Positions 1 to 42,664 of a stretch of DNA of 42,664 nucleotides are shown here, piece by piece (the first letter of the stretch is position 1; each line of letters opens with the position of its first letter). Source of the stretch: an uncultured Bacilli bacterium (GTDB lineage Bacteria > Bacillota_I > Bacilli_A > RFN20 > CAG-631). The stretch covers positions 1 through 42,664 of the forward strand of contig CANQTM010000012.1 in NCBI GenBank assembly GCA_947626825.1, given 5' to 3'. Both the position numbers and the translations under genes were made by a program. Under the pieces are notes generated by a model. That model had not been told where the DNA came from, ran no database searches, and worked only from the letters and a program-made list of their open reading frames with translations.

Positions 1-235
1 CCTTGTTCGCCTTGAGGTCCAGTAGCGCCTGTTGCTCCAGTAGGCCCTTGAATACCTTGTTCGCCTTGAGGTCCAGTAGCACCAGTAGCACCAGTAGCGC
101 CTGTTGCTCCAGTAGACCCTTGAATACCTTGTTCACCTTGAGGTCCAGTAGCACCAGTAGCACCAGTAGCGCCTGTTGGACCAGTTACTGCTTCACTTGT
201 ACCAGCAGGTCCAGTTGGTCCTGTAGGTCCAGTAG
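1..235. repeat. Tandem coding repeats of the collagen-like gene
   Basis: Imperfect direct repeats of roughly 55-75 bp built on the same blocks (encoding [13 protein letters not shown]) recur at about 1-55, 56-127 and 128-180, and shorter GAT-encoding 9-mers repeat inside each block. They are in frame and encode collagen triplets, so length change by slippage would keep the reading frame. Confidence 0.8.
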
Positions 236-398
236 CGCCTGTTGCTCCAGGTAAACCAGGATAACCCATAGGTCCCATAGGTCCAGTAGGTCCTGTTGGT
301 CCAACTAATGGTACATAATGTGAATTATTGAAGCATAAACATTCATTCCATGGACAAGAGATTGAGTTATTTGAGTTATAACAACATTGATTATTCAT
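1..398 (-). CDS. Collagen-like Gly-X-Y repeat surface protein, C-terminal part beyond the window
   Basis: The reading frame starts at the ATG at 398-396, behind a perfect Shine-Dalgarno (AGGAGGTG, 413-406), and runs off the left edge after 132 codons. Residues 1-32 are a Cys-rich head (Cys 5, 6, 15, 20, 22) ending in VPLVGPTG. From residue 33 to the edge it is Gly-X-Y triplets, mostly [12 protein letters not shown] and GIQ, with one four-residue break (EAVT) near 69-72. The many Thr in the Y position are like the glycosylated filaments of BclA-type exosporium proteins of Bacillus and Clostridioides, and the LVGPTGPTG entry resembles the BclA head-to-collagen junction. A spore-surface or cell-surface filament is inferred; no anchor or C-terminal trimerisation domain is visible. 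The divergent glycosyltransferase at 522 fits a modifying enzyme. Confidence 0.85.
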
Positions 399-455
399 AT
401 GAATTCACCTCCTAATAACTACATTTTATCTTATGTTAAAAACTAAAATAATTTA

Positions 456-469
456 TAGGCATTTGCCTA
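456..469. promoter_or_regulatory. Inverted repeat TAGGCA-TT-TGCCTA between the divergent collagen and glycosyltransferase genes
   Basis: A perfect 6-bp inverted repeat with a 2-bp centre lies in the 123-bp gap between the two start codons. A possible minus-strand -10 (TATAAAT, about 458-452) touches it. The 9-mer TTTGCCTAA at its right side occurs again at 13595-13603, upstream of the response-regulator gene. It could be an operator; no regulator is assigned. Confidence 0.35.
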
Positions 470-521
470 AATCATGTTTATTTTCTATAGCATATTATAT
501 TTAAAAGGGGAAAATAAATTT

Positions 522-1583
522 ATGAAAACTATTAGTTTATGTATGATTGTTAAAAATGAAGAGAAAACTTTAGATAAATGTCTAAAGTCAATTAAAGATG
601 TAGTTGATGAAATTATTGTTGTTGATACTGGAAGTATTGATAAAACAAAAGAAATTGCACAAAAATATACAAATAAAATTTATGATTATAAATGGAATGA
701 TGATTTTGCAAGTGCAAGAAATTATAGTTTAGAAAAAGCAACTTGTGAATATATTATGTGGCTTGATGCAGATGATTATGTAAAAAAATCACAAATAAAA
801 AAAATTATCACTTTAAAAAATGAAACAAATAGATATGATATGTATTATTTTTTATATGATTTTGATAATAATTACCAGCCTTTTTATCGAGAAAGAATAT
901 TTGTTAATAATGCAAATTATCGTTTTCAAGGAAAAATTCATGAAGCAATAGTTCCATATGGGCAAATAAAATATGTTGATATAGTTATAAATCAACAAAA
1001 TTTAAAAAAAGGTTTAACTAATAGAAATTTAAATATTTTTGAAAAAATACCGAAAAATGAATTTACAATTAGAGATTATTATTACTATGCACGTGAATTG
1101 TATCGTCATAATAAAATATCTAAAGCAATTGATATGTTTAATAAATTTTTAAGTTTTAATGATGGTTATGTTGAAAATAAAATAGATAGTTTATTTTTAC
1201 TTGGAAATATTTATAAATCACAAAACAATTATAATAAGTCTTTAGAAATGTATTTAAAAACATTTATTTTTGATACGCCAAGAGCAAATGTTTTATGCGA
1301 ACTTGCAAATTTGTATCTAATTAATAATGATTTGAATAAGGCCATTTATTATTATAAGTTAGCACTTAAAATACCACAAAAAAGCAACAATGGTTTTATT
1401 CACAAAGATTATTTTCGTTATATTCCTGCCATTCAATTATGCATATGCTTTGATAAATTAAAAAATTATAAAGAATCTTTTAGATACAATGAGTTAGCTT
1501 ATAAATATAGAAAAAATAAAGAAATTTATGAAATAAATAAAAAATATTTATTAAAAAGAATGCTAGAAACATTGTCCGACTAA
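522..1583 (+). CDS. Family 2 glycosyltransferase with C-terminal TPR repeats (SunS/SgtA-like)
   Basis: I place the start at 522, not at the upstream in-frame codon at 474, because the AAAAGGGG ribosome site lies at 503-510 and the family begins here (MKTISLCMIVKNEE); this gives 353 residues. The GT-A fold shows the N-terminal strand and KNEE motif (1-14), VVDTGS (33-38), NDDFASARN (59-67) and the metal-binding DADD (82-85). From about residue 195 to 330 the protein is helical with TPR-like repeats (for example YKSQNNYNKSLEMYLK). This family transfers sugar from nucleotide sugars to proteins, for instance SunS on sublancin and SgtA on C. difficile BclA proteins. Its position head-to-head with the Thr-rich collagen-like gene suggests that protein is its acceptor. 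Family call firm, acceptor inferred. Confidence 0.85.
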   Translation: MKTISLCMIVKNEEKTLDKCLKSIKDVVDEIIVVDTGSIDKTKEIAQKYTNKIYDYKWNDDFASARNYSLEKATCEYIMWLDADDYVKKSQIKKIITLKNETNRYDMYYFLYDFDNNYQPFYRERIFVNNANYRFQGKIHEAIVPYGQIKYVDIVINQQNLKKGLTNRNLNIFEKIPKNEFTIRDYYYYARELYRHNKISKAIDMFNKFLSFNDGYVENKIDSLFLLGNIYKSQNNYNKSLEMYLKTFIFDTPRANVLCELANLYLINNDLNKAIYYYKLALKIPQKSNNGFIHKDYFRYIPAIQLCICFDKLKNYKESFRYNELAYKYRKNKEIYEINKKYLLKRMLETLSD

Positions 1584-1629
1584 AAATATTTATTCACAAA
1601 AAAAACTATTTTTTATTATACTTTTAATG

Positions 1630-1635
1630 TATAAT
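1630..1635 (+). promoter_or_regulatory. Putative -10 of the ezrA-desulfurase-thiI operon
   Basis: A perfect TATAAT lies 29 bp before the ezrA ATG, with a weak -35 (TATTTT at 1607-1612). The ribosome site AAGGGATG follows at about 1649-1656. Confidence 0.5.
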
Positions 1636-1664
1636 AAAGACAAATAGTAAGGGATGTGTGAAAA

Positions 1665-3404
1665 ATGATTTCTTTAAGCTTGAATAATAGTCAAATAATA
1701 ATTATGGTTAGTGTAATAGTAGCCATTATATTTTTATTAGTTATCATCTTTTTGATTTTATTTTTTCATAGAAATAACAAAAATAAAATATTAACAAAAA
1801 TTGATAATATGCTAAATAGTGTAAAAGATTTAAATAAAGAACAAATCAATTCTTATTTGACAAGATTAAAAAATATTTCAAGTAAAAATGAAAGTTATGT
1901 TGAGATTTATAATCAAATTAATGCTGCTTATATTCATTTAACAGAAACTGAATTTGAAAAATTAACTTTAAGGGAAAATGGCTTAAAAGATCGCATTAAT
2001 AATGAAAAGAAAATTAAAAAGAAATTGTTTGAGCAAATTAAAAGTTTTGAAAAAGCTATAAATGTTTATAAAAAAGAGATTAAAGGAATCCAAACTGATT
2101 TAGAAAATTATTTTAAAGATGGTGATGAATTAAGAGTACAATCAACAGATCTTTCAAATAAATTCATGCATGTTAAACAAGATATGGCAAAATATGACCA
2201 ATCTTTAAATATTTGTAAAAACGAATTAAAAAGTTATATTACAGATATTTCAATGCTTTTTGATCAATTAGAAGATAATATTTCTTCGGCTTATTATAGT
2301 GAAGCACATAATAAAGTAAAAGAAATAGATGCTTATTTAGCTAATATTTATGATCGTGTTGAACTTATTGCACAATATTGTAAATTAGTAGAAGAAATTA
2401 TACCTCAAGAATTACAAGAATTAAAAAATAAAAATGATGATTTAGCTGCTAAAGGTTATGTAGTTTCTTATGCTAAAGTTGATGAATTTATATCTAATAC
2501 TAATGAAGTTTTAGAAAGTTGTAAAACTGAATTTAAACTTTTGCGTTTTGGTGATTTTGAAGATGTTTATAATGAAATACAAAATAAACTAGCTGATGTC
2601 AATGCTCATCTTGATAGTGAAGTTGCTGCCAAAGATAATTTAGATATTCAATATAAAATTGTTTCTGAAAAGACTAAAAATGCTGAAGCAGCGGCTTTAA
2701 AGATAAATCGAGATTATAAAATAATGGTGGAATATTATGTTTTACCTCAAGATGTAATTGATCAATTTCAAGAATTTTCTAAAGATGCAGTTAAATTAAG
2801 TGATTTATCACGGGAATATCAAAGTTACCAATTCGCTAATACTAAAATTCAAGCCTCATTTATGCTAAGAAAAGTTCAAGCAATGGATGAACTTGCAAAT
2901 AAAAATTTGGATAATATAAATTATTTTACAAATTATTTTAATGGTCTTAAATCATATGTAGATGATACATTTAATCAATCACGTGATTTGTGTATTGAAC
3001 TTACTAAAATTGTAGGTCAACTTCGTTTAAATAAATGCAAAGATGTTTATTTAAGATATATAGATAATATTAATGAAAAAATAAATGATTTTAAAAAAGT
3101 AAAACAAATTTTAACAACAAAACCTATTCAATTAAATTATTTATATACTAATTTTTCCAAATTAGTTTCTAGTACAAATGATTTAATGGTTGCTATTAAC
3201 AATGATTTTGACAATCGTCAATTATTAAAAAAATCAATTATTTTTGCCAATCCACTACGTTATAAAATTAATGAAGTTGATGCTTTATTAAATGAAATAG
3301 AAATATTGTTTAAAAATGGTGAATATAAGTTAGGCCAAGAAAAAGTTAATTATATTTTAAATAATTACCACCCAAGTGCCTTTTCATCTTTAAAGGATAA
3401 TTAA
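1665..3404 (+). CDS. ezrA: Septation ring formation regulator EzrA
   Basis: The 579-residue protein has one N-terminal membrane helix (about 11-34, rich in Ile, Val, Leu and Phe), a short basic stretch, and a long cytosolic part made almost wholly of spectrin-like coiled coil. Length and architecture match EzrA (about 560-570 residues), which binds FtsZ at the membrane and restrains Z-ring assembly. The assignment is supported by synteny: in Bacillus ezrA also sits near the desulfurase nifZ and thiI. Only 2 bp separate it from the next gene, so cotranscription is likely. The start ATG at 1665 has a ribosome site and an upstream TATAAT. Confidence 0.85.
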   Translation: MISLSLNNSQIIIMVSVIVAIIFLLVIIFLILFFHRNNKNKILTKIDNMLNSVKDLNKEQINSYLTRLKNISSKNESYVEIYNQINAAYIHLTETEFEKLTLRENGLKDRINNEKKIKKKLFEQIKSFEKAINVYKKEIKGIQTDLENYFKDGDELRVQSTDLSNKFMHVKQDMAKYDQSLNICKNELKSYITDISMLFDQLEDNISSAYYSEAHNKVKEIDAYLANIYDRVELIAQYCKLVEEIIPQELQELKNKNDDLAAKGYVVSYAKVDEFISNTNEVLESCKTEFKLLRFGDFEDVYNEIQNKLADVNAHLDSEVAAKDNLDIQYKIVSEKTKNAEAAALKINRDYKIMVEYYVLPQDVIDQFQEFSKDAVKLSDLSREYQSYQFANTKIQASFMLRKVQAMDELANKNLDNINYFTNYFNGLKSYVDDTFNQSRDLCIELTKIVGQLRLNKCKDVYLRYIDNINEKINDFKKVKQILTTKPIQLNYLYTNFSKLVSSTNDLMVAINNDFDNRQLLKKSIIFANPLRYKINEVDALLNEIEILFKNGEYKLGQEKVNYILNNYHPSAFSSLKDN

Positions 3405-3406
3405 TT

Positions 3407-4549
3407 ATGGAATTATATTTAGATAACGCCTCAACAAGTAAAATTGATGATGATGTATTAAAAGAATATATAAATTTATTATCAAAACAATATGCATCTA
3501 CTGGATCATTACATTCACTTGGAGTTGAAAGTTTAATAGAAGAAAATAAATCAAAAGAAAAAATTGCTAATCTTTTAAAAGTTAAACCAAGTGAAATTTT
3601 GTTTGATAGTGGTGCTACAGAAGGTAATAATTTTGCAATTAAAGGCGTTGCTTTAAACTATAAAAATCGTGGTCATACTATTATTACATCTAAAGTTGAA
3701 CATCCTTCAGTAATGCAATGTTTTCAACAACTTGAAAAAGATTTTAATTTTAAGTGTTTATATGTTGATGTTGATGAAGATGGAATTATTGATTTAAAAC
3801 AACTTGAAAATTATTTAAATAATGATGTTATTTTAGTTTCAATTATGGCAGTTAACCATGAAGTTGGTGCTATTATGCCATTAAAACAAATAAGTCAATT
3901 AGTAAGAAAATATCCTAAAATTATTTTTCATAGTGATATCACACAAGCAATTGGAAAAATCAAAATTGATTTATCTTTAGTTGATATTGCCACAATGTCA
4001 GCTCATAAAATTCATGGAATAAAGGGTTCAGGGTTTATATATAAAAAAGAAAAAGTTAATTTGTATCCTTTAATTTCAGGTCATCCAGCAAATAATGCTT
4101 TAAGAGCTGGGACAAGTAATTTCCCTAGTAATATTGTTTTAAGTTTGGCTTTAGAAAAGTCGCTTATTGCCTTAAATAAAAATTTTGATAACTTATGTTT
4201 ATGCCAACAGAAAATAATTAATTTGTTAAAGGAAATTAATGGTGTTGTAGTTAATACAAATCCTAATAGATCAATACCTTCTATAATAAATTTTTCTTTA
4301 ATTGGATATAATCCTGAAGTTGTAATTAGAGATTTATCAACAAAAGGAATTTATGTTTCTTCAAAATCAGCTTGTTCTGTAGCAATTGAAAAACAAGCTT
4401 CAACAACATTAATGGCCATGAATAAAAACATGGCAATTGCCAATAGTTCAATTAGAATTAGTTTTGATGTACCATTAAATGATGAAGAAATCACATTTTT
4501 AATTTCATCATTAAAGGAAACAATGAAAAATATAAAAAAATATAATTAA
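3407..4549 (+). CDS. Cysteine desulfurase (NifS/IscS family), sulfur donor for ThiI
   Basis: A 380-residue class V aminotransferase-fold enzyme. Visible landmarks: LDNASTSK at the N terminus, the SGATEGNN cofactor loop (about 68-75), the Asp of HSDITQAIG, the PLP-binding Lys 201 in SAHKIHGIKGSG, the RAGTSN motif, and the catalytic Cys 323 in SKSACSV. It removes sulfur from L-cysteine as an enzyme persulfide. It lies between ezrA and thiI, as NifZ does in Bacillus, so its main job is probably sulfur delivery for tRNA 4-thiouridine, possibly also thiazole. It starts 2 bp after ezrA and ends 15 bp before thiI. Confidence 0.93.
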   Translation: MELYLDNASTSKIDDDVLKEYINLLSKQYASTGSLHSLGVESLIEENKSKEKIANLLKVKPSEILFDSGATEGNNFAIKGVALNYKNRGHTIITSKVEHPSVMQCFQQLEKDFNFKCLYVDVDEDGIIDLKQLENYLNNDVILVSIMAVNHEVGAIMPLKQISQLVRKYPKIIFHSDITQAIGKIKIDLSLVDIATMSAHKIHGIKGSGFIYKKEKVNLYPLISGHPANNALRAGTSNFPSNIVLSLALEKSLIALNKNFDNLCLCQQKIINLLKEINGVVVNTNPNRSIPSIINFSLIGYNPEVVIRDLSTKGIYVSSKSACSVAIEKQASTTLMAMNKNMAIANSSIRISFDVPLNDEEITFLISSLKETMKNIKKYN

Positions 4550-4564
4550 AATAAGGATTAGTTT

Positions 4565-5746
4565 ATGAAATATGATGCAATAATGATTCGTTATGGCGAA
4601 TTGACATTAAAAGGTAAAAATAGAAATAGTTTTATTGATACATTAGCTAATAATGTTTATCAATCATTTTTAGATTACCATGATTTACAATTTTCTAAGC
4701 AACATGACCGTTTTTATATTTATTTAAAAGATAGTTATGATATTGACGATATCGTTAATCGTTTAATGCAAATACCAGGTATCTTTAACTTTTCGTTGGT
4801 TAAAAAAATTGAAAAAAACATTGATGAAATATCCAATGTTTCTTTAGAAATTATAAAAGAAATAATTAAAGATAATATTAATATCAAAACTTTTAAAATA
4901 AAAACTTCAAGAAGCGATAAAAACTTTCCTTTAGTTAGTGATGAAATTAATCGTCAAGTTGCCACAATAATTTTAAAAAATACTTCTTTGAATGTTGATG
5001 TTCATAATCCTAATTTATTATTAAAAATTGAAGTGCGTTATGATGCTGCTTATATAATAGGACAAACCTTTGAAGGTTTAAAAGGTTTGCCTCTTGGTAG
5101 TTTAGGAAAAGGATTATTAATGATTTCAGGAGGAATTGATTCTCCTGTTGCTGGATATTTAATGATGAAACGTGGTGTTAAGATTGCAGCAATACATTTT
5201 TCAAGTCCACCATATACTTCTGAAATGGCTGTTGGCAAAGTTAAAACATTATTAAAAAAATTAGCCAAAGTACAAGGACAAATAAAATTTATCAATATTC
5301 CATTTACGAAATTGCAAGAAAAAATTTATGAAATTGCCAAAGATCGTTATGCAATCACAATTATGAGAAGAATGATGTATCGCATAGCTGATATTGTTGC
5401 TAAAAAAGAAAATTGTCAATGTATTATTAATGGTGAATCGATTGGTCAAGTAGCTTCGCAAACTTTAATAAGTATGGATGTCATTAATAATGTTACTAAT
5501 AATGTTATTATTAGACCACTTGCAATTTTTGATAAATTGGATATTATTAAAATTGCTAAAAATATTGATACTTATGAAACATCAATATTACCATATGAAG
5601 ATTGTTGTACAATTTTTGATCCAAAAAATCCAACAACTAAGCCTAAACTTAGTGATTGTGAATATTATGAAAATAAATTTGATTGGCAAGAAATGATAAA
5701 CGAAGCAATTTCAAATGCCAACATTGAAATAATTGGTGTAATTTAA
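4565..5746 (+). CDS. thiI: tRNA 4-thiouridine synthase ThiI
   Basis: The 393-residue protein has the ThiI layout: an N-terminal ferredoxin-like and THUMP region (about 1-165) and a PP-loop adenylation domain with SGGIDSP at about 188-194. It adenylates U8 of tRNA and inserts sulfur from the neighbouring desulfurase. There is no C-terminal rhodanese domain, as usual for Firmicutes ThiI. The DCCTIFDPKNPTTKP segment near the end is the conserved Firmicutes C-terminal motif. The stop overlaps the convergent lipoprotein gene by 4 bp, and a terminator follows inside that gene. Confidence 0.95.
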   Translation: MKYDAIMIRYGELTLKGKNRNSFIDTLANNVYQSFLDYHDLQFSKQHDRFYIYLKDSYDIDDIVNRLMQIPGIFNFSLVKKIEKNIDEISNVSLEIIKEIIKDNINIKTFKIKTSRSDKNFPLVSDEINRQVATIILKNTSLNVDVHNPNLLLKIEVRYDAAYIIGQTFEGLKGLPLGSLGKGLLMISGGIDSPVAGYLMMKRGVKIAAIHFSSPPYTSEMAVGKVKTLLKKLAKVQGQIKFINIPFTKLQEKIYEIAKDRYAITIMRRMMYRIADIVAKKENCQCIINGESIGQVASQTLISMDVINNVTNNVIIRPLAIFDKLDIIKIAKNIDTYETSILPYEDCCTIFDPKNPTTKPKLSDCEYYENKFDWQEMINEAISNANIEIIGVI

Positions 5747-7116
5747 TATGTAGGCCAAGTTCTTCTTTTGATTAACTTGGCATTTTTTGTATCTTGATTA
5801 TAATAATCCTTTTTGGCCTTACCACTACAAATTGTGTCATGACCATCGTCATCTACTACATATATTTCTTCATTAAACCAATCGCTATCTTTTAATTTTA
5901 TGGTATTATTTGTAGCAGATATTCCAACATTTTGACCATTACTACTAATAGTGATTGTACCATTTAATGGTTTGAAAACTTGTTTGTCTTGTTTGATTGA
6001 TTCTTGATAATCAAGATATGATGTAACATAAACTTTATCAGTATATTTAGCAATTCTATCAATAAATTCTTGTGTAGGAAATACATTAGCATTATCATTT
6101 GTATATTCAGATGAACCAGCACAACAACATACACAACAAATATCAGGAGTTATTAAACTTAGTAAACAATCATTAGATGATGTTTTAGAACCATGATGAC
6201 CTGCTTTAAATAAATCAACATGTGGAAGTGTCCTTTCTTTTGTTGAACCATCATAATATTTGGCCATTTCTTTTTCACCATCTTCTTCTAAATCACCAGT
6301 TAAAAGGAAATGTTTATCATTATAATTAAACATTGTACATACAGAATGATTATTTTCATCATTTGATTTTTCAAAATAATATTTATTATAAAGTATATCC
6401 ATTGTTATATTAAGATTTTGGTCAAGAACATAACTATTACTTGCACCATTTTCTTTGTTAAAACATTCTTTAGCAGTGTAATGTTTACTGCCTTTACTTA
6501 TTGCATAATTTCTAGCATTGATATAATTTAAATATTCACCAGTTGGGTTTTCAATATTTTTTGTTGTAAAAGAAAAATCAATAATAGTGCCAATATCATA
6601 ATAATACATAATTCCAGTACGTTCTATGCTATTACCTTTAAAATCTGTAAAATCTTTTTTATTTCCAAACATTCCTGTATAGTGATCACTATGTGAATGA
6701 GTAGTAATAACATATTCAAGTTTACCATCTTCACAATAATTATTAATATATGAAATTAAAGTTTCACTGGATGCTGCAGTTGCTCCTGCATCAATTAAAA
6801 TATCAGTTTGTCCTGCTTTTATGTATGTTGCATCTCCTGTATTATAAACACCAAGTTCCATAAAGTGAAATTGTAATTCATCATATATTTTTATATCACT
6901 ATCTACATTTGAAGATTCACTATTTGTATTTGAACTTGATTGTGTATTTGAACTTGATTGTGTATTTGAACTTGATTGAATACTATTTGTTGATGTAGAT
7001 ACAGAATTATTCAAATTTGCACTTGCAGAAAACATAAAAAAATCTTCAAATGAACAATTTGTTAAAGTAGTTGCACAAATTATAAAATATAAAATTGACC
7101 ATATTTTTCTTTTCAT
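5743..7116 (-). CDS. Exported ComEC/Rec2-type metallo-beta-lactamase-fold protein, putative lipoprotein
   Basis: A 457-residue protein. Residues 1-21 look like a lipoprotein signal (MKRK, hydrophobic core, Cys 21), though the -1 residue is Asn (LTNC), which is not a classical lipobox. Residues 30-70 are a Ser/Asn/Thr linker with a repeated QSSSNT block. The catalytic domain begins near 80: the metal motif HSHSDH is at 140-145, the LLTGDLEEDGE Asp motif is near 275, and GHHGSKTSS supplies a later His. This matches the MBL domain of ComEC and of standalone competence-hydrolase-like proteins. An outer-surface phosphoesterase or nuclease is likely; the substrate is unknown. About 60 C-terminal residues beyond the fold are unassigned. 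It lies 10 bp after ychF and overlaps thiI by 4 bp. Confidence 0.8.
   Translation of the reverse strand: MKRKIWSILYFIICATTLTNCSFEDFFMFSASANLNNSVSTSTNSIQSSSNTQSSSNTQSSSNTNSESSNVDSDIKIYDELQFHFMELGVYNTGDATYIKAGQTDILIDAGATAASSETLISYINNYCEDGKLEYVITTHSHSDHYTGMFGNKKDFTDFKGNSIERTGIMYYYDIGTIIDFSFTTKNIENPTGEYLNYINARNYAISKGSKHYTAKECFNKENGASNSYVLDQNLNITMDILYNKYYFEKSNDENNHSVCTMFNYNDKHFLLTGDLEEDGEKEMAKYYDGSTKERTLPHVDLFKAGHHGSKTSSNDCLLSLITPDICCVCCCAGSSEYTNDNANVFPTQEFIDRIAKYTDKVYVTSYLDYQESIKQDKQVFKPLNGTITISSNGQNVGISATNNTIKLKDSDWFNEEIYVVDDDGHDTICSGKAKKDYYNQDTKNAKLIKRRTWPTY
5754..5788 (+). terminator. Rho-independent terminator of the thiI operon, inside the 3' end of the convergent gene
   Basis: GCCAAGTT (5754-5761) pairs with AACTTGGC (5774-5781), an 8-bp stem with a 12-nt loop, followed by ATTTTTT. 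It begins 8 bp after the thiI stop and lies wholly in the coding end of the minus-strand MBL gene, so the same bases serve both. Confidence 0.8.
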
Positions 7117-7126
7117 AATGTTCTAC

Positions 7127-8233
7127 CTAACGATTAAATCTAAAAAAGGCAATATCGCCATCTTGCATTACATAATCTTTTCCTTCAATGCGATATTTAC
7201 CATTATCTTTAATAGCTTGTTCACTACCATATTTTACTAAATCATCATATGAATATATTTCTGCTTTTATAAAACCTTTTTCAAAATCAGAATGAATAAT
7301 TCCTGCACATTGAGGTGCTTTAGAACCATTTTTAAAAGTCCATGCACGGCATTCATCATGGCCACATGTTAAAAATGTTTTTAAATTTAATATTTCATAA
7401 GCAATTTTAATTAAATTATTTAAACCTGAATCTTTAAGTCCTAATTCATCCATAAATAATTTTTTTTCATCGTCATCAGTAATTTCTAGTAAATCTGCTT
7501 CAACTTTAGCACAAATTGGTACTATTTTGGCATTTTCTTTATTTGCATATTCTTTTAAAGCCATATATTGTTCATTGTCATTAAAGTTTTTAATATCATC
7601 TTCGCCCATATTGGCCACATAAATCATCGGTTTATATGTCAATAGATTGAAATTTTTAATTATTTTTGTTTGTTGTTCATTTAATTGTAATGTTCTAATT
7701 GCTTTACCATTTAAAAGAGTTTCTTTTAAAAGTAAAAGACATTCATATTCAAAAACAGTGTCTGGCTCTTTAGTTGTTTTAGCTTTTTTTTCTATTTTGG
7801 AAATTCTATTTTCAACTGTTTCTAAATCAGCAAATATCAATTCAAGATTTATAGTTTCTGAATCTCTAATGGCATCAATAGAACCATCGACATGCAAAAT
7901 ATCATTATTTTTAAAACATCTGACAACATGACAAATGGCATCAGTTTCTCTAATATTAGCTAAAAATTGATTTCCAAGGCCTTCACCTTTGCTAGCGCCT
8001 TTAACTAAACCAGCAATATCAGTAAATTCTATTGTGGCAGCAATTCGTCTTAAAGGTTTAAAAATATTACACAAAAAATCAAGTCTTTTATCTGGCACTT
8101 CAACAATAGCAGTGTTTGGATTTATTGTGGCAAAGGGATAATTTGCAACTTCAGCATTTGAATGAGTTATTGCATTAAATAAAGTTGATTTGCCAACATT
8201 TGGCATCCCAACAATTCCAACAGTTAATGACAT
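7127..8233 (-). CDS. ychF: Redox-regulated ATPase/GTPase YchF (OLA1 family)
   Basis: The 368-residue length is close to the family norm of about 365. The G domain has the P-loop GMPNVGKST (about 9-17), the switch segment NYPFATINPN, and DIAGLVKGASKGEGLGNQF. It is followed by a coiled-coil insertion, a base-recognition loop diverged from NKxD (VANMGEDD), and a C-terminal TGS-like domain ending in MQDGDIAFFRFN. YchF binds ribosomes and hydrolyses ATP. The start has a good ribosome site (AAAGGAAGG), only 17 bp after the upstream galM stop. Confidence 0.95.
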   Translation of the reverse strand: MSLTVGIVGMPNVGKSTLFNAITHSNAEVANYPFATINPNTAIVEVPDKRLDFLCNIFKPLRRIAATIEFTDIAGLVKGASKGEGLGNQFLANIRETDAICHVVRCFKNNDILHVDGSIDAIRDSETINLELIFADLETVENRISKIEKKAKTTKEPDTVFEYECLLLLKETLLNGKAIRTLQLNEQQTKIIKNFNLLTYKPMIYVANMGEDDIKNFNDNEQYMALKEYANKENAKIVPICAKVEADLLEITDDDEKKLFMDELGLKDSGLNNLIKIAYEILNLKTFLTCGHDECRAWTFKNGSKAPQCAGIIHSDFEKGFIKAEIYSYDDLVKYGSEQAIKDNGKYRIEGKDYVMQDGDIAFFRFNR

Positions 8234-8250
8234 TTAATAATTCCTTCCTT

Positions 8251-9261
8251 TCATTTTGTTTTAAAAGAATATTTTATATAATGTTTATATAGTTCATCTT
8301 TTTTTAAATATGCATTTTCTAAATCATTAGGAATGTATTGACATTCTAATGCAATTGCATGGTGTTTTGTTATATTTTTTTCTGAAAAAATATTCTCAAC
8401 TGGATAATTATAAGTATAACACACAATGGCAGGATATGATGTGCTAACTATTAATTTTCGATGACTTTTTTTGTCATGTAAGATAGCAATTATATCTTCA
8501 TTTGGATTTGTTTTTATAAAACAATGATCATAACCTTTGGCTTTATGATTTTGTAATGAAGGATCATTTATATATTTATTTATTTTATGACCTTTTGTAA
8601 AGTCCATTATTTTATTAACTTTTTCTATTTCAAGTGGGATTAGATTATTATCTAATTTAGTAACTTTGTTAGCAAAAAGTTTTAATTTATGGTCTAAAAT
8701 TGTGTGTTTTTGATTACCTGATAAATTAAAATATGCATGATTAGTTAGATTAACAATAGTGTTTTTATTTGTTTTAGCTTCAAAATAAATTGTTAAATCA
8801 TTTTGAATTTTAGAAATTTGATAAGTTATTTTATATAAAACATCACCAGGTAATTTATTTTCTTTTTCAAGATAATTAAATTCAATTGAAACATTTTCAT
8901 TATTTTCAAAAATTGAATAATCAAAATTTTGATAGCTTAAAGAATTATTACCACCATGTAATGAATTGGTATCTGAATCATTTTTATCTAAAGCATAATC
9001 AACATTATCAATTGTTGCTATTGCATTTTTAATTCGTCCAGAAAATCTTCCAATTGTCTTTCCAAAATAAGCATCACTTTGGTAAAAATCACTTAAATTA
9101 TTAGGAGTTAGAAGAATTGCTTCAAGATGTTTATTATTATTATCAAATGTTTCAATTTGATATAATGAGGCACCAAATGAACACAAAACAACAACTAATC
9201 CTAATTGGTTATCTATATTAATAAAACTTACATCATCAATTTTTCTTTCTTTTATAATCAT
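8251..9261 (-). CDS. galM: Aldose 1-epimerase (galactose mutarotase)
   Basis: The 336-residue protein has the aldose 1-epimerase signatures: GKTIGRFSGRI near residue 70, SLHGG near 104, the catalytic-His region NLTNHAYFNLSG (about 169-180), the Asp of GYDHCF (about 241-246), and the C-terminal Glu in ALECQ (about 310). It interconverts alpha and beta anomers of free aldoses. It overlaps the alcohol dehydrogenase gene by 4 bp and sits two genes after a GH2 glycosidase, which would release beta-sugars for it to mutarotate. Cytosolic, with no signal peptide. Confidence 0.92.
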   Translation of the reverse strand: MIIKERKIDDVSFINIDNQLGLVVVLCSFGASLYQIETFDNNNKHLEAILLTPNNLSDFYQSDAYFGKTIGRFSGRIKNAIATIDNVDYALDKNDSDTNSLHGGNNSLSYQNFDYSIFENNENVSIEFNYLEKENKLPGDVLYKITYQISKIQNDLTIYFEAKTNKNTIVNLTNHAYFNLSGNQKHTILDHKLKLFANKVTKLDNNLIPLEIEKVNKIMDFTKGHKINKYINDPSLQNHKAKGYDHCFIKTNPNEDIIAILHDKKSHRKLIVSTSYPAIVCYTYNYPVENIFSEKNITKHHAIALECQYIPNDLENAYLKKDELYKHYIKYSFKTK

Positions 9262-10427
9262 AGTGCTAAATTAAAAATTTCTTTAAATGTATAATAATTT
9301 AAATCAATAAAATCATCAGTAATATTTATTGTTTTATTTTTTGAATATGCTAAAGCCATTGCTTCAATATCTAAAGGTTTAGATAAGTTTAGTTCTTTTA
9401 ATGATGTTTTTAAACCTATATCTTTAAAATATTCTTTAAGTTTATCAATTCCAACAATTGGATTATCTTCATTAAATAATTCTTTAGCAAGTATTGTTAA
9501 TAACTTTTTACCTTTAGGATTTGTTAAAACTTTATATGACCATGCAGGCCATAAAATGGCTAAACCTTGTCCATGAGCAACTTCATCATAAAAGCCACTA
9601 AGAATATGTTCAAGTCCATGTACCCTCATAAATTGTTTTTTTCCAATATTTGTTAAACCATTATGTGATAATGAAGAACAAATCATAAGTTGCGCTCTTG
9701 CTTCATAATTTGTAGGCTCATTTATAGCAATCTTACCATAATATAAAACATTTTTAAGTAATCCTATTGCTAAATTATTAGCTATTTGTGAATCATCATG
9801 ATAATTCATAAATCTTTCTAAAGTATGCATTAAAATATCACAAATACCACATGCTGTTTGAAATTTATTGACAGTGAATGTAAGTGTAGGATTCATAATG
9901 GCAAATAATGGTCGATTAGAATCACAATTAAATCCAAGTTTTTGATATGGAATTGTTAAATCATTTGAAATAACACATGAATCAGACATTTCACTTCCAG
10001 CAGCTGCTATTGTTAATATAACACCAACAGGAATAGTTTTTGTTGGTTTAGCAATTTTTAAATTAAAATCAAAAGGATTACCATCATAATTTAATGAATG
10101 TGATAATAATTTGCAAGTATCAATAACTGAACCACCACCAACAGCTAATAATAAATCAATTTTTTTATTTTTTAAAAATTCTTTTGCCTTTATGACAAAT
10201 GATAATTTAGGGTTGGCACTAACACCACTAATTTCATAATAATTGATATTATTTTCCTTTAAAGAAAATATAATGTCATCATAAATATTATTTTTTTTAA
10301 TAGAACCTTGTCCATAAATAAAAGCAATATTTAAAAAATTATGTTCTTTTAAAATTGCACCAATTTGTTTATGTTTATCATTTCCAAAATATATTTTTGT
10401 TGGGCATACATAATTAAAATCAATCAT
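9258..10427 (-). CDS. Iron-containing alcohol dehydrogenase (butanol dehydrogenase-like)
   Basis: I choose the ATG at 10427 (MIDFNYVCPTKIYFG, 389 residues), because a ribosome site AAGGAA sits at 10441-10436; the earlier in-frame TTG at 10445 has none. The N-terminal half is a Rossmann-like domain with GGGSVIDTCK (dinucleotide binding). The C-terminal helical domain supplies the metal ligands: Asp in CDILMHTLERF, then HGLEH and HGQG. This is the BdhA/YqhD branch of group III alcohol dehydrogenases, which reduce aldehydes with NAD(P)H. In this operon it may reoxidise cofactor during sugar fermentation or act on a sugar-derived aldehyde. The start overlaps the GH2 gene by 8 bp. Confidence 0.88.
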   Translation of the reverse strand: MIDFNYVCPTKIYFGNDKHKQIGAILKEHNFLNIAFIYGQGSIKKNNIYDDIIFSLKENNINYYEISGVSANPKLSFVIKAKEFLKNKKIDLLLAVGGGSVIDTCKLLSHSLNYDGNPFDFNLKIAKPTKTIPVGVILTIAAAGSEMSDSCVISNDLTIPYQKLGFNCDSNRPLFAIMNPTLTFTVNKFQTACGICDILMHTLERFMNYHDDSQIANNLAIGLLKNVLYYGKIAINEPTNYEARAQLMICSSLSHNGLTNIGKKQFMRVHGLEHILSGFYDEVAHGQGLAILWPAWSYKVLTNPKGKKLLTILAKELFNEDNPIVGIDKLKEYFKDIGLKTSLKELNLSKPLDIEAMALAYSKNKTINITDDFIDLNYYTFKEIFNLAL

Positions 10428-12123
10428 GATAAAATTCCTTTTCAATTAATTTTTTTATTTCATTCATTTTAGAAATATCTACTTTTAATATTTCTCTATC
10501 ATAAGTTAATAAGCCATTTATTTCATCTTCTACATCGCTAACTTGTGTATAGATACATCCAGCTAAGCCTTTTTTAATATTTGGAATGATTTGTGTTGTA
10601 TATAATTTATATATAGCATTATTTAATGAATCTAAATCTCTATATTTTTTATATCCATATTGGTTTTTACTAAAAACATGATCTTTAATTTGGTAAGAAT
10701 AACCACCAAATTCACTTAAAATTATTGGACGATATGATTTTGTATTATTTATTTTGATATTTCTAATATAAATATGAAGGCTTTCAACATCACTATCAGT
10801 TTCTTTAAACCATCCAGATGTCGAATCAACAATTCTACTATCATCAAATTCTTTAATTAAATGGTAATAATGGTCTGCTTCATGTTGACCCCAACCTTCA
10901 TTAAAAATCGTATAGTAAACAACACAAGGGTAGTTATATAATAAATTAATAGCTCCTTCAACTGCTTTTTTAAAGTTTTCTTTTTGAATAGATGAAAAAT
11001 TTTTAAAAGATAATGCAAATTGTTTAAGACCAATATTTGGTAATGCTGTATCAATAAAAAATGAATATGTACCACTATTGACCATATCTTGAAAAACAAG
11101 CATACCATATATATCACAATAATAATAATAAATTGCAGGTTCAATTTTTATATGTTTTCTTAGGCAATTATAACCTAATTTTTTCATTGTTAAAATATCG
11201 TCTTGATATGCTTGATAACTAGCAGGTGTATAGATACCATCTGGAAAATACCCTTGATCTAATAAACCATTTATAAAATATGGTTTGTTATTTAAAAGAA
11301 AATATTTTTCATTAGTAGAAAACTTTCTCATAGCAAAATAACTTTTTACTACATCATTTTTTGTTTTAATTTCTAGATCATATAAAAATGGATCTTCAGG
11401 TGACCATAAATGCATATTATCTATTTTAATATCAAAAATAAAAATGTTTTTGGTTTCACTATAAATAGTTTTTTTATTTTCATTAATAGATAATGTAATT
11501 TCATCAGCACTTGAATGAACTATAATTCTAACATTATTATTATCAATATCTGGTTTAATAGTTAAATTTTCTATATAATCAAAACTAACACTTTCAAGCC
11601 AAACACTTTGCCAAATTCCAGATACAGGTGTATACCAAACATTTCCTCTTTTTTTACTTTGTTTACCATATGGATAGTTAGTATCTAAATTATCTTTAAC
11701 AACAACAATTATTTCATTATCATTTTCTTTAACATAAGGTTTTATATCAACCTCAAATGGTAAATAACCATTATTATTTTCAATGACAAGTTGTTTGTTA
11801 ATATATACTTTACAATGGCAGTCAACAGCTCCAAAATGTAATATTATTTTATCTTTAATAATTATTTTTGATAAATCAATTTTTTTATGATAAATTAAAT
11901 ATTCATCATCATTTAAAGTTTGATTTATACCTGATAAATATGATTCAACACAATATGGAACTATTATGGTTTTATCAAATGTGACATTAATGTCATCACT
12001 TTTGCTAATGGCAAGATCCCAACGGCCATTTAATAATATATAATTATCTCTTTTTAATTGTGGTCTTGGATATTCATTTAAAGGATTATCCATATTGAAT
12101 TGATTAAAATATTTACTTTTCAT
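10420..12123 (-). CDS. Glycoside hydrolase family 2 protein (beta-galactosidase/glucuronidase-like)
   Basis: A 567-residue protein with the GH2 order: sugar-binding jelly roll (about 20-185, with PYCVESYLSG and the GxVWYTPVSGIWQSVW stretch), immunoglobulin-like domain (about 186-265), then the TIM barrel. The acid/base is Glu 409 in NEGWGQHE and the nucleophile Glu 471 in LSEFGG. It is shorter than LacZ (about 1,000 residues) and near beta-glucuronidase in size. No signal peptide is seen, so it acts in the cytosol on imported glycosides; the exact sugar cannot be read. No clear ribosome site precedes 12123; the next Met (12093) has none either. It is the first gene of the minus-strand sugar operon. 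Confidence 0.88.
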   Translation of the reverse strand: MKSKYFNQFNMDNPLNEYPRPQLKRDNYILLNGRWDLAISKSDDINVTFDKTIIVPYCVESYLSGINQTLNDDEYLIYHKKIDLSKIIIKDKIILHFGAVDCHCKVYINKQLVIENNNGYLPFEVDIKPYVKENDNEIIVVVKDNLDTNYPYGKQSKKRGNVWYTPVSGIWQSVWLESVSFDYIENLTIKPDIDNNNVRIIVHSSADEITLSINENKKTIYSETKNIFIFDIKIDNMHLWSPEDPFLYDLEIKTKNDVVKSYFAMRKFSTNEKYFLLNNKPYFINGLLDQGYFPDGIYTPASYQAYQDDILTMKKLGYNCLRKHIKIEPAIYYYYCDIYGMLVFQDMVNSGTYSFFIDTALPNIGLKQFALSFKNFSSIQKENFKKAVEGAINLLYNYPCVVYYTIFNEGWGQHEADHYYHLIKEFDDSRIVDSTSGWFKETDSDVESLHIYIRNIKINNTKSYRPIILSEFGGYSYQIKDHVFSKNQYGYKKYRDLDSLNNAIYKLYTTQIIPNIKKGLAGCIYTQVSDVEDEINGLLTYDREILKVDISKMNEIKKLIEKEFYHD

Positions 12124-12131
12124 AAAAAAAT

Positions 12132-12146
12132 TTTTGTATTACAAAA
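12132..12146. promoter_or_regulatory. Palindrome TTTTGTA-T-TACAAAA in the leader of the GH2 operon
   Basis: A perfect 7-bp inverted repeat with a 1-bp centre lies 9 bp before the GH2 start, with a possible -10 (TATAAA, about 12172-12167) upstream. It could be an operator for the sugar operon; the AT content makes chance possible. Confidence 0.3.
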
Positions 12147-12280
12147 TTAATCAAAAAAATGAATAATTTTATAACCTTTTCCTTTCATTGAGAACTAAGT
12201 TTTTAATTATAGCAGTTGAATGCAGTTATAATAAAATTGTGGGTATCAATTTGTACTTATTTTTACTAACTTTGACTAGT

Positions 12281-12625
12281 TTGAGGAGGCCTTTACCACA
12301 GCATTTATTAATTAGTTAGATATCGCTAGACGATTTATTTTGAACAAGTTTACAAGAAATAAATGTTATGGAATCATACAGTCACTAATAATCTATAAAG
12401 GTATTGTTATGTTTTATGTTGGCATTGATATTGCTAAGCACAAACAATATTTTGTAATTATCAACGACGATGGGTTAGTTATTGTTCATCCAAAAACGAT
12501 AAAAAACTCTGAAGAATGTTTAAATAAACTATTGTCTTTTTTGCTTTTTCATGATCGTTCTCAAAAAATCAAAATTGGGCTTGAAGCAATTGTTCGTTAT
12601 GTTTTAAACCTTAAGGCCTCCTCAA
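12281..12625 (+). mobile_element. Internally deleted IS110/IS1111-type element bounded by a 13-bp inverted repeat
   Basis: A perfect inverted repeat, TTGAGGAGGCCTT (12281-12293) and AAGGCCTCCTCAA (12613-12625), encloses 345 bp that begins with the 5' part of an IS110-family transposase gene. The right repeat follows directly after about 66 transposase codons. IS1111-group elements carry short subterminal inverted repeats like these, so this looks like an insertion sequence that lost most of its transposase by internal deletion. It would need a full copy elsewhere to move. Confidence 0.65.
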
Positions 12626-12642
12626 GAAATATTATAAAATAA
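12409..12642 (+). pseudogene. Truncated IS110-family transposase (N-terminal DEDD fragment)
   Basis: From the ATG at 12409 the protein begins YVGIDIAKHKQYFVII, the first beta strands and first catalytic Asp (in GIDIAK) of the RuvC-like DEDD domain of IS110 transposases, and continues to IGLEAIVRYVLNL, which aligns with the family motif GLEATGHY and carries the second acidic residue. After about 66 residues it enters the right inverted repeat and stops at 12642. Full transposases are about 400 residues with a C-terminal Ser-containing domain, which is absent. The TGH to IVR change also suggests decay. Confidence 0.8.
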
Positions 12643-12714
12643 ATTGGTAAATTTATAAATATAAATTTCATAATAATTAACTAAATATAGTTACAAAATA
12701 AATATGGTGAGATT

Positions 12715-12897
12715 ATGAAACATAGACTATATTTGAATGATCAAAAAAACAAATATAATAACGATACTAATCCAAAAGTTGTTTTTGAAGAATCACAAAC
12801 TGGTCCACAAGAAGAGCCTTCACTAGTAGCTTTTGATGTTGATGTTAGTAAATGTCAAAAATATTTGCATAATAGAGATATTAAAAGACAAAAATAG
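12715..12897 (+). CDS. Small hypothetical protein, 60 aa
   Basis: A short frame with a plausible ribosome site (GGTGAG, 12704-12709) that ends inside a strong terminator, so it looks like the 3' end of a real transcript. The product is hydrophilic, with one Cys near the C terminus, a Gln/Glu/Pro-rich middle (TGPQEEPS) and a basic tail. It has no signal peptide or membrane segment and matches no family I recognise. It sits between the IS remnant and the convergent response-regulator gene. It could be a chance ORF. Confidence 0.4.
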   Translation: MKHRLYLNDQKNKYNNDTNPKVVFEESQTGPQEEPSLVAFDVDVSKCQKYLHNRDIKRQK

Positions 12898-12919
12898 ATG
12901 TGTAAACCACATCTATTTT
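12891..12919. terminator. Bidirectional terminator between the 60-aa ORF and the response regulator
   Basis: A perfect 12-bp inverted repeat, AAAATAGATGTG (12891-12902) and CACATCTATTTT (12908-12919), with a 5-nt loop. Its arms contain the plus-strand stop TAG (12895-12897) and reach the minus-strand stop TAA (12920-12918). A/T runs at both ends let it work in either direction. Confidence 0.85.
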
Positions 12920-13532
12920 AGTCAACAATAATTAATTTATTTGAAATAGCATAAATTGCAAGGCGTGTCATCGAAGAATAATTTGTTTTATTTAAAATGT
13001 TTTTAATATGGAATTTAACACTATTTTCAGAAATTGATAATATATCACCTATTTCACGACGATCATGGCCTTCACAAAACAATCTTAAAACTTTCATTTC
13101 TTGTTTTGTTAATTTATTATCAAAACTATGAACTGGTGGATCTGTTGGTTTAGGATAGATACAATAACCATTAACAGTACTTTTAATGACGTTTTTCATT
13201 TCTTGTAGAGAAACATTTTTATATATAAAAGAGTCAGCTCCATTATTTTTAGCAGTTTCAGCATATGAAACTTCAGGTAAACCAGTCATAACTACAATTT
13301 TTGTGTTAGGAAATTCTTTTTTAATGGAAGCAATATATTTTAATGAATTATTTTTATTATCTGTATAAATATCAGTTAATAATACATCGACACGATATGT
13401 TCTCATAAAGTCACTAGCTAATGCAATATCTTTAAGCTTTCCTTTAACTTCAAATTCGTCTGAGTTTGAAAGTGCATTAGCAATACCATCTAATAACATT
13501 GTTTGATCTTCAACAATCAATACACGAATCAT
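12918..13532 (-). CDS. NarL/LuxR-family response regulator
   Basis: A 204-residue two-domain regulator. The receiver domain (1-120) has the acidic pair Glu 8/Asp 9, the phospho-acceptor Asp 54 in LLTDIYT, the switch Thr in VVMTG and the Lys of FIYKN. The C-terminal LuxR-type helix-turn-helix (about 140-200) reads LTKQEMKVLRLF, then REIGDILSISENSVKFHI. It starts at ATG 13532 behind AGAGGTG. The two sensor genes are divergent, 168 bp away, giving a two-component system. Its targets are unknown. Confidence 0.92.
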   Translation of the reverse strand: MIRVLIVEDQTMLLDGIANALSNSDEFEVKGKLKDIALASDFMRTYRVDVLLTDIYTDNKNNSLKYIASIKKEFPNTKIVVMTGLPEVSYAETAKNNGADSFIYKNVSLQEMKNVIKSTVNGYCIYPKPTDPPVHSFDNKLTKQEMKVLRLFCEGHDRREIGDILSISENSVKFHIKNILNKTNYSSMTRLAIYAISNKLIIVD

Positions 13533-13555
13533 AAATCATACACCTCTTTGATAAG

Positions 13556-13584
13556 ATTATATATAAAATCAACAAAAAAAGCAA
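13556..13584 (-). promoter_or_regulatory. Promoter of the response-regulator gene
   Basis: On the minus strand, TTGCTT (13584-13579) and TATAAT (13561-13556) are separated by 17 bp, 24 bp before the ATG. Confidence 0.65.
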
Positions 13585-13603
13585 CTTTAAAAAGTTTGCC
13601 TAA
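13581..13603. promoter_or_regulatory. Near-palindrome and TTTGCCTAA motif at the response-regulator -35
   Basis: GCAACTT-TAAA-AAGTTTGC (13581-13599) is an imperfect inverted repeat overlapping the -35, and it runs into TTTGCCTAA (13595-13603), also present in the palindrome at 456-469. A self-control site of the regulator is possible but unproven. Confidence 0.3.
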
Positions 13604-13668
13604 TACCCTAAATGCATAACATTTTTGTTTTTTTAACACTTTAAATGGTAATTTTGTGGATTAAATTG

Positions 13669-13674
13669 TATAAT
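13669..13674 (+). promoter_or_regulatory. -10 of the sensor operon
   Basis: A perfect TATAAT lies 25 bp before the first sensor gene; no good -35 is seen at 17 bp. Confidence 0.5.
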
Positions 13675-13699
13675 AAAGAAAACAAAGGGGAAAGAATTA

Positions 13700-15346
13700 A
13701 TGAAAAAGGCTTTATCAATACGTATTTTAATTATTTTATTGCTTACAATAATATTTTTTGTTTTTACTTTGTTATGTTTTTTATTAAAAACTTCAACAAA
13801 TACTCAAGGCAATTTATATAATGTTTTTTCATATTTATTGATTTTCATTATAGTGTTTTATTATTGTTTTGTATTATTTAGAATAGAAAATACTAAATTG
13901 AAAATTATTGTTTTCTTTTTATTATTCTTGAATTCTTTCTTTTTGTTTATTGGATATATTAGAAATTTGTCATTTGGTGTTACATTTTCAAGATATTGTT
14001 TCTATTTATATTTTTTGCCTATTTTATTTTTACCATGTCTTTTACTTATTTTTAATAATAATATATTTTATTTTTCTTCAAATAATAAAAACAAATTAAA
14101 TTTGTCATTATATGTTATTTGTTTAACATTAAGTACATGTTTTTTTGCTTTAACAATGACTAATGATTTGCATCATTTAATATATAAATATGACAATAAA
14201 GGATTAATTGGTCCAAAACCATTATATTTTATAATGTGTAGTTATTGTTTGATTTTATGTTGCATTGTTGTAGTTGTTTTTATTGTTAAAACATTAAGAA
14301 GAAATAATATTGTGCAATTATTTGCCCCAATAAGTGTTTTTGTTATGATTATATTATATTCATTTTGTTTAGCTAAAAATTATAAATTTATATCTAATAC
14401 AATTATTTTAAAAGATCCACCAATGGTATATAGTTTATTATTTATTTTGTTTTTTGAAGTATTGTTTAGTAATGGCCTAATTCAAAATAATGGTCAATAT
14501 ATCAAACATTTTAATAGCTGTATGTTGCCTTTAAAAATTATTGATGACAATGGAGAAAATATTTACACTTCACAAATGTTTGATGAACAATCATATTATC
14601 TTTTAGATAATGATAAAAAATTATTTACATCAATGCCTATTTTAGGTGGAAAAATTATTATTGAAGAAGATATTTCAAAACTTAAAGAATTGCAAAATAA
14701 ATTAGATAAAAGCATTAATGAATTAAGTCAAGCTAATGAAATATTAATGAAAAGAACTTCAATTGAAAATGAAAGCATTCGTTTAAAAATCCGTGAACAA
14801 TTATATAATGAAATTGATGTAGAAATTGCCAAAAAAAGTAAAGAAATTGGTGATCTTGTATCATTATTACCTGATGAAGTAAATGATGCCAATCGTAATA
14901 ACGCTATAGATATTTTGTCTAAAATTCGTTTAAGAATTGGCTATTTAAAACAAAAAAGTTTGCTAATTTTACAATCAAAAATAGATAATAAAGTTTCAAA
15001 TGGTGATTTCAATGTGTTTTTAAATGTTATCACTCATGATATCAAAAATTTAGGTTTTTCATCATTAGTATATACATTAAAGGGCAAAAAAAATGTCCCT
15101 GTACAATTTGCATTAGCAATTAATGAATTAATGGAATATGTTGGTGAATATTTTGCAAATCTTAATAGCTATGCCTTTATCACTTGTAATATTAATGAAT
15201 TAAAATGTTCTGTTCGTATTGAAACAAATGAAAAAATAACATTACCTAGTAATTTTAAAAATCCTTTTATTAAAAAAATAGGTTATGATTTTAAAAAGAA
15301 AAAATCTCAAAATGAATATTTATTAGTTGTAGAAAGGGGGCAATAA
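13700..15346 (+). CDS. Seven/eight-helix membrane sensor with a degenerate kinase-like cytosolic part
   Basis: A 548-residue protein whose first ~260 residues are 7-8 membrane helices, like the 7TM sensor region (histidine_kinase_N_7TM type) of Firmicutes kinases. Next come a short PAS-like stretch (about 272-325) and a coiled coil (about 325-400). The C-terminal 130 residues occupy the place of a kinase core (VITHDIKNLG is a poor H-box, INELMEYVGEYF a poor N-box), but no glycine-rich ATP lid is seen, so it is probably catalytically dead. Good ribosome site (AAAGGGGAAAG). The next gene, 3 bp on, is a complete kinase, so this is likely its sensing or scaffolding partner. Function inferred. Confidence 0.7.
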   Translation: MKKALSIRILIILLLTIIFFVFTLLCFLLKTSTNTQGNLYNVFSYLLIFIIVFYYCFVLFRIENTKLKIIVFFLLFLNSFFLFIGYIRNLSFGVTFSRYCFYLYFLPILFLPCLLLIFNNNIFYFSSNNKNKLNLSLYVICLTLSTCFFALTMTNDLHHLIYKYDNKGLIGPKPLYFIMCSYCLILCCIVVVVFIVKTLRRNNIVQLFAPISVFVMIILYSFCLAKNYKFISNTIILKDPPMVYSLLFILFFEVLFSNGLIQNNGQYIKHFNSCMLPLKIIDDNGENIYTSQMFDEQSYYLLDNDKKLFTSMPILGGKIIIEEDISKLKELQNKLDKSINELSQANEILMKRTSIENESIRLKIREQLYNEIDVEIAKKSKEIGDLVSLLPDEVNDANRNNAIDILSKIRLRIGYLKQKSLLILQSKIDNKVSNGDFNVFLNVITHDIKNLGFSSLVYTLKGKKNVPVQFALAINELMEYVGEYFANLNSYAFITCNINELKCSVRIETNEKITLPSNFKNPFIKKIGYDFKKKKSQNEYLLVVERGQ

Positions 15347-15349
15347 TTT

Positions 15350-16726
15350 ATGAATGGTTTATTTCAATTACCTGCTTTATTACGTCTTTTCTTCTTTACA
15401 ATATTTACTTTTTTATTAATTGTTTTACTTATACTTATTTTTTATAAATTGTTTTCAAAACACAAAGATGTATTTTTGATTTCTTATTTATTAAGTTTGT
15501 TTTTTTCAATTTTGCTTTTAAGTATTTCTAGAACACCAATTGATAGAAATATATCAGAAATTGCTTTTGATTTATCAAATTATTCATTATTTTTACCTTT
15601 ACTATTTTCTATTATTTTAGCATTTATTCAAAAAAGATGGTTTTGTTTAATTGATGCTGTTGTCATATTTTTTAATTTACCATTTTGCTCATTTATTTCT
15701 TATTGGGAATATATTTATATAGGATCTGTATATTATTTGTTGATTAGAGTTATGGCAAATGCACACAATATTTATATTAATTCAAAAAAAGAACCTGGTA
15801 TTTATATGATTAAAAATGCATTACATTGTCTTGAATATGGTATATTATTATCAAATGATTCAGGACAAATTATTTTTATAAATGAATCAATGAAAAAATA
15901 TTTGGAAATGCTTGATGTTACTGAACATTTAAAAATTAATGATATTGTTTTTCATATTGTTAATGGTAAATATAATAAAAGAGTTTTATCTGATTATTCA
16001 TTAATTGTTTCAGTTAATGAAATAGCGATTAATTTTCAGTTTAAAAAGAATGATTTAAATAACAATTATTCACAAATAATATGTGTTGATATTACAGAAA
16101 GAGAAAATTTACTTATTGAACTTGAAAATGTCCAACATAACATTGAAAAAAATAATGCCGATTTATTAAAAACATTAAAAGCAATTGAAATTAATGAAAA
16201 AAATAATGAGGTTTTAAAAATTAAAGGCAATATTCATGATACTTTAAGTCAAAGGTTGTCAATTCTTCATTGTTATATGATAGAAAATAAAATAGATAAT
16301 ATTTCACAAATTAAACAATTAATTATTACAATGTTACCTGATATGTATAACGATATGTACAATGATACAAAAAATAATGAATATGAAAAATTAAAATCGT
16401 TAATTGATTCTTTTGCTATTGTAAATGTATCATTGAAAATAAAAGGAGAATTACCAAAAGATTTTGATAAAGCAAACTTTGTTATCAAAACAATTAGAGA
16501 ATGTTCTACAAATGCTGTTAAGCATGGTAATGCAACAGAAGTTTGTGTTGATATTAATAATTTAGATGATGGACATTATAATATTTTAATAACAAATAAT
16601 GGTTTGACAACAAATAAAATTTATGAAAACAATGGTTTAAAAAATATAAAATATCAACTTGAAAAATTTAATGGTAAAATGAAAATAGAAACAGCACCAA
16701 AATTTAAGATTAGCTTTGATTTTTAA
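15350..16726 (+). CDS. Membrane sensor histidine kinase (HisKA_3, NarX/DegS class)
   Basis: A 458-residue protein with about five or six N-terminal membrane helices (10-140), a PAS-like domain (about 152-255, with GILLSNDSGQIIFINESM), a coiled coil, and a kinase core. The dimerisation helix carries the phosphorylatable His 296 in GNIHDTLSQRLSI, the HisKA_3 pattern. The ATPase domain has the N-box RECSTNAVKHGNA and a G-box ending NNGLKNIKYQLEKFNG. HisKA_3 kinases pair with NarL-type regulators, and one is divergently encoded at 12918-13532. The ribosome site AAGGGGG lies inside the end of the upstream gene. Confidence 0.9.
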   Translation: MNGLFQLPALLRLFFFTIFTFLLIVLLILIFYKLFSKHKDVFLISYLLSLFFSILLLSISRTPIDRNISEIAFDLSNYSLFLPLLFSIILAFIQKRWFCLIDAVVIFFNLPFCSFISYWEYIYIGSVYYLLIRVMANAHNIYINSKKEPGIYMIKNALHCLEYGILLSNDSGQIIFINESMKKYLEMLDVTEHLKINDIVFHIVNGKYNKRVLSDYSLIVSVNEIAINFQFKKNDLNNNYSQIICVDITERENLLIELENVQHNIEKNNADLLKTLKAIEINEKNNEVLKIKGNIHDTLSQRLSILHCYMIENKIDNISQIKQLIITMLPDMYNDMYNDTKNNEYEKLKSLIDSFAIVNVSLKIKGELPKDFDKANFVIKTIRECSTNAVKHGNATEVCVDINNLDDGHYNILITNNGLTTNKIYENNGLKNIKYQLEKFNGKMKIETAPKFKISFDF

Positions 16727-16759
16727 TGTAAGTTTTAAAAAATAAAGTTCTTAAAAGAT

Positions 16760-16785
16760 CAAAAAAAGTCCGCAAAATCGGACTT
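16760..16785 (-). terminator. Terminator downstream of tRNA-Arg
   Basis: AAGTCCG (16766-16772) and CGGACTT (16779-16785) form a 7-bp stem with a 6-nt loop; on the minus strand it is followed by a run of T (16767-16761). Confidence 0.85.
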
Positions 16786-16795
16786 AATTTTTAAG

Positions 16796-16872
16796 TGGTA
16801 CCCACAGCAGGATTCGAACCTGTGACCCTGCGCTTAGAAGGCGCATGCTCTATCCAGCTGAGCTATGTGGGC
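16796..16872 (-). tRNA. tRNA-Arg (anticodon UCU)
   Basis: The minus strand gives a 77-nt cloverleaf: acceptor GCCCACA with TGTGGGT (one G-U), D arm GCTC/GAGC, anticodon stem TGCGC/GCGCA with loop CTTCTAA (anticodon TCT), T loop TTCGAAT, discriminator A and an encoded CCA at 16798-16796. It reads AGA, and also AGG codons by wobble. The outer T-stem pair is A-C. Confidence 0.95.
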
Positions 16873-16884
16873 ATCGCGTGATTT

Positions 16885-16913
16885 ATTATAAAACATTTAT
16901 TATATTTTTACAA
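16885..16913 (-). promoter_or_regulatory. Promoter of tRNA-Arg
   Basis: On the minus strand TTGTAA (16913-16908) and TATAAT (16890-16885) are 17 bp apart, 13 bp before the tRNA. Confidence 0.8.
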
Positions 16914-17258
16914 GAGTTTTTTGCATTTAAAAAATCACAACTATTACTTATTTGTTCTACACTTTTTCTTTATGATATATCCTTGATAATTTTAAATGAA
17001 TTTCGTTTATTTTACTTAAATGTGAACAAAGAAATTTTACATGTTCTGACATTTCATTCGATAATATATTTAATAAATAAAAATTGAATTGCTTAATTAA
17101 AATTTTAACTTCAAAAATTAAAAAACTTTTTTTAAAATAAAGAAATAGCTTTAAAATCTAGAATAAAATTTGATAAAAAAATAAGATGAAGGCAATTATA
17201 TAAATTGAAAAAAATTATAAAAGATTCTATAATAACATTTGTAAGGCACCAAAATGGG

Positions 17259-17487
17259 CACGTAAAAAACAAGTTAATGGAAATAATTCGGGTAATTTCA
17301 GCGTTAACTTCAAAAATATCAAGTTTTTTAAATGTATCTGTTGCCTATTAAAATTTGAAAAAATTATTTATTTTTTATTAACGTTGGTGATAAATTTAAT
17401 TTATCAAAATCTATAGCTACAGATTTATTAAGTGCTAGTAATAAATCATTAGCATATAACTTAAATAGATGAAATGGTGCCTTACAA
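17259..17487. repeat. 13-bp inverted repeat TTGTAAGGCACCA / TGGTGCCTTACAA
   Basis: The arms at 17259-17271 and 17475-17487 are perfect inverted copies, GC-richer than the surroundings. The right arm lies inside the IS30-like coding remnant (it encodes the Cys-Lys-Ala-Pro of NCKAPF on the minus strand), so the pair may come from an inverted partial duplication rather than true element ends. Confidence 0.5.
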
Positions 17488-17540
17488 TTAAATATTTTTC
17501 GTGGATAAGAATTCACTTGACATAGATCTAAATTAGAAAT
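17364..17540 (-). pseudogene. C-terminal remnant of an IS30-family transposase
   Basis: Read on the minus strand from 17540 to the stop at 17366-17364, the frame encodes VNSYPRKIFNCKAPFHLF followed by about 30 residues. This matches the conserved C terminus of IS30-family integrases (N-N-R-P-R-K-x-L-x-x-K-T-P-x-E-x-F). An in-frame TAA precedes it, and the rest of the DDE domain is missing. Confidence 0.65.
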
Positions 17541-17602
17541 TTAAATAGGTGAAATTTTTAAAGAAAATAAAATATGGTGTGAATACTAACAAAATGCTCA
17601 TA

Positions 17603-17630
17603 AAAAAAACGTCGCATTATTAGTGCGACG
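17603..17630 (-). terminator. Terminator downstream of tRNA-Gly
   Basis: CGTCGCA (17610-17616) and TGCGACG (17624-17630) form a 7-bp GC-rich stem with a 7-nt loop, followed on the minus strand by eight T (17609-17602). Confidence 0.88.
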
Positions 17631-17641
17631 GTTCTAACAAT

Positions 17642-17715
17642 TGGAGCAAATGACGGGAATCGAACCCGCATAGTCAGCTTGGAAGGCTGAAGTTCTACCA
17701 CTGAACTACATTTGC
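17642..17715 (-). tRNA. tRNA-Gly (anticodon UCC)
   Basis: A 74-nt cloverleaf on the minus strand: acceptor GCAAATG/CATTTGC, D arm GTTC/GAAC, anticodon stem TCAGC/GCTGA with loop CTTCCAA (anticodon TCC), T loop TTCGATT, discriminator T and an encoded CCA at 17644-17642. Confidence 0.95.
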
Positions 17716-17733
17716 ATTTTTGTTTGCTTAGTT

Positions 17734-17762
17734 ATATTAACATATAGAAATTTTAATTTCAA
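17734..17762 (-). promoter_or_regulatory. Promoter of tRNA-Gly
   Basis: On the minus strand TTGAAA (17762-17757) and TAATAT (17739-17734) are 17 bp apart, 18 bp before the tRNA. Confidence 0.65.
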
Positions 17763-17822
17763 TATTTTTTTTAAAAATAAGGCATTAAAATAAATAATTT
17801 CTATATTAAAGGGGGATTATAC

Positions 17823-18656
17823 ATGTTAGATAGTGAAATATCATTAATTGAAAAATTAGAAAAAGATTATCAGAATAATGAATATGAAAATGGTTTAAAA
17901 TTAATTGAAGAAAATTTATCATTGATTAATAAAAAATATTATGAAATAACTAAATATAAAATTATTTTTCTTTTTAAAATTAATAAACTAATCGATGCAT
18001 TTGTCATTATTAAAGAAGAACTAAATGTTCCATATATTCCAAGAGATTTTGAAATATTTTTAAAAGAAATGCAAAAGAAAATATTTTATGAATTACATAA
18101 TAGTAATGATAAAAAACTTACAATTGATGATTTAGATAACATTGATAAATTATCTAATGATCAATTATCTGTTGTTATTCCATCATTAAAAAATTTTAAT
18201 TTATATGTTTTACTTGATAAAATTAAAACAATATTATTAAAAAAAGATATCACTAATCTAAATAAAACATTGATAATTGCTATTCTGACTGATTTTAAAA
18301 TAAACGAAAATTTTAATGTTTTAAAAGATGATGAAATTATATCTTTTAATCCGGTAGAGTTAAAAGATATTAGAGAATGTGATGATTTTAAATATTTGGC
18401 AAAAAAAATTGAAAAATGTATTGATTTGCCATTAAACATAAGTCAACTTGTCAATAGACTTACAATAATGTATTTAATGGACATATATCCTAAAAAATTA
18501 AATAATGAAGAAGTTGATGAATTGTTTTATGCTACATTAGATTTAGTTAATAAAATGTATAACATGTCAACAACATCAAATAACTCTATAGAAAAAACTT
18601 TAAAAAATAAAGACATAATTCAAGAAAAGTTAAATAAATTGTTAGAAACTATTTAA
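17823..18656 (+). CDS. Helical repeat protein of unknown function, upstream of trigger factor
   Basis: A 277-residue, hydrophilic, almost wholly helical protein with no signal peptide or membrane segment. The first ~75 residues look like TPR-type helix pairs (EKLEKDYQNNEYENGLKLIEENL), which recalls DUF3196-type proteins of Mollicutes relatives; I am not sure of that family. A strong ribosome site (AAAGGGGG) precedes the ATG. trigger factor follows after 65 bp with its own promoter. A scaffold or adaptor role is all the sequence suggests. Confidence 0.7.
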   Translation: MLDSEISLIEKLEKDYQNNEYENGLKLIEENLSLINKKYYEITKYKIIFLFKINKLIDAFVIIKEELNVPYIPRDFEIFLKEMQKKIFYELHNSNDKKLTIDDLDNIDKLSNDQLSVVIPSLKNFNLYVLLDKIKTILLKKDITNLNKTLIIAILTDFKINENFNVLKDDEIISFNPVELKDIRECDDFKYLAKKIEKCIDLPLNISQLVNRLTIMYLMDIYPKKLNNEEVDELFYATLDLVNKMYNMSTTSNNSIEKTLKNKDIIQEKLNKLLETI

Positions 18657-18680
18657 AAACAAAATTAATTATAGTATAAT
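18652..18680 (+). promoter_or_regulatory. Promoter of tig
   Basis: TTTAAA (18652-18657) and TATAAT (18675-18680) are 17 bp apart; the ribosome site AAGGAG lies at 18709-18714 before the tig ATG. The -35 overlaps the end of the upstream gene. Confidence 0.65.
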
Positions 18681-18721
18681 TAAACACGTTACAAATTTGT
18701 TATATAGTAAGGAGATACAAA

Positions 18722-20008
18722 ATGGAAATTAGAATTGAAAAACATGATGATTTGTTTGAAACACATTTTCATGCTACAGTAACAGGTAGTGAATGGACTG
18801 ATGCTCAAAATAAAGCTGAGGCCAAACTTGCAAAAGATGTTACAGTTAAAGGCTTTAGAAAAGGCATGGCACCACTTGTACTTGCTAGACAAAAACTTTC
18901 TCAAGCAGAAATTTTAAATGATGCTGCAGATAAAGCTGTTCAAAAGGCATTTAGAGAAATGATTGACAATCCAGAAGTTGATGTTATAATGCAACCTGAA
19001 TTAGTTGTATCAGATTTCTCAAAAGATAAACTATCTTTTTATTTTAAAGTTATATATCGACCAAAAGTAACTTTAGGTCAATATAAAAATATTGAAATTG
19101 CTAAAGAAGAAATCACAGTAACTGATGCAGATGTTGAAGAAGAAATTCAACAATTAGTTAATAAAAATGCTGAATTAGTTGTTTCTGAATTAAATTATAA
19201 GTCAGTTAACGGCGACACTGTTGTTATAGATTTTAAAGGTTATGTCGATGGTGAAGCATTTGATGGTGGCGAAGCATCATCATATGAATTAGAATTAGGT
19301 TCTCATTCATTTGTACCAGGTTTTGAAGAACAATTAGTTGGTGTTCAAACTAATGATGATAAAGAAGTTATTGTTACATTCCCTGAAAATTATGTGGCTG
19401 AACTTGCTTCAAAAGAAGCTACTTTTAGAGTTCATGTAAATGCTGTAAAAAGAAAAGTATATCCAAATGTAGATGATGATTTTGCAAAAGATTTAGATAT
19501 TGAAGGCGTTGATACTATTGATCAATTGAAAGAACATTTACGTAATAAAGTTAAAAATGATAAAACTTCTAAAGCAGAACAAGAATCATTTGAAAAATTA
19601 ATGACTATGATTTGTGATAGTTCAACTTTAGAATGTCATCAAAAGTTTTATGATGATGAAGCTAAAAGAATCAGTGATGATTTAAAAAATCGTATTGAAC
19701 AAAATGGTTTTGAATTAAAAGATTATTTAGCAATAATTAAAAAGACTGAAGAAGAATTCAATAATGAAGCTTTAGAAACAGCAAAGAAAAATTTAAAAAG
19801 AGCTTATGTTCTTGATGAAATTGCTAAAGTTGAAAAAATTGAAGTAAGTGATGAAGAATTTGAAAATCATTTATCTGAACTTGCCTCTAAATATAATCAA
19901 ACTGTTGATAATTTAAAAAAACAATTTGGTAATAGAATTGGTAGTTATAGATATCAAATGATTGAAAATAAAGTTATTGAATTCCTAAAAAATAACAATA
20001 ATATATAG
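18722..20008 (+). CDS. tig: Trigger factor, ribosome-associated chaperone and prolyl isomerase
   Basis: The 428-residue length is normal. The N-terminal domain carries the ribosome-docking signature GFRKGMAP (about 45-52). The FKBP-type isomerase domain spans about 150-235 (GDTVVIDFKGYVDGEAFDGG, then the GSHSFVPGFEEQLVG segment). The helical substrate-binding arms fill the C terminus. It binds near the exit tunnel and shields nascent chains. lon follows 31 bp later, a common tig-protease order; clpX, often between them, is absent here. Confidence 0.96.
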   Translation: MEIRIEKHDDLFETHFHATVTGSEWTDAQNKAEAKLAKDVTVKGFRKGMAPLVLARQKLSQAEILNDAADKAVQKAFREMIDNPEVDVIMQPELVVSDFSKDKLSFYFKVIYRPKVTLGQYKNIEIAKEEITVTDADVEEEIQQLVNKNAELVVSELNYKSVNGDTVVIDFKGYVDGEAFDGGEASSYELELGSHSFVPGFEEQLVGVQTNDDKEVIVTFPENYVAELASKEATFRVHVNAVKRKVYPNVDDDFAKDLDIEGVDTIDQLKEHLRNKVKNDKTSKAEQESFEKLMTMICDSSTLECHQKFYDDEAKRISDDLKNRIEQNGFELKDYLAIIKKTEEEFNNEALETAKKNLKRAYVLDEIAKVEKIEVSDEEFENHLSELASKYNQTVDNLKKQFGNRIGSYRYQMIENKVIEFLKNNNNI

Positions 20009-20039
20009 TAGTATTTAAATTTTGAAAGGAGGTTATTAT

Positions 20040-22394
20040 ATGGATAATGCAGAAAATGATAAAAAAGTTGAAAGATGTTATCCAATAGTTGCCACTAAAG
20101 GTGTTGCTTTATTTCCTAAAAATGAAATTTCAATTGAAGCAGGTCGTGTTTTCTCAAAACTTGCTATTAAAAAATCATATGAATCATTTGATTCATTTAT
20201 TTTAGTTGTTCCACAAAAAAGTCCTTTTAGTGATGTTTTGTCACTTGATAATCTAAGCCCTATTGGTACAATAGCTAAATTAAAAGCTTATAAAAGTTTT
20301 GAAAATGGTTTAATTAAGGCATCTGTTGTTGGAATGAGACGTGCAAAGTTGCTAAATATTAGTTGTGAAGATGGTATATATTTTGGCGATTTTGAATTTG
20401 TTGATGATATTATGCCATCATCAGAAACAGAAGAAGCTTATGTTCGTCTTGCCGCTAAAGCAATGGAATCTTTTTTAAGTGTTCATCCTAATTTAAAAAA
20501 GGGCATGGGTGAATATCTTTATAAAAGTGTTGATGCAAGTGAACTTTCTGATTTGTTATGTCAAATTGTTATTAAAGATGCTGATAAACAATTTGAATTA
20601 TTAAATGAATTGCATGTTGAAAAAAGACTTGAAGAATGCATCAGTGCCATTGATAATGAAAAAAATATAGATCGTATTGAAAGTGAAATTTCTGAAAAGG
20701 TTCGTAAAAAATTAGATGCTAATCAAAGAGAATATATTCTAAGAGAAAAATTAAGAACAATTAAAGAAGAATTAGGCGATGTAACTCCAACTGATAAAGA
20801 TTGTGATGAGTTACGCGAACTTGTTAATAAAAATCCATATCCTGATTATGTAAAAGCCAAGGCACTTACAGAAATTAAAAGACTTGAACTAATGAGTAGT
20901 TCTGGTCCTGAATATTCTATGGAAAAAACATATATTGATTGGTTATTACAAATCCCTTGGTATGAAAGAACAAATGATACAGCAGATATAAATCAAGTAG
21001 AAAAAATTTTAAATGAAGACCATTATGGCCTTGAAAAGATTAAAGAAAGAATATTGGAATATTTAGCTGTTAAGACAGTTACTAATTCACTAAAAGCTCC
21101 AATTATTTGTTTTGCTGGCCCTCCAGGAGTTGGTAAAACGTCATTAGCAAAATCAATTGCAAGAGCTCTTGATCGTAAATTTGTCAAAATGTCCTTAGGT
21201 GGTCTAAAAGATGAATCTGAAATTCGTGGTCATCGTAGAACATACCTTGGATCTTTACCAGGAAGAATCATTCAAAATATGAAAAAAGCCGGAGTAGTTA
21301 ATCCTGTTTTCTTACTTGATGAAATAGATAAAATGGGTGCAGATTATAAAGGCGATCCAACAAGTGCAATGCTTGAACTTTTAGATCCAGAACAAAATAA
21401 ATATTTTACAGATAATTATATTGAAGAACCTTATGATTTATCAAATGTATTATTTATTTGTACTGCAAATTATCTTGAAAATATTCCAGCACCATTAATT
21501 GATAGATTAGAAATTATTAATGTTTCATCATATACTGAAATTGAAAAAGTAAATATTGCTATGAGACATTTAGTTGCTAAACAATTAATTGCCCATGGAC
21601 TTGAAGATGAAGGCATTGTTTTCTATGAAGATGCATTAATGTATATTATTAGATATTATACAAGAGAATCAGGTGTTCGTGAACTTGAAAGATATATTGC
21701 CAAAATATGTCGTAAATTATGTATAAGAAAACTTAAAAATAATGACCATGTTTTAGATATTAAAGATGTCACTGTAAATATTGTTAAAGATTTTTTAGGT
21801 AAAGAAATCTTTGATTTTTCAAAAAAAGAAAAAGAAGATCAAGTAGGTGTTGTAACAGGCCTTGCATATACTCAATATGGTGGTGATATTTTACCAATTG
21901 AAGTTAACTATTTTTCTGGTAAAGGTGCTTTGATTTTAACAGGAAAACTTGGCGATGTTATGAAAGAATCAGCTTCAATTGCTTTTGATTATGTAAAAGC
22001 TAATGCTGAAAAATATGAAATTGATACATCATTATTTGATAAAATAGATGTACATATTCATGTTCCTGAAGGTGCTGTTCCAAAAGATGGACCTTCAGCA
22101 GGTATTACTTTAACTACAGCAATTGTTTCTGTTTTATCTAATCGTAGTGTACGTTCAGATTTAGCTATGACTGGTGAAGTTACATTAAGAGGTAACGTTT
22201 TACCAATAGGTGGTTTAAAAGAAAAATCAATTAGTGCTCATCGCTCAGGCATTAAGACAGTCATCATTCCAAAAGATAATGAAAAAGATTTAGATGAATT
22301 ACCACAAATTATTAAAGATGAGGTAAAGTTTATTCCAGTATCTCGCATGGATGAAGTTTTGGATATAGCTTTAAATCCTAAATATGTTTCTTAA
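20040..22394 (+). CDS. lon: ATP-dependent protease Lon (LonA)
   Basis: The start is the ATG at 20040, set by AGGAGG at 20027-20032; the in-frame TTG at 20022 overlaps that site. The product is 784 residues. An N-terminal substrate domain (about 10-205, YPIVATKGVALFPKN) and coiled coil precede the AAA+ module: Walker A GPPGVGKTS (360-368), Walker B VFLLDEIDKM, and the sensor/arginine region. The C-terminal protease domain has the catalytic Ser 686 in KDGPSAG and Lys 729 in GGLKEKS. It degrades damaged and short-lived regulatory proteins. Its last codons overlap engB by 11 bp, as lonA and ysxC abut in Bacillus. Confidence 0.97.
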   Translation: MDNAENDKKVERCYPIVATKGVALFPKNEISIEAGRVFSKLAIKKSYESFDSFILVVPQKSPFSDVLSLDNLSPIGTIAKLKAYKSFENGLIKASVVGMRRAKLLNISCEDGIYFGDFEFVDDIMPSSETEEAYVRLAAKAMESFLSVHPNLKKGMGEYLYKSVDASELSDLLCQIVIKDADKQFELLNELHVEKRLEECISAIDNEKNIDRIESEISEKVRKKLDANQREYILREKLRTIKEELGDVTPTDKDCDELRELVNKNPYPDYVKAKALTEIKRLELMSSSGPEYSMEKTYIDWLLQIPWYERTNDTADINQVEKILNEDHYGLEKIKERILEYLAVKTVTNSLKAPIICFAGPPGVGKTSLAKSIARALDRKFVKMSLGGLKDESEIRGHRRTYLGSLPGRIIQNMKKAGVVNPVFLLDEIDKMGADYKGDPTSAMLELLDPEQNKYFTDNYIEEPYDLSNVLFICTANYLENIPAPLIDRLEIINVSSYTEIEKVNIAMRHLVAKQLIAHGLEDEGIVFYEDALMYIIRYYTRESGVRELERYIAKICRKLCIRKLKNNDHVLDIKDVTVNIVKDFLGKEIFDFSKKEKEDQVGVVTGLAYTQYGGDILPIEVNYFSGKGALILTGKLGDVMKESASIAFDYVKANAEKYEIDTSLFDKIDVHIHVPEGAVPKDGPSAGITLTTAIVSVLSNRSVRSDLAMTGEVTLRGNVLPIGGLKEKSISAHRSGIKTVIIPKDNEKDLDELPQIIKDEVKFIPVSRMDEVLDIALNPKYVS

Positions 22395-22980
22395 AAATGT
22401 TAAATATGTAACATCAGCTCCATCTAAAGAATTTTGGTTAGATTCTGATCGTAAAGAAATATGTATTTTAGGCCGTAGCAATGTTGGTAAGTCGACATTT
22501 ATAAATAAAATTACCAATAACAATTCTATGGCTAAGGTTTCTAAAGTTCCTGGATATACAAAATATCTTAACTTTTTTGATGTTAATGGAAGTTTTTATT
22601 TAGTTGATACCCCAGGTTATGGCTATGCAAAAGCTTCATATAAAAGAGATGAATCATTTTATAAAATGATGGATGAATATTTGGAATCAAGAAAAAATTT
22701 AGTTGGTGCTATTGTTTTAATTGATGCCAAAGTTAGTTTTACAAAAGATGATATTATGTTAATTGATATATTACATAATTATCAAATACCTTTACAAATT
22801 ATTGTTTCCAAAACTGATAAAAGCAATCAATCTTTAAAATCTAAATTAAAAAGAGATGCCAAAAATATTTTACTTGAAGAAGAATATAATAACTTATTAT
22901 TTTATTCTTCATTAGATTTAAAAACAGTTGAAAAAGTAGTGATTCAAATATTAAATATGTATAAAGTGTCTGAAGTTTAA
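22384..22980 (+). CDS. engB: Ribosome-biogenesis GTPase EngB (YsxC/YihA)
   Basis: A 198-residue TRAFAC GTPase. The G1 motif GRSNVGKST is at about 31-39, followed by SKVPGYTKYLNFF (switch I), DTPGYGYA (G3), SKTD (G4) and YSSLD (G5). EngB is essential for 50S maturation in Bacillus. The ATG overlaps lon by 11 bp, so translation is probably coupled. A terminator begins inside its last codons. Confidence 0.96.
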   Translation: MFLKNVKYVTSAPSKEFWLDSDRKEICILGRSNVGKSTFINKITNNNSMAKVSKVPGYTKYLNFFDVNGSFYLVDTPGYGYAKASYKRDESFYKMMDEYLESRKNLVGAIVLIDAKVSFTKDDIMLIDILHNYQIPLQIIVSKTDKSNQSLKSKLKRDAKNILLEEEYNNLLFYSSLDLKTVEKVVIQILNMYKVSEV

Positions 22981-22997
22981 CTTTAGGCATTTTTTTA
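22967..22997 (+). terminator. Terminator of the tig-lon-engB region
   Basis: TGTCTGAA (22967-22974) pairs with TTTAGGCA (22982-22989), an 8-bp stem with two G-U pairs and a 7-nt loop, followed by T8. The engB stop TAA is in the loop. Confidence 0.75.
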
Positions 22998-23047
22998 TTC
23001 TAAATTTATATTTAATGACATATTATTAATTGAGGAAGTGGATATTT

Positions 23048-23641
23048 ATGCAAACAATAACTATAGAAAAGGTTATAAAATTTGATAATGTTATTGATTC
23101 AATTGATAATGTAGTTGTTAATAATGATTTAAAATACGATTTATTAGATGGAAATAGTCATATTAAAGGAACAATTAAATTAAGTGGTTGTGTTAATACC
23201 ATTTTAGGTCAAAAAGAATTTAATGAAGATGTCGATGTAGATATATATACTCCAGATGATCAAAAACTTGATGAAAATAATTTTAAGATGACAATTAAAG
23301 ATTATTCATATATGGTTAATCAGCAAAATTTAATTGTTTATATTGTTTTAAATTTAGATGGATTAGTTACTAATGATGAATCTAGTTTAAAAAATAGTGA
23401 TGGGATTATTGAAGATATCAATAATTTAAATGAAATTAATGAAGAAAGTCTAGATAATATTAATGATAATGACATTCGAGAAGAAATGACATTAGCAAAT
23501 ATTAAAGATAATGAAAAAATAGATTGTAAAGTAAATATTAAAGATAATAATGAAAATGAAAAAATTAGTACAAATTGGGCAAAAGATTTATTTAAATTAT
23601 CCGATAATTATACAACATTTATGAAGATTCATTTAGATTAA
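23048..23641 (+). CDS. Short SpoVID-like spore morphogenesis protein
   Basis: The start at 23048 is set by GAGGAAG (23032-23038). The 197-residue protein has an N-terminal beta-rich domain (2-105) resembling the N domain of SpoVID: an acidic first strand, the IKGTIKLSGCV strand in place of the SpoVID RGSLELTGEY strand, then the DVDIYTPDD/FKMTIKDYSYMV pair. An acidic Asn/Glu linker (about 115-170) follows, and a conserved-looking tail TNWAKDLFKLSDNYTTFMKI. SpoVID of Bacillus drives encasement of the spore by coat and is about 575 residues with a terminal LysM; here the LysM is missing. The gene order lon-engB-spoVID-ysxE supports the call. An alternative is a YceD/DUF177 protein, but no rpmF follows. 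Confidence 0.6.
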   Translation: MQTITIEKVIKFDNVIDSIDNVVVNNDLKYDLLDGNSHIKGTIKLSGCVNTILGQKEFNEDVDVDIYTPDDQKLDENNFKMTIKDYSYMVNQQNLIVYIVLNLDGLVTNDESSLKNSDGIIEDINNLNEINEESLDNINDNDIREEMTLANIKDNEKIDCKVNIKDNNENEKISTNWAKDLFKLSDNYTTFMKIHLD

Positions 23642-23642
23642 T

Positions 23643-24566
23643 GTGAAACAGACTATTAAAACTTTGTATAATATTGATGCGGAAGCATTAATTAAATATA
23701 CAGATAAGGTTTATAAAATAAAAGATAATAAAAACCAAGAATATTGTTTAAAATATGTCGATAATTTAAGTAATAATTCCTTAGTTGAAAAAGTTCAAAT
23801 GCTTAATTTAGCTGATTCATTTGTCATGCCAATTAAAACTTGTATTCGTTCACCACAAGGTCAAAAAGATAATAAATTATTCTATCTTAGTGAATGGATA
23901 GAAGATGATTTGATTGAAAGTAAAGATTTAAAAGTAAAATATTATCTATTACAACTTGGAAAATTACATTTTAAATCAAGTTATACATTAAATGTTTCTG
24001 CATCATATTTTAATGAAATAACAATGCAAATTGAAGAAGATATTGAAGAATGTTATCAAAAATATGAAAAAATAATGTATATTATTGAAAGAAAAGAATA
24101 TCAAAGTCCATTTGAATGGTATTTTATTAATCATTTTCTTGATATAATAGCAAGTTTAGATAAAAGTAGAGCACATTTAAATAAACTAAAAGAATTAATT
24201 AAAGATAAATCAACATTAAGACAGGTTGTAACGCATCGTAATTTCTCATATGACCATGTCTTTATTAGTAAAGATAAAATAATTGGCAATGACAAAATGA
24301 AATTATCATCACCAATTGTAGATCTTAAACAATTATTTGATAAAATTGAATATGGTCAAATAGATATTTCTGGCATGTTAGATGAATATTTTAAAAATAT
24401 GTCTTTAGAGGATTATGAAAAAGAATGGTTATTATGTCTTTTATTTATTCCATTAACATTAAAAATAAATATAAATGATTTTCTAAATTTAAAAAATATG
24501 ATGATGGTTTTGTTTCGTTATCGTAGTGTATGTGAAGTAGAAAATAAAATTTCCAAAAATAGTTAA
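23643..24566 (+). CDS. YsxE/CotS-like spore coat protein with aminoglycoside phosphotransferase fold
   Basis: A 307-residue protein with a GTG start 1 bp after the upstream stop, so translation is coupled. It has a kinase-like small lobe (YKIKDNKNQEYCLKYV, like the lysine strand of APH kinases), a middle hinge (FYLSEWIED), a helical insert, and a degraded catalytic loop VTHRNFSYDHVFIS with ASSIVD-like SSPIVDLKQLF in the place of the metal motif. That matches the CotS/YutH/YsxE coat family, whose catalytic residues are often lost. In Bacillus ysxE follows spoVID, as here. A coat structural role is likelier than kinase activity. Confidence 0.65.
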   Translation: MKQTIKTLYNIDAEALIKYTDKVYKIKDNKNQEYCLKYVDNLSNNSLVEKVQMLNLADSFVMPIKTCIRSPQGQKDNKLFYLSEWIEDDLIESKDLKVKYYLLQLGKLHFKSSYTLNVSASYFNEITMQIEEDIEECYQKYEKIMYIIERKEYQSPFEWYFINHFLDIIASLDKSRAHLNKLKELIKDKSTLRQVVTHRNFSYDHVFISKDKIIGNDKMKLSSPIVDLKQLFDKIEYGQIDISGMLDEYFKNMSLEDYEKEWLLCLLFIPLTLKININDFLNLKNMMMVLFRYRSVCEVENKISKNS

Positions 24567-24611
24567 GAATATCGATTCATTGATTTCACTATTTTTTTAC
24601 AATATATTGGT

Positions 24612-24654
24612 AATAAAAAGAATGTTCACACATTAATATGAACATTCTTTTTTT
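24612..24654. terminator. Strong bidirectional terminator at the left end of the conflict island
   Basis: AAAAAGAATGTTC (24615-24627) pairs perfectly with GAACATTCTTTTT (24640-24652); one more A-T pair extends it to 14 bp with a 10-nt loop. T runs follow on both strands. It separates the spoVID-ysxE pair from the convergent HD-RyR-SLOG gene. Confidence 0.9.
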
Positions 24655-24657
24655 AAC

Positions 24658-26895
24658 CTAACGATGACAATCTATACAAATAATTTTTTTGTTTTGTTCT
24701 TTAGCAATTTTAATACAATCATATGTTCCACCACGATTAATAGAATTACCATTATTATCAACAAGTGGCATTTCTTTGCCATCCCAAAGAGCAATTAGTA
24801 TTTGACATTTTTCAATAAGATATTTACTTGCTTCTAAATATGTAAATTGTGGATCAGATATTACTTTACAAACAACACATTGTGCAAGTAAATGACGCAT
24901 TTTTAATTCGTCATCTTTAGTAAATGGAAGGCCATGAAAAATAACATCTTGATGTGTTGATTCAATATATTGCTCAATTGGCATTGGTATATTTGCTTTA
25001 ACAGATAGGCCAAGTTCTAAAGCAACTTCAGTTATTAATTGATCGGCTCCATAAGCTAAACATGTTCTAACAACAACAGTGTTACTTTGACTATATTTTT
25101 CTAAGATGGTTCTAATTTTTTTCTTTAATTTATTTTTCTTTTCTTTAAAAAATCTATGACCGGTTCCAGCAATTTCTAAAATTTTATCATTACTTTCTTT
25201 ATAATTATAAATCTTTATATTACTATCAAATCTATTTAATAGTTTTAACATATTAGTAACCATTAGTTCATCTTTAGATTTTTCTTCACTTGATAATAAT
25301 TCATAAGGAACAAGATCTTTATGTATTTTTTTATTATTTCTTTCTTTATTAGTTTTATAATCAGTACCATATTTCCATCCTAAAGCTAGTTTTTCTTTGA
25401 CCCAACGAACATGTTCTTCACGACATAGAAATTCGATATTATTTTTATAATTTGTTTTTATTTGATTAAAATCATCTACTATAGGATAATCTAAATCTTT
25501 TCTACTAAATAAACAATTAATTTGTTCAAGTTTATATGCATATGATTTAGCTTGTTCGATATTTGAAAGTTTAAATTCAAGGTCAAGATTTCCAAAGTCT
25601 TCACTAATATATTCATTTGTTAATGATAAACAATGTTCATTAAAACTTGAATGAATCTTTTTAGCTAGTTCACAAATACTTATAAAATTATCATCTGAAC
25701 CTAGTGTTTGTGCTCTTTTTTTCTTTTTAATTTCTTTTGTAATAATATTTATTTTTAAAGATGAACTAATAAAACTTTTTAAATTATTTAAAAATGTACC
25801 ATCATGAAATTCAAGATAATTTTTATTGTATTTATTTTCAATAAGATAAGAATCAAATGTATAACATAAATTTAAATTGTTATCAGAAATTTCAAGTTGA
25901 AAATCATAAGCTAAAGGTGCTTTTTTACTAATTTTACCATAGGCATAACGATCAAAGCATTGTAGTTCATCACATAATATTAATAAATATGATAATGGAT
26001 GCTCATTAATATCAATACTATGGCTATTTAGAATATCATATTTATTTAAACTATTATGAAGTAGAATAGCAGTCAAAGCATCTAAATATTGTTGATCGAA
26101 ATCATTTTTTTGTTTTGAAATAAACATTTTTGCCAAAATAATGGCACTAAAATAAGCGTGATCTAAAAATTTTGGTTGTTTAATAATACGTGTTGTTAGT
26201 AAACGTGTAATATCTTTTATATCATACCCTTCTCTTAAATGTATACCATAGGCTAATAAATCATTATATGTTTTAAATTTAATAGCATTAGGAAGATATT
26301 TTTCTAAAAAAGAAAGATTATTTTTTTCAATTTTTATAAATTTTTTAAAATTTCCATAAGAAACATAAGGGTTATTTTTATTATCTTTACCCCATAAATC
26401 TTGAATATATATTTTTATTTGTTCATGAACAAGTTCAAAAGGATAACCAATATCATGAAATAATGAAACCAATCCCCAAAATTTTAAAAAATTAAAAGTG
26501 GCATTTGTATTGTTTTTTAATTTATAAAATGAAAGATAAGATTTCCTAAAAGAACTATCAAAAGCATAAATGACTAGTCCTATGGCAAAGACATAAACAG
26601 AATGCGAATAATGATCACGATGTTTGGCTAACAATTCACCTGAATGATATTCATGATCTGATAATGTTTCAAGTAATATTTTAGTATTATCGTAACCTTG
26701 TCCAAAAAGATTGAAGATTTCTGAAAAACAAAAATAAACTGAAAAAGCATCATCTTTTTTTCCAGATTGTAAAAACTTTTTTAATGATAATTGTAAACAT
26801 AATATATCAGTTTTTGATATTTTTTGTTTTATATTATCACTCATATTAAGCATCTTAAAAAAATTATCTACTAATTCATAAAGTCTTTTCATCAT
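24658..26895 (-). CDS. HD hydrolase - RyR - SLOG multidomain protein, putative nucleotide-signal sensor/effector
   Basis: A 745-residue protein with three recognisable modules. Residues about 85-330 are an HD-type metal-hydrolase domain (HRDHYSHSV at 92-100, HD 147-148 in LFHDIGYP, later LLHN and LCDELQ). Residues about 485-555 are a prokaryotic RyR domain: EEHVRWVKEKLALGWKYG, then HKDLVPYELLSSEEKSKDE. Residues about 571-745 are a SLOG-superfamily Rossmann domain: AGTGHRFF, CLAYGADQLITEVALELG, IPMPIEQYIE, LIALWDGKE and the GGTYD loop. RyR and SLOG domains are proposed ligand-binding modules in nucleotide-centric conflict systems, and HD domains hydrolyse nucleotides or cyclic dinucleotides. 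The start is ATG 26895 with AGGGG at 26907-26903. The gene is divergent from a TIR gene, suggesting a shared signal. The role as sensor or effector is inferred. Confidence 0.8.
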   Translation of the reverse strand: MMKRLYELVDNFFKMLNMSDNIKQKISKTDILCLQLSLKKFLQSGKKDDAFSVYFCFSEIFNLFGQGYDNTKILLETLSDHEYHSGELLAKHRDHYSHSVYVFAIGLVIYAFDSSFRKSYLSFYKLKNNTNATFNFLKFWGLVSLFHDIGYPFELVHEQIKIYIQDLWGKDNKNNPYVSYGNFKKFIKIEKNNLSFLEKYLPNAIKFKTYNDLLAYGIHLREGYDIKDITRLLTTRIIKQPKFLDHAYFSAIILAKMFISKQKNDFDQQYLDALTAILLHNSLNKYDILNSHSIDINEHPLSYLLILCDELQCFDRYAYGKISKKAPLAYDFQLEISDNNLNLCYTFDSYLIENKYNKNYLEFHDGTFLNNLKSFISSSLKINIITKEIKKKKRAQTLGSDDNFISICELAKKIHSSFNEHCLSLTNEYISEDFGNLDLEFKLSNIEQAKSYAYKLEQINCLFSRKDLDYPIVDDFNQIKTNYKNNIEFLCREEHVRWVKEKLALGWKYGTDYKTNKERNNKKIHKDLVPYELLSSEEKSKDELMVTNMLKLLNRFDSNIKIYNYKESNDKILEIAGTGHRFFKEKKNKLKKKIRTILEKYSQSNTVVVRTCLAYGADQLITEVALELGLSVKANIPMPIEQYIESTHQDVIFHGLPFTKDDELKMRHLLAQCVVCKVISDPQFTYLEASKYLIEKCQILIALWDGKEMPLVDNNGNSINRGGTYDCIKIAKEQNKKIICIDCHR

Positions 26896-26910
26896 ATGAA
26901 GTCCCCTTTG

Positions 26911-26933
26911 AAATTAAAAAAATGTTTTAATTT
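26911..26933. promoter_or_regulatory. Leader stem-loop of the HD-RyR-SLOG gene
   Basis: AAATTAAAA (26911-26919) and TTTTAATTT (26925-26933) form a 9-bp AT stem just upstream of the ribosome site. Confidence 0.35.
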
Positions 26934-26953
26934 TTGCTAATTATGATGAAAAA

Positions 26954-26982
26954 AGTATACTTTTAATTATTTTCTTTGTCAA
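26954..26982 (-). promoter_or_regulatory. Consensus promoter of the HD-RyR-SLOG gene
   Basis: On the minus strand a perfect TTGACA (26982-26977) and TATACT (26959-26954) are exactly 17 bp apart. It is one of the two best promoter matches in the window. Confidence 0.85.
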
Positions 26983-26987
26983 GTAAG

Positions 26988-27005
26988 ATAATTGTTTACA
27001 ATTAT
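26988..27005. promoter_or_regulatory. Perfect 18-bp palindrome in the divergent control region (candidate operator)
   Basis: ATAATTGT-TT-ACAATTAT has 8-bp perfect arms and lies 6 bp upstream of the minus-strand -35. It is the natural place for a dimeric regulator acting on the HD-RyR-SLOG promoter. Confidence 0.5.
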
Positions 27006-27031
27006 GTTTATTTTAGCAAAGTAAATAAATC

Positions 27032-27051
27032 ATTTCAATAATTTTTGAAAT
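27032..27051. promoter_or_regulatory. Second inverted repeat, upstream of the TIR promoter
   Basis: ATTTCAA (27032-27038) and TTGAAAT (27045-27051) are perfect arms with a 6-bp centre, ending 8 bp before the TIR-gene -35. Confidence 0.4.
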
Positions 27052-27059
27052 AAAAAATA

Positions 27060-27088
27060 TTTACATATGTTCTTAAAAATAATATAAT
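27060..27088 (+). promoter_or_regulatory. Promoter of the TIR-led operon
   Basis: TTTACA (27060-27065) and TATAAT (27083-27088) are 17 bp apart, 38 bp before the chosen ATG. Confidence 0.8.
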
Positions 27089-27126
27089 TTTGTTGAGAAA
27101 TGATGAAAATTGTAGGAGAGTTTATT

Positions 27127-28233
27127 ATGGGAACACCACTAACTATGTTTGATAAAGTTAGTTTTGATTTAAAAAATGATAATTTTTTATTTGTCAGTTA
27201 TTCACATTTAGATGATACAGCAGTTTATGAAATCTTAAATAGTTTATATGATAGTCATGTCAATTATTGGTATGATACAAAACTACGTGTTGGTGATGAA
27301 TGGGATAATGTTGTCAATAATATTATTAATAACATCCATTGTGTTGGAACTCTTTTCTTTTTAAGCAAAAATTATATCAAAAGTGATTCTTGTAAAAAAG
27401 AATATGAGACAATTAAAAAATTAAATCATTTAGTCATTCCTATTTTATTAGAAGGAGAAAATGTTAATAGTTTATATAATAATTTAAATAAAAATGAAAT
27501 TGCTATAGATAAAACTGCTGAAGATTTTTTATTTAAAGATAATGTTTTATTTTATAAATATCAAAAAGATTCAATAGATAAAATATTAATTACTTTGCGA
27601 GAAAAGACTAAAAGAGTTATTAATGATAAAAGTGGCTTAATTCAAATATTACTTGAAAAGAAAATAACATATAATCAAAACAATTTTTATCTTTTAAATT
27701 TTGGCTTATTTCCCCAAAATAATCCACTTACTTTAAATCGCTATGCCAATGATAGAATCATTGAAGATGAATATTCATTAAAATATTATGGCTGTAAAAA
27801 AGATAACAAATTTTATCCTTTTGAACAAATAGCGTGGAAAATATTAGATGTTGATGAACAAGATGTTTATTTAATTTCAAATAATTGTTTTTTAGCTGCT
27901 TATGGTAATAAAAATGATATTTTAAAGGTTTTAAATGATTTTTATAATGTAGCTTTTAATGATATTGAAAAAGAAAATATTTCTTTAAGTTATTTAGATT
28001 ATCAAACATATCAAAAATATTATGATCAAATTGCCAATCAAAATTATGAATTTAGTAAATTGTATCTTACTAATTATCCATATTTTAAAAATATTTTTTG
28101 GATTGTTAAAGATGATAAAGTTTTATTAATGAATAATGATTTAACTAATATTGTTGATATTGTTAATAATTATGAAGATGTTATAGCTGGCATATTACCA
28201 ATAATCAAAATAAAAATAAATTACATAAAGTGA
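27127..28233 (+). CDS. TIR domain protein with C-terminal DUF6273-like domain
   Basis: The start at 27127 (368 residues) is set by AGGAG at 27113-27117; an earlier in-frame ATG at 27100 has no site. Residues about 18-135 are a TIR domain: FLFVSYSHLDD (strand A and box 1), WYDTKLRVGDEW (BB loop), LFFLSKNYIKSDSCKKEYE with Glu 92 in the place of the catalytic glutamate of NAD-cleaving TIRs, and LVIPILLEG. Residues about 190-365 look like a DUF6273-type beta domain (PFEQIAWKILDVD, DVYLISNNCF, LTNYPYF). Bacterial TIR domains hydrolyse NAD or make cyclic ADP-ribose signals. It is the first gene of the island operon. Enzymatic activity is likely but unproven. Confidence 0.85.
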   Translation: MGTPLTMFDKVSFDLKNDNFLFVSYSHLDDTAVYEILNSLYDSHVNYWYDTKLRVGDEWDNVVNNIINNIHCVGTLFFLSKNYIKSDSCKKEYETIKKLNHLVIPILLEGENVNSLYNNLNKNEIAIDKTAEDFLFKDNVLFYKYQKDSIDKILITLREKTKRVINDKSGLIQILLEKKITYNQNNFYLLNFGLFPQNNPLTLNRYANDRIIEDEYSLKYYGCKKDNKFYPFEQIAWKILDVDEQDVYLISNNCFLAAYGNKNDILKVLNDFYNVAFNDIEKENISLSYLDYQTYQKYYDQIANQNYEFSKLYLTNYPYFKNIFWIVKDDKVLLMNNDLTNIVDIVNNYEDVIAGILPIIKIKINYIK

Positions 28234-28261
28234 TTTAGATATAAAGAAAGGGATGGATATT

Positions 28262-30394
28262 ATGAGCGTTGTAATGGATAAAAATGTATTAAATGATATT
28301 TTGGCAGATGTAAATGAAAATAAAGATTCTATTTTTAAAACATATAAGCCAAAGGGTGAAATTGCTGATGCAATTTTAAACAAGTTTCTAGAAAGAGGTA
28401 AAAAAAGAGGCCAAAAATTGTTTTATTTATCTGATACTAATAAAAAATCAGGTTTATTAAGTGTAGCCCAAGGATTGGTATCATTAACTCTTATTTTACA
28501 AATGGAAGATTTAAAATCTGAAAATATCAATAATGATTGTAAAATTGCACTTGGTCAAAATATTCTTGAAATGTTGCGTTTAATTGGTTATGAAGATGAA
28601 AATAGTGAACTTCATTTTTATGCGACACCATTTGTTGATGAAAAAGAACAAAATATTAATGATGACGATGAAGAAGATGATGATGAAACTATTAATTATT
28701 ATGATTATGACTATGTTGATGCTATTTGTAAAACAATGCAAGCCATTATTGAATGTCGTGAATTAATATCTATTGCCATTGATGATAATAATGAAATTGG
28801 CATTTATAGTATAATGCAATCAATTAATAATGATGTTAAAAATCAAAATATATACAACAAAACTTTTGTTAATCAATTAAAATCAGATAAGGATTTAGTT
28901 AATGTTTTAGAAAATTGTTTAACAAAAAGTATTGATAGATTATTAAAATTAAAGATTAACAATGTAAGTGATATTAAAAATGTTGTTATTGGTAATGTTA
29001 GTTATGATATTAATTGTATTGGTTGGAACTTTACAAATCAAAATTATAGTTCTAATGCCTTAACACCATCATTATTTTTCACTTATTGTTGTACACAAGC
29101 CTACATGACTTTTTATAAAAATTTCGTAGATGCACTTAATCATTGGCGAAATAATATTCCAATTGAAGAAAATAATTTAAAATTAGTAAGAGATTATAAC
29201 TACATTATTAAATATCAAAAACTAATTGATGAGTTTAGAAATGCAGTTCGATCTTGTGGACTATATCTTGATGAAAAAATTAAGAATTTAGATTTACGTA
29301 GTAAATTTTTAGGTCTTGATTATTCCGTTGTTGATATGAATGAAATTAAAAATAGCACTACTAATAATGCTTTATTTAATTCAATATTTGCTGTTGCTAT
29401 TTTAATTGGTAGTGGTACATCAGATCTTTATGAAGAAGCTAAAGCTATTGAAAATAGACGTTATTTTGAATGGCTACAATCAATCATGCAAAATATTTAT
29501 GAATCTTATTGTGATTTATTATCAATTAGAAAAGATTATGCTATTTCACAATATATATTAAACTTCAATGAAATGTTTCCAGCTGATTTAGCAGAATTTG
29601 CAAATTATTTAAGAAAACAAAGAATACAAGTTTTATCAATTGTTCCTACAATGACTCGTGTTTATAACATGGTTAGTACATATTTAATTAATTATCCTCA
29701 AAAACAAATGGGCGATTATTTAATTTTATTAATGAATAATCGTCGACTTGATAATAATGGCAATCCTGAATGGTCTTGGGATCGTGATAACTATGATGTT
29801 AATATAAATACTATTTATATTGGTGCTATTTATGATTTTTATTTATATTATGAAAATTTTGAACGTCAATATATTGAAACTGATAGAACAATTTCAGAAC
29901 TTAACCAAAAAATTCGTGATAAGGAATTAGAAGGTGAAGAAAAACTATCTTTACAAGCGCAAAAACATTTAAGTGAAATTGCTAAACTAAATGAAGAGAA
30001 AAAACAAATAAATGATGAAAAAGAAAATACACCTTTAAATTTAGCTATTAGAAATTTAATTCACGAAGAAATGTCCAAAGAATTATATTCATCTTTATAT
30101 AAAATATTTGATGAAGTTAGTGAATATTTATGTCAAAAAGATAAACCATTTATGTATGGCTTAGATAACAGTGAATCAAAAGAAAGCATTTTTGCAAATA
30201 AATTGGCTTTAATGTTGTTTAGTTATTTTAGATCTACTTTAGTTAAAGATGTAGCAGAAGTTAAAAAAGAAGCTCCTTATATAGATGATAAAGTATATCA
30301 ATCAATTATTAGAAAATTATGTTATGAATTAGTTAAAAATGTAGAGAATTTATCTAAAGAAATTAGAAAAGAAATCAATACAAATGGTAACTAA
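28262..30394 (+). CDS. Large helical protein of unknown function, second gene of the island operon
   Basis: I take the ATG at 28262 (710 residues), because the site AAAGGG at about 28248-28253 is too close to the in-frame ATG at 28253. No known domain is recognised. Visible features: a helical N-terminal part with SGLLSVAQGLVSLTLILQ (about 60-77), an acidic block of Asp/Glu at about 131-142, a GWNFTN/ALTPSLFFTYCC segment that recalls alpha-toroid proteins without proving it, a YPQKQMGDYLILLMN segment, and a charged coiled coil near 545-595. No signal peptide or membrane helix. It lies 28 bp after the TIR gene and 21 bp before the ATPase, so it is probably a core subunit of the system. Confidence 0.75.
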   Translation: MSVVMDKNVLNDILADVNENKDSIFKTYKPKGEIADAILNKFLERGKKRGQKLFYLSDTNKKSGLLSVAQGLVSLTLILQMEDLKSENINNDCKIALGQNILEMLRLIGYEDENSELHFYATPFVDEKEQNINDDDEEDDDETINYYDYDYVDAICKTMQAIIECRELISIAIDDNNEIGIYSIMQSINNDVKNQNIYNKTFVNQLKSDKDLVNVLENCLTKSIDRLLKLKINNVSDIKNVVIGNVSYDINCIGWNFTNQNYSSNALTPSLFFTYCCTQAYMTFYKNFVDALNHWRNNIPIEENNLKLVRDYNYIIKYQKLIDEFRNAVRSCGLYLDEKIKNLDLRSKFLGLDYSVVDMNEIKNSTTNNALFNSIFAVAILIGSGTSDLYEEAKAIENRRYFEWLQSIMQNIYESYCDLLSIRKDYAISQYILNFNEMFPADLAEFANYLRKQRIQVLSIVPTMTRVYNMVSTYLINYPQKQMGDYLILLMNNRRLDNNGNPEWSWDRDNYDVNINTIYIGAIYDFYLYYENFERQYIETDRTISELNQKIRDKELEGEEKLSLQAQKHLSEIAKLNEEKKQINDEKENTPLNLAIRNLIHEEMSKELYSSLYKIFDEVSEYLCQKDKPFMYGLDNSESKESIFANKLALMLFSYFRSTLVKDVAEVKKEAPYIDDKVYQSIIRKLCYELVKNVENLSKEIRKEINTNGN

Positions 30395-30415
30395 GAAAGG
30401 AAGAATTAAAACAAT

Positions 30416-31363
30416 ATGGATAAAGAATTATTAACAATTTCCTATTTTTCATACAAAGGTGGTTCTGGTAGAAGTTCACTTGCTTATAATACAATTCCTT
30501 TTTTAGTTGAAGAATTAAATGCTACTCCTGAACATCCTCTTATCATTGTTGATTTAGATGTTGACAGTGCTGGTTTATCATTTTTACTTGCTTCTGATCT
30601 TTTAGATAAAAATGATAAAATTCAATATATAACAACTAATGATCTTGTAGATTTACATAAGAAAAATTTATTCGATGAATATGAATATATATATGCTCAA
30701 CATGATAGTTTTAGCCAAATGCCATTAAAAAGAATTTTTTATCCAATTGGTAATGCTTTTGGCTTTGAAGGAGTAGAAGGTAATGAAGCAATTTTATTTA
30801 TACCTGCAAATCCTAAAGATAATGTTAGTAAGTTTGATGAATCAGGTAATGATCGCATTGAAAAATTTATTGAGGCAATGAGAAACTATAATGCTGCTGC
30901 AATTATTTTTGATATGCCTTCAGGTGATCAACTTCTTGGTAAAATTGTCATGCAAGAATGTAATAAAGTCGTTTTGTGTTTAAGAATTACTTATCAACAT
31001 AGAATGGGTACTAAAGAATATTTAAAAAGAAATTTAAATAGTATTGAAGGAATAACATTTATTCCAGTACCAAATGCTGTTCCTCAAGAAAAAATTCTCA
31101 TTAATGATCGTATAGTAGATTTTGATGTCATTAAAGAAGATATTCGTAACTCATTGACTGAAGTTATTAGCAATCAAACAGGAAACTATTGTGATTTTGG
31201 TATGTTTGATGATGGCTATTTTGGTGTTAATGAAGTTCAAAGATTTAAATTTTATGAAGGTATTTTATTTAGAGATGTTAAAAAGAATTTAAAATTATCT
31301 GATGATGAAATGAAGGCTTATGACGCTTATCAAAGAGTCGCTAGAATAATTGCAAAGGACTAA
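30416..31363 (+). CDS. Deviant Walker ATPase of the KGGxGRS (SIMIBI/ParA-like) class
   Basis: A 315-residue P-loop protein. The nucleotide motif KGGSGRSS (14-21) keeps the signature Lys 14 of MinD/ParA ATPases but has Arg 19 where the usual GK-T/S lysine would be. The strand PLIIVDLDVDSAGLSFLL (Walker A-prime) and AAIIFDMPSGDQ (Walker B) follow. The opening ISYFSYKGGSGRS is the FxSYKGGxGRS signature of a P-loop family often encoded beside TIR and TPR proteins in bacterial signalling and conflict loci. A membrane or partner switch driven by ATP-dependent dimerisation is inferred. Ribosome site AAGGAAG; the next gene starts 3 bp after the stop. Confidence 0.82.
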   Translation: MDKELLTISYFSYKGGSGRSSLAYNTIPFLVEELNATPEHPLIIVDLDVDSAGLSFLLASDLLDKNDKIQYITTNDLVDLHKKNLFDEYEYIYAQHDSFSQMPLKRIFYPIGNAFGFEGVEGNEAILFIPANPKDNVSKFDESGNDRIEKFIEAMRNYNAAAIIFDMPSGDQLLGKIVMQECNKVVLCLRITYQHRMGTKEYLKRNLNSIEGITFIPVPNAVPQEKILINDRIVDFDVIKEDIRNSLTEVISNQTGNYCDFGMFDDGYFGVNEVQRFKFYEGILFRDVKKNLKLSDDEMKAYDAYQRVARIIAKD

Positions 31364-31366
31364 AAT

Positions 31367-33754
31367 ATGGATACAATTACTATTAATGAAAAACCAACTC
31401 TTACTTTAGAAGAGACTATTGTTGAAGTAAATAAAATACCTGATGTCGATGTTAGAAATTTTATCTTTATGCATGATCAAAATAGATTACGTTTTTTACA
31501 AAAATATCGTAATTTAAATGCTTATTTAAACAATTTATTAATTATTTCTTTTATGTATGTTTATGGGAAATATTTATATTGGAAAAAAAATAAATCAAAA
31601 AATCTAAAAACTAATAATGATTTAAAAAAGTCATCTAATTTTATGAGAATCATCACTTCTTTTGAAAAATTATATTATGACTTTAATCTTTCGTATGAGT
31701 TTATAGAAAATATGTTAAATGATATTCAAATACTATTAATAAGTAATGAATCAACTAAGTTAATGGAAGAACTTGATATTTATGGTGATTTTAAAACATC
31801 TAAATATTTTTCAACTATTATTAGAGTTGCCAAATTAGGTCGAATGTCAATTAGAAATCAAGAAACTAATATTGGTTATTTACGTTTCCTTTTAGTTAAG
31901 TCTTTAGAAATGATGCCATTTTTATTAAATATTGATATTGAACATAGCAATATTAATCTTAATTTTGTCAATGGCGATAATCAAACTAATTTTCAAAAAT
32001 TAGTAGTAACAAAAACTGAAATATCATCATATGATTTTGATATGAATTTTGCTTTTTTACATATTAAAGAAAGTGAACAATATTATTATTTAGAAACAAT
32101 TACTCAAAGAGAAATCAAAAATTTTGGTTCATCAGAAGAATATTTTGTTTTAACTTATGCTGCAATTGGCAAATTTGCTGAAAGTGATGAAGAAATAAAT
32201 GGGCGAAATCTATATGTTTTAGTTCGTGGTGAGGGCTCTAAAGTTGTTGAAGATATAAAAAACCTTTATATTTTCGAAGATAAGGATGGTGTAGACGGCT
32301 TTCGCCATAAAATATTTCCCTTTATAAATAGCAGTCGTATTGTTGCAACTAATCTAATTAAAGATTTCAATGCTATTAATTTTAGATATATTCGTATTTT
32401 AGCATTAGCAATTTCAGATGTTTTAGATGATAGTGGTAAACGTTATCTACATCAAATGTATTCTATTAGAAATGAATATAAAGCGATGTTTGTTACTAAT
32501 TTAGATGAAATAAATAAAGATAATTATTTAGAAAATGCTGATGATGAAGAAAGTGGTTATGGTTGGGATGTTGTTATTGCTACTTTATTAGTTGAAGAAA
32601 GTGCCACTAAACTTTTACAAGAATTATTTAAATATCGTCCTGAATATTTTGTTAAAATCATTAATAATTTGCAATATCGTTTTCGAGAAGAAGATTTTGA
32701 TGTTAATCAAATGATTCAAATTGCTAAACAACAAATTGATGAAGAAATTAATAATATTAAACTTAGAATGTATGGATCAAGAAATGGCTTGTCATTTAGA
32801 AAAATGGTTGTTAATGAAAACCAAGTTCGTGCAAAAATTCAAGCACTAGTTATTGTTAAAAAATTATCAGAATTAACATATGCTAATGAAAATGTTGATA
32901 TTACAACTAAATTTCCATTATCTATAAGTTCAAGAATTAAAATTGTTGATGAGATAGAGAATATGTATGATGAAGTTGGAAATATAGATACTTTAAAAAA
33001 TGGTTTACAAGTTTTAGTATGTCAAACTTTAAAAACGCTTTATTGTTTTTATCATGCTTTATTTGGCTATGCTAAAGAAAAATTGAAATTTGAAAAAGAA
33101 TCAGTCTTTAATATTTTAACTGCTAACGATGTCAATCTTTCTCAAAAAAATGCAAATTTAGCTTTTGATGAAATCATGAAAGAAAAAGTACATGAAATTA
33201 GTAATATTGCGAAAGATGATGTGCAATCAATTATGGTTAAAATTAAAGAACTTTGTAAAATTTGTGCCTTTCCAGATAATTACAATTCTTATAATGAATT
33301 ATTAAAGAAGATGTTAGGACGTGAATTTTTATTAAATTATGGTAACATTGCTTGTTTTGAAGACTGTTTTGAAGAACCTATTTATTCAAAATCAACCTTT
33401 GTAGCCTTAACTGAAAAAATTAAAAATGCCTTTTTGTATTTAAAAGATGGACATGTGGCTGGAACTAATACTTATGATGGAGTTATTTTCCCATATGTAG
33501 CATTTTTGGATTATACATCTAATACTAGAGATGGTTATGAAATAAATCATTTTTCAGTTGTTTCTAATAATAATGATGAAAAAGATATTAGAGTTATTTC
33601 AGAATATAAATATATTCCAAATCAAAGTTATTATTGTATTCCGAATAGATTTAGAAGCAATGATGAATTAAAATTGTGGATTGAACCAATTATAATTAAT
33701 TATAAATTTGTTGAAAGTGAAATGAATAATAATGACTCAAATAAAGAAAAATAA
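31367..33754 (+). CDS. 795-residue protein of unknown function, fourth gene of the island operon
   Basis: It has a good start (AAAGGACT then ATG, 31367) and no family I can name. The N-terminal ~240 residues are helical (DVRNFIFMHDQNRLRFLQKY). The middle (about 215-350) looks alpha/beta, with FAFLHIKESEQYYYLETI and GRNLYVLVRGEGSKVVEDI. A helical stretch (about 430-700) follows, and the last ~100 residues look beta-rich (DGVIFPYVAFLDYTS, YYCIPNRFRSNDELKLWI). No membrane segment or classical catalytic motif is visible. It starts 3 bp after the ATPase and overlaps the GNAT gene by 23 bp. It could be the recogniser or the effector of the system. Confidence 0.75.
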   Translation: MDTITINEKPTLTLEETIVEVNKIPDVDVRNFIFMHDQNRLRFLQKYRNLNAYLNNLLIISFMYVYGKYLYWKKNKSKNLKTNNDLKKSSNFMRIITSFEKLYYDFNLSYEFIENMLNDIQILLISNESTKLMEELDIYGDFKTSKYFSTIIRVAKLGRMSIRNQETNIGYLRFLLVKSLEMMPFLLNIDIEHSNINLNFVNGDNQTNFQKLVVTKTEISSYDFDMNFAFLHIKESEQYYYLETITQREIKNFGSSEEYFVLTYAAIGKFAESDEEINGRNLYVLVRGEGSKVVEDIKNLYIFEDKDGVDGFRHKIFPFINSSRIVATNLIKDFNAINFRYIRILALAISDVLDDSGKRYLHQMYSIRNEYKAMFVTNLDEINKDNYLENADDEESGYGWDVVIATLLVEESATKLLQELFKYRPEYFVKIINNLQYRFREEDFDVNQMIQIAKQQIDEEINNIKLRMYGSRNGLSFRKMVVNENQVRAKIQALVIVKKLSELTYANENVDITTKFPLSISSRIKIVDEIENMYDEVGNIDTLKNGLQVLVCQTLKTLYCFYHALFGYAKEKLKFEKESVFNILTANDVNLSQKNANLAFDEIMKEKVHEISNIAKDDVQSIMVKIKELCKICAFPDNYNSYNELLKKMLGREFLLNYGNIACFEDCFEEPIYSKSTFVALTEKIKNAFLYLKDGHVAGTNTYDGVIFPYVAFLDYTSNTRDGYEINHFSVVSNNNDEKDIRVISEYKYIPNQSYYCIPNRFRSNDELKLWIEPIIINYKFVESEMNNNDSNKEK

Positions 33755-34349
33755 TTTGCAATATATTTTTAGAAAAATCAAAAAAAGTGATGATTTAAAT
33801 CGAATTATGGAATTAATCATCAAAGCTGATCCTTATACTTATATTGGTTTATTTGGTAGCAAAGAAAATGCTTATAAAATTTTACCCTTTTTAATTAGTG
33901 ATAGTTCATCAATTTTTTATCGTGAAAACTATTATTGTTGTGAATATAATCGTGAAATCATTGGTATATGTTCTTTATTTTTACATGAGGTTCAATGGAA
34001 TAAACTTGTTTTATTAAAAGCTTTTGCCTTAGCTAACGTTGATTTTCCTGACACATTTACTCAAGCATATGATTCTTTTTCAAGAGAATTTAATGAAGAA
34101 TTCAATGTTGGTGCTACCACATGCCAAGTTAGTGTCAAAGAAGAATTTAGAAATAAAGGAGTGGCCACATTTATTTTAGAAAACATTTTTAAAATGTATG
34201 AGGCACCAATTCAACTTTATGTAAATGAAAATAATAAAGTAGCTATTAAACTATATGAAAAATTTGGCTTTAAAATAATTGGTGAATATGAAGATTATGC
34301 TGGGTTAAATCAACCAACAATAAAAGTTTATAAAATGTATAAAGGTTAA
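33732..34349 (+). CDS. GNAT-family N-acetyltransferase, last gene of the island operon
   Basis: A 205-residue protein with the GNAT fold: central strand REIIGICSLFLHEVQW, the acetyl-CoA loop in VSVKEEFRNKGVATFILENI (pattern R/Q-x-x-G-x-A), and the closing YVNENNKVAIKLYEKFGF followed by YKMYKG. It overlaps the 795-aa gene by 23 bp and ends at the operon terminator, so it is cotranscribed. Its substrate is unknown; it may be part of the system (protein or small-molecule acetylation) or a passenger. Confidence 0.85.
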   Translation: MTQIKKNNLQYIFRKIKKSDDLNRIMELIIKADPYTYIGLFGSKENAYKILPFLISDSSSIFYRENYYCCEYNREIIGICSLFLHEVQWNKLVLLKAFALANVDFPDTFTQAYDSFSREFNEEFNVGATTCQVSVKEEFRNKGVATFILENIFKMYEAPIQLYVNENNKVAIKLYEKFGFKIIGEYEDYAGLNQPTIKVYKMYKG

Positions 34350-34378
34350 ACAGAGGTGAATTTCTTCTGTTTTTTTTA
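34349..34378 (+). terminator. Terminator of the TIR-led operon
   Basis: AACAGAGG (34349-34356) pairs with CTTCTGTT (34364-34371), 8 bp with one G-U and a 7-nt loop, followed by a T run. Confidence 0.78.
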
Positions 34379-34379
34379 A

Positions 34380-34410
34380 CAAAAAAACGTAGAAAATTAC
34401 TTTCTACGTT
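34380..34410 (-). terminator. Terminator of the mscS gene
   Basis: AACGTAGAAA (34386-34395) and TTTCTACGTT (34401-34410) form a perfect 10-bp stem with a 5-nt loop; on the minus strand it is followed by T7. It stands back to back with the island operon terminator. Confidence 0.88.
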
Positions 34411-34424
34411 AATAAATGTTTTTT

Positions 34425-35291
34425 TTATTTTGTTGTAATATTGTAATGAGTGATAGGAACAATGACATTATTTTCATCAAATTTAGCTTTAATGTTATTG
34501 ATTAAATCAAAATAAACATCCCAATATTTACCATTATCACACCATGCTCTAACAGCTAAAGTAGTACCTTTTTCATCACATTTTAAGACTTTAACAAAAG
34601 GAGCTGGATCTTGATCAACATTACCATAACTATTGATAACAGAATTAATTAGATTAATAACATCGTTGGTATTATTTTCATATGAAATAAGAAATTCCAA
34701 ATCAACTCTTCTTTTATTTTTCATTGATAAGTTAGTAATGTTTCCATTTGCTAATGCTCCATTTGGTATCATAACAACTTTATTATCAAAAGAAACAAGA
34801 TAAGTATAGAATAACTTAATATCTTCAACATATCCTTCTTGACCTTGGCATACAATATAATCGCCTAATTTAAATGGACGCATTACAATGATAATAAACC
34901 AACCTGCAATATTTGCCAATGAACCTTGTAAAGCAAGACCAATTGCAACAGCAAGAGAAGCAATGATAGAGCCAATTCCTGCAGTGTCAATTCCAACATA
35001 TCCTAAAAATAATATAAAGACTACAACTTTAGAAATTTTTCGAATACATTGATATACAACATTAGTAATTGTGGCATCACGATTCTTTTTAAGCATGCCC
35101 TTTCTAACTTTATTGGCAATAAAATTAATTATTTTAAAAATAATAAATAAGGCAACTAAGCCAATTAATAATTTTAAGCCACTTGTTTGACACCAATCAA
35201 TAATTTTATTTACAAAATCTTGAAGTGTTGGTGTTTGTGAAGTAGTTGTTGTGGCATCAGTTGTTTCTTCAGCTAAAAATAAAAATTTCAT
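34425..35291 (-). CDS. mscS: Small-conductance mechanosensitive channel, MscS family
   Basis: A 288-residue protein with three membrane helices (about 37-60, 83-105, 112-140). The pore helix carries AVAIGLALQGSLANIAGWF, followed by the MscS middle beta domain (MRPFKLGDYIVCQGQEGYVEDI, MIPNGALANGNITN) and a C-terminal alpha/beta domain. It opens under membrane tension to release solutes. The 30 residues before helix 1 are Thr-rich. The ATG at 35291 has no ribosome site nearby; a perfect AGGAGGA is 38 bp further upstream, and an in-frame TAA excludes an extended start. Confidence 0.92.
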   Translation of the reverse strand: MKFLFLAEETTDATTTTSQTPTLQDFVNKIIDWCQTSGLKLLIGLVALFIIFKIINFIANKVRKGMLKKNRDATITNVVYQCIRKISKVVVFILFLGYVGIDTAGIGSIIASLAVAIGLALQGSLANIAGWFIIIVMRPFKLGDYIVCQGQEGYVEDIKLFYTYLVSFDNKVVMIPNGALANGNITNLSMKNKRRVDLEFLISYENNTNDVINLINSVINSYGNVDQDPAPFVKVLKCDEKGTTLAVRAWCDNGKYWDVYFDLINNIKAKFDENNVIVPITHYNITTK

Positions 35292-35328
35292 ATTGTTTAA
35301 TATTAATATTTATATAATAAATATTCTT

Positions 35329-35335
35329 CCTCCTA
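35329..35335 (-). promoter_or_regulatory. Misplaced Shine-Dalgarno AGGAGGA upstream of mscS
   Basis: On the minus strand a consensus AGGAGGA lies about 38 nt before the mscS ATG with no ATG, GTG or TTG in frame between it and the gene. It may serve a standby site or a non-standard start. Confidence 0.4.
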
Positions 35336-35409
35336 GTAAATATTATATATTTTCACAATAGAATAGTAAATTAAATTTTTATAAAATATATTAGCAATTG
35401 TATTATAAT

Positions 35410-35438
35410 TTACTAAAAATTATATAGCATGATATAAT
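35410..35438 (+). promoter_or_regulatory. Promoter of the ytqB-rdgB pair
   Basis: TTTACT (35410-35415) and TATAAT (35433-35438) are 17 bp apart, with an extended -10 TG-A before the TATAAT. The leader is very short. Confidence 0.7.
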
Positions 35439-35457
35439 ACTTTTGGTGATTAAAAAT

Positions 35458-36003
35458 ATGGAAAAAATTTTATCATATGCTCATAAATTATTAGAAAACA
35501 AAATAACTAAAGAAAGTATATGCGTTGATATGACTATAGGAAATGGTCATGATACATTATTTTTATGTAAACATAGTAAATTTGTTTATGGTTTTGACAT
35601 TCAAGATGTGGCTATAAATCAAACAAAATTATTACTTGAAAATAATCAAATAAACAATTTTCAACTTATTAATGATAATTTTTGTAACATAAATAATTAT
35701 ATAAATAATAAAGTTGATGCATTTATTTATAATTTAGGATATTTACCAAATGGCAATAAAGATATTACAACTTTAGCAAAAGATACATTAAAATCATTAA
35801 AAAAATCTTTAAAATTATTAAATAATAATGGCATAATTGTAATTGTTATTTATACAGGTCATAGTGAAGGCAAAATTGAAAATCAAAAACTACAACATTT
35901 TGCCAAAAAACTAGATCAAAAAGAATATGATGTCATTACATATAAATTTATTAATCAAATAAATAATCCACCATATGTATTGGCAATAGAAAGAAGGAAA
36001 TAA
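35458..36003 (+). CDS. mnmM: tRNA wobble-uridine methyltransferase MnmM (YtqB)
   Basis: I prefer the ATG at 35458 (181 residues), with GGTGAT just upstream; a GTG at 35443 is possible but would use that same site. It is a class I SAM methyltransferase: CVDMTIGNGHDTLFL is motif I (about 23-37), VYGFDIQ motif II, AFIYNLGYLPNGNKD motif IV, and NNPPYVLAIERR ends the fold. These match the YtqB family of Gram-positives, identified as the MnmM enzyme making mnm5s2U34 in tRNA. rdgB starts 1 bp after the stop. Confidence 0.82.
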   Translation: MEKILSYAHKLLENKITKESICVDMTIGNGHDTLFLCKHSKFVYGFDIQDVAINQTKLLLENNQINNFQLINDNFCNINNYINNKVDAFIYNLGYLPNGNKDITTLAKDTLKSLKKSLKLLNNNGIIVIVIYTGHSEGKIENQKLQHFAKKLDQKEYDVITYKFINQINNPPYVLAIERRK

Positions 36004-36004
36004 T

Positions 36005-36583
36005 GTGAAAATAGTTTTAGCTACTAATAATGCTCATAAAGTTAGTGAATATAAAGATATTTTAAAAGAATTTGATATACAAGTATTAACATTAAATGAT
36101 TTAAATATTAATTGTAATCCATTAGAAAATGGTCAAACATTTAAAGAAAATTCTTTAATAAAGGCCAAAGAAATAGCTAAATTTACTGATTTAACTATTT
36201 TAAGTGATGATTCAGGATTAACAATAAATTCATTACCTGATATTTTAGGCGTTTATTCTTCAAGATTTTTAGATGGCAAAAGTTATTATGAAAAATGTCA
36301 AGAAATCATTAAACTTTTAGAAAATAAACCAAGGGATGCTTTTTTTAGTTGTGTTATAACATTATATAATTTTAAAGGCAATATTTATCAATTTGAAGGA
36401 CAATGCTTTGGAAATATAGCAAATAAATACCAAGGAGAAAATGGTTTTGGTTATGATCCAATATTTATTCCAAATGGCTATAAACAAACATTTGCTATGT
36501 TAAGTAGTAAACAAAAAAGTGAAATTTCACATAGAGGAATTGCTTGTAAAAAATTAATTAATTTTCTTAAAGAAAATTGTTAA
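36005..36583 (+). CDS. rdgB: dITP/XTP pyrophosphatase (RdgB/HAM1)
   Basis: A 192-residue house-cleaning nucleotide hydrolase. It has the N-terminal LATNNAHKVSEY, the catalytic loop LSDDSGLTINSLPDILGVYS (about 71-90), GENGFGYDPIFIP (about 150-162) and SHRG (about 178). It removes ITP, dITP and XTP from the pool. The start is GTG at 36005, chosen because AAGGAA lies just upstream and the family begins at this point. Confidence 0.94.
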   Translation: MKIVLATNNAHKVSEYKDILKEFDIQVLTLNDLNINCNPLENGQTFKENSLIKAKEIAKFTDLTILSDDSGLTINSLPDILGVYSSRFLDGKSYYEKCQEIIKLLENKPRDAFFSCVITLYNFKGNIYQFEGQCFGNIANKYQGENGFGYDPIFIPNGYKQTFAMLSSKQKSEISHRGIACKKLINFLKENC

Positions 36584-36608
36584 CTTTTTTAAATTGCTAG
36601 TTTATAAT
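36580..36608 (+). promoter_or_regulatory. Promoter of the mgtE leader
   Basis: TTAACT (36580-36585, overlapping the rdgB stop) and TATAAT (36603-36608) are 17 bp apart. Transcription would start about 36615, about 135 nt before the mgtE ATG. Confidence 0.65.
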
Positions 36609-36633
36609 AAAGACAAAGGAGATGATTGATTTT

Positions 36634-36708
36634 ATGGATATGTCAATACCACTCTATTATATAAAAATCACTAAACGTAGTAATGATATGTTCATTGAAA
36701 TCAATTAA
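36634..36708 (+). CDS. 24-codon leader peptide upstream of mgtE
   Basis: A short ORF starting MDMSIPLYYI and ending with TAA at 36706-36708, with a good ribosome site (AAAGGAGA, 36615-36622). It is too short to be a usual protein and lies between the promoter and mgtE. Codons 14-17 (Lys-Arg-Ser-Asn) contain ACGTAGTAA, which can pair with the 5' arm of the hairpin that traps the mgtE start. A regulatory leader peptide is inferred. It does not look like MgtL of enterobacteria. Confidence 0.5.
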   Translation: MDMSIPLYYIKITKRSNDMFIEIN

Positions 36709-36750
36709 CATATTTTTTGCTACGTAATATTAAAAGGAGAAGCGTAGCAA
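36675..36750 (+). promoter_or_regulatory. Two mutually exclusive RNA helices controlling the mgtE start
   Basis: TTGCTACG (36717-36724) can pair with CGTAGCAA (36743-36750), an 8-bp helix that puts the Shine-Dalgarno AAAAGGAG (36732-36739) in its loop and the A of the start codon in its stem. The same 5' arm, as TTGCTACGT (36717-36725), can instead pair with ACGTAGTAA (36675-36683) inside the leader ORF, 9 bp with one G-U. The two forms exclude each other, the layout of a translational switch. No M-box consensus is seen. Confidence 0.6.
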
Positions 36751-38102
36751 TGGAAAACTATGAAATAAAAGATTTAATAATTAATAAAAAATCACGTGAA
36801 TTTCGAAATGCTATTGAAGATTTAGAATATGTTGATATCGCTTTAATAATTGAAGATCTAGATGATGAATATCAAGTGTTAGCTTTTAGGATGTTACCTA
36901 AAAATTGTGCATCCGATGTTTTTGCATATTTACCACTTGAAACTCAAGAAAAAATTATTTCTAACATTACTGATAAAGAAATAAATAATATTATTGAAGA
37001 TTTATATGTTGATGATGCAGTTGATTTACTTGATGAACTTCCTGCAAATGTTGTATCAAAAATATTATCTAATGCTAAACCTGAAACAAGAAGTTTATTA
37101 AATCAATTTCTAAAATATGCTGAAGATAGTGCTGGTTCAGTAATGACTTGTGAATATATTTCAATTAAAAAAGAATATACTGTTGAACAAGCTATTAAAA
37201 AAATTCGTCGTACAGGAACTGATAAAGAAGGAATTTATACTTGTTATGTTATTGATGCATCTCGTCACTTAGAAGGTGTTATTTCTTTAAAAACTTTATT
37301 ATTATCTGAAGATGATCAAATTGTTTCTGATTTAATGGATACAAATTTTATATGTTGTAATACCACTGATGAAAGAGAAAGCGTTACAAAATTATTACAA
37401 AAATATGATTTACTTGCTTTACCAGTAGTTGATAATGAAAAACGTTTAGTTGGTATTATTACAATTGATGATGCCGTTGATGTTATTCAAGAAGAAGCAG
37501 AAGAAGACTTTGAAAAGATGGCTGCAATGTTACCTTCTAATAAACCATATTTAGATATGAATGTGTTTACATTATTTAAAAATCGTATTTTCTGGTTACT
37601 AATCTTAATGATAACTGGAATGATTACAGGAGCAATTTTAGAAAAATTTGAAGCGGCAATTCAAACTTTACCTCTTTTGGTTTCATTTTTACCAATGCTT
37701 AATGATACAGGGGGAAATTGTGGTTCACAAGCAGCTACAATGTGTATTCGTGGTTTAACAACAGGTGAAGTTACACCAAAACAATGGCTTAAAGTATGGT
37801 GGAAAGAATTTCGAGTTTCAATTTTAATTTCTATTTCATTAGCATTATTTAATTTTGCAAGAATTATGATTTTTCAAAGAAGTATGGATGTAAATGATAG
37901 ATTAAAATATGCTTTAGTTGTTTGTTTAACTATGATTTTAACAATAATGTTAGCTAAGTCAATTGGTGCTTTATTACCATTATTTGCTAAAAAAATTCAT
38001 TTAGATCCTGCTGTATGTGCTGCACCAATGATTACTACAATTGTTGATTGTTGTACAATATTAATTTATTTTGGTATTGCTTGTAGTGTCTTTGCTATCT
38101 AA
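36750..38102 (+). CDS. mgtE: Magnesium transporter MgtE
   Basis: The start is ATG 36750 with AAAAGGAG at 36732-36739; an upstream in-frame TTG at 36717 lies in the hairpin. The 450-residue protein has the MgtE N domain (about 15-125, superhelical, with DDAVDLLDELP), two CBS domains (about 130-250, SAGSVMTCEYISI and GIITIDDAVDVI) that bind Mg2+ and gate the pore, and five membrane helices (about 280-450) with PLLVSFLPMLNDTGGNCGSQ, the conserved pore segment. It imports Mg2+. Translation is probably controlled by the leader described above. Confidence 0.95.
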   Translation: MENYEIKDLIINKKSREFRNAIEDLEYVDIALIIEDLDDEYQVLAFRMLPKNCASDVFAYLPLETQEKIISNITDKEINNIIEDLYVDDAVDLLDELPANVVSKILSNAKPETRSLLNQFLKYAEDSAGSVMTCEYISIKKEYTVEQAIKKIRRTGTDKEGIYTCYVIDASRHLEGVISLKTLLLSEDDQIVSDLMDTNFICCNTTDERESVTKLLQKYDLLALPVVDNEKRLVGIITIDDAVDVIQEEAEEDFEKMAAMLPSNKPYLDMNVFTLFKNRIFWLLILMITGMITGAILEKFEAAIQTLPLLVSFLPMLNDTGGNCGSQAATMCIRGLTTGEVTPKQWLKVWWKEFRVSILISISLALFNFARIMIFQRSMDVNDRLKYALVVCLTMILTIMLAKSIGALLPLFAKKIHLDPAVCAAPMITTIVDCCTILIYFGIACSVFAI

Positions 38103-38139
38103 AATAGGCTAATTCATTATTTAACATTATTTTGCATAT

Positions 38140-38145
38140 TATAAT
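38140..38145 (+). promoter_or_regulatory. -10 of the ylbD-ylbE-ylbF-rsmD run
   Basis: A perfect TATAAT 14 bp before the ATG region, with ribosome site AGGTGGG at 38148-38154. It is unusually near the start, so the leader would be very short. No clear -35. Confidence 0.4.
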
Positions 38146-38159
38146 CTAGGTGGGATTAT

Positions 38160-38549
38160 ATGGATAAACTTGATGAATTTAAATCTTTTATAAAAGATAA
38201 ACCATATTTAGCAAATAAAGTTAAAGATGGAACATTTACTTGGCAAACATTATATGAAACTTATGATATGTTTGGGCCAACACATGAATTTTTTAAAGAT
38301 GAAAATGCTTCTAGCAATGAAACAAAAAATGAAGAAAATAATGAAGACACTAGAGCATCAATACCAGGAAGTGATACTGTAGGTCGATTTTTCAAACAAT
38401 TACAAAAAATAGATACAAAAAAAATTAGTGATGGTTTAGAAAATGTCAAAAAGATTGTTGGACTTATTGATGAATTTAGACCAAATGTAACAAGTAGTAG
38501 TAAATTGGCCACAAGTAGAATCAAGCCATTTAGAAAATATAATGATTAA
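38160..38549 (+). CDS. ylbD: YlbD-like putative spore coat protein
   Basis: A 129-residue hydrophilic protein. The first ~45 residues (LDEFKSFIKDKPYLANKVKDGTF-like stretch with WQTLYETYDMFGP) resemble the start of YlbD, a Firmicutes protein annotated as a coat protein. The middle (about 45-70) is an acidic Asn/Glu linker. The end (about 75-129) is an amphipathic helix pair. Its place directly before YlbE- and YlbF-like genes and rsmD repeats the Bacillus ylbD-ylbE-ylbF-ylbG-rsmD order. The function is not established even in Bacillus. Confidence 0.7.
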   Translation: MDKLDEFKSFIKDKPYLANKVKDGTFTWQTLYETYDMFGPTHEFFKDENASSNETKNEENNEDTRASIPGSDTVGRFFKQLQKIDTKKISDGLENVKKIVGLIDEFRPNVTSSSKLATSRIKPFRKYND

Positions 38550-38551
38550 AT

Positions 38552-38767
38552 ATGAGAAGTGAAATAATTGTTCAATTAAATAATGATGAAGATTATTACT
38601 ATTATTTAAGAGAAAATCCATTATGGCATAAAATCTTAGCTATTTATCCAGAAAGATTTAAAGATTTTTTAGATGATTATAAAGTTGGTCGAAAAAAAAG
38701 AGCCATTGATAAAATTGATGATATAAATGCTATGTTAAATTTAGCTGAAACATTTTTGAAAAAGTAG
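38552..38767 (+). CDS. ylbE: YlbE-like small protein
   Basis: A 71-residue protein, 2 bp after ylbD. It keeps the YlbE pattern: LRENPLWHKILAIYPERF compares with the REQPYWYRKLSRNP of YlbE. Length is close to the family's ~79. Function unknown. Identity rests on this motif and on the neighbours. Confidence 0.7.
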   Translation: MRSEIIVQLNNDEDYYYYLRENPLWHKILAIYPERFKDFLDDYKVGRKKRAIDKIDDINAMLNLAETFLKK

Positions 38768-38774
38768 GTAAAAT

Positions 38775-39119
38775 ATGGAAAAAATATATAATTTAGCTTA
38801 TAAATTGCATGATGATTTGCAAAATAGTTTAGAATATCAAATTTTAAAAGAAAAAGAAAAACAAATGTTAAATGATAAAATTTGTGCTAATTTATTAAAG
38901 CAATATCAACAAATGCAAGAAATATATCAAAAAGATAGAAGTCAAGATAATTTAAAAAAATTACATCAAATAAAATTATCATTGGATGAAAACAAATTAG
39001 TTAAAGAATACCAATTATCTTATAAAAATTATCAAATTTTAATTGGTAAAATAACTGATATTGTTTTTGAAGACTTTAAAAGTGAATTATTAATTGATAA
39101 AATAATAAAGGCCAAATAA
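38775..39119 (+). CDS. ylbF: YlbF/YmcA (RicF/RicA) family protein
   Basis: A 114-residue all-helical protein, 7 bp after ylbE. The charged helices (LHDDLQNSLEYQILKEKEKQ, then NYQILIGKITDIVFEDF) fit the YlbF family. In Bacillus YlbF, YmcA and YaaT form the Y-complex, which affects RNA processing by RNase Y, and sporulation and competence. Its stop codon lies in the loop of a hairpin. Confidence 0.8.
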   Translation: MEKIYNLAYKLHDDLQNSLEYQILKEKEKQMLNDKICANLLKQYQQMQEIYQKDRSQDNLKKLHQIKLSLDENKLVKEYQLSYKNYQILIGKITDIVFEDFKSELLIDKIIKAK

Positions 39120-39129
39120 TTTGGCCTTT
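39107..39129 (+). terminator. Hairpin at the end of ylbF with the stop codon in its loop
   Basis: AAAGGCCAAA (39107-39116) and TTTGGCCTTT (39120-39129) form a perfect 10-bp stem; the 3-nt loop TAA is the ylbF stop. The T tract is only TTT then AGAAG, so it may be a weak terminator or an RNA-processing hairpin before rsmD. Confidence 0.5.
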
Positions 39130-39204
39130 AGAAGTATTAGGGGGGAAATAATTACCTCAATAATAGTGTTAACAATAAAAAAATTTTTAAACAGGAAAAA
39201 TAAT

Positions 39205-39744
39205 ATGAGAATTGTAGCAGGGAAATATAAAAGTCGAATAATCAAGGCACCAAATGGAAATAATACAAGGCCTAGCATGGATAAAACACGTGAGGCAATT
39301 TTTAATGTTATAAATTTTTATTTACCTAATGCTAATGTGTTAGATATTTTTTCTGGTAGTGGTGCTTTAGGAATAGAAGCTTTATCAAGGGGTGCAAAAA
39401 AAGTAACGTTTGTTGATAATAATTTCAAAGCCGTTTTAACTTTAAAAGAAAATCTAAAATCATTAAATATTTTTGAAAATGTGCAAATTTATCAAAATGA
39501 TTATAAAATAATTAATGATTTTAAAGAAAAATTTGATTTAGTTTTATTAGATCCACCATATGCTCTTGATTGTTTTGAAGATATTTTTAATATACTTATT
39601 AATAAAAATTTACTTAATGAAAATGCCTTAATTGTTTATGAATCTGATAAAAATCATTATTTAAAAGAAAACTATGAAGGCTTTGATTTAAAAATAAAAA
39701 ATTATGGTTTAGCATATGTTAGTTTTTTATACAAAAAATCATAA
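39205..39744 (+). CDS. rsmD: 16S rRNA m2G966 methyltransferase RsmD
   Basis: The start at 39205 (MRIVAGKYKSR, 179 residues) is set by the family's N terminus and by AGGAAA upstream; an upstream in-frame extension to 39121 is not homologous. Motifs: TRPSMDKTREAIFN (about 23-36), the SAM loop VLDIFSGSGALGIEALSRGA (about 47-66), and LVLLDPPYA (motif IV, DPPY). It methylates G966 of 16S rRNA. In Bacillus rsmD (ylbH) is followed by coaD and ylbI; here the convergent ylbJ follows and overlaps by 26 bp. Confidence 0.95.
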   Translation: MRIVAGKYKSRIIKAPNGNNTRPSMDKTREAIFNVINFYLPNANVLDIFSGSGALGIEALSRGAKKVTFVDNNFKAVLTLKENLKSLNIFENVQIYQNDYKIINDFKEKFDLVLLDPPYALDCFEDIFNILINKNLLNENALIVYESDKNHYLKENYEGFDLKIKNYGLAYVSFLYKKS

Positions 39745-40642
39745 TAAAGATAATACTTGAAATTAAGCAAAAAATTAATTTGTTTATAATTAGTTTTTTG
39801 AAATTAAATATTTTTAAATCTTTTAAATAATATAATGATTGAAAAATAATTGAAAATGATGAAAATGCCATAATGTTATTTAAAAGTAAATAATCTTTAA
39901 ATGTTTTATATGTTTTATTTAATATAGTAATTGCTGTACTTGAAAATTCAAACATTCCATTTATAAAATTAACAAAAAATTCGTTATTTATGTAATAAAT
40001 TATAGGAAAACTTATTAATCTAAAAAAGATAATACAAAACATAATGGAAAAAATTGAGTTTATTGAACTTTTCATGACTTTAAAATAAATATTTATAAAA
40101 TCATTATTAATAATAAATTTATATTTTTTTTGATAATTATCTAATTTGTATTTTTTAAATTTTGATGTAATAAATAAAATTATTATTGATGATAAATATA
40201 ATGAAATAGCAATAAATATAAAATTATAATCTAAACGAATTAAACATAAAATAAATGATATTGAAGGAAAAAATGTAACTTGTAATAATCTATTTGCTTC
40301 ATTTTCATTTATTTTATTTTCTTTAAGAAAATTATTAATCAATATTGCATTATATGGATAACCACCAAGTATTGATGCAATAATAATACAAACGCCATAT
40401 CCTGAAATTTTAAATATTTTACTTAATGGTTTAAATATTAATGCTAAATAATCAATACAATTTGTCAATAATATAAAATTAACAAAAATCATAAAAGGCA
40501 ATAAAGAAGGTAAAATTACTTTAAAAATATATTTTAATGTTTCAATTAAAACATTTGAACTTTGATTTGCAAATAAAAAAATTAATATAGTTAGACTAAA
40601 TAAAATAATATTAATGGTAATGTTAAATATAATTTTTTTCAT
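39719..40642 (-). CDS. ylbJ: Sporulation integral membrane protein YlbJ
   Basis: A 307-residue protein with about eight membrane helices and the nucleoside-gate pattern: FKVILPSLLPFMIFVNFILL (about 41-60) and IASILGGYPYNAILINNF (about 88-105), repeated more weakly in the second half (FSIMFCIIFFRLISFPIIYY). YlbJ of Bacillus is a sigma-E-dependent membrane protein needed for heat-resistant spores. Neighbours of the ylb cluster (rsmD, ylbF) support this. It is shorter than Bacillus YlbJ (about 400 residues). Confidence 0.8.
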   Translation of the reverse strand: MKKIIFNITINIILFSLTILIFLFANQSSNVLIETLKYIFKVILPSLLPFMIFVNFILLTNCIDYLALIFKPLSKIFKISGYGVCIIIASILGGYPYNAILINNFLKENKINENEANRLLQVTFFPSISFILCLIRLDYNFIFIAISLYLSSIIILFITSKFKKYKLDNYQKKYKFIINNDFINIYFKVMKSSINSIFSIMFCIIFFRLISFPIIYYINNEFFVNFINGMFEFSSTAITILNKTYKTFKDYLLLNNIMAFSSFSIIFQSLYYLKDLKIFNFKKLIINKLIFCLISSIIFIMIFCIKN

Positions 40643-40681
40643 ATTAATCTATATGAAAAATAAAATAAAAAAAGAATAAAA

Positions 40682-41953
40682 TTATTTCTTATTCTTTTGA
40701 TATAATTCTTTTAAATTAGAAGTACGATTTATTTTTGACAATCTTTCATAATTTTTTATTAATGATAATTCATATGGGCCTGAATTATAATTTGGTTCAT
40801 AAAATTTCATATCTTTAATTAATGTTGGTAAATATTGAATTTTATCAACTAAATCTAAACGATCATATTCATATTTTTCATCATCACTTAAACCAACTGG
40901 AGTTAAATGAAGATATGATGGCATTTTAAAATCATGAGTATTAACTAAATCTATAGCTTTATGAATTGCATTATTAGCTGATTTTGATTTTGGGGACAAT
41001 GCTAAATCACAAACTGCAAATCCAAGTGGAATAGCACCTTCTGGAAAACCAACAAGTCTTGCTGTGGCAATTGCATTGTATGTTCTATCAACAGCAGCTG
41101 GATTTGCAAGTCCAATATCTTCATAAGCAGTAACCAATAATCGTCTTTCAATTGAATCTAAATCATCTGCTGCAATTAATCTTGCAAGATAATATAAAGC
41201 TGCATCAACATCTGATCCTCTAATTGATTTTTGTAATGCACTAACTGCATCATAATGGCCATCTTCATCTTTGTCGATGGTTGAATTTGCTTTTTTAACA
41301 ACATCAGAAATTATATTTTCATCAATTAAATTATTAGCAGATGATAGTGATGCAAGTTCTAATTTATTTAAAGCAAATCTTAAATCACCACCTGAAAAGT
41401 TTGCTAACATTTCTAATGCTTTATCTGTAATTTGATATTTATTGTCAAGACCTTCTTTAAGAATCATGGCTCTTTTTAAAGCAATAATTATATCATTTTT
41501 TTCTAGTGGTTTAATTTCAACTAAATGGCATCTACTTCTGATAGCACTATTTATAGAATGATATGGATTACTTGTAGTTGCTCCAATTAATGTAATTGTG
41601 CCATTTTCAATGTGTGGAAGCAAAATGTCTTGTATGTTTTTATTTAATCGATGTACTTCATCTATTATCAAAACATATCCATCATGAAGTGTTGCTTCAA
41701 ATATAGCAGATTCTATATCTTTTTTTGAAGATGTTACGGCATTTAACATACTATATTTAATGTTTAATGTATTGGCAATTACCATGGCAAGTGTTGTTTT
41801 TCCAGTACCTGGTTGACCATAAAAAATCATAGAAGTAAGCATATTATTATTGATCATATTATTAATGAATTTGTTTGGCCCTAAAATATGTTTTTGACCT
41901 AAAATATCATCTAATGTTTTTGGCCTTACACGATATGCTAATGGTTGTTTCAT
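40682..41953 (-). CDS. rarA: Replication-associated recombination protein RarA (MgsA) AAA+ ATPase
   Basis: The start at 41953 (MKQPLAYRVRPKTLDDILG, 423 residues) has AGGAAGTG upstream; a 17-residue upstream extension is a hydrophobic artefact. The AAA+ domain has Walker A GQPGTGKTT (about 46-54), Walker B VLIIDEVHRLNK and the ATTSNP sensor 1. The C-terminal MgsA domain shows KSIRGSDVDAALYYLARL and TAYEDIGLANP. It acts at stalled forks. The neighbour dtd is divergent. Confidence 0.95.
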   Translation of the reverse strand: MKQPLAYRVRPKTLDDILGQKHILGPNKFINNMINNNMLTSMIFYGQPGTGKTTLAMVIANTLNIKYSMLNAVTSSKKDIESAIFEATLHDGYVLIIDEVHRLNKNIQDILLPHIENGTITLIGATTSNPYHSINSAIRSRCHLVEIKPLEKNDIIIALKRAMILKEGLDNKYQITDKALEMLANFSGGDLRFALNKLELASLSSANNLIDENIISDVVKKANSTIDKDEDGHYDAVSALQKSIRGSDVDAALYYLARLIAADDLDSIERRLLVTAYEDIGLANPAAVDRTYNAIATARLVGFPEGAIPLGFAVCDLALSPKSKSANNAIHKAIDLVNTHDFKMPSYLHLTPVGLSDDEKYEYDRLDLVDKIQYLPTLIKDMKFYEPNYNSGPYELSLIKNYERLSKINRTSNLKELYQKNKK

Positions 41954-42046
41954 AAATTCACTTCCTAACAAAATAATTTTAAATAAAAAAAATAAGTAGT
42001 GCAATAATAAAATGTGTTAAAATTTAATAAGAAAGTAGGTGTTGAT

Positions 42047-42481
42047 ATGAAGGTTGTTTTACAAGTTGTTAAAAAAGCAAATGTTAAAGTTAAAAATAAA
42101 ATTGTTGGAAAAATTAATAATGGCTATTTATTGTTAGTTGGAATTGAACAAAAAGACAATTTAGAGATAGTTAAAAAAATGGCAAAAAAAATTATTGATA
42201 TAAGAATTAATAAAGATAGTAATAATAAAACTAATTTATCTTTAAAAGAAGTTGGTGGTTCTATTTTATCTGTTTCACAATTTACATTGTGTGCTAATTT
42301 AGAATCTCGTAGGCCAAGTTTTTCAAATGCTGCAAATGCCACTGATGCCAAAAAATTATATGAAAGTTTTAATGAAGAATTAAAAAAATACGATGTTGAT
42401 GTTGCTTGTGGTATTTTCCAAGAAAAAATGGAAGTTAGTTTAGTTAATGATGGTCCATTTACTATCATATTAGAAATTTAA
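42047..42481 (+). CDS. dtd: D-aminoacyl-tRNA deacylase
   Basis: The start at 42047 (144 residues, MKVVLQVVKKANVKV) has AAAGTAGGTG upstream; the extension to 42014 has none. It carries the family motifs SQFTLCA (about 82-88, catalytic Thr) and NDGPFT (about 134-139; usually a cis-Gly-Pro). It hydrolyses D-amino acids from mischarged tRNAs. It is divergent from rarA, with the promoters in the 93-bp gap. Confidence 0.93.
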   Translation: MKVVLQVVKKANVKVKNKIVGKINNGYLLLVGIEQKDNLEIVKKMAKKIIDIRINKDSNNKTNLSLKEVGGSILSVSQFTLCANLESRRPSFSNAANATDAKKLYESFNEELKKYDVDVACGIFQEKMEVSLVNDGPFTIILEI

Positions 42482-42607
42482 AATAAATACGATTTATAAT
42501 TTCTTATTGATTAAAATTTATTTTTAGTAATACATGGATTTATATATTTCATATTATTAAAAGGAATAAGTTATTTAATACGCAAATAAAAAAAATAAAA
42601 ATAAGTA

Positions 42608-42637
42608 TTGACACAGTTAAAAGAGGAATGATAGAAT
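42608..42637 (+). promoter_or_regulatory. Consensus promoter at the right edge
   Basis: TTGACA (42608-42613) and TAGAAT (42632-42637) are 18 bp apart. The transcript would begin near 42643 with GGGCTGAGCC, which can fold (GGCT with AGCC), and runs off the window with no ORF; it could lead a structured RNA or a gene beyond the edge. The 126 bp between dtd and this promoter hold nothing else recognisable. Confidence 0.7.
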
Positions 42638-42664
42638 AATAGGGCTGAGCCAAAAAAGCCAATA

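Follow-up and report, generated by a model that had tools for sequence, protein, structure and literature searches.

A probable leader-peptide switch in front of the Mg2+ transporter gene mgtE in an uncultured Bacilli bacterium

The mgtE gene of this uncultured Bacilli bacterium is preceded by a short, Shine-Dalgarno (SD)-led open reading frame whose RNA is predicted to adopt two mutually exclusive folds, and we think it probable that the arrangement is a leader-peptide switch acting on mgtE, a Bacillota counterpart of the mgtQ-mgtB and mgtL-mgtA leaders of Salmonella. The ORF, the helices and their conservation, the position-dependent opening of the mgtE start and the conservation of an acidic peptide N terminus are computational results, and the acidic residues conserved at the beginning of the peptides suggest a sensing principle. 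An earlier, sequence-only reading of the same DNA, which had proposed an attenuation-like switch built on a leader ORF and two competing helices, is right in kind, but it is incomplete, and it is wrong about the state of the empty leader. What is surprising is the breadth of the leader class: the layout recurs across many Gram-positive relatives, which points to a form of low-Mg2+ sensing that would be widespread and apparently undescribed.

The mgtE locus and its leader ORF

The window (the whole 42,664-nucleotide stretch of DNA analyzed here) contains the only mgtE copy of the source genome, at positions 36750 to 38102 (this and all other features given below lie on the + strand). The gene encodes a 450-aa Mg2+ transporter/channel with MgtE_N, CBS, and MgtE domains (Pfam). 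Its upstream neighbor is an XTP-pyrophosphatase-like gene of the Ham1 family (Pfam) with its 3' end at 36583, and between the two lie, in order, a promoter-like site, the SD of the leader, a 24-codon ORF, and the SD of mgtE. The promoter-like site (TTAACT - 17 nt - TATAAT; 36580 to 36608) has 10 of 12 consensus matches, of a kind common in this AT-rich DNA, and stands directly upstream of the leader SD, as does a TATAAT in the relatives L003 and L004.

The leader SD, AAAGGAG (36615 to 36621), is separated from the leader ATG by 12 nt, a long but still usable spacing, and the ORF itself comprises 24 codons plus TAA (MDMSIPLYYIKITKRSNDMFIEIN; 36634 to 36708). Apart from that long spacing, the leader ORF and ribosome site are as the sequence-only reading had described them, and the mgtE SD, AAAAGGAG (36732 to 36739), likewise lies in the loop of the helix that closes the mgtE start. 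The window thus has an SD-led short ORF immediately upstream of an Mg2+ transporter gene, the layout that marks leaders of the MgtL/MgtQ kind, and such SD-led leaders recur in relatives. Among these leaders the window peptide is a weak case, with few early acidic or proline residues: Asp2 is its one early acidic residue, accompanied by Pro at codon 6 (Met-Asp-x-x-x-Pro).

Elsewhere in the window, the region from 24658 to 34349 encodes a RyR-domain protein, a TIR-domain protein that weakly matches ThsB, two large proteins with no assigned family, another that weakly matches PDC-M28B, and a GNAT protein, and is a possible defense-like island. A short ORF at 12340 to 12642 resembles, by eye, the start of an IS110-type transposase.

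Four RNA arms and two exclusive folds

The leader RNA folds much more strongly than its dinucleotide shuffles (z = -4.85; 0/200), and the predicted folds divide it into four arms. Arm A (36623 to 36652) covers the leader start region and pairs with arm B; arm B (36675 to 36707), in the 3' part of the leader ORF, pairs with A through 36677 to 36707 or, alternatively, with arm C; arm C (36707 to 36725), which contains TTTTTTGCTACG, pairs with B or, through 36709 to 36725, with D; and arm D (36742 to 36762) lies over the mgtE start codon and the first codons of the gene. The strongest helix is A:B, by which the leader start itself is sealed. Free RNA is predicted to fold into A:B plus C:D, a combination that excludes the alternative helix B:C (36675 to 36725). 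Two exclusive foldings of the attenuator type, 1:2 plus 3:4 against 2:3, are predicted here, the downstream start being hidden by 3:4, and the pairings on which they depend are conserved.

The sequence-only reading had recognized one arm, TTGCTACG (36717 to 36724), with two partners: CGTAGCAA (36743 to 36750), which ends on the first base (36750) of the mgtE ATG, and ACGTAGTAA (36675 to 36683), which corresponds to leader codons 14 to 17. All of these are present, the arm is indeed shared, as part of arm C, and the proposed ACGTAGTAA:TTGCTACGT pairing is included in B:C; what was missed is A:B, and with it the four-arm arrangement. Because the upstream partner is part of the 3' side of A:B, folding places the empty leader in the closed form, with C:D over the mgtE start, and not in the open form that had been claimed for it. 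Free-energy folding did recover both forms, with the free RNA in the closed one. The two-partner model by itself, which leaves A:B out of account and so has the empty leader in the wrong state, was dropped.

Because the four leaders of the window's own family are too diverged to align, covariation was assessed by partner swapping over a wider set; a genus-level MAFFT alignment was set aside, since it misaligned the leaders. In 27 thinned loci, native partners paired better than swapped ones for A:B (-16.5 versus -10.4 kcal/mol), C:D (-9.8 versus -7.5 kcal/mol), and B:C (-15.0 versus -7.9 kcal/mol), with 0/20000 permutations in each case. When swapping was confined to one genus, whose loci differ little in base composition, native partners again did better (A:B, 0; C:D, 116; and B:C, 1 of 20000 permutations), although kinship among the loci means that these permutation values, like the z values for locus sets given below, overstate independence. 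The genus mate (L002/L031) has the same four-arm topology in unrelated sequence, with an opening cost of 10.8 kcal/mol when free and 3.6 kcal/mol with a ribosome held early.

Ribosome position and access to the mgtE start

Opening the mgtE start costs 9.5 kcal/mol in free RNA and 3.1 kcal/mol when the leader start is masked. This gain of 6.4 was matched by none of 200 shuffles that preserved both start regions, for which the mean gain was 0.2. With the P site at codons 1 to 8, the opening cost drops by 5 to 6 kcal/mol; the effect at codon 9 is weak, and from codon 10 onward there is no gain. The unoccupied leader is accordingly modeled as closed: only a ribosome held early, at codons 1 to 8, is predicted to open mgtE, and beyond about codon 9 the start is predicted to stay closed. 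The earlier proposal that a ribosome in the leader favors the closed form agrees with folding for later positions; at codons 1 to 8 the predicted effect is the reverse. Release of a downstream start by a ribosome on region 1, as in an attenuator, is found here by folding prediction alone.

Similar behavior was seen in 39 leader loci. Compared with shuffles, the mgtE start (Stouffer z = 10) and the leader start (Stouffer z = 11) are both more tightly closed, and masking the first leader codons gives a larger opening of mgtE, with a gain in 33 of the loci (Stouffer z = 12); the loci were picked after their leaders had been recognized, so that these statistics are supportive rather than exact. 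At L032, L041, L054, and L067, masking gives no gain. Averaged over the set, the gain is about +3 kcal/mol at codons 1 to 3, has dropped to 0 by codon 7, and takes negative values at codon 8 and beyond. Because the mean gain is limited to early codons (about 1 to 5), the positions at which a ribosome opens mgtE coincide with the conserved acidic, Pro, and Gly codons described below.

In the mechanism that we propose, the default fold, A:B plus C:D, would seal both the leader start and the mgtE start, keeping mgtE off. A ribosome beginning the leader would displace arm A, and if it were slowed or destabilized at the first codons, A would remain masked, B:C would form, D would be freed, and mgtE would be translated. 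A ribosome that moved past about codon 9 and finished the leader would allow A:B and C:D to re-form, returning mgtE to the off state. The sensed condition would most likely be low Mg2+: under Mg2+ scarcity, ribosomes are destabilized by nascent chains that begin with acidic residues, above all in combination with proline, as in the EPDP motif of MgtL (PMC11282234). We infer translation of the leader in vivo, stalling or drop-off on it, the dependence on Mg2+, and the direction of control. Drop-off instead of pausing would uncover arm A once more; the mgtQ model has the same difficulty, which could be resolved by several rounds of initiation or by a ribosome that pauses first and then drops off.

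The sign of control would be reversed if B:C worked as an intrinsic terminator and A:B as its antiterminator, such that a ribosome at the leader start favored termination. A hairpin at 36686 to 36713, which lies inside B:C ahead of a T run and would be present in the "open" state, is ambiguous: it is predicted only when leader codons 1 to 5 are masked, and relatives do carry clear terminators (L004, L058, L088, and Mg2+ ATPase loci). It is nevertheless a doubtful candidate, being AT-rich and only -6.3 kcal/mol strong, with its T run inside the longer B:C stem; a terminator scan demanding at least three G-C pairs picked neither this hairpin nor any other site in the window leader, and the B:C stem of the genus mate L002 has no clear T-run terminator. 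Moreover, in L088 (mgtE) and in L156 and L158 (Mg2+ ATPase), folding predicts a terminator that is weakened by an early-held ribosome and recovers when the ribosome is further on, the opposite of what this alternative says. We regard termination at B:C as unlikely and favor the translational switch. Terminators can, however, stand in for or accompany the start-codon hairpin in relatives (L058, L061, L088). By folding, that of L061 (mgtE) forms only once the ribosome has moved on, that of L058 is affected at codon 1 only, and those of L003 and L004 are unresponsive to early ribosome positions.

Leader peptides in relatives

The window's family was sampled by four genomes, namely the window's own, its genus mate (Erysipelotrichaceae bacterium SUG151), and L003 and L004 from a second genus, and all four have an SD-led leader beginning Met-Asp (MDMSIP, MDVNGS, MDEFGR, and MDEFGR, with the genus mate's continuing as MDVNGSS). 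The wider set of mgtE loci covers many genera of the class and Granulicatella balaenopterae. With leaders picked by SD and ATG alone, SD-led short ORFs were found in 52 of 87 nonredundant mgtE upstream regions and in 8 of 99 control genes, which were other genes in the same loci (p = 1e-14); the leader ORF belongs to mgtE rather than to genes generally. The remaining 35 regions have no picked leader, and at least L041 and L050, which fall outside the rule, do carry a leader, whose SD is shorter or lies at another distance from the start codon.

Residue 2 is D or E in 32 of the 52 leaders, and positions 2 to 8 contain a mean of 1.58 acidic residues, whereas reading the same DNA in its two alternative frames gives means of 0.19 and 0.25. 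Starts such as MDSYP, MDGSP, MDERP, and MDNPGG are acidic, often with Pro or Gly nearby. The N termini vary synonymously (GAT/GAC, GAG/GAA, CCG/CCT/CCA, AGA/AGG) and by Asp/Glu exchange, while the C-terminal halves diverge, and selection therefore acts on the peptide start. Covariation and conservation of the leader ORF in relatives had been named by the sequence-only reading as tests of its proposal; both came out in its favor, and its attenuation-like switch is supported in this respect, with the leader ORF and all three pairings conserved. Ser or Cys at positions 6 to 8 and the nucleotide string CGAAGT (or CCGAGT) recur among the leaders of L003, L004, L042, L046, L061, L067, L072, and L133, which may reflect a peptide or an RNA feature.

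Pro and Asp codons close to the leader start would also be expected if the leader sensed, through tRNA charging, a shortage of one of these or another amino acid, and a connection with proline codons has been reported for mgtP and mgtL of Salmonella (PMC8092293 and references in PMC11282234). The leaders have no run of a single residue, however, and what they share is acidity (D/E) with Pro or Gly nearby rather than any one codon, which makes charging-dependent attenuation quite unlikely.

As the sequence-only reading had held, the M-box is absent: neither the M-box (RF00380) nor any other Rfam family matches the window leader, and the M-box covariance model found nothing above its gathering score in the family members L003, L004, and L031, while it scored 102.9 bits upstream of mgtE in the relative L033, which served as the positive control. 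That M-box, and the strong conserved structure upstream of mgtE, might suggest a metabolite or ion riboswitch, such as a new Mg2+ aptamer, that contains the ORF by chance. Helix and loop sequences differ between genera, however, and conservation is confined to the SD, the start codon, and acidic codons, the last of which vary synonymously. With no Rfam match and no conserved aptamer core apparent, this very unlikely reading was dropped. That the leader is a constitutive translational enhancer or insulator, or a chance ORF, with no sensing and a hairpin that just sets low mgtE expression, is scarcely credible, since, although the window peptide is only weakly acidic, conservation of the ORF, its N-terminal residues, and the three exclusive helices goes far beyond what chance would give.

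Variants of output and context

Leaders similar to those of mgtE precede several genes for P-type Mg2+ ATPases, with starts such as MEEPQSRF, MEDSQSRY, MSPLSSFNDEVP, and MKKPDGER. SD-led acidic leaders occur at the ATPase loci L156, L158, L159, L169, L170, and L172-L174; some have a terminator immediately upstream of the gene, and several are predicted by folding to open early, like the mgtE leaders. Several of the genomes with ATPase leaders have an in-frame TGA within the ATPase gene, as in Mollicutes.

In f20 genomes the leader runs over the start of mgtE and has DNDVPEP or DNEASEP. At L057, L060, L096-L100, and L103-L106, where either motif lies near the leader start, the mgtE start codon is overlapped in a different frame, a second layout that suggests direct interference rather than a hairpin switch. 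Acidic leaders (MENAKPGG, MDEGHER) also lie between an M-box and mgtE (L083 and L092) or between an M-box-like sequence and mgtE (L094 and L101), possibly forming two Mg2+ sensors in series.

These variants raise the prospect of widespread, independently evolved ribosome-based Mg2+ sensors in Bacillota and Mollicutes, in which acidic peptides in front of mgtE and P-type Mg2+ ATPase genes use interchangeable outputs (start-codon hairpin, intrinsic terminator, or overlapping ORF) and partly replace, partly double the M-box; on this larger claim our judgment is evenly balanced. We found no earlier description of such mgtE leaders in the openly licensed literature. If the claim is true, an unrelated transporter would be governed by a common peptide signature and four-arm logic across many Bacillota, which would amount to a general, convergent principle, mgtE control would be explained where the M-box is absent, and dozens of natural leader variants would be available for testing which nascent chains destabilize ribosomes.

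Comparison with known systems

M-box aptamers control many mgtE genes, and the window leader resembles the M-box riboswitch (RF00380) in being a Mg2+-relevant 5' control of mgtE in Bacillota; it differs in that a ribosome here would take the place of a ligand-binding RNA. The four-arm topology is that of the ermC-type attenuators, in which 1:2 plus 3:4 compete with 2:3 and stalling in the leader frees the downstream start, but erm leaders sense macrolides, and both the peptide motif and the gene are different. A few leaders in Enterobacteria are known to use the ribosome itself to gauge Mg2+. An "mgtE motif" has been reported from Thioalkalivibrio only (PMC11109978).

The enterobacterial mgtL leader (EPDP; MgtL/EttA) shares with the mgtE leaders as a set, though less clearly with the window peptide (Asp2 and Pro6), an acidic, proline-containing start upstream of an Mg2+ transporter gene; expression at mgtL is decided by the behavior of the ribosome at early codons (PMC11282234), as it would be here. 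MgtL works by way of drop-off and Rho-dependent termination, whereas the predicted output here is access to the mgtE start, or an intrinsic terminator in some relatives. A close parallel is Salmonella mgtQ, an ORF of 8 codons with a strong SD, Asp2, and Glu5, whose acidic codons are required if mgtB is to be translated at low Mg2+; its stem-loops 1:2 and 3:4 are incompatible with 2:3, 3:4 hides the ribosome site of the transporter gene, and occupation of region 1 by a ribosome exposes that site (PMC8092293). The mgtE leaders have similar elements: a short ORF with its own SD, early acidic codons (Asp2 alone in the window), and four-arm exclusion in which a ribosome on region 1 is predicted to open the transporter start. 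The window leader differs from mgtQ, which lies between mgtC and mgtB in Enterobacteria and Brucella, in being a 24-codon 5' leader in Bacillota. The downstream gene, mgtE, belongs to another family than mgtB and mgtA, and the leaders have no apparent homology.
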